From: an uncultured Nitrosomonadaceae bacterium | GTDB lineage: Bacteria; Pseudomonadota; Gammaproteobacteria; Burkholderiales; Nitrosomonadaceae | Length of the DNA stretch: 64,000 nucleotides | Direction of reading: 5' to 3' | Assembly (NCBI GenBank): GCA_943787405.1 | Contig: CALSMH010000003.1 | Span: 386,218 to 450,217, forward strand | Shown: piece by piece, positions 1 through 64,000 of the stretch | Layout of the letters: every line of letters begins with the position of its first letter | Numbering within the stretch: the stretch's first letter is position 1 | Notes under the pieces: model-generated | The model's database searches: none | What the model was told of the DNA's origin: nothing | The model's input: only the letters and a program-made list of their open reading frames with translations | Translations under genes and position numbers: made by a program

Positions 1-222
1 ATTTCTAAAACGTCCCATTCTAACAGAAATCATACCAGCACCACTACATCTAAACAGTAACTTATTACTATAATTTAGTCAGAAATATAGAAACTAATAA
101 TTTACTTGTTTATACATATAGCTCGAACAATCAAACAGATTAATACTTCTATAGCCTTATGATCAGAAAATTAACTTATAAAGTCTGGCTACTATATTTT
201 TTACTAAGCTCATTTAAAGTGT

Positions 223-342
223 TCAGTCGTCATCCTTGATCCAGCGCAAAAATAGGATACAACCCAGAATAAAACCCAGACCTAAAGCAACTTTTAAAAG
301 CTCTTTAAAGAACCAAAACACCATAGACTCATGAAATTCCAA
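223..342 (-). CDS. possible 39-aa single-pass membrane protein (TTG start)
   Basis: This is a short ORF of 39 codons. A TTG start at 342 is preceded by AAGGA with 9 nt spacing; an internal ATG at 324 would give 33 residues. The peptide has an amphipathic N-terminal stretch (FWFFKELLKVAL), one hydrophobic segment (residues about 18-34, GLGFILGCILFL), then RWIKDDD, which would leave a charged tail. The layout (Shine-Dalgarno, one transmembrane helix, charged end) is what real small membrane proteins look like. Support is only the ribosome binding site and the composition. It lies downstream of the secreted hypothetical gene on the same strand. The function is unknown, and a chance ORF in AT-rich DNA is possible. 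Confidence 0.4.
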   Translation of the reverse strand: MEFHESMVFWFFKELLKVALGLGFILGCILFLRWIKDDD

Positions 343-431
343 TTAATTTGATCCTTATAAAAAAACAAACTAAAACTTAAATTATACATATAGGCCATCA
401 AGCCCCACTATATTGATTCTCTAGTTCTGAG

Positions 432-977
432 CTATGGAGAATAGCCATTCTTCCATTTTTCATATGATATTACTGTAGCTAGCTCTCCAAAATCAAGAAA
501 CCATGTATCCACTACCCATGATTTCATACTGCTAGTTTCAATAATATGACTGGCATAATGTAAATTTATAAGTAGTGGATTACGCCAGACAATTTCTCCT
601 ATCTGATGATAATTCAGCCACCCTTGCTGTTGTATGTAGACAAGAAATGTAGTGTCATTTCTACTATGATCAACACAGTCCATTCGTCCTTTTACAGAGG
701 AATCTTTAAAATTACCCCCGCGATCAGATGCAATAGGACTGTATTTAGCCGCTTCCAGATATAATCTACGCACTGCATGTCGAATAGCCTCTCGTTCTTC
801 TAACGCCGATGTTACTGATAAAAAAAAGACCCTAACCTGACTATGAACATCTGAAGAAACTGTGAAGCTTGTTTTCTTTAAGCAATTAGCCTGATAACAA
901 ACAGATAGTGTTTGGCCAAGAGATGGGGTGCTAATAAATACGCATACCAAACCCAGGATTAAATATAAATTCCGCAT
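432..977 (-). CDS. secreted hypothetical protein
   Basis: This is a 181-aa protein with a clear Sec signal peptide (hydrophobic residues 3-16, likely cleavage after SLG/Q near residue 21), so it should be periplasmic or secreted. I do not recognise the family with certainty. The second half has a Cys in RMDCVDHS (about residues 98-105), a HYASH segment (about 140-144) and WVVDTW (about 153-158). The order Cys, His, Asp recalls transglutaminase-like or papain-like cysteine hydrolases, but this is a guess from pattern only. Two more cysteines (CYQANC) follow the signal peptide and could form a disulphide. It is the last large gene of the minus-strand series that runs down from ubiE. Confidence 0.75.
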   Translation of the reverse strand: MRNLYLILGLVCVFISTPSLGQTLSVCYQANCLKKTSFTVSSDVHSQVRVFFLSVTSALEEREAIRHAVRRLYLEAAKYSPIASDRGGNFKDSSVKGRMDCVDHSRNDTTFLVYIQQQGWLNYHQIGEIVWRNPLLINLHYASHIIETSSMKSWVVDTWFLDFGELATVISYEKWKNGYSP

Positions 978-1086
978 AATTTCTTAAATAGGTATCAAAC
1001 AGCCCTAGTGACTACTACAGAGAAAATGATGTAATTTTCTGTTAAAAATTTATCTCAGGCCGTTTGGCCCTTTCCGATAACTAGAA

Positions 1087-1719
1087 TCAGTACCAATCTA
1101 ATACTGTCCGTTTAATAATATGCAGTTTGCCGTGAAAAAAATGTTCAGCGGCAGGAATTACTACTATCGGCAAATCCTGAGGAGCAGCCCATTCTAAAAT
1201 TTTTTTAAGCGGGACTACCTCATCTTGATCACCCTGAATAATTAATACTCTTTTAGCATAGCTAGAAACTGATGGCGCCTGAAGGTGGTCTACCGAAGGA
1301 GCAACCATAATAATGCTCTCCGGACTAGTAATCTTTGCTACATGAGCTTGAATTGCACCTCCAAAAGAAAAACCGGCCAGTAATAGCGGTAAATTATTAG
1401 ACCCCATATCAAACTGATTACGGATTGCCTCGACTACTGCAATGGCGTCTTCTGTTTCGCCCAAGCCATCACCATAGCTTCCCTCGCTCTTGCCTACACC
1501 TCTGTAATTAAACTTAACCGTGACAAACCCAAGCTCGAATAAAGCCTTAAAAAGAGTATGCACTACCTTATTATCCATGGTCCCACCATATAGTGGATGG
1601 GGATGAGCAATAATGGCTATGCCATGTCTGCGTTCAGAATTTGGCTCCGCCAGAACCGTCTCAAGCTTACCAGCTGGGCCATCAACAAAAAATTTCTGTG
1701 TAATATTGGAATTTAGCAA
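1087..1719 (-). CDS. alpha/beta hydrolase (COG2945-like)
   Basis: This is a 210-aa cytosolic alpha/beta-hydrolase-fold protein. The nucleophile elbow is GFSFGG (residues 116-121, Ser118), the acid is probably Asp166 in GDQDEVVP, and the base is His193 in AEHFFHG, all in the usual order. The early AHPHPLYGGTMDNKVV segment (residues 39-53) is typical of the COG2945 group of small hydrolases. The substrate is unknown. There is no signal peptide and no lid domain. The length fits the family. It follows the ferredoxin gene on the same strand after a gap of about 130 bp, so co-transcription is uncertain. Confidence 0.85.
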   Translation of the reverse strand: MLNSNITQKFFVDGPAGKLETVLAEPNSERRHGIAIIAHPHPLYGGTMDNKVVHTLFKALFELGFVTVKFNYRGVGKSEGSYGDGLGETEDAIAVVEAIRNQFDMGSNNLPLLLAGFSFGGAIQAHVAKITSPESIIMVAPSVDHLQAPSVSSYAKRVLIIQGDQDEVVPLKKILEWAAPQDLPIVVIPAAEHFFHGKLHIIKRTVLDWY

Positions 1720-1851
1720 AATAATTAAAGAGCTAAAGCTAGCTTATATTTTAAACTAACTATCTTCTCATTCTATTGAAGGTGATTACAACCAATCGAT
1801 TGGCTGGTAATAATATTATTTATTGCCATTTCTTACATAACAAATGAAATA

Positions 1852-2160
1852 TTAAATCCTGAGTCGATCCACTATACGACCATTTATAAGATGCTCTTCG
1901 ATAATTTCGTCTACATCTTCTTTATCAATATAGGTATACCAAACCTCATCAGGATAAACCACAATAACCGGACCCTCACTACAACGATCAAGGCAGCCAG
2001 CCATATTTATTCTAATTTTCCCTTTACGATCTAAATTTAATATCTTAATGCGATTTTTAGCATAGTCACGTATTTCTTGAGCACTATGGTCATTACAGCA
2101 CTGTGCTCCAGCCTCCCTCTGATTGACACAGAAAAATACATGCTGTCGATAATAGCTCAT
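1852..2160 (-). CDS. (2Fe-2S) thioredoxin-like ferredoxin
   Basis: This is a 102-aa protein of the thioredoxin-like [2Fe-2S] ferredoxin family. The cluster ligands would be Cys11 (FFCVNQ), Cys21 or Cys22, Cys56 and Cys60 (GCLDRC), which is the CxnC...CxxxC arrangement of this family. It is likely a soluble electron carrier; its partner is not shown by the sequence. It sits about 145 bp downstream of ubiB on the same strand. The C-terminal part (WYTYIDKEDVDEIIEEHL) matches the usual end of such ferredoxins, so the gene looks complete. Confidence 0.9.
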   Translation of the reverse strand: MSYYRQHVFFCVNQREAGAQCCNDHSAQEIRDYAKNRIKILNLDRKGKIRINMAGCLDRCSEGPVIVVYPDEVWYTYIDKEDVDEIIEEHLINGRIVDRLRI

Positions 2161-2304
2161 CTAAATTTTTATAAAATAATCAAGTGTGGATTATACTGAA
2201 ATGATTCATTTATCTTTGATAATCAAACTCCAGATATAGTAATAGATCCCAGCTCTTCTATTAAAAATTACTGCCAAATTTACTAAGAATCTTTTTAAAA
2301 TTTA

Positions 2305-3822
2305 CTATCCCCATATCTGCCAAAATAACAATCCTGTTAACAAGGTTGATAAAATAATTAATAATCGGCTCTGTCGTTTTTCTTCTTGCAGTAGCTCAGT
2401 CATTCTTTTTTCAAGCCCTTCTGCAGGATCTCTATTGAGAGCTTGGTAGAACAATCGAGGAAACTGTGGCGCCATAACAGCCCAGTTTGGCATTTCTTTT
2501 TGTACGCCACTAAGCATCCCACGCCAACCAAGTTGCTCAGACATCCAGTCCCCTAGATATGGCTTAGCTGTTGTCCACAAATCCAGATCCGGGTCAAGAT
2601 CTCGTCCAAGTCCCTCAATATTTAGTAATGTTTTCTGCAGCATAACCAGTTGCGGTTGAATTTCTACATTAAATTTACGTGATGTTTGAAATAAACGTAA
2701 TAGAACACGACCAAAAGAAATCTCTTTTAGTGGCCTATCAAAAATTGGCTCGCATACCGCACGAATTGCATTCTCAAAATCATCAACTCTTGTATCCTTC
2801 GGAGCCCAACCTGCCTCAACATGAGCTTCTGCAACACGCCTATAATCACGGCTAAAAAAAGCCAGAAAATTCTGTGCCAAATAATTCCTATCTTCATCTG
2901 TAAGTGTACCCATTATGCCAAAATCAACTGCAATATATTGCCCGTCACTACCTACAAAAATATTACCAGGGTGCATATCTGCATGAAAATATCCATCTCG
3001 GAACACCTGAGTGAAGAAAATTTCCACTCCCGTACGAGCAAGCTTTGGAATATCTATTCCCTGCTCGCGCAGAATAGATACATGACTAATAGGTGTTCCA
3101 TGAACGCGCCCCATAACCATGACCCCTGGGTAGCAATAGTCCCAATACACTTCTGGTACAAATAACAACGGAGAATTAAGAAAATTACGTCTCAATTGAC
3201 TACAATTAGCAGCTTCACGCTGAAGATCAAGTTCATCATCCAGATGCCGTGCAAATTCCGATACTACCTCTCTTGTTTTCAATCGTTTCCCATCTGGCCA
3301 CAAGGCCTCAGCCAGCCATGCACCGGTTTCCATCAAAGCAACATCATGTGCAATGATCTTATCAATCCCGGGACGTAAGACTTTTACAGCAACCTTCGTG
3401 CCATCATGTAATACTGCAAAATGCACCTGAGCAACTGAAGCACTGGCTATGGGCTCAGAATCAAACTCTAAGAATACTTCATCGACTGATTTTCCATATA
3501 TCTTCTCTAATGTTGTTATTACAATACTGGAAGCAAAAGGCGGGACTTGATCTTGAAGCTTAGCTAATTCATCTGATATATCTAGTGGCAATAGATCACG
3601 ACGGGTAGATAACATTTGACCAAATTTTATAAAAATAGGTCCCAATGCTTCCAAGGCCATACGCAAACGTTCCGCGCGCGGTTTCTTTATTTTTCTACGC
3701 CAAATTGTTATAAAAAAAATCGGTATTTTCAATGCGCGCGCCCAACCGTGGCTTGGGAAAAATTCCTCAAGACCAAAACGAAATGCAACAGCATTAATTT
3801 TTAAAAGACGAAGGAAACGCAT
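2305..3822 (-). CDS. ubiB: ubiquinone biosynthesis protein UbiB (ABC1/ADCK-family kinase-like)
   Basis: UbiB is an atypical protein-kinase-like ATPase needed for ubiquinone synthesis, acting with the membrane-associated Ubi complex. The 505-aa product shows the family KxGQ motif (Lys66-Gln69 in FIKFGQML), the alanine-rich loop (SASVAQVH, 127-134), the ATP-site lysine (Lys147 in VAVKVL), the catalytic HADMHPGN (280-287) and the metal-binding Asp300 in VDFGIMG. A C-terminal hydrophobic helix (about 485-503) anchors it to the inner membrane. It follows ubiJ by about 30 bp on the same strand, giving the ubiE-ubiJ-ubiB order known from other proteobacteria. Confidence 0.97.
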
Positions 3823-3851
3823 TTGTTTTGAAAATATTTGTTCATTTATTA

Positions 3852-4454
3852 TTAATAATCTCTATAAAGCTTCTTATGGATTTTTCCTGCTAATTTTTCT
3901 ACCCGAGTTTCTAATTGCTCCATTTCATTACTTAATGCATTCACGTCAGCAATGAATTCTTTAACATGAGAAGACTTGGTCAATAATGGCTGCTCCTCTA
4001 ACCAGTATTCTGCCAATGCTGCTGATAAATTCTCAGTATTCTCACTGTGCCAGCATTTTATGTCTTTACCAGTCTGCACGATACGGTGAGCAAAAATATC
4101 ACCCGTAATCTTACTCAATTCCTGCTCCATATCCCAATGCAAGTTTCTACTTATATAAATAAGTTCTTCGGCAAATGCATCATCTCCAGAGATGCTAATT
4201 TCGCTATAGGCGCCTTCATCATGAGCAAGTAAGCGAGGCAGCAAACCGAGCGTAAAAGTGGCAGTAGTATCAATACTAGAATTATTAGCCACTGCTAATA
4301 ATTCACCACTCTCCTGTATAGTTAGCGCAGTACTCAAGAATGGTGAAACACAAATCTTTATTGTCTTTCCAGTATGCGACTGAAGCCGTCTCTTAGCCCA
4401 ATTTTCACTAAGCAGAATATGGTTAAATGGAGCTAAAGCTACGGAAGATAGCAT
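3852..4454 (-). CDS. ubiJ: ubiquinone biosynthesis accessory factor UbiJ (SCP2 domain)
   Basis: This 200-aa protein lies exactly where ubiJ is expected, between ubiE and ubiB. The N-terminal 120 residues resemble the SCP2 lipid-binding fold. The C-terminal part (about 160-198, [20 protein letters not shown]) is a predicted coiled coil, as in UbiJ. UbiJ is proposed to bind the hydrophobic ubiquinone intermediates within the soluble Ubi complex. Sequence conservation is low in this family, so the call leans on position and architecture. The start at 4454 gives a normal length. Confidence 0.85.
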
Positions 4455-4555
4455 GGTAATTTTGGAATCTCAGAATACTTTTCAAATTTTAAGTTGCAAC
4501 CAAACTAACTTTAAGTCCAACAAATCTATATGCATTATACTTTTTTTACAGGAGC

Positions 4556-5290
4556 CTAGAATTTATTGCCACGGTGCAGCGCAACGATTCCTGCAGTGAG
4601 ATTGAAATACTCAACTCTTTTAAAGCCAATCTGCTGCATTAAGTCCTTTAATCCTTCCTGGTCGGGGTGCACACGAATAGACTCCGCTAGATAACGATAG
4701 CTACTTTCGTCATTAGCAATAAACTTACCTATAGCAGGTAAAATATCAAATGAATATTTATCATAAGCCGGTTGTAATGGTTTCCATATTTTGGAAAACT
4801 CAAGAACTATTAAACGCCCGCCAGGACAAAGCACTCGTAACATTTCCGCTAATGCTACATCCTTATGAGTCATATTCCTAAGCCCAAATCCAACGCTTAC
4901 ACAATTAAAATAATTATCCGGGAAAGGTAATTTTTCAGCGTCACACTGTGCTACTGATGCGTTCAGGCCAGAATCCAAGATTCGGTCACGGCCTATGGAA
5001 AGCATAGAATTATTTATATCAGTAAGCCATATCTCTCCACTCTCTCCGACATGATCAGCAAACAGTGTACTCAGATCCGCTGTGCCACCTGCTATATCAA
5101 GAACTCGATCACCAACCTTGACTCCACTAGCCTGAATAGCAAAGCGTTTCCAAAGCCTGTGCATCCCAGCTGACATAAGGTCATTCATCAAATTATAACG
5201 ACCTGCTACAGAGTCAAATACCCCTGCTACCTTACGCGCTTTATCAGTTTCAGAGACTGAGTTAAAACCGAAATGTGTGGTTTTAGTCAT
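4556..5290 (-). CDS. ubiE: ubiquinone/menaquinone methyltransferase UbiE
   Basis: This is the SAM-dependent C-methyltransferase of ubiquinone synthesis (2-polyprenyl-6-methoxy-1,4-benzoquinol methylase). The 244-aa product has the class I SAM-binding motif [12 protein letters not shown] (63-74), a conserved [12 protein letters not shown] segment and [11 protein letters not shown], which is diagnostic of UbiE. The N-terminus [27 protein letters not shown] is also typical. It heads the ubiE-ubiJ-ubiB series; the gap to ubiJ is about 100 bp. Confidence 0.97.
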
Positions 5291-5374
5291 AAATAGTTTT
5301 TAAAAAAATAACGTAAATATAATTTCTACAATGAATCTGGAAATCACACCATTAACTGCCTGACAATACTAATT

Positions 5375-5773
5375 CTATTTGTGTACAGGTAATTCTTCGG
5401 ACGATTTCCTATTTTCACCTGCCTCATCCATTCTATCCAGATAATGAAGCCACATTTTATCTTGATTTATACCATAGTTATAAAGCAGATCCCAAGAATA
5501 CAGACCTGAATTATGGCCGTCTGAAAAATTCGGCTGAATTGCATAGCTACCCACTGGCTCAATATGATTTATCATTACATCCTGTTTCCCAGTTTGTAAT
5601 ATTTCTTGCCCAGGACTATGTCCACGAACTTCAGCTGAAGGCGAATGGACCCGCAAAAACTCGTAGGAAAATTTGAAAACCTCCCCGTTTGCAAAAGAAA
5701 TCTCCATTAACCTAGATTTCTGATGTAATTTTATTTCATTTGGTCTAGGAGTATCCGAACTTAAACCTGCCAT
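5375..5773 (-). CDS. DUF971 / GBBH-like N-terminal domain protein
   Basis: This 132-aa protein matches the DUF971 (gamma-butyrobetaine hydroxylase-like N-terminal domain) family: the LMEISFANGEVFKFSYEFLRVHSPSAEVRGH core, then INHIEPVGSYAIQPNFSDGHNSGLYSWDLLY. The biochemical role of the stand-alone domain is unclear; proposals include metal or Fe-S related functions. It is often next to ubiE in betaproteobacteria, and here it lies about 85 bp upstream of ubiE on the same strand. The gene looks complete. Confidence 0.88.
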   Translation of the reverse strand: MAGLSSDTPRPNEIKLHQKSRLMEISFANGEVFKFSYEFLRVHSPSAEVRGHSPGQEILQTGKQDVMINHIEPVGSYAIQPNFSDGHNSGLYSWDLLYNYGINQDKMWLHYLDRMDEAGENRKSSEELPVHK

Positions 5774-5837
5774 AATAAAATTCCATCAGCAAATAGCAAC
5801 GTGTAACAAATACATCTATATTTACAATCTAAAATAT

Positions 5838-6275
5838 TTATTGTAATTCAAGTAATTCGACATCAAAAACTAAAACTGCATTAGGTGGAATCGAGTCACC
5901 AGCTCCGCGCGTACCATATCCAAGATGGGCTGGAATAATCAACGTTCTTTTCCCCCCGACTTTCATTCCTATAACCCCTTGATCCCAGCCTTTAATTACT
6001 CGCCCAATACCTAGTGGAAAAACAAATGGTTCACCCCGATCAATTGAGCTGTCAAATTTAGGGCCCTTTTTCTGAGGTAAATTTGCTTTATATAACCAAC
6101 CTGTGTAATGAACTTTGACTTCTTGCCCTCCAGTTGCTTCTGGACCAGTCCCGATTTTAATATCAGTTTTTATAAGTTCAGTTACTTTTGTAGTATCAGA
6201 GAATGCATTTTGTTGTAGTAACAGCATGCTAAATATTACTGCACTTAGATTAAGTATTACTTTTGCTTTGGTCAT
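5838..6275 (-). CDS. exported FKBP-type peptidyl-prolyl cis-trans isomerase
   Basis: This is a 145-aa single-domain FKBP preceded by a signal peptide (hydrophobic residues 6-24, cleavage near AFS/D). It should assist protein folding in the periplasm. Hallmarks of the FKBP fold are [49 protein letters not shown] and [28 protein letters not shown] with a short spacer precedes the ATG. It starts the minus-strand series that continues into the DUF971 gene after 64 bp. Confidence 0.93.
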
Positions 6276-6686
6276 AATTACCTCAAAGAGAAAAATTTAA
6301 TATTTAATTATAATTCGGAACTATATTCTATTATAGAATTCTAGATCCATTTTCATTCTGCATGTGAGTACTATATAAATTTTAAATGGAACCAAATAAG
6401 TCCCCTAATAGGTTACACAAGACCGAAGTATTATACCTGACATATATAGGTAATCATTGCCCGTAACCCTAATAAAACACTTACACGAATTCAACCCTTT
6501 AAATAAATCTACTGTAGATAGATTACAAATATAAGAACGTGGTTTAAAATCAAAAACAAAGCTACCCAAACTATTGGAGTGTTTAAGCATATAATTACAA
6601 AACAGAGACTTCTAATTATTATTAAGTGAAAATACTAATTTATGAAATATCTGGATATTCAAAACAAATCTAACTGCCAGCGATAA
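6276..6686. other. 411-bp AT-rich intergenic region between divergent genes
   Basis: This gap separates the FKBP gene (minus) from the antiporter gene (plus) and must hold both promoters. A TATAAT hexamer on the minus strand (6330-6335) and one on the plus strand (6590-6595) could be -10 elements, but neither has a good -35 at 16-18 bp. A small inverted repeat ATTCTA-TTA-TAGAAT spans 6325-6339. I see no supported gene here. Confidence 0.4.
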
Positions 6687-7943
6687 ATGAACCCTACTAC
6701 AATTGAATTAATTGGCACAATATTATTTGGCGTCGCATTAATTCACACCTTCTCAACTAAATTCTTCCAGCATTTGGCCCATACGCGCCCAGCTCACTCT
6801 GGCATATGGCATTTTTTAGGTGAAGTCGAAGTTGTTTTCGGACTCTGGGCGTTAGTATTGACCTTGGCAATATTGTCCATTAATGGGAAACAAGCTGCCA
6901 CCACTTACCTTGAACAACAAAGCTTTACTGAGCCAATGTTTGTATTCGCCATTATGGTGATCGCCGGTAGTCGCCCTATTCTCCACTTTGCAATGCTCTG
7001 CGTGAAGAAGATTGCAAAAATTATTCCATGGTCAGATGGAATGGCATTTTATTTTGTTACTTTATCATTTGTACCGCTACTAGGTTCTTTCATTACAGAG
7101 CCAGCTGCCATGACGCTAGCCGGACTTATTTTTCTTGAGCGCTATTACTCAAAGGGCATTACGACCAAACTTAAATATGCAACTCTTGGTGTTTTATTTG
7201 TAAACATCTCAGTTGGTGGAACGATGACGACATTTGCTGCTCCACCAGTACTTATGGTAGCAACAAAGTGGGGATGGGACCTCGCATTCATGTTCAGTAC
7301 ATTTGGCTGGAAAGCTATAATCATTGTACTAGTAAATACTTTGGTGGCCACTTTTGTTTTTAGGCGAGAACTCTCAGAGATTCATTTTGATAAAGAATCT
7401 CAAGAAAAAAGGGTCCCCTTGCCCATTTTCTTTACACACTTATTTTTTCTAGTAGGTGTAGTGATTTTTGCTCATCATCCAGAAGTTTTCATGGGGTTAC
7501 TTCTTTTTTTTATTGGCTTTGCTCATGCCTACGAACGTTACCAGGATAGATTAATTCTACGCGAAGGGCTATTGGTTGCTTTTTTCCTTGCGGGACTAGT
7601 TGTTCTAGGAGCGCAACAAAAATGGTGGTTACAACCAATGCTAGTAGGCATGGATACTACTGTTCTCTTCTATGGCGCTACATTTCTTACAGCATTTACT
7701 GATAATGCTGCGCTAACATATCTTGGCTCTTTATTGGAGGGAACAAGTCCAGAATTCCAATATTCTCTTGTCGCTGGAGCAGTGACGGGAGGTGGCCTGA
7801 CAGTCATTGCTAATGCTCCTAATCCTGCAGGTTTTTCCATACTCAAAGAATCATTTGAAGATGACTCGATCCATCCTTTAGGACTATTAGTGGCCGCATT
7901 ACCACCTACATTTGTTGCTATTCTTGCGTTCCAATTTCTCTGA
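6687..7943 (+). CDS. putative Na+/H+ antiporter (multi-pass membrane protein)
   Basis: This is a 418-aa integral inner-membrane protein with about ten or more hydrophobic segments. Features such as SFVPLLGSFITEPAAMTLAGLIFLERY and FLTAFTDNAALTYLGSLLEG, followed by TVIANAPNPAGFSIL, match the putative Na+/H+ antiporter family (ArsB/NhaD-like superfamily). Those two half-sites (EPAAM and DNAALT...ANAPNP) look like the paired transport motifs of the superfamily. It probably helps sodium or pH homeostasis. It is monocistronic, with the neighbours on both sides on the opposite strand. No strong ribosome binding site precedes this ATG. Confidence 0.8.
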   Translation: MNPTTIELIGTILFGVALIHTFSTKFFQHLAHTRPAHSGIWHFLGEVEVVFGLWALVLTLAILSINGKQAATTYLEQQSFTEPMFVFAIMVIAGSRPILHFAMLCVKKIAKIIPWSDGMAFYFVTLSFVPLLGSFITEPAAMTLAGLIFLERYYSKGITTKLKYATLGVLFVNISVGGTMTTFAAPPVLMVATKWGWDLAFMFSTFGWKAIIIVLVNTLVATFVFRRELSEIHFDKESQEKRVPLPIFFTHLFFLVGVVIFAHHPEVFMGLLLFFIGFAHAYERYQDRLILREGLLVAFFLAGLVVLGAQQKWWLQPMLVGMDTTVLFYGATFLTAFTDNAALTYLGSLLEGTSPEFQYSLVAGAVTGGGLTVIANAPNPAGFSILKESFEDDSIHPLGLLVAALPPTFVAILAFQFL

Positions 7944-8009
7944 TCATAGAGAGCTGATATCAAAAATCTAAAGACTAGTGCTAAAGGGCACCCAAAACAT
8001 ATAAAGCCA

Positions 8010-8843
8010 TCAGCTACTTCGTAGCTTAAGCCGATTATTTTTCTCCATCCATTTTTTAATACGATTGGCATCACCAATACGTGTATTTTTTCCCCAAGAA
8101 TCAAGTAATACTATTATTACCGGGTTGCCAAGTATTTGTGCATGCATAACTAAACAACGCCCAGCTGCCTTCAAAAAACCAGTTTTTGAAATATCAATAT
8201 CCCAAATTCCACGGCGCACAAGAATATTAGAATTCTTGTACAGTAGGGCATGTTTCCTACGAGGAAGTTTTACTGCATACGCTGCAGTAGTAGTATATTT
8301 TCGGATAAGTTTGTAGTTATGAGCAGCTCCAACCAGTTTAGCTAAGTCACGGGCAGTAGAAACGTTCCTGCTACTTAGTCCGGTAGACTCGACAAAAAAA
8401 CTGTTTCCCATTCCCAGTTCAAAAGCTTTGTTATTCATTGCTTTAACAAACGCCCTCTTGCCACCGGGATAAGTACGCCCTAATGCTGCAGCCGCACGAT
8501 TATCTGATGACATCAGTGCCAACAACAACAACTCTTTACGAGTAAGTTTAGCTCCAAGTGACAACCGTGAACGAGTATTTTTTAAACGATCAATATCAGC
8601 CGACCGAATAGAAATTTTCTGATTTAACGCTAATTTTGCATCAAGCACCACCATCGCCGTCATCAGCTTAGTAATTGAAGCAATTGGCCTGATTTTATCT
8701 GCATTCTTCCGGTAAATAACATTCCCTTGTTTAACGTCCAGAACCATTACAGATTCTGACCTCAGGCGTAACTCGCCCTGCTTTGCAACAGCAGCACCGG
8801 TAAAAAGAATTACTATAGATAATATTAGGAGTATCTTTTGCAT
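8010..8843 (-). CDS. pbpG: D-alanyl-D-alanine endopeptidase, PBP7 type
   Basis: This is a periplasmic serine peptidase of the S11 family acting on peptidoglycan. The 277-aa product has a signal peptide (residues 1-20, ending AAVA). It also has the three penicillin-binding motifs: SxxK as Ser56-Lys59 (SITK), SxN as Ser113-Asn115 (SDN) and KTG at 220-222. The length and lack of a C-terminal amphipathic anchor fit PBP7/8 endopeptidases rather than DacA/DacC carboxypeptidases. The gene is transcribed toward the antiporter gene. Confidence 0.88.
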   Translation of the reverse strand: MQKILLILSIVILFTGAAVAKQGELRLRSESVMVLDVKQGNVIYRKNADKIRPIASITKLMTAMVVLDAKLALNQKISIRSADIDRLKNTRSRLSLGAKLTRKELLLLALMSSDNRAAAALGRTYPGGKRAFVKAMNNKAFELGMGNSFFVESTGLSSRNVSTARDLAKLVGAAHNYKLIRKYTTTAAYAVKLPRRKHALLYKNSNILVRRGIWDIDISKTGFLKAAGRCLVMHAQILGNPVIIVLLDSWGKNTRIGDANRIKKWMEKNNRLKLRSS

Positions 8844-8986
8844 TTTTCTTGTTCCAACCGAAGAATTTCGGTACTTTCGATCAACAAAATTATTTTTTTA
8901 ACCACATATATATAAAAATCTTAACTATAAACTGTATATCAATACTTGTAAAAATCTATATTTCTCAACCTTTAAAAATCAATGAA

Positions 8987-9011
8987 TTATTGCACAATAA
9001 TAGAGTGCAAT
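8987..9011. repeat. inverted repeat ATTGCAC-N9-GTGCAAT
   Basis: ATTGCAC (8989-8995) and GTGCAAT (9005-9011) are perfect 7-bp arms separated by 9 nt. A second small palindrome TTATTG-CA-CAATAA (8987-9000) overlaps the left arm. The element lies between the ABC exporter stop and the pbpG start, both on the minus strand. It could be an operator for pbpG or a weak terminator, but no T-run directly follows on either strand. Confidence 0.35.
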
Positions 9012-9053
9012 ACTTTGTGTTAGCTAGGTATCGTCTGCTTGATGTGCCCTGCT

Positions 9054-10829
9054 CTACTCTTCTTGTTGCTGCAGCTCCCACATATGGAAATAGAACCCTC
9101 TTGCCGCAAGTAGCTCCTGGTGGCTTCCACGCTCTATGATTCTACCTTTGTCCATTACTAGAATCTGATCAGCATCAGCAATAGTAGAAAGCCGATGAGC
9201 GATTGTAAGCGTAGTACGGTTTGCAGCTATTCTCTTCAGCTCTCCTTGTATGGCTTTCTCAGATCTTGAATCTAATGCTGAGGTTGCTTCATCAAAAATT
9301 AGAATTTTTGGCCCTTTCAAAATTGCTCTAGCAATTGCAACTCGCTGTTTTTCACCACCAGAAAGTTTTAGCCCCCTCTCTCCAACTTTTGTCTTGTATT
9401 TTTCTGGTAGGCTTTCAATAAATTTATGAATGTGAGCTGATTTTGCTGCCTGAAAGACTTCTTCACAACTTGCTTCAGGGCGCCCATAAGCTATGTTGTA
9501 ATAAATACTTTCATTAAATAGAACTGTATCTTGCGGGACAATTCCTACAGTTGCCCGCAAGCTCTTTTGAGTAATATTACTAATATCCTGATCATTTACC
9601 AAAATACGACCACTAGTTACTTCGTAGAAACGAAATAATAAACGTGAGATTGTAGATTTACCTGAGCCACTGTGCCCAACTACTGCAATATTATGCCCGG
9701 CAGGGATATCAAAGCTCATATTAAATAAAATTTGACGATTGGATTCATAGCTAAAATTTACGTTCTCAAACCGAACTGAGGCATCTCCCTGAACGAGATC
9801 AAGAGCATCCGATTTGTCCTTTATTTCTTCCCTTTCCGTCAGCAATGAAAACATTTTTTCCATATCTGCCAGTGAATGCTTAATTTCACGATAAACAAAC
9901 CCAAGAAAATGTAGTGGCATATAAAGCTGCAACATAAAAGCATTGACTAACACCAAATCACCTAAGGACATAGATCCTTTAACCACTCCGTCAGATGCCA
10001 ATAGCATTAACAACGTTACGCCTATTGCGATAATGCCACTCTGTCCAGCATTAAGGACCGCAAGAGAAGTCTGGTTGCGTACTGCTGCAGTTTCCCAATT
10101 CTTTAAGTGCTCATCGTAACGTTCCGCCTCCCATGACTCATTACCAAAATATTTCACCGTCTCATAATTTAACAAGCTATCAATCGCGCGTGTATTCGCT
10201 TTTGAGTCCATGTCATTCATGGTGCGACGGAAGATCATACGCCGTTCAGTAACAACTAACGTGAGCGCAATATAAGCTACTAATGTAGAAAATATAATTA
10301 TAGAGAACCAGATGTCATAATTAGAAATAAGAATTATTGCTACTAAGCCAATTTCCAAAAGAGTTGGCAAAATATTAAACAACATAAAATTCAACAGAAA
10401 AGATATGCCGCGTGAACCCCGCTCAATATCACGCGATACACCGCCAGTTTGGCGCTCTAAGTGAAAACGTAACGACAACGCATGTAGGTGGCCAAAAACT
10501 CGAATCGCAACCCTTCGGATTGCTCGCTGCGTTACCTTTGCAAAGATAGCGTCACGTATTTCACCGAATAACGTACTACACAGACGTAGCACACCATAGC
10601 CCACTACGAACAATACTGGCAGTACCAGCATATCTTGTGGCTGATCAAGTGCATCAACCACTTCCTTCAATAATAGTGGCACTGCGACACTCGCAAGTTT
10701 AGCCATGACCAGTAAAACTAGCGCTAGCAAAACCCTTTTTTTAAACTCCCATAGATAAGGCAGTAATGAGCGAATGGTCCCCCAATCGTTGCGATTCAAT
10801 GACGGTTTCTCTAAACGTGTGGGACGCAT
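9054..10829 (-). CDS. Atm1/HMT1-type ABC exporter (fused permease-ATPase)
   Basis: This 591-aa half-transporter has an N-terminal membrane domain with about six helices (residues 30-310). A C-terminal ATPase domain follows: Walker A GHSGSGKST (385-393), ABC signature LSGGE (489-493), Walker B ILIFDE ending at 514 and an H-loop in TIAHRLSTI. NYETVKYFGNE (221-231) and the general layout match the Atm1/heavy-metal-tolerance group, which exports glutathione-linked sulphur or metal compounds. Substrate identity is inference. The gene precedes pbpG on the same strand with a gap of about 210 bp. It starts 113 bp upstream of the RND outer membrane gene end. Confidence 0.88.
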   Translation of the reverse strand: MRPTRLEKPSLNRNDWGTIRSLLPYLWEFKKRVLLALVLLVMAKLASVAVPLLLKEVVDALDQPQDMLVLPVLFVVGYGVLRLCSTLFGEIRDAIFAKVTQRAIRRVAIRVFGHLHALSLRFHLERQTGGVSRDIERGSRGISFLLNFMLFNILPTLLEIGLVAIILISNYDIWFSIIIFSTLVAYIALTLVVTERRMIFRRTMNDMDSKANTRAIDSLLNYETVKYFGNESWEAERYDEHLKNWETAAVRNQTSLAVLNAGQSGIIAIGVTLLMLLASDGVVKGSMSLGDLVLVNAFMLQLYMPLHFLGFVYREIKHSLADMEKMFSLLTEREEIKDKSDALDLVQGDASVRFENVNFSYESNRQILFNMSFDIPAGHNIAVVGHSGSGKSTISRLLFRFYEVTSGRILVNDQDISNITQKSLRATVGIVPQDTVLFNESIYYNIAYGRPEASCEEVFQAAKSAHIHKFIESLPEKYKTKVGERGLKLSGGEKQRVAIARAILKGPKILIFDEATSALDSRSEKAIQGELKRIAANRTTLTIAHRLSTIADADQILVMDKGRIIERGSHQELLAARGFYFHMWELQQQEE

Positions 10830-10942
10830 TAATTAATTTCCAAAACTAGGGTTAACTTCTCATTGTTACAAATGCAAGATTGGCGCGGACAGAATACAAA
10901 TGAAGATTCTCATCATATTCCATATGAATTCGCAAGAGAACA

Positions 10943-12418
10943 TCAGTCCCCGAAGAATTCCAGGAATCCTGACGGTGAGCGCCTTAAGGATTCGGGTTCC
11001 CAGCCACCACCAAGTGCCTTAAATAAATCAACAGTTGCAACTAGCCGATTTTGACGGCTCCGGATAACTGCTAATGCTACCTCATTGTGGATTCTCTGCG
11101 AATCTAAAACCTCAAGGTAGGCTGAATATCCATATTTATAGCGATTCTCGGAAACTTGTAAGGCTTTTCTAGCTGAAACCTCACTAGCTTGTAAGGCAGC
11201 TTCCTGCTCTGAACTTTTACGTACACTGATCAATGCATCGTTCACTTCCCTGAATGCGCTTCTTATAGAACCCTCATATGAAATTAATGCCTGTTTTTGT
11301 TGTGAACTGGCCTGCTCTAAACGAGCAAGTAATCTACCTGCATCAAAAATTGGTAAATTTAGGTTTACGCCTGCTGTCCATATATTTGCTGCCGATTTAA
11401 CCAGATTACCTAATGAAATACTTTCTCTGCCAAAACTAGTTGTAAGCATGATGCTTGGAAAAAGTGCCGCTTTAGCAACACCAATATTAGCGGTTGCAGC
11501 TATAACTTGTTCCTCAGCTTGACGTACGTCAGGACGCCCCACCAACAGACTGGAAGGTAAACCGGCTGGTGGAGAAGGTGGTATAGGCAAGGTCTTAATA
11601 TTACCCTCCCCCAGCTCCAGATCAAGCATCCCGGTAAGTACCGCTAACTGGTGTTGGCTAATAGCTCGTTGATGAGACAGGTCGACAATTTGTGCCACAA
11701 GATTAGAATGAGCTGTTTCAGCCTGGTAAACATCCAATGCCGAAGTAGAGCCCTGCTCTAAACTTCGCCTAGTAATTTCTAAGCCCTCTTCACGGTTACG
11801 CAAATTATCTCGAGAGACAGAAAGCTGTGCATCAAGGCTTCGTAGCAATAGATAATTAGTCACAATCAGGCCGGAGAGTGATAAATATACAGTATCCCTA
11901 GCATAATATGTGCCTATCGCCTGAGCTGATGCAGCCTCCCTTGCACGACGTATTTTTCCCCAGAAATCTAACTCGAATGCTGTGCCGAGAGAAATACTAT
12001 AAATTTGGCGCACAGGATTTAGCCCTGGAAAAACAGGAATTACGCTTACTCTTGAGATACGTGAACGCGTTGCATTTGACTTAAAATCGATTGTTGGAAA
12101 AAGTGCAGCACCTACTTCCTGTAAGTATGCATCAGCCTCTTCTACCCGTGCTATAGCGAGTTTAATATCTGTATTATTTTCTAGCGCCTTAGCCACTAAA
12201 TCATTTAAAACAGGGTCCTGATAAAACTCCCACCAAGTACTTGAAATAGGAGTCACGACCTTCTCTTCCTCCTCAGTAGAATCACTTCCAACTGAAAAGC
12301 TAGTTGGAACGATATCACTGCTTTCAAAGCGCTTATAATCTGGGCCAACCGATATACAACCCTGAATTACCACGGTAACCCCTATCAGTAGATAGGATAA
12401 TCTAAAATGGTTTTTCAT
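10943..12418 (-). CDS. RND efflux outer membrane lipoprotein (NodT/OprM family)
   Basis: This is the trimeric outer-membrane channel of the tripartite efflux system. The 491-aa product has a lipoprotein signal with lipobox IQGC (Cys21) and the family opening VGPDYKR. Two OEP repeats follow, with motifs such as LLVGRPDVRQAEEQVIAATANIGVAKAALFPSI. Its start overlaps the stop of the pump gene by 4 bp (ATGA), so the two are translationally coupled. It is the last gene of the adaptor-pump-channel operon. Confidence 0.95.
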   Translation of the reverse strand: MKNHFRLSYLLIGVTVVIQGCISVGPDYKRFESSDIVPTSFSVGSDSTEEEEKVVTPISSTWWEFYQDPVLNDLVAKALENNTDIKLAIARVEEADAYLQEVGAALFPTIDFKSNATRSRISRVSVIPVFPGLNPVRQIYSISLGTAFELDFWGKIRRAREAASAQAIGTYYARDTVYLSLSGLIVTNYLLLRSLDAQLSVSRDNLRNREEGLEITRRSLEQGSTSALDVYQAETAHSNLVAQIVDLSHQRAISQHQLAVLTGMLDLELGEGNIKTLPIPPSPPAGLPSSLLVGRPDVRQAEEQVIAATANIGVAKAALFPSIMLTTSFGRESISLGNLVKSAANIWTAGVNLNLPIFDAGRLLARLEQASSQQKQALISYEGSIRSAFREVNDALISVRKSSEQEAALQASEVSARKALQVSENRYKYGYSAYLEVLDSQRIHNEVALAVIRSRQNRLVATVDLFKALGGGWEPESLRRSPSGFLEFFGD

Positions 12419-15400
12419 TCTGAGTCCCCTGCTACATTAGCAGCAATTTTCTTTGTGCGTTTGTTTGAAAGCCAAACAAAGAATAAAGGAATAAATACTG
12501 TAGCAATAAAGGTTGCAACTATCATCCCCCCAAACACACCGGTCCCCATTGATCGTCGTGCAGCCGATCCTGCACCAATAGCAATTACAAGCGGAGAAAT
12601 CCCCAGCACAAAAGTCATTGAGGTCATTACAATTGGACGGAAACGCAAACGTGCAGCTTCAATTGCAGCTTGTGCAACAGGCATTCCTTCCTTCATTTTC
12701 TGGCTAGCAAATTCCACAATTAGAATTGCATTTTTTGCTGCTAGCCCGATTAAAGCAATTAGACCTACCTGGAAATAAATATCATTAGGCATCCCGCGTA
12801 AAAATACTGCAAGTAGTGCGCCGGTTAGTGCAAAGGGTACAGCCATAATCACTGCTAGCGGCAAGACCCAGGTTTCAAACTGTGCGGCCAAAATCAGAAA
12901 TACCATAATAATTGCAAAACTGAACGCAAAGATTGCCGCTGAACCAGTGCGTTTCTCCTGATAAGCCTGGCCAGTCCAAGATATTTGGTAGTTATCTGGT
13001 AAATTTCTAGCAGCAATCTCTTCCACTAACTTGATAGCATCACCTGAACTTACGCCATTTTTTCCACTTCCAAGTATTTTTGCAGAAAGTATCCCGTTAT
13101 AACGCTCTAACTGCTCCACACCAAAGACATCACTTATTTTGCTCAGAGCTGATAACGGCACCATCGCGCCAGATTGTGAACGAACATACACTCTCCCAAT
13201 ATCTTCCGGCTTCATACGGTATTGAGGTTCTGCCTGCATTTGTACACGGTAAGTACGCCCAGACCGATTGAAGTCGTTCACATAAAGCGAGCCCATATTA
13301 CTTTGTAAAGTCGCATAAATGTCGGCAACCAGAACGCCCTGAGAAATTGCCTTAGCTTCATCCACTTCAACAAAAAATTGAGGTACGGCAGGGCGAAAGA
13401 AGGTATTGATCCCGGTCAGACGTGGTTCCTTCTTTAGCTCTTCGATAAAACTATTAACCGCACTAGATAAACGCAAAGGACTCGAATCTCCACGGCTTTG
13501 TACATAGACTTCAAACCCTCCTGAGTTTCCCAGACCACGGATTGCAGGCGGATTAAATGCAACCGCAAGACCATCTGGCTGCATCATGCCAATGCCAGTC
13601 AATTTTTTAACAATATCTTCAGCTGATGCTGAACGCTCTGACCAGTCTTTAAACGCAACAAACATGGTTGCTGAACTAGTTTTATTACCACCACCTATAA
13701 GATCGAATCCATTGACAACAAATTGATGCGATACTGCCGGATCTTCTGCAATAGCAGCTCGCACTGCCTCAGCGGTTTTAGTTGTTCGAGCGAGTGTTGC
13801 TCCGTCGGGTAGTATCGTTGCAGCTACCACATACCCCTGGTCTTCAGGAGGAACAAAACTACCTGGAACTACTTTAATCAAATAAATCGCGACTGCAATG
13901 AACCCTATAAATACAAATATACCAGTAATGCTATGACGTATCGTAAGATCAACTGTACGGGTATAAAATTCAGTGAAATTACTGAATCCACGGTTAAACG
14001 ATCTGAAAAATGCAGACTCTCCATGCGTTTTCTTTAACAAAATGGCGCATAATGCTGGGGTTAAGGTTAGCGCCACTACACCGGAAATAACTACAGCTAC
14101 AGCTACAGTAACAGCAAACTGGCGATATAATTCGCCGGCAATGCCTCCAAGAAAAGCTACAGGTACAAATACTGCGCATAGCACCAGTACAATTGCAACA
14201 ACTGCACCCGACACCTGTTCCATCGCTTTAATAGCCGCCTTAGTTGGTGATAATTTTTCTTCCTCCATCAAGCGTTCAATATTCTCCAATACTATAATTG
14301 CATCATCCACCACAGTACCTATGGATAGCACCATCGCAAAAAGTGTCAGTGTATTAATTGAAAATCCGAATACCCACAAGCCTGCAAAAGTTCCTATCAA
14401 AGATATAGGTACCGCAATAATTGGAATTAGCGTAGCTCGCCAGCTTTGCAAGAACAGGTATACAACCAGTACAATAAGTACCATTGCTTCCCCGAGTGTC
14501 TTGAGTACTTCCCAAATTGACGCCTTAACAAACAAGCTTGTATCGTATGGCACCACATAATCCATCCCCTCAGGAAAGCGTTGTTTAAGCTCATCCATCT
14601 TGTCCTTGATAGCATTTGCTGTATCAAGAGCATTAGCGCCATTCTGCAGGAAAATAGGAATACCCGTTCCAGGCTGACCATTAAGTGTGGTACGAACGTT
14701 ATAACTTTGCGCACCTAATTCAATACGGGCAACATCCTTAAGATAAAGAGCACCTCGTGAACCATTTGCACGTATAACTATATTGCCAAATTGTTCCGGC
14801 TCTAACAGTCGACCTTTAGCTACGATGGTATATGCCAGCTGCTGATCTGCAGGAGCAGGTTCTTGCCCTATCTTTCCAGAAGCATACTGCGCATTCTGTG
14901 CCCGAATTGCACTAGCAACATCTGATGTAGTTACCCCAAGTTGGGCCATGCGATCAGGGCGTAACCAAATACGCATAGAATAATCCTGACCGCCGAAAAT
15001 AGTTGCATCTCCAACACCTTTAATACGTTTTAATTCATCCACAACATTAAGCGTTGCATAATTACTTAAATACAACGTGTCATGTTTAGCCTTGTCTGAA
15101 ATTAGCATAACAACTATTAAAATGTCGTTAGACCGTTTCTGCACTACAAGACCAGTTTGACGCACCTCATCTGGCAAACGTGGCAGCGCAATATTTACTC
15201 GATTACTAACATTAAAAGTTGCTTGATCAATATTAGTTCCAACTTCAAATGTTGCAGTAATTGTTAATGTTCCGCTAGAGTCAGCGCTGGAACTAAAATA
15301 TAATAAATTCTCAATTCCACTTAATTCTTCTTCAATCGGTGCGGCAACTGTTTTTGCCATGGTTTCCGCACTTGCACCAGGGAAAGTAGCCGTCACCAAT

Positions 15401-15528
15401 ACGGTAGGCGGTGCAATTTGTGGATATTGAGCAATGGGAAGCTGGATTGCTGACGCAAACCCTGCCAAAACAATAATAATAGATAATACAGATGCAAAAA
15501 TTGGTCGTGTAATGAAGAATCTTGTCAT
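12415..15528 (-). CDS. RND multidrug efflux pump, AcrB/MexB (HAE1) type
   Basis: This is a proton-driven inner-membrane pump of 1037 aa, the normal length for HAE1 transporters. It has the usual start MTRFFITRPIFASVLSIIIVLAGF. The intramembrane acidic pair lies in VVDDAIIVLENIE (about residues 405-417). The second membrane half ends with the conserved MTFVLGISPLVIAIGAGSAARRSMGTGVFGGM. It takes drugs or lipophilic compounds from the periplasm and passes them to the channel through the adaptor encoded 11 bp upstream. I cannot say which substrates it exports. Confidence 0.97.
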   Translation of the reverse strand: MTRFFITRPIFASVLSIIIVLAGFASAIQLPIAQYPQIAPPTVLVTATFPGASAETMAKTVAAPIEEELSGIENLLYFSSSADSSGTLTITATFEVGTNIDQATFNVSNRVNIALPRLPDEVRQTGLVVQKRSNDILIVVMLISDKAKHDTLYLSNYATLNVVDELKRIKGVGDATIFGGQDYSMRIWLRPDRMAQLGVTTSDVASAIRAQNAQYASGKIGQEPAPADQQLAYTIVAKGRLLEPEQFGNIVIRANGSRGALYLKDVARIELGAQSYNVRTTLNGQPGTGIPIFLQNGANALDTANAIKDKMDELKQRFPEGMDYVVPYDTSLFVKASIWEVLKTLGEAMVLIVLVVYLFLQSWRATLIPIIAVPISLIGTFAGLWVFGFSINTLTLFAMVLSIGTVVDDAIIVLENIERLMEEEKLSPTKAAIKAMEQVSGAVVAIVLVLCAVFVPVAFLGGIAGELYRQFAVTVAVAVVISGVVALTLTPALCAILLKKTHGESAFFRSFNRGFSNFTEFYTRTVDLTIRHSITGIFVFIGFIAVAIYLIKVVPGSFVPPEDQGYVVAATILPDGATLARTTKTAEAVRAAIAEDPAVSHQFVVNGFDLIGGGNKTSSATMFVAFKDWSERSASAEDIVKKLTGIGMMQPDGLAVAFNPPAIRGLGNSGGFEVYVQSRGDSSPLRLSSAVNSFIEELKKEPRLTGINTFFRPAVPQFFVEVDEAKAISQGVLVADIYATLQSNMGSLYVNDFNRSGRTYRVQMQAEPQYRMKPEDIGRVYVRSQSGAMVPLSALSKISDVFGVEQLERYNGILSAKILGSGKNGVSSGDAIKLVEEIAARNLPDNYQISWTGQAYQEKRTGSAAIFAFSFAIIMVFLILAAQFETWVLPLAVIMAVPFALTGALLAVFLRGMPNDIYFQVGLIALIGLAAKNAILIVEFASQKMKEGMPVAQAAIEAARLRFRPIVMTSMTFVLGISPLVIAIGAGSAARRSMGTGVFGGMIVATFIATVFIPLFFVWLSNKRTKKIAANVAGDSE

Positions 15529-15539
15529 AATAATCGCAA

Positions 15540-16745
15540 TTATTTCTTACCAACAGAGTCATTCTGTTTGAGTGGTGACTCTTGGCTCATATCAACAGAG
15601 TGTGGTGAAACCAGAATACCTGGGCGAAGTTTAATAAGGTTATCAACAATTACTTTGTCGCCCGCTTTAAGTCCTTCAGTAACTACCCAATTTTTTCCAA
15701 CCCATTTTCCGGTTACGACTGGCTGTATAATGGCTTCATTCTTTTCATTTACTAAATAAACTACCCTACCAAGATCAGACGTTAACACTGCTGTCTTAGG
15801 AATAAGAAAAACTCCTTTTTGTTCCCCGGTTGCAATCCGAACACGAACAAACTGCCCTGGTAATAAACGCTGATCTGAATTATCAAATGTTGCACGTAAC
15901 TGTTGTGTCCCCAAAGCAGGATCAATTCGTCTAGCCGCAAAGTTTAGTTTTCCGCTTTGATCATATTCAGTACCATCCGGTAATATTAACGTTACGTTTA
16001 TTACGTTTTTTTCACTCAGGTATCCTCCGAATCTTTTCAGTTCATTATCAGACAAACTAAAACCAACCCAAATTGGTGATAACTGAATAATCGTTGTCAG
16101 CAGGCTTGTATTAGCTTGTATTAAGACTCCTTCAGAAAGCTGGCGACGGCCTGATATTCCTTTCACAGGAGCGGTTACGGTTGTATATGAGAGATTCAAT
16201 TTTGCATCCCGTACGCGAATTTTAGCTTGCTGCAAGGCAGCATCTACAATCGCATTCTCAGATACGGCATTGTCGTATTCGCGTTTACTAATTGACCTCG
16301 TAGAGAGTAACTCTTTTAAACGACTCTCTTCACGAATAGTTTGCTCAACTCTGGCTTGTTGTTCAATGAGCTGGGCTTGAGCTTGTGCTAGTGCATTCTG
16401 ATAGGGAACCGGATCAATTAAGAACATGGGTTGACCTGCCTCAACAGCAGTACCCTCCTGATATAAACGCTTCAACAGAATTCCTCCCACACGGGGGCGT
16501 ATCTCAATTTCCTTTGCACCTTCCGTCTGCGCAACTGCCTCAGCGCTAATTGGTACGTTTCTAGGTTCAATTGAAATAACACCAACAGGCATCGCCATTT
16601 GTGGAGGGATATTATTAGAAATCTCCTGATCGTTATTACTACATGCTGCCAGAGCAACACCAATAACCAAGGTAATGACTACCCTTAAGTAAATTACAAC
16701 CCACAAATTGCGATGCTTATATCCGTTAAAATTAGATGTCAACAT
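15540..16745 (-). CDS. RND efflux periplasmic adaptor lipoprotein (AcrA/MexA family)
   Basis: This is the membrane fusion protein of the efflux operon. The 401-aa product has a lipoprotein signal with lipobox LAAC (Cys35), the split lipoyl domain (PRVGGILLKRLYQEGTAVEAGQPMFLIDP and TVTAPVKGISGRR), a helical hairpin between them and the beta-barrel part (RATFDNSDQRLLPGQFVRVRI). It is the first gene of the operon. Its upstream region contains the large inverted repeat shared with the divergent tetR-type gene. Confidence 0.95.
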   Translation of the reverse strand: MLTSNFNGYKHRNLWVVIYLRVVITLVIGVALAACSNNDQEISNNIPPQMAMPVGVISIEPRNVPISAEAVAQTEGAKEIEIRPRVGGILLKRLYQEGTAVEAGQPMFLIDPVPYQNALAQAQAQLIEQQARVEQTIREESRLKELLSTRSISKREYDNAVSENAIVDAALQQAKIRVRDAKLNLSYTTVTAPVKGISGRRQLSEGVLIQANTSLLTTIIQLSPIWVGFSLSDNELKRFGGYLSEKNVINVTLILPDGTEYDQSGKLNFAARRIDPALGTQQLRATFDNSDQRLLPGQFVRVRIATGEQKGVFLIPKTAVLTSDLGRVVYLVNEKNEAIIQPVVTGKWVGKNWVVTEGLKAGDKVIVDNLIKLRPGILVSPHSVDMSQESPLKQNDSVGKK

Positions 16746-16779
16746 AAATTAGTCCCATACTTTTACTAAAATAGCTTGC

Positions 16780-16827
16780 TTACATTCGTATATGTATGTA
16801 AGTTTATACATACATATACGAATGTAA
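16780..16827. promoter_or_regulatory. AcrR-like operator, perfect 21-bp inverted repeat
   Basis: Left arm 16780-16800 and right arm 16807-16827 are exact reverse complements, separated by the 6-nt AGTTTA. Each arm is itself partly palindromic: TACATACAT, then ATAC, then GAATGTA. The known E. coli AcrR operator has the same TACATACAT and GAATGTA blocks. The element fills the centre of the 100-bp gap between the RND operon and the divergent TetR-family gene, ending 18 bp before the latter's ATG. A repressor bound here would be expected to control both directions. Confidence 0.8.
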
Positions 16828-16845
16828 ACACTTATCTGAAGAATT

Positions 16846-17463
16846 ATGGCCCGCAAAACTAAAGAAAATGCAGAATTAACGAGAAAAAGCATCATTATTG
16901 CAGCGCGTGAAGTATTTTTAATCCGTGGCGTTAGCCGCACAACTATAGAACATATTGCAACTCAGGCCGGCGTCACACGCGGAGCAGTCTACTGGCATTT
17001 CAAAAATAAAACTGAAATATTCCAGGCCATGCGTGAACAGGTATTCTTGCCTTTAATAGACCGAATGGACGATACGCTGCTAGTTGATAATAGCCAAAAT
17101 CCTCTAGTACAAATTGAAAATTTTTTATGTGGAACAATCCAACTCCTCAATAATAGCCTCGAAACCAGACAGATCTATGAAATAATGATGATCAAATGTG
17201 AATATGTAACTGAATTTTCAGTGGTTTTACAGGAAATTCTGCTGACATGCTCTGGTATAGAGGAGAAATTACGTTTTACTTATGAGAAAGCAAAAGAACA
17301 AGGGTTATTACACCCCTCACATGAACCAGCCCAATTAGCTATTGATACGCAATTATTCTTTATCGGGTTATTACATATGTGGGTAAAGGACTCAGATGGT
17401 AGTCATTTTCGAAATAGGGCAATTAAGCTAATTAAGGCCCACATGAGCCTCATCATTCGATAG
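16846..17463 (+). CDS. TetR/AcrR-family repressor of the RND operon
   Basis: This 205-aa regulator starts MARKTKENAELTRKSIIIAAREVFL, the classic AcrR-type opening. Its helix-turn-helix is RTTIEHIATQAGVTRGAVYWHFKNK (about residues 30-54). The C-terminal part has the TetR_C (AcrR-type) ligand domain pattern. It is divergent from the RND efflux operon and next to a 21-bp inverted repeat, so autorepression and repression of the pump are likely. Ligand relief would be by pump substrates, as known for AcrR. Confidence 0.92.
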   Translation: MARKTKENAELTRKSIIIAAREVFLIRGVSRTTIEHIATQAGVTRGAVYWHFKNKTEIFQAMREQVFLPLIDRMDDTLLVDNSQNPLVQIENFLCGTIQLLNNSLETRQIYEIMMIKCEYVTEFSVVLQEILLTCSGIEEKLRFTYEKAKEQGLLHPSHEPAQLAIDTQLFFIGLLHMWVKDSDGSHFRNRAIKLIKAHMSLIIR

Positions 17464-17598
17464 AAATTTATATCCACACCCTAACTCTTCTTTTAGCTCA
17501 GCACCTTCTTTCCACTTTAAATAAAATACATAAACGTAACCTTAATTAAGATTCATAAGATGTATTCTTATTTTCAATAAATTAAGAGAAAATATTCT

Positions 17599-17651
17599 AT
17601 AGTTGACTAAATTAGTCTGGTATTTTATACTTGACTAAATTAATCGTGTAT
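17599..17651 (+). promoter_or_regulatory. two IscR type-1-like boxes over the SUF operon promoter
   Basis: Two 25-bp sites follow the E. coli type-1 IscR pattern (ATAxxxGACTxxxxxAGTCxxxTAT). Site 1 (17599-17623) matches fully and site 2 (17627-17651) matches except in the second half, where AATC replaces AGTC. They are spaced 28 bp apart centre to centre. A good sigma-70 promoter overlaps them: -35 TTGACT 17603-17608, 17-bp spacer, -10 TATACT 17626-17631. [2Fe-2S]-IscR bound here would block transcription, giving feedback on Fe-S supply. Confidence 0.88.
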
Positions 17652-17708
17652 TAGCAACAGTGATTACACAGATTTCTAATAGTTTAACCTAAATGAAGAG
17701 GTATCCTT

Positions 17709-18185
17709 ATGAGGCTAACAACCCGAGGAAGGTTTGCAGTTACAGCACTCTTAGATCTTGCGATGCAACGCAGCAAGGGACCAGTTAAGCTTGCTGAAAT
17801 CAGTAAACGTCAACAAATTTCACTATCCTATCTTGAACAACTATTCACTAAACTTCGTCAACGAGAATTAGTCGATAGTGTACGTGGGCCTGGTGGGGGT
17901 TATTGCCTTGCTAAAGAAATGGAGCATGTATCGGTAGCCGATATCATCCTTGCTGTCGACGAACCAATTGATTCGACACAATGTGGTGGGAAAGAAAACT
18001 GCCATAACGACAACAAATGCATAACACACGATTTATGGAAAAATCTTAATGCTCTTATATTTAATCACTTAGGCTCAATAAACTTGAAACAATTAGTTGA
18101 TGAACAGAAATTGAATAAAGAAAATATTATAAAAATTGTAGACATACATAAACTTACTTCTAATCAAGAATACACATCATCTTAG
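17709..18185 (+). CDS. iscR: Rrf2-family Fe-S regulator IscR
   Basis: This is a 158-aa transcription regulator. It has a winged helix-turn-helix (residues 1-62, with the conserved VRGPGGGYCLA wing) and the three cluster cysteines Cys92, Cys98 and Cys104 followed by His107, the same ligand set as E. coli IscR. It senses [2Fe-2S] status and normally represses its own operon. Here it heads the SUF genes rather than an iscSUA cluster. AGAGG lies 7 nt before the ATG. The twin boxes upstream support autoregulation. Confidence 0.95.
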   Translation: MRLTTRGRFAVTALLDLAMQRSKGPVKLAEISKRQQISLSYLEQLFTKLRQRELVDSVRGPGGGYCLAKEMEHVSVADIILAVDEPIDSTQCGGKENCHNDNKCITHDLWKNLNALIFNHLGSINLKQLVDEQKLNKENIIKIVDIHKLTSNQEYTSS

Positions 18186-18258
18186 GCTTGATTATCCCTA
18201 CAATAAACAAGCTATTTTTTAAAAAACTTAGCGATTTAGAAAGCAAATAGGAGCAGTA

Positions 18259-18600
18259 ATGGGTATTTCATTATCTGAGAATGCGGCAAAACAAATTCTA
18301 AAAAAAATTGCAAAGCGGGGAAAAGGAATAGGTTTGCGTGTTGGCGTAAAAAAAGTGGGTTGCTCCGGCTTTGCTTATACATTTGACTACGCTGACAAAA
18401 TACACACTGATGACCAATTATTCGAATCGCATAATGCAAATATAGTAGTTGATGCTAGCAGTCTGCAGTTCCTAAATGGGTCAAATGTTGATTTCATTCG
18501 CGAAGGACTCAATGATTCTTTCAAATTCGACAACCCTAATGTTGATAATACATGTGGCTGCGGAGAAAGTTTCAGTATAAAAGAACCAATTAAAATATAG
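18259..18600 (+). CDS. sufA: A-type iron-sulphur carrier (IscA/SufA family)
   Basis: This is a 113-aa HesB/IscA-fold carrier that accepts Fe-S clusters from the scaffold and hands them to apo-proteins. The three conserved cysteines are Cys35 (VGCSGFAY), Cys99 and Cys101 (TCGCGESF). IscA and SufA cannot be separated by sequence alone; the position between iscR and sufB makes sufA the practical name. AGGAG lies close before the ATG at 18259. Confidence 0.88.
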   Translation: MGISLSENAAKQILKKIAKRGKGIGLRVGVKKVGCSGFAYTFDYADKIHTDDQLFESHNANIVVDASSLQFLNGSNVDFIREGLNDSFKFDNPNVDNTCGCGESFSIKEPIKI

Positions 18601-18676
18601 CTAAAGAAATTTTTTTAAATTTCAAAAAAATAATCTAAAAATATCTCTTACGACTAAATAATATAGGACTAATAGA

Positions 18677-20113
18677 ATGGGTGCCGTACTACAAGATCTG
18701 ATCAACAAACCTTATGAGCATGGCTTTGTCACAGACATTGAATCTGATGTTGCGCCAAAAGGTCTAAGTGAAGACACGATACGCTTAATTTCTAGCAAAA
18801 AAAATGAACCTGAATGGTTGCTTGATTTCCGCCTAAAGGCTTATCAGAAATGGCTTACTCTGGAAGAGCCTGAATGGTCAAACGTTAAATACCCGAAAAT
18901 AGATTTTCAGGCAATCAGTTATTATTCTTCACCAAAGCCCAAGAAAAAATTAGCCAGCATGGATGAAGTTGATCCCGAGCTGCTGCGTACATTTGAAAAA
19001 CTTGGTGTGCCAATGTCTGAGCGTGCAGCACTTGCTGGTGTAGCTGTTGACGTAATTTTTGATAGTGTCTCTGTAGCAACCACCTATAAAGAGAAACTTG
19101 CTGAAGTTGGTATTATTTTCGGATCATTTACTGAAGCCGTTCATTCGCATCCTGAACTTATAAAAAAATATCTTGGTTCTGTAGTCCCAGTTGGCGATAA
19201 CTACTATGCCGCGCTGAACTCAGCAGTATTTACCGATGGCTCATTTTGTTACATCCCGAAGGGAGTCAAATGCCCTATGGATTTATCCACCTATTTCCGT
19301 ATTAATACTGAAGAGTCTGGGCAGTTTGAACGTACACTTATTATTGCTGAGGAAGGAAGCTCTGTATCCTATCTTGAGGGTTGCACAGCACCAAGATTTG
19401 ATACTAACCAGCTACACGCAGCTGTAGTTGAATTAGTTGCACTAGATAATGCGGATATTAAGTATTCTACTGTCCAAAATTGGTATGCAGGTGATGAGAA
19501 TGGCGTTGGTGGGATCTATAATTTTGTTACTAAACGCGGCCTAGCTAAGGGCAAAAATTCTCGTATTTCCTGGACGCAGGTTGAAACTGGCTCAGCAATA
19601 ACCTGGAAATACCCTTCATGTGTACTGCAGGGAGATAACTCAGTCGGCGAATTTTACTCAGTAGCTGTTACCAATAATTATCAAGAAGCGGATACCGGAA
19701 CAAAGATGATACACATTGGGAAAAATACACGTAGCACCATTGTTAGCAAAGGCATATCGGCCGGGCACTCCAACAATAGTTACCGTGGATTGGTCAGAAT
19801 TACACCAACTGCTGCAAATGCCCGTAATTTTTCACAGTGTGATTCAATGCTGATAGGTGATTTGTGTAGTGCAAGTACCTTCCCCTACATTGAAACACGC
19901 AATAACAGCGCGAAAGTCGAACATGAAGCATCAACATCAAAAATTGGTGAGGACCAATTATTCTACTTTGCTCAACGAGGAATAGGCAGTGAAGAAGCGG
20001 TGTCTATGATTATAAACGGATTCTGCAAAGATGTTTTTCAGCAATTACCGATGGAATTTGCAGTTGAAGCGACCAACCTTTTGGGCTTGAAACTTGAAGG
20101 GAGTGTCGGATGA
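18677..20113 (+). CDS. sufB: Fe-S assembly scaffold SufB
   Basis: SufB is the core scaffold of the SufBC2D complex, where clusters are built on the SufB-SufD interface. The 478-aa product is of normal length. It carries the family stretches [31 protein letters not shown] and SSYRGLVRI-like ([12 protein letters not shown]), and near the end [27 protein letters not shown]. Its stop overlaps the sufC start by 4 bp (ATGA), showing tight coupling. Confidence 0.98.
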
Positions 20114-20898
20114 TTGATCAAGATAGCAAGATACTACTTGAGGTACGTGGTTTATGCGCGACCGTTAATAATAGCGAAATCCTAAAAGGAATTGACCTTA
20201 CCATTAAGAGCGGTGAGATACATGCAATCATGGGAACAAATGGCTCAGGAAAAAGCACTTTAGCCAAAGTGCTTGCCGGTCATACTGACTATGAAATAAC
20301 AGGCGGCACGGTTGACTTTGAAGGTAAAAATTTGTTTGATTTGGCACCGGAAGAGCGTGCACGAGCTGGTATTTTTCTCGGCTTCCAATATCCTATAGAA
20401 ATTCCAGGGGTAGCAAATAATCAATTCCTACGCCTTGCATTTAACACAGCACAAGTACAACAAAATAAAGATGAGCTTGACCCACTTGAGTTTGATGATC
20501 TCGTCAGAGAAAAAATGAAGTTACTTGAAATGAACCCAGACTTTCTAGACCGTAGTGTTAACGAAAATTTCTCTGGTGGAGAAAAAAAGCGCAATGAAAT
20601 ACTACAGATGTCACTACTTGATCCCAAGATAGCTATTCTCGACGAAACAGATTCCGGGCTCGACATTGACGCACTAAGGATAGTATCCAACGGTGTTAAT
20701 CAACTGGCAAATAAGGACAATGCAACCATACTGGTTACACATTATCAGCGCATGCTGAACTATATCGTACCGGATTACGTACATGTAATGGAATCAGGAC
20801 GTATAGTTAAGACTGGCGGCAAGCAGCTGGCGCTTGACCTTGAGAAGCATGGCTACGATTGGGTTACTATCGAAAAAACTGCCGCAGTAGGGGCATAA
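20110..20898 (+). CDS. sufC: SUF ATPase SufC
   Basis: This is the ABC-type ATPase of the SufBC2D complex, 262 aa. Walker A is [10 protein letters not shown] (about residues 38-47), the signature is [10 protein letters not shown] (about 156-165) and Walker B is [11 protein letters not shown] (about 178-188). The D-S-GLD form of the D-loop and the [14 protein letters not shown]-loop segment are specific for SufC. The gene is preceded by the 4-bp overlap with sufB and followed by sufD after 2 bp. Confidence 0.98.
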
Positions 20899-20900
20899 AT

Positions 20901-22214
20901 ATGAGCGTAGGTACAGATAGCAAGTCTCTTAAGGGCATGCTCAAAGGACAATCGCAATTACCTATTAGTCCACTTGAAAGAATTAATCAGTTACGATCAA
21001 ATGCAGTTAACCAAGTAAATGCTCTAAATCTTCCAACTAAACATGATGAAGAATGGCGCTTTACTGACATTTCCCCACTGACCAAGATATCTTTCCAGTC
21101 AGCACGGGAAGCTTCACCACTCAAAGATTCAGATGTGGAGCACTTCTATCTTACAGAAGCTGTAACTAGACTCGTATTTATTGACGGGGTCTATGCGCCA
21201 CATTTATCTACGCAGATAGCAGAGCCATTTAAAAAATCTGGTGTGGTGGTTTCAAATCTGGCAGCAGCATCTTCTGAGGATTTGGCAGCTATAGAATCTC
21301 ATCTGGGATCTCACACAGAACTTCAAGACAATATTTTTGCAGCACTCAATACTTCTTTCCTACATGAGGGAGCACTAATAATCGTACCGCAGAATATATC
21401 GGTTGAGGCGCCAATACATCTTTTATTCATTGCTACCCAGAAAGAAGTGTCAAGTCACCCGCGTTGCCTACTTATTGCTGAATCAAATAGCAGAGTGACA
21501 GTTATTGAAGACTACGTCACATTACGGGAAGAAACTTATATTACTAATGCGGTGACAGAATTTGTACTTGCCGATAGTGCGCATGTCAACCATGTACGGA
21601 TACAGCGTGATAGTAAGGAGGCATTCCATATAGCGAATTGTTCTGTGTCACTTGCACAGAACAGTAACTATCAGTCTGTTAGTATCGCATTTGGCGCCCG
21701 TATTTCTCGTTATAACCTCAGTGTGTTACTAAAAGGGGAAGGCGCTGAATGTGCAGCTGATGGACTCGCACTGATATCCAATCGCCAACTTGCTGACACA
21801 CATGCCTGTATTGACCATATAAAACCACATTGCACAAGTCACCAATTACACAAGTGTATTATTGATGATGCTGCACATGCCGTATTTAATGGGAAAATCA
21901 TTGTAAGACCGGATGCACAACTTACAAACTCTACTCAGTCTAACCGTAATCTTCTACTAACTTCCAAGGCTAGAATTGATACTAAGCCACAACTCGAAAT
22001 CTTTGCAGATGATGTGAAATGCGCTCATGGAGCGACTATTGGCCAACTAGATAATGAAGAAATATTTTATCTTAAAAGTCGTGGGCTATCTGAAGTTACA
22101 GCCCGTGACTTGCTAACATATGCATTTGGCGCTGAGGTTATTGAACGTATACCTGTAGCGTCGCTCAAACTTCGGTTGGAACAAGTAGTACATAAACAAA
22201 CTCAAAGGGACTAG
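20901..22214 (+). CDS. sufD: Fe-S assembly protein SufD
   Basis: SufD pairs with SufB in the SufBC2D complex. I place the start at 20901 (MSVGTDSK), two bases after the sufC stop. AGGGG lies a few bases upstream, and the longer reading frame from 20859 would lie inside sufC. That gives 437 aa, the usual length. The C-terminal half shows the beta-helix family features, including CTSHQLHKCIIDDAAHAVFNGKI and DDVKCAHGATIGQLDNEEIFYLKSRG. The N-terminal KHDEEWRFTDISPL is also typical. Confidence 0.96.
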   Translation: MSVGTDSKSLKGMLKGQSQLPISPLERINQLRSNAVNQVNALNLPTKHDEEWRFTDISPLTKISFQSAREASPLKDSDVEHFYLTEAVTRLVFIDGVYAPHLSTQIAEPFKKSGVVVSNLAAASSEDLAAIESHLGSHTELQDNIFAALNTSFLHEGALIIVPQNISVEAPIHLLFIATQKEVSSHPRCLLIAESNSRVTVIEDYVTLREETYITNAVTEFVLADSAHVNHVRIQRDSKEAFHIANCSVSLAQNSNYQSVSIAFGARISRYNLSVLLKGEGAECAADGLALISNRQLADTHACIDHIKPHCTSHQLHKCIIDDAAHAVFNGKIIVRPDAQLTNSTQSNRNLLLTSKARIDTKPQLEIFADDVKCAHGATIGQLDNEEIFYLKSRGLSEVTARDLLTYAFGAEVIERIPVASLKLRLEQVVHKQTQRD

Positions 22215-22217
22215 ACT

Positions 22218-23477
22218 ATGACCCCCATTGAATCTTCATTGAGATCGTCCGAAACATCAATGTTTAATGTCGAACAGATTCGTTCTGATTTTCCTATTCT
22301 TAAACTTAAGATCGATGACAAGCAGTTAGTCTATTTTGATAATGCTGCTTCCAGCCAAATGCCAAAAGTAGTGATGGACCGTATGCTCAGGTATCAAACT
22401 ATGGAACACGCCAACATTAACCGTGCGGTTCATTATTTGTCAGAAACGGCTACTGCGGAGTATGAGAAATCACGCCATAAACTAAAGAACTTTATTAATG
22501 CAAATGAAGACCGGGAAATAATTTTTACCAGTGGAACAACTGACGCAATAAATTTAGTAGCTCACAGCTATGGTCGTAAATTTATTAGCTCAGGAGATGA
22601 GATCATCCTTACTGTCCTTGAGCACCACTCGAACATCGTGCCATGGCAAATGTTAGCAAAAGAAAATGGCGTAAAGATCCGTGTTGTCCCAATCAACGAT
22701 GCGGGAGAACTTTTGATCGACGAGTATAAGAAGCTCTTTAACAAAAATACAAAGCTTGTCGGTGTAACACATGTATCAAATGCAATTGGAACTATAAATC
22801 CGATTAAGAAAATGATTAAGTTTGCACATGCTCATGGCGTTCCGGTACTAGTAGACGGAGCGCAGGCTGCTCCACACATGAAAATTGATGTACAGGAACT
22901 TAATTGCGATTTCTATACGTTTTCAGGACACAAATTATGCGGGCCGACAGGAATCGGTATTCTCTATGGTAAGGCTAATCAGCTAAATCGTATGAAACCA
23001 TTCAAGGGAGGCGGAGATATGATCACGTCTGTTACGTTTGAAAAAACCATCTACAATACGATTCCGCATAAATTCGAAGCAGGCACGCCACCAATCGCAG
23101 CTGCGATTGGATTTGGCGCAGCTATTGATTATCTTTCTTCGATCGATTTATCTACGATCGAAGCATACGAACAAAGCTTAATAAATTACGCAACCGAACA
23201 AATTAATAATATACCAGGCATCCGTATTATTGGTTCTGCTGCAGAGAAAGTTGCAGTTCTATCCTTTTCTGTTGATGGAGTGCACCCGCACGATATAGGA
23301 ACACTACTAAATCAGGAAGGCATTGCAGTACGTACCGGGCATCATTGTGCGCAACCAGTAATGCAACACTTTAAAGTTCCAGCAACCACACGCGCCTCTT
23401 TTTCTTTCTACAATAGTATGGCTGAAATCGATACGTTAATTACAGGTATTCAGAAAGTACAGAAGGTTTTCTTATAA
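22218..23477 (+). CDS. sufS: SufS-type cysteine desulfurase
   Basis: This PLP enzyme mobilises sulphur from L-cysteine for Fe-S assembly. The 419-aa product has the group II desulfurase pattern: PLP lysine Lys239 in FSGHKL and the persulfide cysteine Cys377 in RTGHHCAQP. Other conserved parts are YFDNAASSQ and RAVHYLSE. The N-terminus is about 15 residues longer than usual; an internal ATG at 22260 is an alternative, but AAGGGA before 22218 supports the longer form. Its stop overlaps the sufU start by one base (TAATG). Confidence 0.97.
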   Translation: MTPIESSLRSSETSMFNVEQIRSDFPILKLKIDDKQLVYFDNAASSQMPKVVMDRMLRYQTMEHANINRAVHYLSETATAEYEKSRHKLKNFINANEDREIIFTSGTTDAINLVAHSYGRKFISSGDEIILTVLEHHSNIVPWQMLAKENGVKIRVVPINDAGELLIDEYKKLFNKNTKLVGVTHVSNAIGTINPIKKMIKFAHAHGVPVLVDGAQAAPHMKIDVQELNCDFYTFSGHKLCGPTGIGILYGKANQLNRMKPFKGGGDMITSVTFEKTIYNTIPHKFEAGTPPIAAAIGFGAAIDYLSSIDLSTIEAYEQSLINYATEQINNIPGIRIIGSAAEKVAVLSFSVDGVHPHDIGTLLNQEGIAVRTGHHCAQPVMQHFKVPATTRASFSFYNSMAEIDTLITGIQKVQKVFL

Positions 23478-23965
23478 TGATTACAAAATCTCTCTATCAG
23501 GAAGTAATTCTTGATCACAACAGAAATCCACGCAATTATGGCTCACTCGATAATGCGAATAGGTCAGCTGAGGGGCATAATCCACTATGTGGGGATCATC
23601 TAAGTATTAAAATCAACCTTAGTGAGAATCTAATTATTGATTCCATCACATTTCAAGGTGAATCGTGTGCAATCTGTAAGGCATCCGCCTCAATGATGAC
23701 CGCTAATGTTAAGGGAAAAACACAAGCTGATGCAGAAACGATGATCAAGGAATTCAGGGACATGGCAGTTGGCCAGCTTGAGCCTGATGATGACCATCAT
23801 CTTGGACGTTTAACTGTATTTGTTGGGGTACGCGATCTTCCTACGAGGGTGAAATGTGCAATTCTCCCATGGCATACGCTACACGCGGCACTAAATTCTA
23901 TTACCACGACCTCAACCGAGGCTGATGATGACCCAATGCATATTTCTATTGGTAACGCTTCATAG
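23477..23965 (+). CDS. sufU: SufU-type sulphur acceptor / scaffold
   Basis: This 162-aa IscU-fold protein is of the SufU type, which accepts persulfide sulphur from SufS through zinc-dependent transfer. Likely metal and sulphur ligands are Cys38 and Asp40 (PLCGDHL), Cys64 (GESCAICKASASMM) and Cys127 (RVKCAILPWHTL). The 18-21 residue insertion between the second and third ligands that separates SufU from IscU is present. With no sufE in the cluster, SufU probably fills that role. The gene overlaps sufS by one base. Confidence 0.92.
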   Translation: MITKSLYQEVILDHNRNPRNYGSLDNANRSAEGHNPLCGDHLSIKINLSENLIIDSITFQGESCAICKASASMMTANVKGKTQADAETMIKEFRDMAVGQLEPDDDHHLGRLTVFVGVRDLPTRVKCAILPWHTLHAALNSITTTSTEADDDPMHISIGNAS

Positions 23966-23974
23966 GATATTAAA

Positions 23975-24535
23975 ATGCCAAAAATTTCAGAAATTGAGGG
24001 AACACCTAATCCGAACTCACTTAAATTTGTCCTAAAGGAGCCATTAACTTGGGGAATTACGCACTCATATGACAATGCTGAGCAGGCAAAAGATGATCCT
24101 CTTGCCACTGAATTATTTGAAATTGATCATGTAACTAATGTATTTTATGTAGATCACTGGATTACTATCACACAAGATGGAAAAGCAAACTGGGCAGATC
24201 TAAAACGTGAAGTTGCAGATCCAATCCGTGCGGCTCCTGCAGCAGGTGCACAATCCGTAGATACCTTAGCAGCAGCATCTACTGCTATCTCGGATTTAAG
24301 CACAAAAGATCAACTACGCCTTGATAGGATTAATAATCTATTAGATGAGGAAATACGTCCCTATTTACAGGGTGATGGCGGAGATCTCTATGTAGTCGGG
24401 CTTGAAGATAATATACTTAGCGTGCATTATCAGGGTGCATGTGGCACCTGCCCGAGCTCTATTTCTGGCACACTCCGCGGCATTGAGGGCCTACTAAGGT
24501 CAATTGAAGCTGATATCGAAGTTGTAGCAGTCTAA
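23975..24535 (+). CDS. Nfu-type Fe-S carrier with N-terminal Nfu_N domain
   Basis: This is a 186-aa two-domain protein. Residues 5-88 are the Nfu_N (NifU N-terminal, virulence-factor) domain, starting EIEGTPNPNSLKFVL. After an Ala-rich linker (88-105) comes the NifU C-terminal domain with the cluster-binding CxxC, Cys156 and Cys159 (GACGTCPSS). This layout equals mitochondrial NFU1 and bacterial Nfu carriers, which pass 4Fe-4S clusters to targets. It closes the SUF operon nine bases after sufU. Confidence 0.93.
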   Translation: MPKISEIEGTPNPNSLKFVLKEPLTWGITHSYDNAEQAKDDPLATELFEIDHVTNVFYVDHWITITQDGKANWADLKREVADPIRAAPAAGAQSVDTLAAASTAISDLSTKDQLRLDRINNLLDEEIRPYLQGDGGDLYVVGLEDNILSVHYQGACGTCPSSISGTLRGIEGLLRSIEADIEVVAV

Positions 24536-24590
24536 ATAATAAATAGAAGCTAAAAAGAGTTAGACATACTTTCATTCCTGATAAGACATT

Positions 24591-26003
24591 ATGAAAACTC
24601 CAAAAAAGAAAACTCCATCAAATAAAAAGAATAGAGAAACCTGGTCAGGGCGGTTTGAAGAACCGGTCTCTAAATTGGTGCAGCGTTATACTGCATCAGT
24701 AGAATTTGATCAAAGACTGGCTGAGTATGATATTCAAGGTTCATCAGCTCATGCTCAAATGCTCGCTGACTCAGAAATTATCACTGCAAAAGATCTAGCC
24801 AAGATTGAGAAGGGGTTGCGCCAAATCCAAAAGGAAATCCATAACGGTACATTTGACTGGCGACTTGAACTAGAAGATGTACACCTCAATATTGAAAAAC
24901 GTCTAACTACATTAATTGGTGATGCGGGCAAACGTCTCCATACAGCTCGTTCACGTAATGATCAGATAGCAACTGATGTCCGCCTTTATATGCGTGCCTC
25001 TATCGACGATATCATCAAGCTTATTACTGCAATGCAACTTTCAATATTGGACCTTGCCGAAGAGAATGTGAATACGGTAATGCCTGGCCTGACTCATTTA
25101 CAAATAGCCCAACCGATTTCTTTTGGTCACCATCTCATGGCGTATTTTGAGATGCTAAAGCGTGATAAAGAACGGCTATCTGATTGCAGAAAAAGAGTAA
25201 ATATACTCCCATTAGGGGCAGCAGCACTAGCGGGAACCAGTTATCCAATTAACCGAAAAATGGTAGCAAAAAAATTAGGCTTTGACGATATCTGCAAGAA
25301 TTCACTTGATGCAGTTTCTGACCGGGACTTTACTATCGAGTTCTGTGCTTGTTCGACATTGATCATGACTCATCTATCAAGATTATCTGAAGAATTAATT
25401 TTATGGATGAGTCCGTTATTTGGATTTATCCAACTCGATGACCGTTTCTGTACCGGGTCATCCATTATGCCGCAAAAGAAAAATCCAGACGTGCCAGAAT
25501 TAGTACGTGGAAAGACAGGACGTGTAAACGGCAACCTCATTGCTTTATTAACACTGATGAAAGGGCAGCCGTTGGCCTACAATAAAGATAACCAAGAGGA
25601 CAAAGAGCCACTTTTTGACACAGTAGATACACTTAGTGAAACTTTACGTATTTACGCTGATATGCTTAAAGGCGTTCATGTTGATGTAAATGCTATGCGC
25701 AGTGCTGCAATGCGTGGATATTCAACAGCTACTGACCTTGCTGATTATCTTACAAAAAAGGGGGTTCCGTTCAGAGACTCACATGAAACCGTAGCAAAAG
25801 CTGTACGAGCTGCAGAAAAAAAAGGCCGCGACTTGAGTGAATTTACTCTATCTGAGTTGCAAAAATTTTCTCAGTTAATTGAAAAGGATATCTTTAGTAT
25901 ATTAACCCTAGATGGCTCGATGAAAAGCCGAAACCATACTGGCGGCACAGCACCATCACAAGTTCGCAAAGCAATAAAATCAGCCAAAAAAAATCTGTCC
26001 TAA
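24591..26003 (+). CDS. argH: argininosuccinate lyase
   Basis: This enzyme cleaves argininosuccinate to arginine and fumarate, the last step of arginine synthesis. The 470-aa product carries the fumarase/aspartase superfamily signature [12 protein letters not shown] (about residues 288-299) and [15 protein letters not shown] near the N-terminal third. A Lys-rich extension ([16 protein letters not shown]) precedes the usual [11 protein letters not shown] start. It follows nfu after 55 bp on the same strand but is probably not part of the SUF function. Confidence 0.97.
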
Positions 26004-26028
26004 CATAGATTAATTTGAAAAATAAGAT

Positions 26029-26913
26029 ATGTCATTTTGGTCAGATATCACCATACAAATCTCAGCTTCAATCAATACCATTTTTGAAGTAGAAAAAATT
26101 TCCTCAATTAGCGGGGGATGTATTAATCAAGCTTATTGTATTGAAGATAGCAAGCATAGCTTCTTTGTAAAACTAAATAAAAAAAATAATTTTCACATGT
26201 TTGAAGCAGAAGCCATGGGGCTGCAAGAAATTGAAAATTCTCATTCCCTACGGGTCCCTACTCCGATTTGCTGGGGTAGGAATGAAACTAATTCTTGGCT
26301 GGTATTAGAGTATATTGAAATGACTCGTATCACTAAGAACGGAAGCGAAGCTCTAGGAATAGGGCTCGCAGAAATGCACCGAAATTCATTTGAAAAATTT
26401 GGCTGGATACAAAATAATACTATTGGCTCTACATCGCAAATTAATAGTTTCTCTCTTGACTGGATACAGTTCTGGCGTAAACATCGCCTTGGATATCAAT
26501 TACAATTTGCTAAAGCTAACGGCTATACAGGAAGACTACTGGAGCAGGGTGAATACTTAATGGCAGAACTTGAAGCTTTTTTTCCAGAGGCCCCACAGGC
26601 TGCGTCCTTATTGCATGGGGATTTATGGAGCGGGAACTATAGTTATGACCTCGAGGGATGCCCTGTATTATATGATCCGGCAGTATATTATGGAGACCGC
26701 GAGACAGATCTCGCCATGACTGAGCTTTTTGGTGGTTTCTCCACAACTTTCTATGCCGCCTATAAAGAAGCCTACCCTCTTGACCATAGCTACAAAACTC
26801 GCAAAACACTCTACAATCTTTACCACATTCTTAACCACCTAAATCTATTTGGAGGGAGCTATCTCACACAGGCAGAAGATATGATGGAAAGGCTGCTTAC
26901 TGAAATACACTAG
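26029..26913 (+). CDS. fructosamine kinase family protein
   Basis: This is a 294-aa phosphotransferase of the fructosamine/ketosamine-3-kinase family (aminoglycoside phosphotransferase fold), proposed to remove sugars from glycated proteins. Key parts are the opening SSISGGCINQAYCI, the ATP-site lysine in FFVKLN, the catalytic LLHGDLWSGN (about 199-208) and the metal-binding Asp in YDPAVYYGDRETDLAMTELFGGF. It follows argH after 25 bp on the same strand and is convergent with priA. Confidence 0.92.
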   Translation: MSFWSDITIQISASINTIFEVEKISSISGGCINQAYCIEDSKHSFFVKLNKKNNFHMFEAEAMGLQEIENSHSLRVPTPICWGRNETNSWLVLEYIEMTRITKNGSEALGIGLAEMHRNSFEKFGWIQNNTIGSTSQINSFSLDWIQFWRKHRLGYQLQFAKANGYTGRLLEQGEYLMAELEAFFPEAPQAASLLHGDLWSGNYSYDLEGCPVLYDPAVYYGDRETDLAMTELFGGFSTTFYAAYKEAYPLDHSYKTRKTLYNLYHILNHLNLFGGSYLTQAEDMMERLLTEIH

Positions 26914-27023
26914 TTAAACTATAAATTTTCAAGTGCCAATTTTCGACTTTATAATTTATTAATCTTCTAAAAAATTTATATGCAAATTGTCCTAAGATAA
27001 ATTAATTTATAAAATATGGCCTT

Positions 27024-29201
27024 CTAAAATTCGACCGGATCCACATCCAACGCCCAACGTATCTTACGAGTAGATATCTTATCTAATTTCACTCGCCATC
27101 CAGTAAGAAATTTTTGTAGTTCCTTACGTGAGTCCGATTGCACTAATAAATGTGCCCGTTCCATCCCTTTAAGCTTTGCCATTTGCGCAGGAACGGGATC
27201 AAAAACTTCTATATTCTTACCTGGGCAAGTTATTGTCATTACATGAGCAAGAAAATCTAGCGCAGTAGAAAGATCGGGGGCCTCTGCCCTTAACAATGCT
27301 TGGTAAACATATGGTGGAAAATTTGCCACCCTTCTTTCGGCCAACAGCATCTTTGCAAGATGCTCGTAATCATGCTGTTGTAGTGCTTGGTATAACGGAT
27401 GATTGGGAAACTTAGTTTGAACTAACACCTCTCCAGTGCTATTGGCCCGTCCTGCTCGACCTGCAACTTGCATAAGTTGTGAAAATAGATTCTCTGCTGC
27501 ACGAAAATCGGTACTATAAAGCGAAGCGTCTGGATTTAAAACTCCAACTAGCCCTAGATTTGGAAAATTATGTCCTTTAGCAAGAATCTGTGTGCCCACA
27601 AGAATATCTACACGATGCTCGTGAATCTCATCTAATATTCTTTTCCACGCTTCTTTACGGCGCATACTATCTCGATCTATTCGTAAAATTCTCGCATCGG
27701 GCAGTCTTTCTTTTAGAGCAGCTTCTATTCTCTGCGTACCATGACCAAATGGTGCAATATCCTGATCACCACATTCCGGGCAAGAGGACGGAATATGTGA
27801 TTTATACCCACAGTAATGGCAACATAAATTTTTATCTTTCAAGTGCACCACTAGACGACTAGCACAACGAGAACAAGTTGCCGTCCATGTGCATGACTTA
27901 CACATTAGTACTGGTGCAAAACCACGGCGATTTATGAATATTAAGCTTTGTTGATTTAATGCAATTTTCTTTTCTAGGGCTGTAATTAATGAATCAGATA
28001 GTCCCTCTCTAACTTTGATTGCTCTAGTATCAATACATTGAATGCTAGGAAGAGAAGCATTATCTGCCGCCCGGGAAGATAAACGCAGCATACGATACCG
28101 ATGACTAATTGCATTATGATAGCTTTCCAGCGATGGTGTTGCAGAACCAAGTATTACTGGAATACCCGTATATTTAGCACGAAAGATAGCTAGGTCTCGC
28201 GCTGAATAACACAACCCACTTTGCTGCTTGAATGAGCCATCCTGTTCTTCATCTACGATTACTAAGCCAAGATCAGAAATTGGTGTAAATACAGAAAGCC
28301 GCGTTCCCAATATTATCTTGGCTGTGCCATGAAGAGCCTGTAGCCAACCCTTCGCCCGCTCTGAAGCATTTAAACCGCTATGAAGACTAATAATTGGAGT
28401 AGCTGGAAAGCGCGCACGAAAAACTTTCTCTAGCTGTGGAGTCAGGCTAATTTCAGGTATTAATACCAATGTTTGCCTCCCTTGAAGCAACTGCAGTGCA
28501 ACTAATCGCATATATATTTCTGTCTTCCCGCTACCGGTAATGCCATGCAATAGCCACGTGTTGAATTGATTCATTTCAGCAGCAATGTCGTTGACAACAA
28601 TCGCTTGCTCTTTCCTAAGAACCGGCTCTACGTCATTTTTTATTCTAAGCTCCGAAACAGATTCTTCCACCCACCCTAATTCTAAAAATTCTTTTAATAC
28701 TTTAACTGCCCCAGCTGAAAGTTGTTTTATTTCAATTAAATTAATGACCCTAGATTCCCTAAATAAAGCTAAAAGGCGATGCTTAAGAAGGCTTCTCTTA
28801 GAAATTAGAGCTGTATCAACTAGCTGCCCTTTATTTGTGATGTGATACTGAAATGGAACCTGAGACTTTTCTACAAATGGCTTAGAATACCGTAGTCTAG
28901 TGGGAAACCCACTCATCACTACCTCACCAAGGGGATAGTGATAATATTCACTACAAAATTTAGAAAGATCCAATAATGCTTTTGGTAATGGCGGGATATC
29001 CTCAAAAATATACTTAGCAGATCTAAGCTTCCCCTTTGAGAAGGATGAATCAGAAGCTACCTCAATAATTACTCCGATTACCATCTTTCTTCCAAATGGA
29101 ACCTGCACCCGAACACCAATATGCTGAGCCGTTGCATCTGGTGCAATATAGTCAAACAGGGTGTTCACTGGAACATCAAGAGCAACACGAATGATTGGCA
29201 T
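27024..29201 (-). CDS. priA: primosomal helicase PriA
   Basis: PriA restarts collapsed replication forks. The 725-aa product has an N-terminal DNA-binding domain and Walker A GITGSGKTEIY (about 219-229). The DEAH-like box reads DEEQ (VIVDEEQDGSFKQ), with Gln instead of the usual His. The zinc region has eight cysteines (CKSCTWTATCSRC through CCHYCGYKSHIPSSCPECGD), and the C-terminal helicase motifs follow (GTQILAKGHNFPNLGLVGVLNPD). It is convergent with the kinase gene and divergent from amoC. Confidence 0.96.
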   Translation of the reverse strand: MPIIRVALDVPVNTLFDYIAPDATAQHIGVRVQVPFGRKMVIGVIIEVASDSSFSKGKLRSAKYIFEDIPPLPKALLDLSKFCSEYYHYPLGEVVMSGFPTRLRYSKPFVEKSQVPFQYHITNKGQLVDTALISKRSLLKHRLLALFRESRVINLIEIKQLSAGAVKVLKEFLELGWVEESVSELRIKNDVEPVLRKEQAIVVNDIAAEMNQFNTWLLHGITGSGKTEIYMRLVALQLLQGRQTLVLIPEISLTPQLEKVFRARFPATPIISLHSGLNASERAKGWLQALHGTAKIILGTRLSVFTPISDLGLVIVDEEQDGSFKQQSGLCYSARDLAIFRAKYTGIPVILGSATPSLESYHNAISHRYRMLRLSSRAADNASLPSIQCIDTRAIKVREGLSDSLITALEKKIALNQQSLIFINRRGFAPVLMCKSCTWTATCSRCASRLVVHLKDKNLCCHYCGYKSHIPSSCPECGDQDIAPFGHGTQRIEAALKERLPDARILRIDRDSMRRKEAWKRILDEIHEHRVDILVGTQILAKGHNFPNLGLVGVLNPDASLYSTDFRAAENLFSQLMQVAGRAGRANSTGEVLVQTKFPNHPLYQALQQHDYEHLAKMLLAERRVANFPPYVYQALLRAEAPDLSTALDFLAHVMTITCPGKNIEVFDPVPAQMAKLKGMERAHLLVQSDSRKELQKFLTGWRVKLDKISTRKIRWALDVDPVEF

Positions 29202-29536
29202 ACTAAAGTTTAATTATCAAGACAAATTGATTTATATGAATTTAAGTACATTATCCATGAAATTATAGGATTTATTATTTTCCTAATATAAAATAAATAA
29301 ACTCCCAATAAAGTCATCCAGAAGACTGTCTTTAGATAGGGCTATATACCCAGTTTACCTAATAGGGCTCTTGACTTATATCATCTTTTTAAGCTAGCAT
29401 GGGGATAGTCATCGAGAAGAGTAAAAGCCTCAATTAAGAGTCAAAGCCTCCGTTAACTAAATCATCAAGAGCTACACTTGCCCATATTAAAAAGAGGCAA
29501 ATGGTTTTTATATTTATTTGAATAGGAGAAATCAAC
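29202..29536 (+). promoter_or_regulatory. 335-bp leader of the solo amoC with promoter and repeats
   Basis: This gap between divergent priA and amoC holds a possible sigma-70 promoter: TTGACT 29371-29376, 18-bp spacer, TAGCAT 29395-29400. Downstream are two imperfect 19-bp tandem copies (29417-29435 and 29436-29454, sharing AAGAGT and AAAGCCTC). A further pair, AGTCATC/AGAAGA, occurs at 29312-29328 and 29407-29423. AGGAG sits 8 nt before the amoC ATG. If the promoter is right, the untranslated leader is about 130 nt. The function of the repeats is unknown. Confidence 0.5.
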
Positions 29537-30355
29537 ATGGCAACAACATACGGTTCAACTGGAACAGCAGCCAAAGCATCTTCTGGCTCCTGGGATCAGT
29601 CACTTTGGTATGACTCAAGGTGGTATAAATTTGGCATGGCACTTATGCTATTAGTAGCGTGTTTCTGGATTTGGTACCAACGTACTTTTGCTTATTCACA
29701 TGGCATGGATTCGATGGAGCCTGAATTTGAAAAAGTCTGGATGGGTCTATGGCGCGTTCACATGACAGTAATGCCTACCTTTGCATTGATTGCTTGGGGC
29801 TGGATCTGGAAAACAAGGGATACCAAAGAACAATTGGATAACCTGGATCCAAAACTAGAAATCAAACGCTATTTCTATTGGATGATGTGGTTAGGCGTAT
29901 ACCTATTCGGTGTGTATTGGGGCGGTAGCTTCTTCACCGAGCAAGATGCTTCATGGCATCAGGTAATCATACGCGATACTAGTTTCACACCTAGTCATGT
30001 CGTAGTATTTTATGGTTCTTTCCCAATGTACATTGTTTGCGGAATCTCTAGCTATCTTTACGCTATAACCCGTTTGCCACAGTACAGCAGAGGCACATCG
30101 TTTCCTTTAGTATTTGCGATTGCTGGTCCGCTGATGATTCTGCCAAACGTTGGTCTTAACGAATGGGGACATGCTTTCTGGTTCATGGAAGAACTATTCA
30201 GTGCACCATTGCATTGGGGATTTGTAATTCTGGGTTGGTCTGGTCTGTTCGCAGGCGGGGTTGCAGCACAGATAATTACTCGTTATTCCAATCTGACTGA
30301 TGTGATCTGGAACAATTCTGATCCTATCATTCTGAATAACAGGATCAAACCCTAA
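29537..30355 (+). CDS. amoC: ammonia monooxygenase subunit C (stand-alone copy)
   Basis: AmoC is the membrane subunit of ammonia monooxygenase, which oxidises ammonia to hydroxylamine. The 272-aa product has six or so membrane segments and the family copper-site ligands: Asp137 and His141 (TEQDASWH) and His154 (TPSHVVVFY), matching the Asp-His-His set of PmoC. No amoA or amoB is near, so this is a solo amoC, as Nitrosomonas genomes are known to carry beside full amoCAB operons. In N. europaea the divergent solo copy is linked to stress and starvation recovery. This protein looks close to operon-type AmoC, but I cannot score identity. A strong terminator follows. Confidence 0.97.
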
Positions 30356-30384
30356 CAACTGGTTCTGATCTTTAACTATCCTTT

Positions 30385-30418
30385 CCCCTGCTCTCATCAG
30401 AGAGCAGGGGATTTTTTT
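30385..30418 (+). terminator. Rho-independent terminator of amoC
   Basis: A perfect 11-bp stem (CCCCTGCTCTC at 30385-30395 with its complement at 30400-30410) closes a 4-nt ATCA loop and is followed by ATTTTTTT. It begins 29 bp after the amoC stop. The T-run exists only in the plus direction, so it ends amoC transcription and not the convergent panC. Confidence 0.96.
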
Positions 30419-30499
30419 CACTTTATTAAGTATAGAAAATCATGAAGAAGACTTAGTCATGGACTCTTATAAAGAGATAAACGTTATCTAACAAATAGT

Positions 30500-31336
30500 C
30501 TAAATTTCTGCAGATATTTCCAAGTTATCTATTAATCTAGTTTCTCCTAATTTTGCAGCTCCAAGCACAACCAGCGCTCCGTTATTTACTTGAGCTGGGG
30601 CTAACGTATTACGTTTCCGCAGGGCTATATAATCTACATCCCAGCCGCGGCTAATGAGAATTTCTCTTGCATAACTCTGTAATTTTTCGAAATTTTTGTT
30701 CCCAGTCTCTATTTCTAATTTTATTTTAGATAAAACTTGAAATAAACATACTGCCTCAGCCCGCTCTTCCTTATTTAGAAAGCGATTACGGGAACTCAGA
30801 GCCAGGCCATCAGATGCACGTACAGTCTCGCCCTCACCAATCTCGATCGATAAATTTAACTGTCGGGTCATTTCGCGCATAATACATAATTGTTGATAAT
30901 CTTTTTTTCCGAAAATTGCTAATTGTGGCTGCACAAGATTAAAAAGTTTCAAAACTAACGTTGCTACACCGCTAAAAAATCCAGGTCTAAATTCTCCCTC
31001 TAGAATATTTGCTAGTGGTGGAGGCTCTATAATAAATTCCTGATGCACTGGATAAATGTCTTCTTCTGTAGGCACGAATACCACATCAACCCCATTTTTC
31101 TCTAAAGATTTTAGGTCTTCTTTTAAAGTACGAGGGTATTGATCAAAATCACTAGTCCGTCCAAATTGCAAACGATTAACAAAGATACTGGATACTAAAC
31201 AACCAGATTTTTGTTTTGCAATTTGTATCAATGATAGATGACCTTCGTGCAAATTACCCATAGTCGGAACAAATACAACATAATGTTCGGACTTTAGCCG
31301 TAACCGTAAGGAAGGAATTTCAGTGATTATTTCCAC
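30500..31336 (-). CDS. panC: pantothenate synthetase
   Basis: This enzyme joins pantoate and beta-alanine with ATP to make pantothenate. The 278-aa product has the nucleotidyl-transferase motifs PTMGNLHEGHLSL (24-36), FVNRLQFGRTSDFDQYPRT and FGKKDYQQL (usually GEKDYQQ), then the SSRN motif in ALSSRNRFL. It lies 14 bp downstream of panB on the same strand, so the two vitamin B5 genes are probably co-transcribed with the folK group. Confidence 0.96.
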   Translation of the reverse strand: MEIITEIPSLRLRLKSEHYVVFVPTMGNLHEGHLSLIQIAKQKSGCLVSSIFVNRLQFGRTSDFDQYPRTLKEDLKSLEKNGVDVVFVPTEEDIYPVHQEFIIEPPPLANILEGEFRPGFFSGVATLVLKLFNLVQPQLAIFGKKDYQQLCIMREMTRQLNLSIEIGEGETVRASDGLALSSRNRFLNKEERAEAVCLFQVLSKIKLEIETGNKNFEKLQSYAREILISRGWDVDYIALRKRNTLAPAQVNNGALVVLGAAKLGETRLIDNLEISAEI

Positions 31337-31350
31337 GCTAATTTTATGTA

Positions 31351-32148
31351 CTAGAATCCGTGTTCTGACTTAGGAAATTTTTTAGACTTAACTTCTTTAA
31401 CATAATTCTCCACTGCCTCATTGATGCTTCCTGCACCATCCATAAAATTCTTTATAAATTTTGATTTTGATTTTGTCCCAGAATAAATACCGAGTATGTC
31501 ATATAACACCAATACCTGTGCATCACAGTCCACTCCTGCACCAATACCTATCGTAGGTATAACCAATTTCTTAGTTATTTTTTTTGCCAAAATGGCTGGT
31601 ATAGCCTCCATTAATAGCATACCTGCCCCGGCCTCTTCGAGGATAATTGCATCCTCCATCAATTGATTTGCTTGATTAGTAGACTTCCCCTGTACTTTAT
31701 AACCCCCTAACATATGCACAGATTGAGGCATCAAACCAATGTGTGCACATACTGGTATTCCACGTAGAGATAGAAATTTAATAGTTTCAGCCATCACGCG
31801 CCCACCCTCTATCTTCACCATGCTCGCACCTGCTGAAATAAGTTCGGCGGCATTTTCAAAAGTATTTTCTGGGGATACCTGGGAGGTACCAAAAGGCATA
31901 TCAGCCATGATAAATGCCTTTCTTGAACCTCTAGCCACGCATCCTGTGTGATAGAGCATGTCATCTAACGTCACAGATAATGTTGTCTTCTCTCCCTGCA
32001 ATACATTACCTAAGGAGTCTCCCACCAATAAAATATCAACACCTGAATTTTCTAATAGCGAAGCAAAGCTAGCGTCATAGCATGTAAGTGCGGAAATTTT
32101 TTCTCCGGTATCCCGCATTTTTTGTAAAGTTTTTTGTGTAATTCGCAT
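31351..32148 (-). CDS. panB: ketopantoate hydroxymethyltransferase
   Basis: PanB transfers a hydroxymethyl group from methylene-THF to 2-ketoisovalerate, the first pantothenate step. The 265-aa product shows LTCYDASFASLLENSGVDILLVGDSLGNVLQG (metal-binding Asp), MADMPFGT, KIEGG and HIGLMPQSVH. The catalytic Glu is in MLLMEAIP. It starts 9 bp after the deoxynucleoside kinase gene stop. Confidence 0.97.
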   Translation of the reverse strand: MRITQKTLQKMRDTGEKISALTCYDASFASLLENSGVDILLVGDSLGNVLQGEKTTLSVTLDDMLYHTGCVARGSRKAFIMADMPFGTSQVSPENTFENAAELISAGASMVKIEGGRVMAETIKFLSLRGIPVCAHIGLMPQSVHMLGGYKVQGKSTNQANQLMEDAIILEEAGAGMLLMEAIPAILAKKITKKLVIPTIGIGAGVDCDAQVLVLYDILGIYSGTKSKSKFIKNFMDGAGSINEAVENYVKEVKSKKFPKSEHGF

Positions 32149-32157
32149 GTTTGAACC

Positions 32158-32799
32158 TTATCTTCCCAAGTTAAAATATTCACGTGGGCCGCGCATTTGT
32201 TCTAACCTTTGTAGCAATAAATCAAAATCTGGCTGGTTTTCAACAAAATTCAAATTTTCACTGTTTACAATCATAACCGGAGCACCTTCATATTGATGAA
32301 AGAATTTTGTGTAAGCCTCAGATAACCGCCATAGATAATCTTCAGAAATATTTTTCTCAAAAGTGCTACCGCGCTGCTTTACTCTATCAATAAGTGTACT
32401 AGTTGAAGCTTGTAGATAAATCACTAAATCAGGAAGAAGAGCCTTGGGCTGCAAATGACTATAGATGCTCTGGTACAGACTTTGCTCAGCATCACTTAAT
32501 GTAAGCTTAGCAAATAATTGATCTTTATCAAGCAGAAAATCACTTACTATCCCTCGAGTAAACATATCTATTTGCGCGAGACTCTGCACCTGATTATTGC
32601 GCTGAAAAAGGAAGAATAATTGGGTCGGTAAGGCATACCTAGGTATATCAGTATAAAACTTTTCAAGAAATGGGTTTTCAGCTGGATCTTCCAATAATAG
32701 CGAACTATCCAGGTGAGTGGCTATACGTCGAGCCAAACTGGTTTTTCCTACTCCTATTGGCCCCTCAACCACAATGTAGCGATATTTTTCAAGTTTCAC
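32158..32799 (-). CDS. deoxynucleoside kinase (dGK/dAK-like)
   Basis: This is a 213-aa kinase with P-loop GPIGVGKTS (14-22), the DRS-like nucleoside-binding and LID-region features (LQASTSTLIDRVKQRG) and an overall match to the bacterial deoxyadenosine/deoxyguanosine kinase family. The usual role is nucleotide salvage. The exact nucleoside preference cannot be read from the sequence. It overlaps folK by 4 bp, a pairing often seen in betaproteobacteria. Confidence 0.9.
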   Translation of the reverse strand: MKLEKYRYIVVEGPIGVGKTSLARRIATHLDSSLLLEDPAENPFLEKFYTDIPRYALPTQLFFLFQRNNQVQSLAQIDMFTRGIVSDFLLDKDQLFAKLTLSDAEQSLYQSIYSHLQPKALLPDLVIYLQASTSTLIDRVKQRGSTFEKNISEDYLWRLSEAYTKFFHQYEGAPVMIVNSENLNFVENQPDFDLLLQRLEQMRGPREYFNLGR

Positions 32800-33308
32800 A
32801 AATTTTGCTCTCTTTCAAGCCTTTGATTAGAACAAGCTGATAATAATTCAGCTACACTGCCACGGCTAGGAATAAAAAAATCTTTTGAAATTTCCATAAG
32901 AGGTACTAATACAAAAGCACGTTGATGCATTCTCGGATGAGGAAGAATTAGACCGCCCTCATTACATACTAATTCATCATACATCAACATATCTAGATCA
33001 AGTGTTCGCGGATCATTAGGTAACCCCCGCACACGACCATGATTTTGCTCAATTTCTAGTAGTATTTTAAGTAACCCGTGTGGAGAAAGGGTGGTTTCAA
33101 TCTCTACTACTGCATTGATAAAATCAGGCTGATTAGTTTTTCCAACCGGCGCACTCCGATAAAGTGAAGAACAAGCTAATAATCTACTTTCAGGGAGTGC
33201 ATCAAGCTCATCAAGTGCTCTCTGTACCTGAGATACCGGATTTTCTAAGTTACTGCCTAAAGCAATTAATGTCCGAGAAAAATGACCCAATTTAACACCT
33301 AATATCAA
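32796..33308 (-). CDS. folK: HPPK, folate pyrophosphokinase
   Basis: FolK (6-hydroxymethyl-7,8-dihydropterin pyrophosphokinase) activates the pterin for folate synthesis. The 170-aa product has ALGSNLENP, YRSAPVGKTNQPDFINAVVEIET, the RxxxPRTLDLDMLMY signature (Asp pair for magnesium) and LPHPRMHQRAFVLVPL. It abuts pcnB at one end (no gap) and overlaps the kinase gene by 4 bp at the other. Confidence 0.96.
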   Translation of the reverse strand: MILGVKLGHFSRTLIALGSNLENPVSQVQRALDELDALPESRLLACSSLYRSAPVGKTNQPDFINAVVEIETTLSPHGLLKILLEIEQNHGRVRGLPNDPRTLDLDMLMYDELVCNEGGLILPHPRMHQRAFVLVPLMEISKDFFIPSRGSVAELLSACSNQRLEREQNL

Positions 33309-34733
33309 TTATTCTGTAGGACCTAAAGATGAATCTATACTTTGTGTATCCCCTGCTATAGTCTCATTACGTCTACGCCTTTTTCTCCTCTTTTTTGGCA
33401 CGTCATTTCTAAGTAACATATTCTCCTGATCGCTGGTTTTAGCATTCTGAAATGTTTCCCACCAATTCCCCAACTCAATATCTATCTCTCCACTCTCACA
33501 ACGTAATAGCATAAAATCATAGGCCGCTCTAAAACGTGGGTGTTCCAGTAAACGAAATGGTCTTCGTCCTGATCTTCCCAGAAAACGTGGCTGCATTGCC
33601 CAGATCTCTTGCATAACTGCATCATATCTACGTGGTATAACAAGTTTTTTCTCTTGTGCTTCCATCAAATCTTTTATCGCCATATGCAGAGCAGGAAAAG
33701 ATTTCTCGCCCGCTGCCATACGTTTATTCCATCCCACCAACACACCATGCCACAATAGCGCGGCAAATAGAAAGCCAGGCGACACAGATTTTTCCTGCTG
33801 TACGCGTTCATCAGTGCTCTTCAGTACAAGAGAAATAAAACGCTCATCTACTGACTCTGTAGAGATCATATCTAGTATTGGTAACAAACCATGGTACAGC
33901 CCACGCGCTCGTAGATCTGCTACGCAAGTTTGCGCATAACCACATAATAATATCTTTAGGACCTCATCAAATAGTCTTGATGGTGGTACATTTTGTAATA
34001 ATGGCGCAAGATCACCTATCGGCTGAGCAGTAGCAGAATCTATTTTCATATCAAGCTTAGCTGCAAGCCGAATTGCCCGTAATATACGTATAGGATCCTC
34101 ACGGTAACGCTGTAGTGGTGTACCGATAATACGTAATTGCTTCGACTTTATATCGCTGTATCCACATAAATAATCCCAGATTTCTTCTCTATCTGGATCA
34201 TAAAATAATGCATTAACAGTAAAATCACGACGCTTTACATCTTCTTCCTGGCTACCAAATACGTTATCCCTCAAGATTCTCCCATGCTCGTCTGCATGTT
34301 GGTGTGGCGTAGATTTGCCATTCTTATTAGTAAACGAATCGCCACGAAATGTAGATACTTCTACAGTATCTGACCCACACATAACATGTACTAAACGGAA
34401 ACGACGCCCAATAATACGTGACCGACGGAAAAGAGAACGGATCTCCTCAGGCTTGGCATTGGTAACAATATCGAAATCTTTTGGCTTTAATCCCAATAAC
34501 AAATCACGTACCGCACCTCCTACTATAAATGCAGAATAACCGGCTTCCTGTAAGTTCAATGTGACTTTCGTTGCACAAAAGCTTATGTTATTTCGAATAA
34601 GGCCATGTTCCTTATGCTGAATAATTCGCAGCTCAGGAATTATAGATTCTGAAGAAGAGACAGAAGAATTTTTGCCAATGGTTCGATGGAAAGATTTATG
34701 GATCATTACTAAATATTGGGAATACCAAGCCAT
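33309..34733 (-). CDS. pcnB: poly(A) polymerase I
   Basis: PcnB adds 3-prime poly(A) tails that mark RNA for decay. The 474-aa product belongs to the tRNA nucleotidyltransferase/PAP class: FIVGGAVRDLLLG (about 69-81), the catalytic acidic pair in KPKDFDIVTNA, RRDFTVNALFYDP and an RNA-binding domain with REDPIRILRAIRLAAKLD. The C-terminal tail is strongly basic (KKRRKRRRRN), as is common in PcnB. The start used here is preceded by a weak AGGTG; a start nine codons later is possible. It heads the pcnB-folK-dNK-panB-panC series. Confidence 0.93.
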   Translation of the reverse strand: MAWYSQYLVMIHKSFHRTIGKNSSVSSSESIIPELRIIQHKEHGLIRNNISFCATKVTLNLQEAGYSAFIVGGAVRDLLLGLKPKDFDIVTNAKPEEIRSLFRRSRIIGRRFRLVHVMCGSDTVEVSTFRGDSFTNKNGKSTPHQHADEHGRILRDNVFGSQEEDVKRRDFTVNALFYDPDREEIWDYLCGYSDIKSKQLRIIGTPLQRYREDPIRILRAIRLAAKLDMKIDSATAQPIGDLAPLLQNVPPSRLFDEVLKILLCGYAQTCVADLRARGLYHGLLPILDMISTESVDERFISLVLKSTDERVQQEKSVSPGFLFAALLWHGVLVGWNKRMAAGEKSFPALHMAIKDLMEAQEKKLVIPRRYDAVMQEIWAMQPRFLGRSGRRPFRLLEHPRFRAAYDFMLLRCESGEIDIELGNWWETFQNAKTSDQENMLLRNDVPKKRRKRRRRNETIAGDTQSIDSSLGPTE

Positions 34734-34849
34734 AGATTATACACCTAGCAATATATTGGATAAGGAAATACTCATGATTTTCATACCCAACTAATCTAAT
34801 TCAAATTGATGAAATTTCATTAGGATACTAGCCTACGAATTATTCATAT

Positions 34850-36940
34850 TTATACCTTAAGATAATTACTTTTCTCTCCAAGCCATCGTTGAAGATGACG
34901 TTGAGCTAATTCAGGATAGTCACACAACATTTCTTCTGCAACATCACGTGCATCTTTAAGTAATTCCTCATCTCTTTCAGGGTCAGCGAAACGCAACATA
35001 GGAACACCACTCTGACGTACACCAAGAAATTCACCCGGCCCACGTAAAAGTAAATCCTGAAGGGATATTTCAAAACCATCGTTGTATTCAAAGATTATTC
35101 GTAGCCTTTTGCAAGCAATTTCAGATAGTGGTTCCTTGTATAGAAGTATACATACACTAGCATCTGCACCACGTCCTACGCGACCTCGTAGCTGATGTAA
35201 TTGTGACAGTCCCATTCGTTCAGCATGTTCGATTACCATTAAAGAAGCATTAGGAACATCAACACCCACTTCAATTACTGTAGTTGCAACTAATAACTGA
35301 ATGGAGCCTTGCTTAAATAGCTCCATTACTGATGATTTCTCTTGCGGAGGGAGCCTTCCGTGCAACAAACCGACTTTCAATTCTGGGAAAATTATACTTA
35401 ATCTTTCGTAGGTATCTAAAGCAGTTTTTAGTTGCAGAGCCTCTGACTCTTCTATGAGGGGACATACCCAGTAAGCTTGCTTTCCAGCACAACAGGCCTC
35501 CTTGATACGTACAATCACTTCCTCACGACGGGTGTCAGTAAATAGTTTAGTGACAACATCGGTTCTACCTGGTGGCCGTTCATCTAATACTGACACATCA
35601 AGGTCCGCATAATAGCTCATCGAAAGTGTACGCGGGATAGGTGTTGCACTCATCATTAACTGATGAGTGACCATACCTTCTTTTGTGCATTTCATACGTA
35701 GCGCTAGTCGTTGGTGCACACCAAAACGATGCTGTTCATCGATCACTGCGAGTCCTAATTTATTAAATTCTACCTGCTCCTGAAATAGTGCATGTGTTCC
35801 AATCGCAAGCATAGCATTACCTGTAGCAATAGCAGAAAGTGCAGCAGTACGCTGCACCTTTTTCTGACTACCTGACAGCCAAGCAATCGATATTCCTAAA
35901 GAACTAAATATAGATTCAAACCAATTGGAAAGTTTCTGGTAATGCTGTTCAGCCAATATCTCTGTCGGTGCCATAATAGCCACCTGATAACCATTTTCGA
36001 TAGCCTGTAATGCTGCCAACGCTGCAACTACCGTTTTCCCACTACCCACGTCTCCCTGTAGCAGACGCTGCATTGGATATGGTTTAGAAAGATCCCGACT
36101 AATCTCTGAGAAAGTTCTTTCTTGCGCGCTAGTAAGATTAAAAGTAAGAGATTTAAGTAGTTTCTTTGTTAGTTCTTTTTTATCTAACAAAGTGGGAGCA
36201 AGATTCTTATATCGCTGCTGGTAATGTAAACGCATTGATAACTGCTGAGCCAACAATTCATCAAACTTAATTCTAGACCAGGCAGGGTGAGTGCGCTCTT
36301 CTAATAAATGAGCCGGCACATCTGGTGTTGGTTGATGTAAAAGCATAATACTATCCCTAAAACCATCTAACCGATAATGTTTTAGGGTTTTAACAGGTAT
36401 AGTTTCTGATAGATTATCTATTCTAGCTTTGTCAATTAGCACCTTCCTGACTAGCTTACGGATTATTACCTGGGAGAGCCCTGCTGTAGTTGGATAGACT
36501 GGTGTTAATGCGTCAGGCAGTGAGACATTCTCATTTACAACATGGCACTTTGGGTGCACCATTTCAGTGCCAAAAAAACCTGGACGAGGCGCCCCTAACA
36601 AACGTACTCTAGTACCTATTGAATATGCTTTTATCTGACTTCCATAAAAATTAAGGAAGCGTATAAAGATGGTACCGCTATCATCTTCTACTTGGAGAAC
36701 TAACTGACGCCTCGGTCGATACATAACCTTATTAGAGACGATAACACCTTCAATTTGTACTGCCTCTCCTCCGGACATACCGCCAATCTGACAAAGGTGC
36801 GTCTCATCTTCATAACGAATAGGTAAATGTAATATTAAGCCAATCTCATTATTTACCCCGAGCTTGGAAAATTTCTCCTCTATGGCCTTGTTTGTAAAGC
36901 AACTAGGGGTAACACCACTATTTTTAATACTCCCCTTCAC
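34850..36940 (-). CDS. recG: ATP-dependent DNA helicase RecG
   Basis: RecG remodels branched DNA at stalled forks. The 696-aa product has the N-terminal wedge/OB domain, Walker A QGDVGSGKTVVA (about 291-303), the DEQH box in VIDEQHRFG, MSATPIPRTL and the C-terminal LRGRVGRGADASVCIL. All family motifs are present and length is normal. Its start lies 2 bp downstream of the ridA stop on the same strand. Confidence 0.97.
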   Translation of the reverse strand: MKGSIKNSGVTPSCFTNKAIEEKFSKLGVNNEIGLILHLPIRYEDETHLCQIGGMSGGEAVQIEGVIVSNKVMYRPRRQLVLQVEDDSGTIFIRFLNFYGSQIKAYSIGTRVRLLGAPRPGFFGTEMVHPKCHVVNENVSLPDALTPVYPTTAGLSQVIIRKLVRKVLIDKARIDNLSETIPVKTLKHYRLDGFRDSIMLLHQPTPDVPAHLLEERTHPAWSRIKFDELLAQQLSMRLHYQQRYKNLAPTLLDKKELTKKLLKSLTFNLTSAQERTFSEISRDLSKPYPMQRLLQGDVGSGKTVVAALAALQAIENGYQVAIMAPTEILAEQHYQKLSNWFESIFSSLGISIAWLSGSQKKVQRTAALSAIATGNAMLAIGTHALFQEQVEFNKLGLAVIDEQHRFGVHQRLALRMKCTKEGMVTHQLMMSATPIPRTLSMSYYADLDVSVLDERPPGRTDVVTKLFTDTRREEVIVRIKEACCAGKQAYWVCPLIEESEALQLKTALDTYERLSIIFPELKVGLLHGRLPPQEKSSVMELFKQGSIQLLVATTVIEVGVDVPNASLMVIEHAERMGLSQLHQLRGRVGRGADASVCILLYKEPLSEIACKRLRIIFEYNDGFEISLQDLLLRGPGEFLGVRQSGVPMLRFADPERDEELLKDARDVAEEMLCDYPELAQRHLQRWLGEKSNYLKV

Positions 36941-36942
36941 AC

Positions 36943-37326
36943 TTACAATACCATTACCGCATCCATTTCTACCAATGCGCCTCGTGGGAGTGCAACTACT
37001 CCTATTGCTGCCCGTGCTGGATATGGCTGATCAAAATAACTTGCCATGATTTTATTTACCATGGCGAAATCATCAAGGTCAGTCAAAAAAATATTTAATT
37101 TAACAATGTCCCCTAGGGAACCGCCACTAGCCGTTGTTACTGCCTTTAAATTCAAGAATACCTGCTGGATCTGAGACTCTATCCCGGTTACCATCTGCAT
37201 GGTAGTTGGATCTAGTGGGATTTGACCCGATACATAAACCGTATCCCCTGTACTAACACGGACTGCCTGAGAGTATGTTCCTATAGCCTGAGGTGCATCG
37301 TCGGTTTGAATAATTTGTTTTTTCAT
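36943..37326 (-). CDS. ridA: RidA-family enamine/imine deaminase
   Basis: RidA proteins hydrolyse reactive enamine and imine intermediates made by PLP enzymes. The 127-aa product has [14 protein letters not shown] at the start, [15 protein letters not shown], and near the end [25 protein letters not shown], which contains the conserved substrate-binding Arg and the catalytic-site Glu. It is two bases upstream of recG and divergent from murA. Confidence 0.95.
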
Positions 37327-37536
37327 TTTATCTCCAAATGTGTACGGATATCTGCATCACGCTGTACTATATGCACGAAGCAGAACCCTGAAAATATGAA
37401 CTGATACTACTACCCATTGCAACATGATGAAGGTTACCCTAATACATTTCAACCAATAAAATTAATGCCGATATTATTTATCACTACCTATATACTTAGA
37501 ACAATTGATGTAAATACTAAAATATAATATTTCTAA

Positions 37537-38793
<1,257 letters not shown>

Positions 38794-38855
38794 AGTTATT
38801 TACTACAGAAGATATTAACTCTATTCAATAAATAACGATTTTAACAGGCCATATT

Positions 38856-39548
38856 ATGACAATTACTATTGCCCTTTCAAAGGGTCGTATTTTTGATGAA
38901 ACAGCACCACTTTTAAAGGCAGCTGGTATTGTTGCACTGGATGATCCCGAGAAATCTCGCAAACTAATACTAAAAACAAACCACTCTAATGTGTGGCTTA
39001 TTATTGTACGTGCCTCTGATGTGCCGACTTATGTACAATATGGTGCAGCAGACATAGGGATAGCTGGAAAAGATGTATTACTTGAACATGATGGAACAGA
39101 ACTCTATCAACCATTAGATTTAAATATTGCTTGCTGTCGCATGATGGTAGCAGTAAAGAAGGGTTTTGATTATGCGGCGGCTATACGGCAGGGAGCACGC
39201 TTAAGGGTTGCAACTAAATATGTTCATACAGCACGGGAGCACTTTGCTGCAAAAAGCATGCATGTTGATCTTATTAAACTCTATGGGTCCATGGAGCTTG
39301 CTCCACTGGTAGGGCTAGCAGATGCAATTGTAGATCTGGTTTCAAGTGGCGACACACTAAAAGCGAATAATTTGAAAGCAGTTGAAGAAATTATGCCTAT
39401 TTCATCGAGACTAATAATTAACCAAGCAGCATTAAAAGTAAAAAGAAAAGCGATCCAGCCAATACTGATAGCATTTTCTGAAGCTGCTAAAAAAAATGGC
39501 ATGCCGCTTCAGAAGAAAATATCAGAAAGATGGGATATTTCCTTATGA
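38856..39548 (+). CDS. hisG: ATP phosphoribosyltransferase, short form
   Basis: HisG starts histidine synthesis from ATP and PRPP. The 230-aa product is the short form that lacks the C-terminal regulatory domain; such enzymes are known to need the HisZ subunit, whose gene is not in this window. Motifs include [45 protein letters not shown] and the PRPP site [18 protein letters not shown]. Its stop overlaps hisD by 4 bp. Confidence 0.96.
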
Positions 39549-40867
39549 ATCAAATTAAACGACTCTCTTCAACCGACTCAGGGTTCACTGAAGCATTAAA
39601 AAAAATAACATCCTTTGAAGACGAACAGAATGTAGAGATAAACACAACGGTTTCTGAAATTTTAGCGCATGTAAAAAAGCGGGGTGATGAGGCTGTACTA
39701 AAATACACATCGCACTTTGATCATCTTGATGCAGCCTCAATTTCTGAGCTTGAGTTGTCTAAGGAAGAACTACTAAGGGCTCTACAACGCCTGCCTACCA
39801 TACAACGAGAAGCCCTTGAGCAGGCTGCAGAACGAATTAGAAATTTCCATAAAAGACAGATGGCCGAGTCATGGAGCTATACTGAACCTGACGGTACGAT
39901 GCTTGGGCAGAAGATAACTCCAATTGATCGTGTGGGACTATACGTCCCTGGTGGAAAAGCATCTTACCCTTCTACTGTGTTAATGAATGCAATACCTGCC
40001 AAGGTGGCAGGAGTGAATGAATTAATCATGGTTGTACCAACACCAAGAAACAATAGAAATGACTTGGTACTTGCTGCAGCGATAATTGGTGAAGTAGATC
40101 GTGTGTTTACTATTGGTGGCGCCCAAGCTATTGGAGCACTTGCCTATGGAACCAATACCATCCCAAAAGTAGATAAACTAGTTGGTCCTGGTAATGCTTA
40201 TGTATCTTCCGCCAAGAGACAAATTTTTGGTGTAGCAGGAATAGATATGGTAGCCGGACCATCAGAGATTCTAATCATTTGCGATGGCATGACAAATCCT
40301 GATTGGGTCACGATGGACTTATTTTCGCAAGCTGAGCACGATGAGCTAGCACAGGCGATTCTATTATCGCCTGATATTGAATTTCTCAGATTAGTGGAAG
40401 AAAAGATAGCTACCCACCTAGAAAAAATGCCTCGCAAAAATATAATAAGTTCCTCTCTTATGAACCGTGGCGCCTTAATTCAGGTACGAGACTTAGAAGA
40501 TGCTTGTGATATTGCTAATCATATTGCACCTGAACATTTAGAATTATCAGTTGATCAGCCAGAAAAATGGGCAAATAAAATAAAACACGCCGGTTCGATT
40601 TTCCTTGGGAGATATTCATCCGAAGCCCTTGGTGATTATTGCGCTGGCCCGAATCATGTGTTACCTACTTCAAGAACTGCGCGTTTTTCATCGTCATTAG
40701 GTGTATACGACTTCCAAAAACGTAGTAACCTTATCCAAGTATCTAAGCAAGGTGCAGCCAAACTCGGTGAAATTGCTTCTATTCTTGCTAATGGAGAAGG
40801 TTTGCAAGCGCATGCAATGTCAGCTGAGTATCGATATAAAGAAAAAACTAGTACCACCAAAGACTAA
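39545..40867 (+). CDS. hisD: histidinol dehydrogenase
   Basis: HisD oxidises histidinol to histidine in the final two pathway steps. I place the start at 39545 (MNQIKRL), which makes an ATGA overlap with hisG; the ATG at 39530 would lie deeper inside hisG. That gives 440 aa. Conserved parts are [37 protein letters not shown], the zinc/catalytic region [11 protein letters not shown] and [10 protein letters not shown] with the Glu-His pair. No hisC or other his gene follows here. Confidence 0.95.
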
Positions 40868-40975
40868 TATTGAGTTGCAAGATTCGGGTAGCCCAACCAT
40901 TCTCTTAAAGAATGTAATATTGATAAGTACGAACACTACCCAAATAGAATAACATTAGCTATTGCAGTATTCTGG

Positions 40976-41007
40976 AGAGGAAAGATATATCCGTATTATC
41001 TTCCTCT
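40976..41007. terminator. possible hairpin between convergent hisD and Sel1 gene
   Basis: AGAGGAA (40976-40982) pairs with TTCCTCT (41001-41007), extended by GATA/TATC with one bulged A and closed by a loop of about 8 nt. It lies midway between two convergent genes, where a bidirectional terminator is expected. No clear T-run follows on either side, so termination by this hairpin alone is uncertain. Confidence 0.35.
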
Positions 41008-41045
41008 ACAATATCAATGAATTTAATATTTCTCTTTGCTAAATC

Positions 41046-42743
41046 TTAATCACAGTTCTTATAGCTACGCTCTTCACATTCGATAGCTAGATTCTGTGCC
41101 TGCGTAATTTGTTCAGGAGTCATTTTTTTTGAGATTGAGATCCTCCATTTTTTAGCATTACTATTACCTTTATTTGCTGCAAGACTAAATCTCATATGTG
41201 CCCGAACATGATCTTGTCCTACTCCTTTACCATTCGCATACATCCAACCTAGGGCATATTGTGCTGATGGTAGACCTTGCTCTGCTGCGAGTCGATATAA
41301 TCTTGCCGCCTCTTCATGATTTTGAGCTACACCTTTACCATCAAAAAACATTAAACCAAGGTTATATTGGGCAAGTGAATTTCCTTTATCTGCTGCCAAT
41401 TGATGCCATTTTGCAGCCTCTTGGAAATTCTGAACCACCCCTTGCCCATTAGCATGCAACAAACCAAGATTATTTTGTGCAAGAGCATAGCCCTGTTCAG
41501 CCGACAAATGATACCATTTAGCAGCCTCTGAAAAGTCTTGTTTTACACCTTGTCCATGTCTGTACAACAAGCCAAGATTATACTCAGCATGGGCATTATG
41601 CTGCTCTGCAGCTAGTCGATATAGTTTCTCTGCTTCCTGATAGTCTTGCTCTACACCGTTACCACGCCTGTAGAGCAGGCCAAGGTTATTTTGTGCAAAT
41701 GCATACCCCTGCTCTGCAGCCAATTCGTACCATTTTGCTGCCTCTTGGTAATCCTGGATAACGCCCAGGCCATCCTCATATAACAAGCCAAGATTATTTT
41801 GTGCGATTACCTTCCCTTGTGTTGCTGCAAGACGATATAACCTTGCAGCTTCCTGATGATTCTGAGTTACACCCTGCCCTAATCTGTACAATACCCCGAG
41901 GTTATATTGTGCATCTGCACTTCCCTGCCCGGCAGCGAGCTTAAACCATCGTGCAGCTTCGTCGTAGTCTTGAGTTACACCCCTCCCGCGCCAATACATT
42001 ATGCTCAAATTATTCTGGGCAAGCGCATATCCTTGTTCAGCAGCTAACCGATACCATCTGATAGCTTCTTGGTAATTTTGCATCACACCTTGGCCATTCG
42101 AATTTAATAAACCAAGATTATTTTGTGCAAAAACATTCCCTTGTTCTGCAGACAAGCGGTACCATTTAGCAGCCTGAGAATAATTTTGATTTACTCCTTG
42201 TCCTCGACTGTATTGCATGCCAAGGTTATACTGTGCGTTCGCATTACCCTGCCCTGCAGCTAGTCGATATAACTTCCCCGCCTCTTGATAATCTTGTTCC
42301 ACACCTTTACCGCGACTGTATAATAGACCAAGATTATTCTGTGCAAATGCATGTCCCTGTTCTGCAGCCAATTCGTACCATTTTGCTGCCTTCTGATAGT
42401 CCTGAATAACACCCTGGCCATCTTCATATAGTAAACCAAGATTATTCTGTGCAACCGCATTCCCTTGTGTCGCAGACAAAAGATATAATCTTGCAGCCTC
42501 CTTAAGATCTTGCTCAACGCCCTGGCCATTAAAATACATCACACCAAGAATATTCTGAGCAGCTGCATTTCCCTGCTTTACCATATGACGGATTATTTTG
42601 TCTGTTTTCTCAAAATCACCCGTAAAATAAGCCCGCTTGGCATCTAATAGCTTTGCATCGGACAACTTGTCAGCCATCGCTTGAGGAGATAAAGTAAACA
42701 CAAGTAGATGACTTAGAAGAATCCACTTTAGAAACTGCCGCAT
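41046..42743 (-). CDS. exported Sel1-repeat protein with 13 repeats
   Basis: This is a 565-aa protein with a signal peptide (residues 1-24, ending AMA) followed by 13 Sel1-like repeats of 36 residues each, with the hallmark AAxWYxxAAxQGxAxAQxNLGxxYxxGxGVxQ. The repeats stack as a TPR-like solenoid for protein-protein contacts, probably in the periplasm. Repeats 1-6 and 7-12 are copies of one another, so the gene grew by a block duplication (see findings). The C-terminal tail ends with Cys-Glu-Glu-Arg-Ser-Tyr-Lys-Asn-Cys. It lies 144 bp downstream of the TonB receptor gene on the same strand. The partner is unknown. Confidence 0.93.
   Translation of the reverse strand: MRQFLKWILLSHLLVFTLSPQAMADKLSDAKLLDAKRAYFTGDFEKTDKIIRHMVKQGNAAAQNILGVMYFNGQGVEQDLKEAARLYLLSATQGNAVAQNNLGLLYEDGQGVIQDYQKAAKWYELAAEQGHAFAQNNLGLLYSRGKGVEQDYQEAGKLYRLAAGQGNANAQYNLGMQYSRGQGVNQNYSQAAKWYRLSAEQGNVFAQNNLGLLNSNGQGVMQNYQEAIRWYRLAAEQGYALAQNNLSIMYWRGRGVTQDYDEAARWFKLAAGQGSADAQYNLGVLYRLGQGVTQNHQEAARLYRLAATQGKVIAQNNLGLLYEDGLGVIQDYQEAAKWYELAAEQGYAFAQNNLGLLYRRGNGVEQDYQEAEKLYRLAAEQHNAHAEYNLGLLYRHGQGVKQDFSEAAKWYHLSAEQGYALAQNNLGLLHANGQGVVQNFQEAAKWHQLAADKGNSLAQYNLGLMFFDGKGVAQNHEEAARLYRLAAEQGLPSAQYALGWMYANGKGVGQDHVRAHMRFSLAANKGNSNAKKWRISISKKMTPEQITQAQNLAIECEERSYKNCD
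41100..42540 (-). repeat. tandem 108-bp repeats with 648-bp higher-order period
   Basis: The Sel1 gene is built of 108-bp units. A clear super-period is visible: the block around 41754-41812 and the block around 42402-42460 are near-identical (both encode EDG-GVIQDYQ-AAKWYELAAEQG), exactly 648 bp or six units apart. Flanking units pair in the same order. Confidence 0.85.
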
Positions 42744-42887
42744 ATTTCTTGATCCTTCCTATATTTTATAAAAAAATAAATGAGACTACTAGTTGACCAT
42801 AGGTCCTCACATATTGATACCCATAAATCTAAGATTTCATTCCGAATCGTTTCATATTTTACGGTTAATCTTATGCTATTTAAATAG

Positions 42888-44990
42888 TCAAAAACTTGCA
42901 CGCACTGTAAAACGAATACTACGTGGCTCAGCCGGGTGAATATGTTTATCTGCTACAGATGCCGCTTCTCCACTTAACTGAGATCTATAAAAATAGGAAA
43001 TATCATTAGGTTTGCTACCGATCAGATTAAACACATCCATGGAAACCTGAAGGTATTTTGCGAAGCGATAGCCAGCCCGTAGATTCACCAATGTAGAGCT
43101 AGACCCAACCTGAGAGTTATCCTTGATTAGTGGCCTAGGACCAAAATGGCGTAAGCGTATCCCACCAAACCAATTATTACGATCAACAGAAACACCAACT
43201 GATGCAACGCGCTGCATCGAGCCCGGAATATAATTACCCAGATGGCCATTACCACGGAATCTAGCTCGAGAAAAAGAAAGATCGGCATCTATAACAACCC
43301 AATTAACAGGCCTCCAATAATTAGTGAATTCAATACCCCTTCGCAAACTTGGGCGACTTGCCTCAGTGCTACCGGCATCGCCAACAAATATTAGCTCAGA
43401 ATCAACATGTAGCTGCCAGATAGATACTGTTGTCTGTAAGCCCGGCACAATACCTGTACGAAAGCCAACCTCATAGCCCCAGGTACGAACTAACGGGGTC
43501 GCCCGCCGTGTTGAAACAGTTGGTGAGTTAGGGTCAACCCGCTTTGTTATGCCACGAGCATCATTACTATGAAATCCCCCTCCACCATTTAGATAAAACT
43601 CAGTTTTACTCCATGGCCCAAAAACAAATGCAAGTTTCGGGCTTATCATGTTGTCGCTTTTTTTCCCTGAGTTAGCTTCAAGATTGCTATCTACATTAAA
43701 ATGATAAAAATCATTACGCACCCCAATAACAGAACGGAACCAAGGTGACCACTGCATACGATTCTCAGCATAAAATGATATGTTGTACTCATTTAATATA
43801 TCCCGCCGCACAATAGTTGGGTGAAGCTTTCCGTCAGAATCAAGCTTCGCCATAGGAACGCCCCCTTGTACACGGGAAAGGCTTGCCGGATTAACATTAT
43901 CGTAGCGCATTTGAAAACCAACAGTATTTTCCATTTCACGATTACTCAAATTTCCAAACCAAGAGTGACTACTATTTAAGCCCCAAGTATTCCTATCTTC
44001 TTTCTGTTGAATCTGATCACCTACAGTAGGAAAATTTAGAAAATTGGTAAAGTTAGAGTTCAATTCAAATTCAGAACGAACATAGTAAGCATTTGCACGA
44101 ATTGCCTTTAGTTCATTTTTGCGCGCCCACTGACTTGATAGGCTATAACGTGATGTGTTTACACTATCACTGGGGCTTAATGAGCCAAAACGTCCAATAA
44201 CCCCACCCTCTATGGCACGTTTAGGAACCTGGTTTGTGGCATTACCATTAGCCTTAAAAGCCATAGCAGTAACTTCAAAGCCATTGTCAGGTACACCCTG
44301 ACTATATCGGGTAATAAGGCTAAAATTACGAAAATCCTGTTTGACATCCCACGGCCCATCATATTTTTTTAATTTTAGGCCAAATAAAAGATTACCATTA
44401 CTGATTCTCGTTGAACCTGCAAGAAGGATGCTGTGGTAATTAAATCGCCCCACAGTATATTCGGCTATGGCTTTAGGTAGTACACGAACATAGTCCAAAT
44501 ATGCTGCACCTGCTGAAGAAAAATCTCCTTCTCTTGCAGAATAAGGCCCCTTTTTATAGCGCATACTCCCCAACAACTCTGGTATAAGAAAATTTAAATC
44601 TGTATATCCCTGTCCATGTGCATGACTGCGCTGATTAATTTGCATACCACCGACTGTTGTCAAAAAATCAGTACCATGGTCTAAATTAAACCCGCGAAGA
44701 AAAAATTGATTTGCTTTCCCATTTGAAGAATGTTGGGTAACAATTAAACCAGGAACAAATTCAAGTACTTCACCAGGGCGAAGTATCGGCCTAGTATCAA
44801 GCTGCATTTTCGTAATAGTCCCTTCACTTGAGCTAGTAGCAGTACCAATAAGGTTGTCTGATTTAGCAGTTATCTCTACCGGATCAAGAGTTGGCACACC
44901 ACCCGCCTGAATCGGTACTGAAAACAGAATCAATATAAAGAAAACTAATAAGAGAATAATTGAATAAAATCTGTCTACCAGAGGATTCAT
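42888..44990 (-). CDS. TonB-dependent outer membrane receptor
   Basis: This 700-aa outer membrane receptor has a signal peptide (hydrophobic 9-27), a TonB-box-like LDPVEITA (35-42), a plug domain (about 50-170) with FVPGLIVTQHSSNGKANQFFLRGFNLDHGTDF and VRY-like KKGPYSAREGDFSSAGAA, then a 22-strand barrel ending in Phe (RFTVRASF). It imports a substrate with TonB energy, most likely an iron chelate given the Fur-like box in its promoter; the ligand cannot be named. It is divergent from a small secreted protein and followed by the Sel1 gene. Confidence 0.93.
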   Translation of the reverse strand: MNPLVDRFYSIILLLVFFILILFSVPIQAGGVPTLDPVEITAKSDNLIGTATSSSEGTITKMQLDTRPILRPGEVLEFVPGLIVTQHSSNGKANQFFLRGFNLDHGTDFLTTVGGMQINQRSHAHGQGYTDLNFLIPELLGSMRYKKGPYSAREGDFSSAGAAYLDYVRVLPKAIAEYTVGRFNYHSILLAGSTRISNGNLLFGLKLKKYDGPWDVKQDFRNFSLITRYSQGVPDNGFEVTAMAFKANGNATNQVPKRAIEGGVIGRFGSLSPSDSVNTSRYSLSSQWARKNELKAIRANAYYVRSEFELNSNFTNFLNFPTVGDQIQQKEDRNTWGLNSSHSWFGNLSNREMENTVGFQMRYDNVNPASLSRVQGGVPMAKLDSDGKLHPTIVRRDILNEYNISFYAENRMQWSPWFRSVIGVRNDFYHFNVDSNLEANSGKKSDNMISPKLAFVFGPWSKTEFYLNGGGGFHSNDARGITKRVDPNSPTVSTRRATPLVRTWGYEVGFRTGIVPGLQTTVSIWQLHVDSELIFVGDAGSTEASRPSLRRGIEFTNYWRPVNWVVIDADLSFSRARFRGNGHLGNYIPGSMQRVASVGVSVDRNNWFGGIRLRHFGPRPLIKDNSQVGSSSTLVNLRAGYRFAKYLQVSMDVFNLIGSKPNDISYFYRSQLSGEAASVADKHIHPAEPRSIRFTVRASF

Positions 44991-45039
44991 TAAACAAAAT
45001 TATTAATTAATTTACAGATCAACAATTAATCGATTTAGA

Positions 45040-45054
45040 TGAGACTTATTCTCA
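45040..45054. promoter_or_regulatory. Fur-like box upstream of the TonB receptor
   Basis: TGAGACTTATTCTCA matches the 7-1-7 Fur consensus TGATAATNATTATCA at 11 of 14 fixed positions, and its outer arms (ATGAGA/TCTCAT) are exact complements. It lies 50 bp upstream of the receptor ATG (44990). This fits iron repression of the receptor. Confidence 0.7.
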
Positions 45055-45157
45055 TTTATTTATACAAGGATCTTGTTTATAGTATAACTATTAATATATA
45101 AAGAATAAATAGATATAATTTGTATTTATTTATTCTATTTAAATAGCAAAAAATAGA

Positions 45158-45172
45158 TGAGAATTATTTACA
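45158..45172. promoter_or_regulatory. second Fur-like box, on the side of the small secreted gene
   Basis: TGAGAATTATTTACA matches the 7-1-7 Fur consensus at 11 of 14 fixed positions. It lies about 110 bp upstream of the small secreted gene and about 170 bp upstream of the TonB receptor start. AT-rich DNA makes chance matches easier, so this one is less sure than the palindrome at 45040. Confidence 0.5.
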
Positions 45173-45208
45173 TAGTAAATTATTACTATTGTGTGGGGGC
45201 ATAAAATA

Positions 45209-45236
45209 TTGACTATGAACATAGTTGATTTATGAT
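45209..45236 (+). promoter_or_regulatory. sigma-70-like promoter for the small secreted protein
   Basis: TTGACT (45209-45214), a 16-bp spacer and TATGAT (45231-45236) form a good promoter about 47 bp upstream of the ATG at 45284. Confidence 0.55.
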
Positions 45237-45283
45237 CACAGCTAATAAGATATTTATCTTTCTTATTTTTTTGGAAGAATAGT

Positions 45284-45568
45284 ATGAGAATAATAGCTAT
45301 GCTTATTTCTCTATTTATAGTTACTGTGACTAGTGCAGTACCTCCAATACTTATAGACCAGAAAACAGGGCAGTATCTTGGCAACCTAAGTACTAACCAG
45401 AATGACCCAGATTCAGTTAGTAATCCACACGGACGCTATGGATCAAAAGACTCAGAAGACAGTATCAACAATCCGGATGGAAAATATGGAAGCCCTCAAA
45501 GTAATGATAGTCTGAATAATCCATATGCGACCAATCCACCCATAGTTCTTGATCCAGAAAACAAGTAA
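45284..45568 (+). CDS. small secreted protein with DSxxNPxGxYGS repeats
   Basis: This 94-aa protein has a signal peptide (residues 1-18, cleavage after TSA). Three copies of a 16-residue unit follow, starting at residues 43, 59 and 75 (DSVSNPHGRYGS, DSINNPDGKYGS, DSLNNPYA). Similar NPYG/YGS-rich units occur in small uncharacterised exported proteins of other bacteria. GGAAG lies 6 nt before the ATG. It is divergent from a TonB receptor and shares a gap with two Fur-like boxes, so a role in iron or metal uptake is possible but not shown. Confidence 0.8.
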   Translation: MRIIAMLISLFIVTVTSAVPPILIDQKTGQYLGNLSTNQNDPDSVSNPHGRYGSKDSEDSINNPDGKYGSPQSNDSLNNPYATNPPIVLDPENK

Positions 45569-45881
45569 ATAAGACTCCCTCATCCAGGGGAAAATTCTGT
45601 TCTAACATTCTGTGCTCCATTTCTACGGATAGCATTTTTTCTAATCTCTGAAACTCTAGCTCTTATTCGAAAGCCAAATAACTTCTTATATTGGTAGCTT
45701 TGAATTATGAGTGACACATAGTGATACGCTCATACCTCTTGCAGGTATTGCAATATAATATACATAACTGCTATAAGATTGAGGTCCATTTGCGAGAGTT
45801 CGTATGGAGAAGCTCTCGCGCATAATGAAAATTATTTGGGTTCTATGAGAATAACATCGAGAATGGGGAGCCGGGTTGCTT
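45569..45881. other. 313-bp intergenic region at the edge of the glycan locus
   Basis: This stretch separates the small secreted gene from rmlA, which points toward it. It holds one hairpin, GCGAGAG (45792-45798) with CTCTCGC (45813-45819), without a T-run. Base composition shifts from AT-rich to more GC-rich just after it. I see no gene. Confidence 0.5.
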
Positions 45882-46769
45882 TCATCTTCGCGTCTCTCCC
45901 TTGAGCAAACACTTCAGGTATTGCCCATAGCCGTTCTTAGAAAGTCGCTGCGCCAGTTTTTCAAGCTGCTCGGAACTGATGAAGCCTTTATGGTAAGCGG
46001 TTTCTTCCGGGCATCCTATTTTCAAGCCTTGGCGGTACTCAATAGTCTTGATGAAATTGCCAGCTTCAATCAGGCTTTCATGGGTGCCAGCGTCTAGCCA
46101 GGTGTAGCTCCGGTCCATAATTTCCACATTGAGCTGGTCACGCTCGAGGTAAATACGGTTCAGATCAGTGATTTCTAACTCGCCCCGCACTGATGACTTG
46201 AGGTTCGCAGCAATATCAATAACCTGATTATCATAAAAATATAGGCCAGTAACGGCATAGTTGCTTTTGGGGCTTGCGGGCTTTTCTTCAAGACTAGTGG
46301 CGTTACCTTCGGCATCGAAGGCGACTACGCCATAGCTTTTAGGGTCTTGCACATAGTAAGCAAAAACGGTTGCACCCTGATCGTGCGCCATAGCTCGCTC
46401 AAGCTGGATGTGCAGATCATGACCATAGAAGATGTTGTCGCTCAACACTAATGCGCTGGGCGCGTTGCCTATAAATTCTTTGCCAATGATAAAGGCGGAG
46501 GCGATACCGTCCGGGCTAGATTCAACGGCGTAGCTCAGACTGAGGCCCCAATCACTGCCGTCACCCAGCAGTTGCTCAAAACGTGGCGTATCTTGCGGAG
46601 TGGAGATAATGAGAATGTCACGTATACCAGCCAGCATCAAGGTACTGAGCGGATAATAGATCATCGGCTTGTCGTAAATAGGCAGAAGTGGTTTAGAGAT
46701 AACCCTGGTCAACGGGTAGAGCCTAGTGCCGGAGCCGCCAGCGAGGACGATACCTTTTCGTTTCGTCAT
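45882..46769 (-). CDS. rfbA: glucose-1-phosphate thymidylyltransferase
   Basis: RmlA/RfbA makes dTDP-glucose from glucose-1-phosphate and dTTP, the entry to dTDP-rhamnose and related sugars. The 295-aa product has the nucleotide-binding [16 protein letters not shown] (6-21), [24 protein letters not shown] and EEKP. The usual partners rfbB, rfbC and rfbD are not in the window. It is the most downstream gene of the minus-strand glycan locus. Confidence 0.96.
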
Positions 46770-46891
46770 GATTTTTTCTCAATTATTTCAGTTAATATAC
46801 GAACGACTCTCTTCGTTAAAACATCCTTCTCCCCACAACATAATCAGACATGCCATTTGGTAGACTGGAGCAAGGCGCGTGGCTTATCAGA

Positions 46892-47992
46892 CTAAGCAAT
46901 GCAACGTTCGATAAAAGACAAATAGGCCGGTAAGAAGCGCTCTCTGGAATATAATTTGACGGTCTCCAGCGCATTCGACTTCATGTTCGACATCTCTTTA
47001 TTGTGCGTTCTTAGAGCAAATATCAATCGGACATAGTCTGATACAGAATTGCCTGTTACCAAGTAGCCATTGTTCCCATTGTGAACCAAATCTTTAATAC
47101 CAGCAATGTCATTGGCTATCACGAGGCACTCACTCGCCATGGCCTCCATTACAGCGTAAGACAGACCCTCATGTAGACTCGGCAAGATCAAACAATCCGC
47201 CTTCGACAGAACCTCAGGCAGATTTTTTACAAAACCCATGCAAATAATATTAGGGGGGAGCTTTGTAAGCACTTTCAGAACATCTGATTGTTGCGGCCCA
47301 CAGAGAATCAGCTTGATGCTAAAGTCTTTGACGTGATCTCGCCACATCCTCAGGACCAGCTCAAAGCCCTTGCGCCTTTCTGGCCGCCCAATAAAGAGCA
47401 CAACAATGTCTTCTTCTAAGATACTGTAGTCCTTTCTAAACGAAGAATCAGAATAGAGAGATGCTCTGTGTCTTTCCAAGTCAATTCCGCATGCTGACCC
47501 GCTGGCAATAATAGACACATTAGTCAAAGGCCTAACGCTAAGTATCAAATCTTTCATCTCCAATGAGACGGTAACAATCTCGGTTGCCAAACTACAGTTT
47601 ATTCTTTCTATTAGTCTCAGAAATCGTCGTAAGAATCCCCTGTACCCAACGAATGGAACCCCATGGTTATAGTAAAGACGTGATTCCACACCCATCAACC
47701 AAGCAGCGAATAGAGGGAGCATCGAAGATTTTGTATTGTGGCTGACTACTAGATCAGGTTTTTGCACTGCAAATAAAGCACATAACTTTGCGAACGCAAG
47801 AAAAATTCCTGGCAGATTCCGTATACTGAGGTCATATGGAATTATTTTCCCACTGATACCTGATACATTAGTAGATGTAACTATTGTCGAGATATAGCCC
47901 CTACTACGCTCAGCTAAGATAAGCGGATCGACGAAATTGGATGCAAAATTCCCGTTAGGGTGAAAGTGAATTATTTTTCGTGGGGGCATCAT
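46892..47992 (-). CDS. glycosyltransferase, GT4 family
   Basis: This is a 366-aa GT-B glycosyltransferase. The C-terminal nucleotide-sugar domain has VVLFIGRPERRKGFELVLRMW and the E-x7-E motif in LPSLHEGLSYAVMEAMASECLVIANDIAGIKDLV, typical of GT4. The N-terminal domain (HNTKSSMLPLFAAWLMGV) fits enzymes that work on undecaprenyl-linked glycans. The sugar is unknown. It lies between rfbA and galE in the glycan locus. Confidence 0.9.
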   Translation of the reverse strand: MMPPRKIIHFHPNGNFASNFVDPLILAERSRGYISTIVTSTNVSGISGKIIPYDLSIRNLPGIFLAFAKLCALFAVQKPDLVVSHNTKSSMLPLFAAWLMGVESRLYYNHGVPFVGYRGFLRRFLRLIERINCSLATEIVTVSLEMKDLILSVRPLTNVSIIASGSACGIDLERHRASLYSDSSFRKDYSILEEDIVVLFIGRPERRKGFELVLRMWRDHVKDFSIKLILCGPQQSDVLKVLTKLPPNIICMGFVKNLPEVLSKADCLILPSLHEGLSYAVMEAMASECLVIANDIAGIKDLVHNGNNGYLVTGNSVSDYVRLIFALRTHNKEMSNMKSNALETVKLYSRERFLPAYLSFIERCIA

Positions 47993-48134
47993 CTTTGAAC
48001 CTATACATCAACAAGAGGGGCGCCAAATAAAAAATTTTCTCAAAATTAACTCACCATCTTATGGTAGAACCAGAATTTAGCAAGCTAAATGGTGCATACA
48101 ACACCAATAATATCAAGATTGCCGGTAGCAGACA

Positions 48135-49151
48135 TCAAGAAAAACCATTCGGATTCATCTGCTGCCAGCGCCAAGAATCAGCGCACATTTGATCGAGACC
48201 TCGAGTTGCATGCCAATCAAGCATTGACGCCGCCAAAGAAACATCAGCATAACAAGCGGCAATATCCCCTGGGCGCCTTGCAACAATTTCGTATGGAATT
48301 GCACGGCCACTTGCTTTCTCATAAGCTTGAATTACATCCAGCACGCTATACCCCCTACCAGTCCCTAGATTGACTGTAAACGAAAGGCCGCCATTGAACA
48401 GCTGAGAAAGTGCCACCACATGCCCCTGCGCCAAATCCATCACGTGAATATAGTCACGCACACCAGTTCCATCTGTAGTAGGGTAATCGCTTCCATAAAC
48501 ACGCAATTTATCCAGCTTCCTAATGGCAACCTGCGCCACAAAAGGCATTAAATTATTGGGAACACCGCGCGGGTCTTCGCCAATCAACCCACTTTCATGT
48601 GCCCCGACCGGATTGAAGTAGCGCAAATAAGCAATACGCCAACCATTATCCGAACGCTCAAGGTCGCGCAGAATCTGCTCGCTCATCAGTTTGGTCTGAC
48701 CATATGGGTTGCTCGCGGACAAAGGGAAATTTTCTTTAATCGGCACCGTATGAGGATCGCCGTATACCGTTGCGGAGGAGCTGAACACCAGATTCTGAAC
48801 CCCATGCAACGTCATCACCTTACTTAGCGTCAATAGTCCATTTAAATTTGTATCGTAATAGACAAGAGGATCTCCGACGGATTCACCCACCGATTTCAGT
48901 GCTGAAAAATGAATCACGGAATCTATTTTTTTCTCTGAAAATAACCTGCCAAGCAAAGCTGCATCCCTTACATCACCTTCAACAAAGCACGGCTGCGTCT
49001 GTGTGATCTTAGCAACCCGCCCGACCACTTCGGCGGCACTATTGCATAAGTTATCCAGTCCAATAACTTCATATCCAGCAGCAAGCAAGGTGCACCAGGC
49101 ATGCGAGCCGATATAGCCAGTTCCTCCGGTTAAAAGAATTGTCTTTTTCAT
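48135..49151 (-). CDS. galE: UDP-glucose 4-epimerase
   Basis: GalE interconverts UDP-glucose and UDP-galactose. The 338-aa product is a short-chain dehydrogenase-type epimerase: NAD-binding GGTGYIGSHAWC (9-20), SSSATVYG with the catalytic Ser, YGQTK with Tyr/Lys, and PTTDGTGVRDYIHVMDLAQGH, which is specific for GalE. It supplies precursors to the surrounding glycosyltransferases. It starts about 10 bp downstream of a GT2 gene. Confidence 0.95.
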   Translation of the reverse strand: MKKTILLTGGTGYIGSHAWCTLLAAGYEVIGLDNLCNSAAEVVGRVAKITQTQPCFVEGDVRDAALLGRLFSEKKIDSVIHFSALKSVGESVGDPLVYYDTNLNGLLTLSKVMTLHGVQNLVFSSSATVYGDPHTVPIKENFPLSASNPYGQTKLMSEQILRDLERSDNGWRIAYLRYFNPVGAHESGLIGEDPRGVPNNLMPFVAQVAIRKLDKLRVYGSDYPTTDGTGVRDYIHVMDLAQGHVVALSQLFNGGLSFTVNLGTGRGYSVLDVIQAYEKASGRAIPYEIVARRPGDIAACYADVSLAASMLDWHATRGLDQMCADSWRWQQMNPNGFS

Positions 49152-49161
49152 TTAGCGAACT

Positions 49162-49974
49162 TCACTTTAATTTATCACGCAACACACTTAAAAATAACCT
49201 GCGCAAATATTTAAGCAGGGAGAAAAACACAATACACGAATAATAGACAGGCGAAATCGATCCATCTAGATAAATTCTCCTGTAGGTATCAAGTTCTCCA
49301 CATTCCATTCCCCATAAATTACTGGTTAATCCTTTATCTCCAAAGTCCGCCTTATAGGAATACGCCATGGGTAATTCCAGTAACCATAAAGAATTCCCAT
49401 CCATTACAATCTTAAGCCAAAGCAAATAGTCTTCGGCATATCGTTTGATCGGGTCAAATCGATTAGTGATTTCACTACGAAGCATGACAGAGCGTGTCGG
49501 GAAGCAATTCGAGATCAATAGAGAACGGCGACCAACAGGATGTGCATTAAGTTTCTTCGGCAAATTTTGTGGCATTACGCCGGGTTTTATCCAAATGCTC
49601 AAATGTCCCGTCATCGTCACTTCGGGGTGCGACTCCATCCATTCATATTGGATCTCTAGTTTTCTTGGATGCCAGCTGTCATCGGAATCCAAAAAGGCCA
49701 AATAAGGTTGTTGCACCTCATCCCATCCAGCATTACGCGCCGCACCAGGGCCTCCATTCTTCGGTAACAGCATCACTTTAATAGTGATTTTATCTTGAAA
49801 TTTTCGTTGTAAATCGTATAGAGTAGAGAGTGTCTCCCCCTCATCCTGGCTACAATCCTCCACCAGCAGAATTTCTTTCGGAAGCAATGTTTGGCGGGTC
49901 ACCGATTCAACAGCTCGCGCTATGGTATCCACGCAGCGATAGCACGGAATGATTACACTGACTGGTGCCTGCAT
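49162..49974 (-). CDS. glycosyltransferase, GT2 family
   Basis: This is a GT-A glycosyltransferase. I place the start at 49974 (MQAPVSVIIPCYRC), overlapping the upstream stop by one base (TAATG). The longer frame to 50046 lies in the upstream gene. It gives 270 aa with VSVIIPCYRCVDTIARAVESV, ILLVEDCSQDEGETL, the FLDSDDSW DXD-type metal motif and a C-terminal hydrophobic/basic segment that may contact the membrane. Acceptor and donor are unknown. Confidence 0.9.
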   Translation of the reverse strand: MQAPVSVIIPCYRCVDTIARAVESVTRQTLLPKEILLVEDCSQDEGETLSTLYDLQRKFQDKITIKVMLLPKNGGPGAARNAGWDEVQQPYLAFLDSDDSWHPRKLEIQYEWMESHPEVTMTGHLSIWIKPGVMPQNLPKKLNAHPVGRRSLLISNCFPTRSVMLRSEITNRFDPIKRYAEDYLLWLKIVMDGNSLWLLELPMAYSYKADFGDKGLTSNLWGMECGELDTYRRIYLDGSISPVYYSCIVFFSLLKYLRRLFLSVLRDKLK

Positions 49975-51194
49975 TAACTTTCCTTGTAAAACAATCGTCC
50001 CGGCCAACCTGATGCGGTATAAGTCTTCTTTCCGGCCAACCGCCAACTTAACTCGAACAAGAATTTACGCGCAGCTCTTGGTCCTCTTCTCCTACCCCAA
50101 ACCATTGTGCATGGAATCAATAGCAAAATTTTGATGAATCTTAATGTTACACCAGTCTCATGCCTCTTTTCGAGTAGTTTAAATTTTTCGAAATCTATTC
50201 CGCTTTTTCCATCAGTCATCAGCGCCTTATGTTTTATAGCGGCATCAAGTAGTTTACCAAAGCGCATTTCATAGGTATGTTCGCCCCGCGTTCTGAGATA
50301 ACCAGCCATCGCTAAGCGGTCCCTTTCTTCTGGGTTTTCGATAAAATATTTGATCTTTTTTTCAATATCTAAAATGCCGTCGAACACCGCAACTTCTTCG
50401 TTAATCCGGTAGTAATTATCCAGTCCCTCAGAATATTCAGTCATAAGGAATCCACCTGCACCAGGCACTTCGAAAATCCTTGCCTTGATCTGGCGGCTTC
50501 TACCAGGCACAATTCCATTCATCACAATTCCAGAATCGCCAAAATTCAAATTGATGAAAGAATTACGCATGATTTTTGGAATTTCCTCCGCAGCAACAGC
50601 CCCCCTTTCCCAGCCATGCCCAAAACATTCCACCTTTATTCCGCGTTCTGCCAGTGCAGATATCCATTTAAAACGGTTTCCATAGGCGGTCCCTATAAAC
50701 GAAACCGGATACTGACATTGCGCAGATGGAAGAGGTTCTGCAAGGCTATCAGAATTTGCTGCCCATTGGGTCAAAACAAAATTGTCATGCCCATCTCGTT
50801 TAGATTTTAGGATTGCATCTAGGTCGGTAGTCGCATACAGGTGAAAAGAAGGCGCAATGAATCTTGAAAGCTGCTCGTACTTCCAGGAATCATCAGTAGA
50901 CCAATTTATAATGACTGCATTTGTCCCTTCACGCACCAATTGCAAAGTTTCGGGCCATATCTCATAAGTAAGTTGCACACACAAGATAAAATCCGGTTTT
51001 TCTACGTGCACTTTATCAAGAAACTGGCGGTTTAGGTCGGCAAAATCACGGTATGAGTCACGGTTGAAAGATTCGAAGAAAACAACCTCATGACCCAAAT
51101 TGCGTAGTGCGGGAAGAAAATTAACATATTCGTAGCACCCACCCCGTACAGGATTGCCATAATTATGCTCGCCAAGAACACAAAATATTTTCAC
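49974..51194 (-). CDS. CgeB-like glycosyltransferase family protein
   Basis: This 406-aa GT-B-type protein resembles the CgeB/spore-maturation-like family. It has an N-terminal fold with FCVLGEHNYGNPVRGGCYEYVNFLPALRNLGHEVVFFES, and a C-terminal domain with FIGTAYGNRFKWISALAERGIKVECFGHGW. The acceptor-facing GRSRQIKARIFEVPGAGGFLMTEYSEGLDNYY motif is characteristic. It likely transfers a sugar to a surface glycan. It overlaps the next gene by one base. Confidence 0.85.
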   Translation of the reverse strand: MKIFCVLGEHNYGNPVRGGCYEYVNFLPALRNLGHEVVFFESFNRDSYRDFADLNRQFLDKVHVEKPDFILCVQLTYEIWPETLQLVREGTNAVIINWSTDDSWKYEQLSRFIAPSFHLYATTDLDAILKSKRDGHDNFVLTQWAANSDSLAEPLPSAQCQYPVSFIGTAYGNRFKWISALAERGIKVECFGHGWERGAVAAEEIPKIMRNSFINLNFGDSGIVMNGIVPGRSRQIKARIFEVPGAGGFLMTEYSEGLDNYYRINEEVAVFDGILDIEKKIKYFIENPEERDRLAMAGYLRTRGEHTYEMRFGKLLDAAIKHKALMTDGKSGIDFEKFKLLEKRHETGVTLRFIKILLLIPCTMVWGRRRGPRAARKFLFELSWRLAGKKTYTASGWPGRLFYKES

Positions 51195-51197
51195 GGC

Positions 51198-51260
51198 TTA
51201 ACGAACTGAAACATCTGATTGCGCGGCCACGACTAAAATTTTTTTATCTTTAAGTTCCAT
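51198..51260 (-). CDS. 20-codon ORF, leader peptide or truncated gene start
   Basis: ATG at 51260 is preceded by AGGAT and encodes MELKDKKILVVAAQSDVSVR before TAA, 3 bp upstream of the CgeB-like gene. The peptide looks like the first beta strand of a Rossmann or GT-B protein (KKILVVAAQSD), so it may be the stub of a lost gene, or a short upstream ORF coupled to the next gene. Support is limited to the ribosome binding site and peptide character. Confidence 0.35.
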   Translation of the reverse strand: MELKDKKILVVAAQSDVSVR

Positions 51261-51601
51261 AAGATCCTATTTTTGGAACCTTGGTGTCCCAAATACTTTC
51301 CTAAGATAATAATAATAAATCTCTTCAAGTCACCCCAGTATTCAATTTTTCTCTTGAAGATAGCCATAAAATTAGAATGAATAGGTTCACAGAAAAAACC
51401 GCAATTAAATAAATTTATTCTACTTTCAATCGGATAACAAGGATAAAAATTACTATTTTTTCACTAGTACCGTGGCAATTTAATTATGAAACATAATGTA
51501 CGCGAGTAGCGCGCTCTAAAATCCTCCACCTTCAAGAAGAAAGCGCAATGAAGGACTGAATACACAGTAATTTATGAATACGATACCAAGGCATATACCT
51601 T
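51261..51601. other. 341-bp AT-rich intergenic region
   Basis: This gap lies between two glycosyltransferase genes on the same strand and is much more AT-rich than the genes beside it. I see no ORF with a good ribosome binding site, no strong hairpin with a T-run and no clear promoter. It may be a scar of gene loss or insertion, in line with the other scars in this locus. Confidence 0.4.
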
Positions 51602-52486
51602 TTAACGCATAATACATCTGAGCCCTATCAAAATAATCTCTTTGAAGATATGTACTACATGCCAAAGCCTCAACTGCCAATAGTTTCCACCAATAAGCTT
51701 TACAATATATTCATGCGCCCTAAAAATTGCCTTTTTTGTTTTCCAATTAAAAGGCATGGGGTCACTGGATATCCTACCTGAAGCGTCAAGATGCATCCAT
51801 AGTCGAGTCCCTTGCTTCTTCCATAATACGGAATGTGCAAGGTCTTCACAGAATGCTTTTCCTGCAAATGGATAATAATCTTCAGTGACCAAATCTTCCC
51901 GATGACAAATCACGCATCCCCCTGGAAGCCACTGCGTTTCAAACAAGCCGGGTTCACAGTATCTGGGATCAACTGCAAATGCTATCCCTGCGGGAGATAT
52001 CACGCCCATTCGTTTAATTCCCCATGGAGCTCCACAGATCAAAGAAGCATACAAACTATGTAGCCACCCAGACACCCCAGCATGGTATTCGGTAACGTAT
52101 TGCCCCGTAGAAAGGAGACGGAACAAAGGTGCCATTGCATGGCCATGCCCGAGTTGTCCCAATTTTTGTACAAGCAGCCGAAGATCGTCCGGTCTCAACA
52201 CGATATCATCGTCTAACTGAAGCATAAGTGGCTGACATGCGCGCTGTAGACCATATGCTCTCTGCGCGACCTGCCCACGACATGGTGTTTTAATAATTTT
52301 CACATTCTTCATCGAAAGATTCTCAGCACAAGAAGAATCCTCTTCTGGAATACAAACCAGAATCTCAGCAGGTATTTTCTCACCGCTATTTAAATATAAA
52401 ATCGTATCCAAAAGCGTCTCACCACCCAAGGTCGCAATTACGACCGACAATGGGTAAAGTTCTTGTTTGTAGTGTGTTTCAGCCAT
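51602..52486 (-). CDS. glycosyltransferase, GT2 family
   Basis: This is a 294-aa GT-A glycosyltransferase: PLSVVIATLGGETLLDTILYL at the start, PLMLQLDDDIVLRPDDL with the DXD metal site and GGCVICHREDLVTEDYYPFAGKAFCEDLAHSVLW in the acceptor half. Its first 20 bases of coding sequence and its upstream 160 bp are repeated at 54628-54790, where only the first codons of this gene remain. The substrate is unknown. Confidence 0.87.
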   Translation of the reverse strand: MAETHYKQELYPLSVVIATLGGETLLDTILYLNSGEKIPAEILVCIPEEDSSCAENLSMKNVKIIKTPCRGQVAQRAYGLQRACQPLMLQLDDDIVLRPDDLRLLVQKLGQLGHGHAMAPLFRLLSTGQYVTEYHAGVSGWLHSLYASLICGAPWGIKRMGVISPAGIAFAVDPRYCEPGLFETQWLPGGCVICHREDLVTEDYYPFAGKAFCEDLAHSVLWKKQGTRLWMHLDASGRISSDPMPFNWKTKKAIFRAHEYIVKLIGGNYWQLRLWHVVHIFKEIILIGLRCIMR

Positions 52487-52619
52487 TACATCCTCTTAAT
52501 TTTTCACAACGAAATATAATTGCATCTACTGAATCAGTGTGGCCAACTTGCCTACATTTAAAGCAGTGAAAAATGTCTCGCAATATTTCCGTGCTTGTCC
52601 GAAATCTGATCCTAACTGA
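52458..52619. repeat. direct repeat copy A (junction of two glycan genes)
   Basis: This 162-bp segment is nearly identical to 54628-54789, with four mismatches that I can count (positions 52505, 52530, 52540, 52599). It covers the first codons of the GT2 gene, the 39-bp spacer and the 3-prime end of a gene homologous to the 509-codon gene at 54696-56225. Identity falls off beyond 52620. Confidence 0.92.
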
Positions 52620-52645
52620 GTATTAGGTATCTCAAGGTCTGGAAG
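52526..52645 (-). pseudogene. 3-prime fragment of a homologue of the 509-codon glycan gene
   Basis: Read on the minus strand, this fragment encodes 39 residues and a stop that align with the C-terminus of the protein encoded at 54696-56225: TQLGSDFGQARKYCETFFTALN versus VQLGSDFEQARKYCETFFTALN. Differences include E to G, A to T and R to Q near the end and more upstream. An in-frame stop lies directly upstream, and there is no start. It is a remnant left by the rearrangement that brought in the two genes upstream. Confidence 0.88.
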
Positions 52646-52673
52646 TTAAAAGGATATGATACAAAAAATCAAC

Positions 52674-53480
52674 TTAGCTAACTGCTTTCTCAAAAAGATA
52701 CTTTATGTGCGTTTTTGCGTAAAATCTATTTTTCCATTTTATATAATCTAAAAGTTTCGGTAAGATAAAGGTTGTGCCATGCTTAAACCAATGGTTCTTA
52801 AATGACAAATCCATGTGTTTGAATGGCGTGAGGGATTCAGAATAGTAATCGACGTAAAGCGACTTTCTTTTTATATCACCGTTATCCTTAAGCCTATCCA
52901 CTCCGTGAAAGCTATAGGGAGTATGAAGAAATATTACCGCTCTGTTTGGCATATAATCCACTTTAGATTTTGCCTCGCTACCAGTTTGATTAAAAAATAT
53001 TGTAGATCCCCCAAAATCCACTCTCCAATCAGATGAAAGATAAATAATAATATTTAGAACATGCGGCAAACCAAGCTCCGGTTCATGAGAGTGATCTACA
53101 TGAGCACCAAGCAAACCATCAGATTCCATCTCATGATAATTTGCCAGAATTGTATTCCCGTTATGAGTAGTGACGAGAGTTTCAATACCGGTTAGTTCTT
53201 TTAAATTATCTACCCAGTTTTGGGTATTTAATTCAGCCACGATGTTCGATACCAGATCAGGTAATTGAGAATTTAAACTGATAGATTTATTCGATTCGAC
53301 ATTAGATGTGAAGTTTTTACCCATTACAAAATCGTTATTCTGCTGTAATTCTTCAGTTAATACCTTAAAATATTCCGGGTCAAAAAAATCGTCAAGAACG
53401 ACATAGGGAAAAGGACTCGCACTAAAAAAATCATTTTTTAGCTTTGAGAGTGATTTATATTTCTGATTAATAATTTCCAT
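52674..53480 (-). CDS. 2OG-Fe(II) oxygenase (prolyl-4-hydroxylase-like)
   Basis: This 268-aa protein has the iron-binding HxD...H set of 2-oxoglutarate/Fe(II) oxygenases: His-Val-Asp in LGAHVDHSHEPEL and the distal His in PYSFHGVDRLKD. A basic residue (RKSLYVDYYS) follows for 2OG binding. VLNIIIYLSSDW and GGSTIFF are typical of the P4H-like branch. In a glycan locus it may hydroxylate a sugar, a lipid or a protein side chain; this is inference. It is one of two genes held between direct repeats, and both are AT-rich. Confidence 0.87.
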   Translation of the reverse strand: MEIINQKYKSLSKLKNDFFSASPFPYVVLDDFFDPEYFKVLTEELQQNNDFVMGKNFTSNVESNKSISLNSQLPDLVSNIVAELNTQNWVDNLKELTGIETLVTTHNGNTILANYHEMESDGLLGAHVDHSHEPELGLPHVLNIIIYLSSDWRVDFGGSTIFFNQTGSEAKSKVDYMPNRAVIFLHTPYSFHGVDRLKDNGDIKRKSLYVDYYSESLTPFKHMDLSFKNHWFKHGTTFILPKLLDYIKWKNRFYAKTHIKYLFEKAVS

Positions 53481-53587
53481 TCAGATATTCCTAATATTCT
53501 AATCTTTAGTTTTTTGTTAGATTTAATATTTTAAATTCATACTTGGTTCAAATATATTAAGAATTAGGAATTTAGTTTTGCGACTGA

Positions 53588-54583
53588 CTATTTCTTCAAT
53601 ATTTTCTCTAAAAGTGAGAATATCTCCCTAACCTTCCATCTTTTCACATGACGGTTATCTGCTCGAAACGATTCTGTATTATTGCATAAAGCCATTTCAA
53701 AAGACGGGAAATAATAAATATCCGATTGTATGTTTTTTTGCAATTGGTGTACAACCGATCGAAGCTGGCACTTACCGGCGAACGATTGTGTTATTACATC
53801 TTGATCAATGAAAGTAGCATGAGCAGCAACAGGGCTTACCGTAATAATAAATTTAAGATCACTATTGAACTCTTTTAGCAGCTCAATAGCAGTGGTAAGA
53901 TCATTTAAATTCTGTGCAAAACCAAATTCCATAACACGAAATCTGTCTGGAAAAATCTCCCGCAATTTAGGCCTTGGTGCACTTCCCAAAACTAAAGATA
54001 TCTCGTTATCAATCCATCCTTCGTTCTGTCCAAGAGTAAGAACCAGAATTTTGCTATTTTTAAAGACATCACGGCTGGCAGCGCGATGGTTTTTAATACC
54101 AATTTCGGCCGCCTCCCGCGAAGTAAAATTACCAACAGAATATTCTCGGAGCGGATCAATAAATCCTTTGTCATTCTCCTCAATATATACCGGTACTGTA
54201 TCAGTAACTGAGTATTTTACAATTTGTAGAAAATTCTGAATGGTGTAAACCCTGCCCCAATTTGCAGAAGAATTGAAAACATTATTTTCGACATAGACAT
54301 ATTTCCCAATTCCTTTATCTTTGCCATTCATCATGAACGTTGCTAATTCTTCGGCGAAGCAAGTCCCAATAGACGATATTGTTGTATCCGGTTGAATCAA
54401 CAGGGTATTAAATCGTTTCTTCGTTGTAAGTTCAAGCGCTTTATTGAAATTAGTGCCAATAGGATATATCTGCGTATCAGTAAGCAGATGCTCCGGCATC
54501 CCAGCTAAAGGTTTTGGGAAATTTCTTGGCATAAACTCAAGAGCATCTCTTACATACCCTTTTAACAACTCTGCAATTTTCAT
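53588..54583 (-). CDS. GSCFA domain protein
   Basis: This 331-aa protein carries the GSCFA-family signature in SSIGTCFAEELATFM (about residues 71-85). Further matching parts are LVLTLGQNEGW (about 180-190) and FIITVSPVAAHATF (about 247-260). The family belongs to the SGNH/GDSL-like hydrolase superfamily and is found in glycan gene clusters, with esterase or acyl-transfer activity suspected. It is encoded upstream of the 2OG oxygenase on the same strand. Its true start near 54583 follows a truncated ORF at 54594-54656. Confidence 0.88.
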   Translation of the reverse strand: MKIAELLKGYVRDALEFMPRNFPKPLAGMPEHLLTDTQIYPIGTNFNKALELTTKKRFNTLLIQPDTTISSIGTCFAEELATFMMNGKDKGIGKYVYVENNVFNSSANWGRVYTIQNFLQIVKYSVTDTVPVYIEENDKGFIDPLREYSVGNFTSREAAEIGIKNHRAASRDVFKNSKILVLTLGQNEGWIDNEISLVLGSAPRPKLREIFPDRFRVMEFGFAQNLNDLTTAIELLKEFNSDLKFIITVSPVAAHATFIDQDVITQSFAGKCQLRSVVHQLQKNIQSDIYYFPSFEMALCNNTESFRADNRHVKRWKVREIFSLLEKILKK

Positions 54584-54593
54584 AAATTCAGCA

Positions 54594-54656
54594 CTATACC
54601 TTTGTTGAAATTTTCATAACCCTATACAGTTCTTGTTTGTAGTGTGTTTCAGCCAT
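54594..54656 (-). pseudogene. 5-prime stub of the GT2 gene at 51602-52486
   Basis: ATG at 54656 starts MAETHYKQELY, identical to the first eleven residues of the GT2 gene at 52486. It then runs into unrelated sequence and a stop (20 codons in all). Its upstream sequence is the same as that of the intact gene. This is the second broken end at the edge of the two-gene cassette. Confidence 0.9.
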
Positions 54657-54789
54657 TACATCCTCTTAATTTTTTACAACGAAATATAATTGCATCTACC
54701 GAATCAGTGCGGCCAACTTGCCTACATTTAAAGCAGTGAAAAATGTCTCGCAATATTTCCGTGCTTGTTCGAAATCTGATCCTAACTGA
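54628..54789. repeat. direct repeat copy B (junction of two glycan genes)
   Basis: This is the partner of 52458-52619, offset by 2170 bp in the same orientation. It contains the start of the stub GT2 ORF, the 39-bp spacer and the intact 3-prime end of the 509-codon gene. The DNA between the two copies holds the 2OG oxygenase and GSCFA genes. Confidence 0.92.
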
Positions 54790-56225
54790 ACATTTGATAT
54801 TTCAATGTTAGATAAAATTGCTCGATTAAATTCAGATACACTATTTACACTGACCCGCAAAATATCAAGTTCATAGAGTGGGTCTATGGTTAACTCGCCG
54901 GGAGATTGTAAATATATTGGCCGTAGCCCAGCCGCCACCGCCTGGACAATCGCCGTAGTTCCCCTATAAAGAGCCCAATGCGAACGGGAAAAATCTTCTT
55001 TTAGTGTTGCTTTAGACAAAATTATATTTCCTGGATGGTTTCTCAGCTTTGGATTTTGTGCTTTCAGAGATTCGAATGTCACTATCGGATGCAAGCGCCA
55101 GATAAATTCAACCTCAGGGTTAGCCCTGGCACATAAAATAGAATATTCAAACATGAGATTGCATTCACTCGGAATTCCTTCGGGAAGCACCAAACAGACT
55201 TGGCCGGCAGAATGATCACCTTGGCCTGTATATGTCCGGTGCTCAGGATTCGTTGTACTTTCTTTGAAGCATCTATTAGATCCAAGAACAGATATCGGAA
55301 TCCCTTCCAGACCTGGCGAGGATTTGAGTTGAGCGCAGGATACTTCACCGGCTGTCAGTATCTGATCAGGATTGTACTTAGGTGCAAGGCACCGCCGAAT
55401 GGCGTGTTGTAAGCGAAACACCGCGGCGTGCTGATAGCTAATACACAGCACACTAGGGTGTGCACTACGAGCAGCAGCAAAAACCACCCGCTCCCAAGCA
55501 TGCCCCTCATGAGTACCCACGATTACTTTCGGCTGCAACTTCGTTACCAAAGCATCAATCTGCCTGGACATTCTTAATGTTGTATGAGCACCTCCAGACA
55601 AGGCTTCCTCAGACGCCCGCGTAAGAACGCGCCGAGCCAAACCAAGTGGCTTTTGCCTAGCAAGCTGTCTCAGACGTGCTGCTTCTTTTTTAAGTTGGTT
55701 ATGAAGAGTAATTTCACCCCCAATACCAATCGTCCCGGAAAGAATTACTCTAGGTACGGCACCGTCAAACCACTTTGTTGCAAGCTCAGCACCTGACTGT
55801 CCTGTATGATTCATCAGAACTATAACTACTTTATGCCCCTGCTTGACTAATTCATTTGGCAAATTATCAAAATAAAAATCATCAGCCAAATTTACATGTG
55901 AAACATTAATTAGATGGGAAACAAGCAAGACATCTGTTTGTATGACAAAATCCTGCGGCCCATACCATAACATTCCATCAGAGCGGATTGATTTGCCAAA
56001 TTGATACAGCCACCAAACTTTGTTTCGAAACAAGCGCAGCCATCGCTGAAGGGTCACTTTTGCACCACTTTTGTTTACGGCAATTTCTTTATAACTTTTT
56101 AGAAATACCGGGTGCTCACGAACAACATGCAACCATGGTATTGATACGCGCTCTATCGTTGAATCTGCCGCCAATAAAATATGGTCACATGCAACGCAAA
56201 TCGAACGGTAGAGCTCTTCTTTCAA
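54696..56225 (-). CDS. large glycan-locus protein, probable GT-B-fold transferase
   Basis: This 509-aa protein has no family I can name securely. The middle and C-terminal half (VIVGTHEGHAWERVVFAAARS, CISYQHAAVFRLQH, EFIWRLHPIVTFESL, HWALYRGTTAIVQAVAAGLRPIYLQSPGELTIDPLYEL) look like a GT-B-fold enzyme related to CDP-glycerol or capsule-type transferases, with the R-x-HP and G-T-A-I motifs. The start is TTG at 56225 with AAGGA 6 nt upstream; no ATG fits. That ribosome binding site lies inside an istB remnant, so the N-terminus may have been trimmed by an insertion event. Confidence 0.75.
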   Translation of the reverse strand: MKEELYRSICVACDHILLAADSTIERVSIPWLHVVREHPVFLKSYKEIAVNKSGAKVTLQRWLRLFRNKVWWLYQFGKSIRSDGMLWYGPQDFVIQTDVLLVSHLINVSHVNLADDFYFDNLPNELVKQGHKVVIVLMNHTGQSGAELATKWFDGAVPRVILSGTIGIGGEITLHNQLKKEAARLRQLARQKPLGLARRVLTRASEEALSGGAHTTLRMSRQIDALVTKLQPKVIVGTHEGHAWERVVFAAARSAHPSVLCISYQHAAVFRLQHAIRRCLAPKYNPDQILTAGEVSCAQLKSSPGLEGIPISVLGSNRCFKESTTNPEHRTYTGQGDHSAGQVCLVLPEGIPSECNLMFEYSILCARANPEVEFIWRLHPIVTFESLKAQNPKLRNHPGNIILSKATLKEDFSRSHWALYRGTTAIVQAVAAGLRPIYLQSPGELTIDPLYELDILRVSVNSVSEFNRAILSNIEISNVQLGSDFEQARKYCETFFTALNVGKLAALIR

Positions 56226-56392
56226 AATAAATCCTTAGTCAGCTTGTCGTCAATGAACACATTACCCCATTCTGAGAAGATAAGATTGGTAGTAATAATT
56301 ACGCTAGCACGCTCATACAGTTTGGACAGCAAGTGAAACAAAGTCGTCCAACCTTTTGAGCCTGGTGCCTTGAGGGTAGGGTAAAAAAACAT
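56222..56392 (-). pseudogene. IS21-family istB remnant (56 codons)
   Basis: The minus strand reads FHLLSKLYERASVIITTN, then LIFSEWGNVF.DDKLT, the conserved C-terminal part of IstB, the AAA+ helper of IS21-family transposases. Only about 56 codons remain; the ORF starts just after the FkbM gene stop and ends at the start of the 509-codon gene. No transposase (istA) or terminal repeats are near. It is a scar of an old IS21-type insertion in the glycan locus. Confidence 0.88.
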
Positions 56393-56398
56393 ATTCTC

Positions 56399-57235
56399 TC
56401 AGTTCTGATCTAAAGTTGAGTTACCACGAATCCACAATTGATTGTATTGATTACCCTCACCCAGATCATATTTTCTGTACAATGACAGACCAGCATTTTT
56501 CAAATGTTGTTCTGTCTGTTCCGCTTGTTCCGCAAAGTCATCATTGATCTCAACTAACACACTCTCCACTTTATTTAACACATCGGAACCACCACGGAGT
56601 ATAAAATGCTCGATTCCATCAACATCTATTTTTATAAACTTAGGCAATGGTATTTCAAGCAATCTTACTGCATCATTCATGGACACCCCAATTGTTTGAA
56701 ACTCAAATACTTCATTCATCACATTACCGTTCTGGTCAAAACTCTCACCAAATGTGGATAACGCACCACCCCAATCTGTATTTGACATCCTGAACATACT
56801 TGATCCGATTTTATCACTGAGGGCAATTGGCACAATGGTAACTTTCTCCTGCAGTCCATTTGAAAAAATATTTCTCGCCAACAGCTCAAGATTGAAGACA
56901 GAGGGTTCATAAGCATAAACTCGGCAGTTTCGTGACTTGGCAGCGTACATTGTATACAGGCCAATATTCGCGCCGACATCCCACAATACAGATCCCACAG
57001 GAATAGTATCAATCCACTCCAGAGTCTCCGGTTCTTTGGTTGCAAATGTTGAAATTCTATATTGGTTTAACCAATTTGGAACCGTAAAGGTCATCTGATG
57101 AGAGCGATAGCTAACAACCTTTTTTTGATTCATCGTAGCATTAATTATTTGCTGGTAGAAATACCGGCCAAGATATGTTTTTGGAAGCCACGACACAATC
57201 CCAGCAATTAAAATTTTTATAAGATTTTTTATCAT
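56399..57235 (-). CDS. FkbM family methyltransferase
   Basis: This 278-aa SAM-dependent methyltransferase has VLWDVGANIGLYTMYAAKSRNCRVYAYEPS (about residues 83-112), which is the FkbM motif I region. It also has FIKIDVDGIEHFILRGG (about 203-219) with the acidic motif. FkbM proteins O-methylate sugars or polyketides, and in glycan clusters they methylate surface sugars. An N-terminal hydrophobic segment (residues 5-18) may tether it to the membrane. It precedes the istB remnant by a few bases. Confidence 0.9.
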   Translation of the reverse strand: MIKNLIKILIAGIVSWLPKTYLGRYFYQQIINATMNQKKVVSYRSHQMTFTVPNWLNQYRISTFATKEPETLEWIDTIPVGSVLWDVGANIGLYTMYAAKSRNCRVYAYEPSVFNLELLARNIFSNGLQEKVTIVPIALSDKIGSSMFRMSNTDWGGALSTFGESFDQNGNVMNEVFEFQTIGVSMNDAVRLLEIPLPKFIKIDVDGIEHFILRGGSDVLNKVESVLVEINDDFAEQAEQTEQHLKNAGLSLYRKYDLGEGNQYNQLWIRGNSTLDQN

Positions 57236-57414
57236 TGATTTCAGCTGTATGTTAATTTAGTCGGCAATGTAATAATACAATTATATATTTCCGTCTTAGT
57301 TCCCTAGCTATCTGTCGAATTTAAGCTGCAACTCAGTGATTTATTAAAGCAATTAAAATTATCATTGAGAATAATATATTTAATATAATTAATATTTTGT
57401 GATGAAAAATACGT

Positions 57415-59052
57415 CTAAGCCCAATATTCTGCTAGGACTTTACTTAACCAACCGTTAAGCTCCTCTGGCCCACTTATTATCTCTATTCCATGCGCAGCCC
57501 GGTCATCACGTTGTAATCTACCCGTTGAATCGTAATAGATGGAAGGCTTGCCCAATGCTCTTGCAATCAATGCTGTCGAAGTAAATGGCATGGAAATCAC
57601 AGCGTAACTCGACTCAATAACCCTAAATGCGGAAATATCTGGATCCACTAGCACAACATGCTCCTGCTCAGATAGTCTTTCAGAAAAATACCGATAGCGA
57701 GGATGCGCCATAGCACCGAGCGTTCTCTTACGTTTCCACAACATGATAACATCCAGATGGCTAGTCGCATCTGAGATATGAGACAAAAATCTTTCACAAA
57801 TTTCTGGAATATAATACTCATAATCGACTCCCAAGATGCTATAACGTGATTGTCTCATAGGAGAGACATCAAATATCGCCACGGCAGTACTTACGAATCG
57901 GGGCAACACTGCAGCACTGCTCTGAAACCAGATTGGCCCCACGATGCTGATATTCGCTTCTATCCCAACTGCTCGCCTCACAAAATCGGCTTGACAGTCA
58001 TCCCACACCAAATAATGAGGCCAATTCATGGCCTTCCAGCCATAGCCAAGTTGAGGATAGCCACCGGGTCGCTTAAAGTTCTCACAATTGGTTGAATAGA
58101 AATAAAAAGTGATAGCCGACCCGCGCTTTTTAGCTTCGTAGGTCCAAAGAGGGCGATATATCCAGCTAGAATTATGGAACAGATATTCCTGAGCCAAAAA
58201 ATCGGTAGGCTGCGCACGAACTTGTGCCGCAAGGGCTGCCTCGTTTAACAACAACGCATGCCACCAACGACCGCGAAAGCAGTCGAATGCTGCAATAATG
58301 CTGGCGCGCAGACCCCAGAGTAGGTATTTGACGACGGCGCGCCCGCCCGCCAGCTCGGGCAAAACTTTTTTGGTAGGCAGCACCTCGACCCCGCCCACGA
58401 AAACAGGCCGCGCCTTACTGACCGCGTGACGCACCTCCTTGATGCCAACCGCCCTGTCTGACCATTGCAAGTACCAAGACACCACGTCATGACTTTGGCT
58501 GTCATTTTCCTCTTGTGGAAGATTGCCGGGCCCGAGATCAGCAAAGAAAACATGGCGTTTTGGTTTGTGATTCGTATTTTGCCGCGACCTCATCCCGGCG
58601 AATGCGATCTTGATAATCTGTAACACGCCGTACAGCCAGACAGCAAAAATATAGAGTTTCCAAAGCACGCTGGATCTGAAATGTGCAACCTTAAACCCAT
58701 GTTGTTCCAGAACGTCTCGCCATTCTTTGGGCAGATAGAAAACCACACGACCATCTTTCTCACCCAATGCCAGTAGCAATGCATGATTCAACTCGAGTCC
58801 GCCTGCCCGTATCAGCAAGTATTGTCTGATAACGATTTCGCCGATCTCCGTTCCCTGCCCCATTATCGTTGGAGAGAAGCTATGACTGGCCAGATTCAGG
58901 CGGTGATCTGTCAATGCCTGTTTAACCTTTGCGATCCGGTCAACATCGCCCGAACGCGTCAAGGCAAGGTGAGCACGCATGACACAGCGCAGTTTTACTC
59001 GCTGTCGCCTTTTTAACGCATCAGTGAACAAGGAAAGTGTTTTTCTTATCAA
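57415..59052 (-). CDS. polysaccharide biosynthesis PFTS-motif protein
   Basis: This 545-aa protein carries the PFTST motif in VISMPFTSTALIARALGKPSIYYD (about residues 487-510), the mark of a family of surface-carbohydrate proteins of unknown exact activity. A hydrophobic segment (about 128-150) may anchor it. The C-terminal half resembles GT-B-like folds (EHVVLVDPDISAFRVIESSYAVI). It lies between the GNAT and FkbM genes on the same strand and is more GC-rich than the FkbM and GSCFA genes. I know of no demonstrated reaction. Confidence 0.8.
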   Translation of the reverse strand: MIRKTLSLFTDALKRRQRVKLRCVMRAHLALTRSGDVDRIAKVKQALTDHRLNLASHSFSPTIMGQGTEIGEIVIRQYLLIRAGGLELNHALLLALGEKDGRVVFYLPKEWRDVLEQHGFKVAHFRSSVLWKLYIFAVWLYGVLQIIKIAFAGMRSRQNTNHKPKRHVFFADLGPGNLPQEENDSQSHDVVSWYLQWSDRAVGIKEVRHAVSKARPVFVGGVEVLPTKKVLPELAGGRAVVKYLLWGLRASIIAAFDCFRGRWWHALLLNEAALAAQVRAQPTDFLAQEYLFHNSSWIYRPLWTYEAKKRGSAITFYFYSTNCENFKRPGGYPQLGYGWKAMNWPHYLVWDDCQADFVRRAVGIEANISIVGPIWFQSSAAVLPRFVSTAVAIFDVSPMRQSRYSILGVDYEYYIPEICERFLSHISDATSHLDVIMLWKRKRTLGAMAHPRYRYFSERLSEQEHVVLVDPDISAFRVIESSYAVISMPFTSTALIARALGKPSIYYDSTGRLQRDDRAAHGIEIISGPEELNGWLSKVLAEYWA

Positions 59053-59088
59053 GGTGTGAAAGCGCAGTTGATTATTCAGCTATTGGAA

Positions 59089-59610
59089 TTACGCGTAACG
59101 TAACACCATAGCTATACTCTTATTTGTATAAATTTCAATCCGATTTGTTACTTCTACTTTAAAACCAGCAGCAAGATAAGCGCGAATTGCGGCTTTATGA
59201 CTCCGCGCCACTCCCAATATTATTTCGTCAATATCTCGTGTGGAATTGAGCCACTTGGAAGATGCGACAATTACCTCAGCCGCAACCTTCTTCCCATGCC
59301 AACTGGCTTCGCCAATAAGGATACCCATTACTGCAAATCGATTTTTAGAGTCCACCGGCTCATATTTTATATTTCCAATATGGATCCCAGAATTCTTTTC
59401 GAAAATACCAAGAAACAAAACATCTTCCCGTTCACATCGCTCTTGAACATATTGTTTGAGAGAGTCTAGACTTGGTTTTAATGTAGCCGCACTGATATAT
59501 TGGCTTACTGTTTGATCAGTGAGCCAGCTTAAGTAACGTTCGCCCACATCATCAGGAATTAACGACTTCAACAAAAAACGATCCGTAGAAATCACAACTG
59601 GAGGTATCAT
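59089..59610 (-). CDS. GNAT N-acetyltransferase (PseH-like context)
   Basis: This is a 173-aa acetyltransferase of the RimJ/RimL-like GNAT group, with LKSLIPDDVGERYLSWLTD, VMGILIGEASWHGKKVAAEVI (acetyl-CoA loop region) and AAIRAYLAAGFKVE. In nonulosonic acid clusters a GNAT (PseH) acetylates the 4-amino sugar; its place beside a pseI remnant and PseC-like genes supports that role, but sequence alone does not prove it. Its ATG overlaps the stop of the upstream broken reading frame (TGATG). Confidence 0.8.
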   Translation of the reverse strand: MIPPVVISTDRFLLKSLIPDDVGERYLSWLTDQTVSQYISAATLKPSLDSLKQYVQERCEREDVLFLGIFEKNSGIHIGNIKYEPVDSKNRFAVMGILIGEASWHGKKVAAEVIVASSKWLNSTRDIDEIILGVARSHKAAIRAYLAAGFKVEVTNRIEIYTNKSIAMVLRYA

Positions 59611-59817
59611 CAGACGAGCAAATCCACAATAAGATCCGTTCCGCGCTTAGCATCTTGCTTTACAAACTTGACCAATACAAATTTAAGATATTTTGTTGGT
59701 AACTCGACAATATCCAACACACGCTCCAAAGATTGGTTATGATTGCCAGACATTTCTGGCTATAACAAATGTGGTTTGGTCTGTGCCAATTTCTTTATCA
59801 GCAATTCTTATGCTCAT
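59610..59817 (-). pseudogene. pseI: frameshifted 5-prime remnant of pseudaminic acid synthase (pseI)
   Basis: ATG at 59817 starts MSIRIADKEIGTDQTTFVIA, the typical PseI/NeuB-type opening. One extra base then shifts the frame at about 59756; in the next frame the sequence reads EMSGNHNQSLERVLDIVE, the signature that follows directly in PseI. After about 38 codons PseI similarity ends, and an unrelated short stretch runs to the TGA at 59610-59612 that couples to the GNAT start. The gene is broken by both a frameshift and a large internal loss. Confidence 0.85.
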
Positions 59818-59877
59818 TATTCATCACTCACAATTATTATGTTCCTACCCAAAGCAAAAGTTTCGGCCGTCTCAAAC

Positions 59878-59943
59878 CTATTCTATCGCAAAATGGTAGC
59901 AAATCAGAAATTGGACTACTAGTGTTCTGATATTCATCCTCAC
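59878..59943 (-). pseudogene. possible abortive gene start with strong ribosome binding site
   Basis: AAGGAGG (59953-59959, minus strand) lies 9 nt before a GTG at 59943 (or an ATG two codons later) that opens only 22 codons (MNIRTLVVQF...). A perfect Shine-Dalgarno for such a short frame suggests the start of a lost gene. Given its place between the aminotransferase and the pseI remnant, a pathway gene such as pseG is possible. This is inference. Confidence 0.4.
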
Positions 59944-59961
59944 TTTAGCATTCCTCCTTCA

Positions 59962-59997
59962 CACGGATCATCACTACCACCATCCTAATGATCCGTG
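59962..59997. repeat. 10-bp inverted repeat with 16-nt spacer
   Basis: CACGGATCAT (59962-59971) and ATGATCCGTG (59988-59997) are exact complements. The element lies 26 bp downstream of the class III aminotransferase stop. No T-run follows in the minus direction, so it may be an mRNA-stabilising hairpin or a recombination scar. Confidence 0.6.
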
Positions 59998-60022
59998 AGC
60001 AGAAAATATCTATTCTTGTGCA

Positions 60023-61312
60023 TCAGCGCACTTTGAATAATGGTTCTAGCGGCTGACAGCGCAGCATCGATTCAAGTTTTTTGTTGCGTACGCCCTCTAC
60101 CAGCATCGGAATAACCTCATCATATGCATTGAGAAGTTTATCTAAATCAGCATCCGTGTGGCTGTAGCTCATGTTGTGGGTGCCAATAATCAGGATTCCG
60201 CGCGCAAACATCTCCTGCAAAAATAATGTCTTGATCTGCCACTGACTATAATTAGCCGTATCTTTAATCAAGAAAAAGCTCCATGTCGGATTTCCAGTGA
60301 CGCCCAAAAAGTCTTCTGCACCTGCCGCAGCGATACATACCTTTAAGCCATCCATTACCTTTCTACCTTGCGTATAGAGCGTGTCGGTAACCGGCTTCCT
60401 CTCAAGTTTTTGCATGGTAGCAAGCGCCGCCACTAAAGATAGTGTCTCACCGCTGAAGGTGAAGGAAAAAAATATCTCTTCCATGAGTTGCATGACATCC
60501 GCACGGCCAACTACAGCCGACACTGGGTAGCCGTTGGCAAGCCCCTTGCCGAAAGTAGCCAGGTCTGGCATCACGCCGAAGTGCTGTTGAGCGCCGCCAA
60601 TTGCGTAGCGGAAGCCGGTAACAGTCTCATCAAAGATCAACAACGCACCATGTTTGTGCGTTAGCGCCTTCACTTCTTCCAGAAAACCAGGAAGGGGCTC
60701 TGTCACGTTCATCGGCTCAAGGATCACTGCTGCGATTTTGTCAGGATACTCCTGAAATAACTTGGCAAGGCTGCTGATGTCATTATACGTCCAGGTATGT
60801 GAAAGGTCGCGGGTTACCTGGGGCACCCCGCGATTGCGCGCGGTAGTGCCAATGTACCAATCCTGCCAGCCATGGTAGCCACAGGTTGCAACATGATCGC
60901 GATTGGTAAAAGCCCGTGCCAGACGTATCGACCCAGCCGTGGCATCGGAGCCATTCTTGCCAAAACGCACTTTTTCAGCGCATGGCACAAGTTTGACGAT
61001 CAGCTCAGCCACCTGCATTTCGAGCGGATGTGGTAACGAAAAAATCACACCCTCCTCAAGCTGTGCCCGCACGGCGGCATCCACATCTGGATCGCAATAA
61101 CCCAAAGTAATCGCAGCCAAACCGTTGACAAAGTCGATGTATTCGTTGCCATCGGCATCCCATACCCGGCTACCCTTGCCACGCTGAATAAAGAAAGGTG
61201 AAACGTCCATCGGGTATTGAGTTTTGCTTTTACTGAATGTCTGTGACCCAAGGGGTATAGTTTTTAATGCTCTTTCCAACAAATCTTCAGAATGATGGTA
61301 GCGTTCAGACAT
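60023..61312 (-). CDS. class III aminotransferase (glutamate-1-semialdehyde aminomutase-like)
   Basis: This is a 429-aa PLP enzyme of the class III group: VRFGKNGSDATAGSIRLARAFTNR, CGYHGWQDWYIG, LIFDETVTGFRYAIGGAQQHFGVMPDLATFGKGLANGYPVSAVVG with the PLP lysine in FGKGL. It resembles HemL but lies in a glycan operon with an SpsF-like gene and a PseC-like gene, where such enzymes are found beside nonulosonic acid genes. A haem-pathway role is therefore unlikely. It is 4 bp downstream of the SpsF-like gene. Confidence 0.88.
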   Translation of the reverse strand: MSERYHHSEDLLERALKTIPLGSQTFSKSKTQYPMDVSPFFIQRGKGSRVWDADGNEYIDFVNGLAAITLGYCDPDVDAAVRAQLEEGVIFSLPHPLEMQVAELIVKLVPCAEKVRFGKNGSDATAGSIRLARAFTNRDHVATCGYHGWQDWYIGTTARNRGVPQVTRDLSHTWTYNDISSLAKLFQEYPDKIAAVILEPMNVTEPLPGFLEEVKALTHKHGALLIFDETVTGFRYAIGGAQQHFGVMPDLATFGKGLANGYPVSAVVGRADVMQLMEEIFFSFTFSGETLSLVAALATMQKLERKPVTDTLYTQGRKVMDGLKVCIAAAGAEDFLGVTGNPTWSFFLIKDTANYSQWQIKTLFLQEMFARGILIIGTHNMSYSHTDADLDKLLNAYDEVIPMLVEGVRNKKLESMLRCQPLEPLFKVR

Positions 61313-61316
61313 ATTA

Positions 61317-62096
61317 TTATTTCTCTTTGGCTTGGTTAGCGGTTAATGACAAATCTGCGTTGAATGACTTTTGATAACCTTCATTACGCTTATGCTCTGT
61401 GTTCCAGTGCGCCAGTTCCGATCGTTGATCCAGCAAGTCCAGAATATCCTGCGTCACAAAATTTGGGTTGGTTGGATAAAGTGCTTCATAGATCATGGTA
61501 ATCAATTCGAAATCTTTTGGCTCATCCACCGTCCAGCGCAAATGGGACAAGTCAGTTGAACTCTTGAAATGACCTATCTTGAAGCGAAGTGGATGCTGAT
61601 ATATGAACGGTGTCACATGTTCACGTTGTGATAGTAGTTGGGCTTCTCGCCATACCTGTTCAAGACAGGTAAAACGGAATACCTCCACATCCAATCCATC
61701 AGGGTATGTGGCCTGAATCGAATTGCTGGCATAGTCGAAACCGCCACCCGTATAGAATTCGATGGCTTCATCGATCAGCTGTGGATCCGTTAATGGGCAA
61801 TCTGCCGTAAGACGCACAACATGTTCAGGGGTAAATACCCGCGCGGCCTGATAGAATCGGTCCAGCACATCATCGAGGCTTCCACGATGACATTCAATAC
61901 CATTCTCTTTACATAACTTATATATAAGATCATCGGTTGGCTCAGTACTGATCGCCACCAGCAACTGGTCTATTTTCTGTGATTTTTGCAGTCGTTCTAT
62001 CTGTCTTAACAGCATAGGCACGCCAAGCAGCGACTTGAGCACCTTTCCCGGCAAGCGGGATGATGAAACACGTGCCTGCAATATTGCCAATATCAT
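61317..62096 (-). CDS. SpsF-like cytidylyltransferase family protein
   Basis: This 259-aa protein matches the CMP-sugar synthetase superfamily of SpsF type: LAILQARVSSSRLPGKVLKSLLGVPML (3-29), VVRLTADCPLTDPQLIDEAI, DVEVFRF and LRWTVDEPKDFELI. In a pseudaminic-type pathway this is the PseF position, loading the nonulosonic acid onto CMP. It overlaps the aldo/keto reductase gene by 4 bp. The C-terminal 40 residues after LLDQ look variable. Confidence 0.85.
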   Translation of the reverse strand: MILAILQARVSSSRLPGKVLKSLLGVPMLLRQIERLQKSQKIDQLLVAISTEPTDDLIYKLCKENGIECHRGSLDDVLDRFYQAARVFTPEHVVRLTADCPLTDPQLIDEAIEFYTGGGFDYASNSIQATYPDGLDVEVFRFTCLEQVWREAQLLSQREHVTPFIYQHPLRFKIGHFKSSTDLSHLRWTVDEPKDFELITMIYEALYPTNPNFVTQDILDLLDQRSELAHWNTEHKRNEGYQKSFNADLSLTANQAKEK

Positions 62097-62986
62097 TTCT
62101 TTTCCTTATCAAATTGCCATAAAGCAGGATTGACTATCGATTCGTCCTCTATCGCGAATTCGGCTAATTCATTAGAGTCGACCTCGACTTGCGCTGCCTC
62201 ACATATCTCCCCGAGTTGCAGGGCGTTGTTCACCCCGCAAATAACTTGGTCGATCTCTTGTAAGCCTAAAACAAAACCCAGTGCCGCCTGGATTGGTGTT
62301 AAACCACGTGCTCGTATAAAACAATGGTAAGACTCGAGATTTTTGCGTATTACATCAAAATATTCAGGTACATTTTGCAGTTCCATCAGCAACAATCCCT
62401 GCAAAAATGTCGAACGCGCATGTATTTCAACACCAACACTTTTAAGTTTTTGTAGATGGCCGCTTTGTAGTAGACGTTGGTCCAGTACATTAATCGGCAA
62501 CTGGACCAAATCTATTTGAAACCGCTCCATCACTTGATCAATCTGACTACCTGAGTAGGCCGACACGCCGACCTTGCTAACCAAGCCATTCTGCTTCAAT
62601 TTCAATAACCGATTCACCAGCAACTCGCCTCCAGGTAGCAATAGATCTTCTGCCCTGTGAATCAACAAGCCATATACAGAGGATGCGCCCAGCTGTGCAA
62701 GGGAAGAATGCAGCATATCTTCCAGATGTTGGGCGTCCGACTCATCTAGCACTTGCTTGGAAAACTGCGGGGTTTTTGTAACTATCTTGAAACCTGGCCT
62801 CTGTGGCAGGGACTCTCCCAACACTGCTTCGCTATCCCCGTAGAGAGCTGCGGTATCAATCACTCGGATGCCGTTATTTTCAGCTGCGGTGAGTATTGCG
62901 CCAACTTCCGTTTGTGAAGTCTTTCCAGCCTTGTTCGAGATACCGTAATTCACACCAAATTGTACGGTGCCAAGTGCAATCCTCAC
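62093..62986 (-). CDS. aldo/keto reductase
   Basis: This is a 297-aa NAD(P)H-dependent reductase with the TIM-barrel family marks: VIDTAALYGDSEAVLG (catalytic Asp and Tyr), KIVTKTPQF (Lys), GLLIHRAEDLL (His) and FVLGLQEIDQVICGVNNALQLGE for cofactor binding. Family members in nonulosonic acid clusters are thought to act on sugar intermediates, but the substrate is not shown here. It overlaps the genes on both sides by 4 bp, so this is a tight operon. Confidence 0.9.
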   Translation of the reverse strand: MRIALGTVQFGVNYGISNKAGKTSQTEVGAILTAAENNGIRVIDTAALYGDSEAVLGESLPQRPGFKIVTKTPQFSKQVLDESDAQHLEDMLHSSLAQLGASSVYGLLIHRAEDLLLPGGELLVNRLLKLKQNGLVSKVGVSAYSGSQIDQVMERFQIDLVQLPINVLDQRLLQSGHLQKLKSVGVEIHARSTFLQGLLLMELQNVPEYFDVIRKNLESYHCFIRARGLTPIQAALGFVLGLQEIDQVICGVNNALQLGEICEAAQVEVDSNELAEFAIEDESIVNPALWQFDKEKK

Positions 62987-64000
62987 CCTACAAGCTCCTT
63001 GAAGGCTGATATGACATCATTTTGCTGCTCATCTGTCAGATCATAGAATAGCGGGATACTCAAGCCTTCCTGATAATAGGATTGGGCATTCGGGTATTCC
63101 TCGGGATTAAAACCAAGCATCCGGTAATGGGGCTGGGCAGGCACCGGAATATAATGCACTTGACTGCCAATGTCCCGTGACCTGAGCTCCTGCATCAGCT
63201 GCCCCCTATTCAAACCGATTGAGTCAAAATCAATCCGCAGCACATAGAGGTGGTGGCCGCTCTGATCACGCCCCATAGCCTGGGCAGGGCGACAATTACG
63301 TATACCAGCAAACGCCTCGTCATATTTCTTAACTAGAGCACGTCGTCGGGCAATAAATCTATCGAGTTTTTTAAACTGAGAAAGTGCTAACCCGCATTGA
63401 ATGTCAGTGATACGATAGTGAAAACCGAGTTCCTGCATTTCGTAGTACCAAGGGTTTCGCACACCATTGGTCTCTGCTTGCTCTGGCAATTGGAACGGAT
63501 CGTCAGATTTGTTGATACCATGGCTGCGCAGCCGCAGCAGTTTGCGATAGGTGGCCTCGTCATTGGTGGTGATCATGCCTCCCTCACCTGCGGCTATCGC
63601 TTTGACAGGATGGAAGGAAAAAATTGTCATCAGTGAATAAGCGCAGGAACCTACGCGTTGTCCGTTTGGATAAGTTGCTCCCAGAGCGTGAGCCGCATCT
63701 TCAATCACGACTACACCTGCTTTGTCAGCAATTGATTTGATAGCCAACATGCCGCATGGTAGGCCAGCAAAATGAACTGGCATCAAGGCTCGAACATCCG
63801 GATTTTTTGCCAGCGTCTGTTTGAGACTTTCTAGAGACATATTTATTGTATCCGGATCAATGTCTGCAAAGATCACGCGACCGCCAACGTAGAGCGCTGC
63901 ATTGGCGCTAGCTACAAATGTTATTGGGGTTGTCACTAGCGCTTTGCCAGGGCCGACACCTGCTGCCAGTGCTGCAAGATGCAAGGCAGCAGTGCCGCTA
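62983..64000 (-). CDS. pseC: PseC-like DegT/DnrJ aminotransferase, 5-prime end beyond the window
   Basis: This is a PLP-dependent sugar aminotransferase of the DegT/DnrJ/EryC1 family. The PLP lysine is in FSFHPVKAIAAGEGGM. Other matches are TPITFVASANAALYVGG, VVIEDAAHALGATYPNG and HHLYVLRIDFDSIGLNR. The overall pattern fits PseC, which makes UDP-4-amino-4,6-dideoxy-AltNAc. The reading frame stays open to the window edge (SGTAAL before HLAAL), so the real start lies outside; the TTG at 63984 is internal. About 50 N-terminal residues are missing. Confidence 0.88.
   Translation of the reverse strand, partial: SGTAALHLAALAAGVGPGKALVTTPITFVASANAALYVGGRVIFADIDPDTINMSLESLKQTLAKNPDVRALMPVHFAGLPCGMLAIKSIADKAGVVVIEDAAHALGATYPNGQRVGSCAYSLMTIFSFHPVKAIAAGEGGMITTNDEATYRKLLRLRSHGINKSDDPFQLPEQAETNGVRNPWYYEMQELGFHYRITDIQCGLALSQFKKLDRFIARRRALVKKYDEAFAGIRNCRPAQAMGRDQSGHHLYVLRIDFDSIGLNRGQLMQELRSRDIGSQVHYIPVPAQPHYRMLGFNPEEYPNAQSYYQEGLSIPLFYDLTDEQQNDVISAFKELVG

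Follow-up and report, generated by a model that had tools for sequence, protein, structure and literature searches.

A pseudaminic acid synthase gene reduced to its two ends in a nonulosonic acid operon of a Nitrosomonadaceae bacterium

The minus strand at 59817-59610 was found to contain both ends of pseI, the pseudaminic acid synthase gene, and the remnant is a pseudogene and not a PseI. Between its two parts, about 281 codons (about 840 bp) were found to be absent, codon ~38 being joined directly to the last ~30 codons. Because these internal codons are lost, a working synthase is impossible, whatever the frameshift that is also present. The reading preferred here, with a probability of about 0.9, is that of a pseI killed by internal deletion, the original pseG-pseI segment of a mosaic polysaccharide locus having been removed. 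The window, i.e. the whole stretch of 64,000 nucleotides that was analysed (G000:C3:386218-450217), belongs to a 1.45-Mb genome assembled in 8 contigs, with a completeness of 97.65% and a contamination of 2.12%. The remnant was found near the window end, inside a polysaccharide locus that extends past it, and the locus was read past the window to the contig end (L003, L004). The features of the window are given in Table 1.

The window was also found to contain bacterial amoC at 29537-30355 (NF041641, 387.8 bits, above cut-off), and the organism therefore either oxidises ammonia or is closely related to an ammonia oxidiser. This amoC was isolated among unrelated genes, and amoA or amoB were not seen adjacent to it in the list of open reading frames.

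Table 1. Features of the pseI remnant and of its flanking genes (window positions)
Feature	Position	Strand	Remarks
Intact GNAT acetyltransferase, downstream of the remnant	59089..59610	-	PF13302, 50.8 bits; 42% to the L022 GNAT that follows pseI
Stop codon of the pseI remnant	59610..59612	-	TGATG, 1-base overlap with the GNAT start codon
pseI C-terminal remnant, ~30 codons	59613..59702	-	T. thioparus PseI from residue 327 (~327-355)
pseI N-terminal remnant, ~38 codons	59703..59817	-	~residues 10-45 of T. thioparus PseI
Gap at the pseG place of the closest relatives	59823..60022	-	Position agrees; local alignment within shuffles
Intact class III aminotransferase (glutamate-1-semialdehyde aminotransferase-like)	60023..61312	-	89% identical to T. 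thioparus
Intact SpsF-type cytidylyltransferase	61317..62096	-	PF02348, 114 bits; 78% to T. thioparus
Intact aldo/keto reductase	62093..62986	-	PF00248; 64% to T. thioparus
PseC aminotransferase, extends past the window end	62983..64000	-	TIGR03588, 486.9 bits vs cut-off 423.5; complete at L003:4201-5472

Anatomy of the pseI remnant

The N-terminal part of the remnant starts with the ATG at 59817 (-) and was found to read the N-terminus of PseI, MSIRIADKEIGTDQTTFVIA, followed by a one-base shift (one extra base) near 59757, after which the other frame reads EMSGNHNQSLERVLDIVE. This second frame contained an internal ATG at 59753. The PseI-type N-terminus, the one-base shift and the EMSGNHNQSLER signature in the other frame had been noticed in the preliminary description and were borne out, the DNA of the N-terminal part being aligned to T. 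thioparus pseI with a score of 69, as compared with 39 for the best of 500 shuffles. The similarity had been said to stop after EMSGNHNQSLER, whereas it was found to resume from 59702, where the frame of EMSGNHNQSLER runs on as LPTKYLKFVLVKFVKQDAKRGTDLIVDLLV, followed by a stop codon, and this is the C-terminus of PseI. The protein alignment of the C-terminal part to PseI gave a score of 75 (shuffle maximum 43), and its DNA gave a score of 40 with T. thioparus pseI (maximum 34) and of 70 with the pseI of another member of the family (L106; null maximum 40). Not more than 18 of the 30 residues of this part were identical to those of any relative.

Homology to PseI was thus found at both the N- and the C-terminus. 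The deleted portion was found to comprise almost the entire NeuB barrel and the greater part of the SAF domain, the domain limits (NeuB barrel 36-272, SAF 288-341) being taken from the genome's own intact PseI-type gene. The remnant does not contain a complete barrel and SAF domain, and its longest piece scored only 12.7 bits with TIGR03586, the cut-off of which is 340.25. The single-base lesion of the preliminary description is therefore retained as a frameshift and given up as the main lesion, since the main one is the internal deletion of ~840 bp. The deletion took out the missing codons and brought the two ends together, and the one-base shift additionally broke the N-terminal part. Both lesions are known from one genome assembly of the species.

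The short open frame that is left might be taken for a leader of 47 codons, from the ATG at 59753 to the stop at 59610, which passes ribosomes to the GNAT gene. The frame is open from 59753 to 59612, the stop of the remnant overlaps the GNAT start in TGATG, and the deletion preserves the reading frame; however, frame retention in a deletion is expected by chance in 1/3 of cases, no Shine-Dalgarno-like site was found before the ATG at 59753, and the same remnant was not found in any relative, so that a leader of this kind is very unlikely. The middle of pseI, and pseG as well, could also have been lost when a draft or metagenome-derived genome was assembled, and the 8 contigs and the completeness and contamination given above would allow for it. 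Against such an artefact, which is scarcely to be expected at all, stand the divergence of the surviving ends themselves, as seen in the low C-terminal identity, the separate frameshift, the absence of pseG as well, and the genome, in which no other piece of pseI or pseG of the remnant's lineage was found.

The operon in relatives and the place of pseG

The class III aminotransferase was used to scan genome contigs for relatives, and 80 loci were obtained, the closest of which was that of Thiobacillus thioparus DSM 505 (L005), with an aminotransferase identity of 89%. Its operon was found to contain the genes for an ABC transporter, pseB, pseC, an aldo/keto reductase, a spsF-type protein, the class III aminotransferase, pseG, a methyltransferase, a phosphoesterase, an ATP-grasp protein, pseI and GNAT, in this order, the pse names being assigned by comparison. 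In T. thioparus DSM 505 and in about 40 other loci, the aminotransferase was found to be followed by pseG and, after it, by pseI, and the core order with both genes after the aminotransferase was found in most other loci of the scan. The window contained pseC, aldo/keto reductase, spsF-type and aminotransferase genes, followed by the gap, the pseI remnant and GNAT. By this synteny, the operon is of the known type pseB-pseC-aldo/keto reductase-spsF-class III aminotransferase-pseG-pseI. The earlier proposal that a pseI has decayed within a nonulosonic acid operon was supported by the synteny and by the matches at both termini, and the PseC, SpsF-type, class III aminotransferase, aldo/keto reductase and GNAT genes were intact as had been described.

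Above the level of paralogues, this aminotransferase was found in 0 of the 7 other genomes of the genus, and therefore either this lineage acquired the operon or the others have lost it. Since no searched member of the same genus carries the aminotransferase operon, the state before the deletion was deduced from other genera. No literature was found on this operon type or on nonulosonic acids in Nitrosomonas. Three papers that mention pseG, pseI and pseudogenes reportedly concern the flagella of Campylobacter and Enterobacterales.

A second abortive start had also been described upstream of the remnant, and the AAGGAGG at 59959-59953 (-) followed by the GTG at 59943 was found to be present, at the place of pseG. 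This region is likely the place of a lost pseG, although its identity to PseG by sequence is unproven. If 59943-59823 were itself a remnant of pseG, the two genes would have lost their middles separately. This would agree with the presence of pseG after the aminotransferase in the relatives, with the position of the GTG, 80 nt past the aminotransferase stop as compared with 87 nt for the pseG start of T. thioparus past its own, and with the initial residues MRMNIRT, which resemble PseG starts such as MRIVIRT. However, 34 of the 4797 start sites of the window equalled or beat the GTG at 59943 in the start-site scoring, including MVVMIRV from the same gap, and the score of the local DNA alignment of the gap to pseG was reached by 201 of 1000 shuffles, which is not significant. 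Positions 59823-59943 likewise matched none of the genes in the related loci. Two separate losses are therefore a tentative reading, held at somewhat less than even odds. The whole gap (59823-60022) was also compared with the methyltransferase, phosphoesterase and ATP-grasp genes of T. thioparus, of which it might have been a remnant, and no match was found.

For the preferred reading of a pseI killed by internal deletion, the absence of pseG as well means that the pseG-pseI segment would have been removed as one stretch or stepwise. The absence of pseG is observed, and the order and mechanism of the loss of the two genes would follow from reconstruction.

Intact PseI-type gene, missing pathway step and mosaic locus

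Another pseI elsewhere in the genome had been suggested as one of three possible consequences, and an intact PseI-type gene was indeed found at C3:461786-462766, 11.5 kb past the window end. It scored 436 bits over positions 1-327 of 327, above the TIGR03586 cut-off, and almost its entire length was covered in an alignment with 8h2c, a pseudaminic acid synthase of solved structure. By family score it is a predicted PseI, with the condensation of 6-deoxy-AltdiNAc with phosphoenolpyruvate as its putative reaction. Its score was the lowest of the 47 genomes above the cut-off in a 300-genome sample of the order, and its best relatives among the loci were the PseI of Colwellia-type operons (54-55%). 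Judged by alignment, the intact gene and the remnant are of different lineages: the remnant scored 62 (N-terminal part) and 35 (C-terminal part) against the intact gene, versus 119-125 and 66-75 against operon-type PseI. That the remnant is a duplicate of the intact gene was ruled out, because operon-type PseI matches it far better. A 150-aa protein adjoining the intact PseI (L003:17821-18273) matched neither Pfam nor NCBIfam families, and no relatives of it were found in 300 genomes of the order.

In this genome PseB (526.1 bits), PseC (486.9 bits) and PseI (436 bits) were all above their family cut-offs, and a PseH-like protein scored 42.7 bits (cut-off 93.1) and a PseF-like protein 128.9 bits (cut-off 205.7). 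A genome-wide search for pseG had been called for in the preliminary description; no PseG was found at E<=0.001 with TIGR03590 (controls detected), nor with a 13-sequence profile, and no NeuC-type hydrolase (PF02350) was found genome-wide. PseG was present at E<=1e-20 in 44 of the 47 PseI genomes of the 300-genome sample, 41 of these being above the cut-off. PseI without PseG was seen only in this genome, G166 and G244 among the 47.

As neither PseG nor a NeuC-type hydrolase was found, the pseudaminic acid pathway has one step unaccounted for, and since the intact PseI-type gene is of another lineage and PseG was not found, this gene should not be read simply as a replacement for the remnant. 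The pathway may be dead, the step may be served by an unrecognised enzyme, or pseG may be located in the few percent of the genome missing from the assembly. It is improbable that a nonulosonic acid is made by a route with the divergent PseI-type enzyme, no PseG and an unrecognised release of UDP, and that the loss of pseG and pseI marks a switch to that sugar.

A block of ~19 kb (C3:450472-469079; L003:5473-19901 and L004:1-4179) was found between pseC and pseB, just past the window end, whereas pseB and pseC are adjacent in T. thioparus, without the intervening block. The block contained the intact PseI gene together with a NeuB-type gene (C3:459392-460366), a KdsC-type phosphatase, a transketolase-like protein and a PseF-like cytidylyltransferase, the last four forming a second nonulosonic acid set. 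The identity to T. thioparus was 74% for the ABC transporter and 75% for pseB, and only 47% for pseC. The DNA identity to T. thioparus was found to climb along 60023-62986 (aldo/keto reductase 66%, SpsF-type 76%, aminotransferase 83%), and the synonymous divergence was found to fall along the same genes. This gradient of identity suggests recombination within the operon. The block would have come from elsewhere, perhaps bringing a pseC of its own, and the original pseG and pseI would have been lost afterwards. The original segment was probably dispensable once the block had arrived, or may simply have decayed in a small genome.

The picture is thereby corrected from that of a frameshifted gene to that of a gene with a deleted middle, the adjacent pseG being missing as well. 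For annotators, intact PseC, aminotransferase and SpsF-type genes alone are no proof of pseudaminic acid production. The case is one of ordinary pseudogenisation and gene loss in the surface-sugar locus of a small-genome ammonia oxidiser, and its wider importance is small.

Comparison with known systems

The remnant shares with PseI (TIGR03586; NeuB PF03102 and SAF PF08666) both ends, the EMSGNHNQSLER motif and the C-terminal stretch LPTKYL...VKQD.KRGT, as well as its operon position. It differs from PseI in the missing internal codons and in one shifted frame, a functional enzyme thus being impossible.

With the operon of T. thioparus DSM 505, the locus was found to have in common the order from pseC to the aminotransferase, the place of pseI and the GNAT gene after it, and also pseB and the ABC transporter, which lie further upstream. 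In contrast to that operon, it contained no pseG, a gutted pseI and none of the three genes found there between pseG and pseI, its pseC was of another lineage, and ~19 kb separated its pseB from its pseC.

The same-family genome (G023:C32, L088 and L106) was found to contain an aminotransferase, a PseG fused to a GNAT domain and a PseI (504.5 bits) in a row, and the C-terminus of this PseI was among the two that matched the remnant best. These genes are intact, unlike those of the window, and the aminotransferase is only 36% identical to that of the window.
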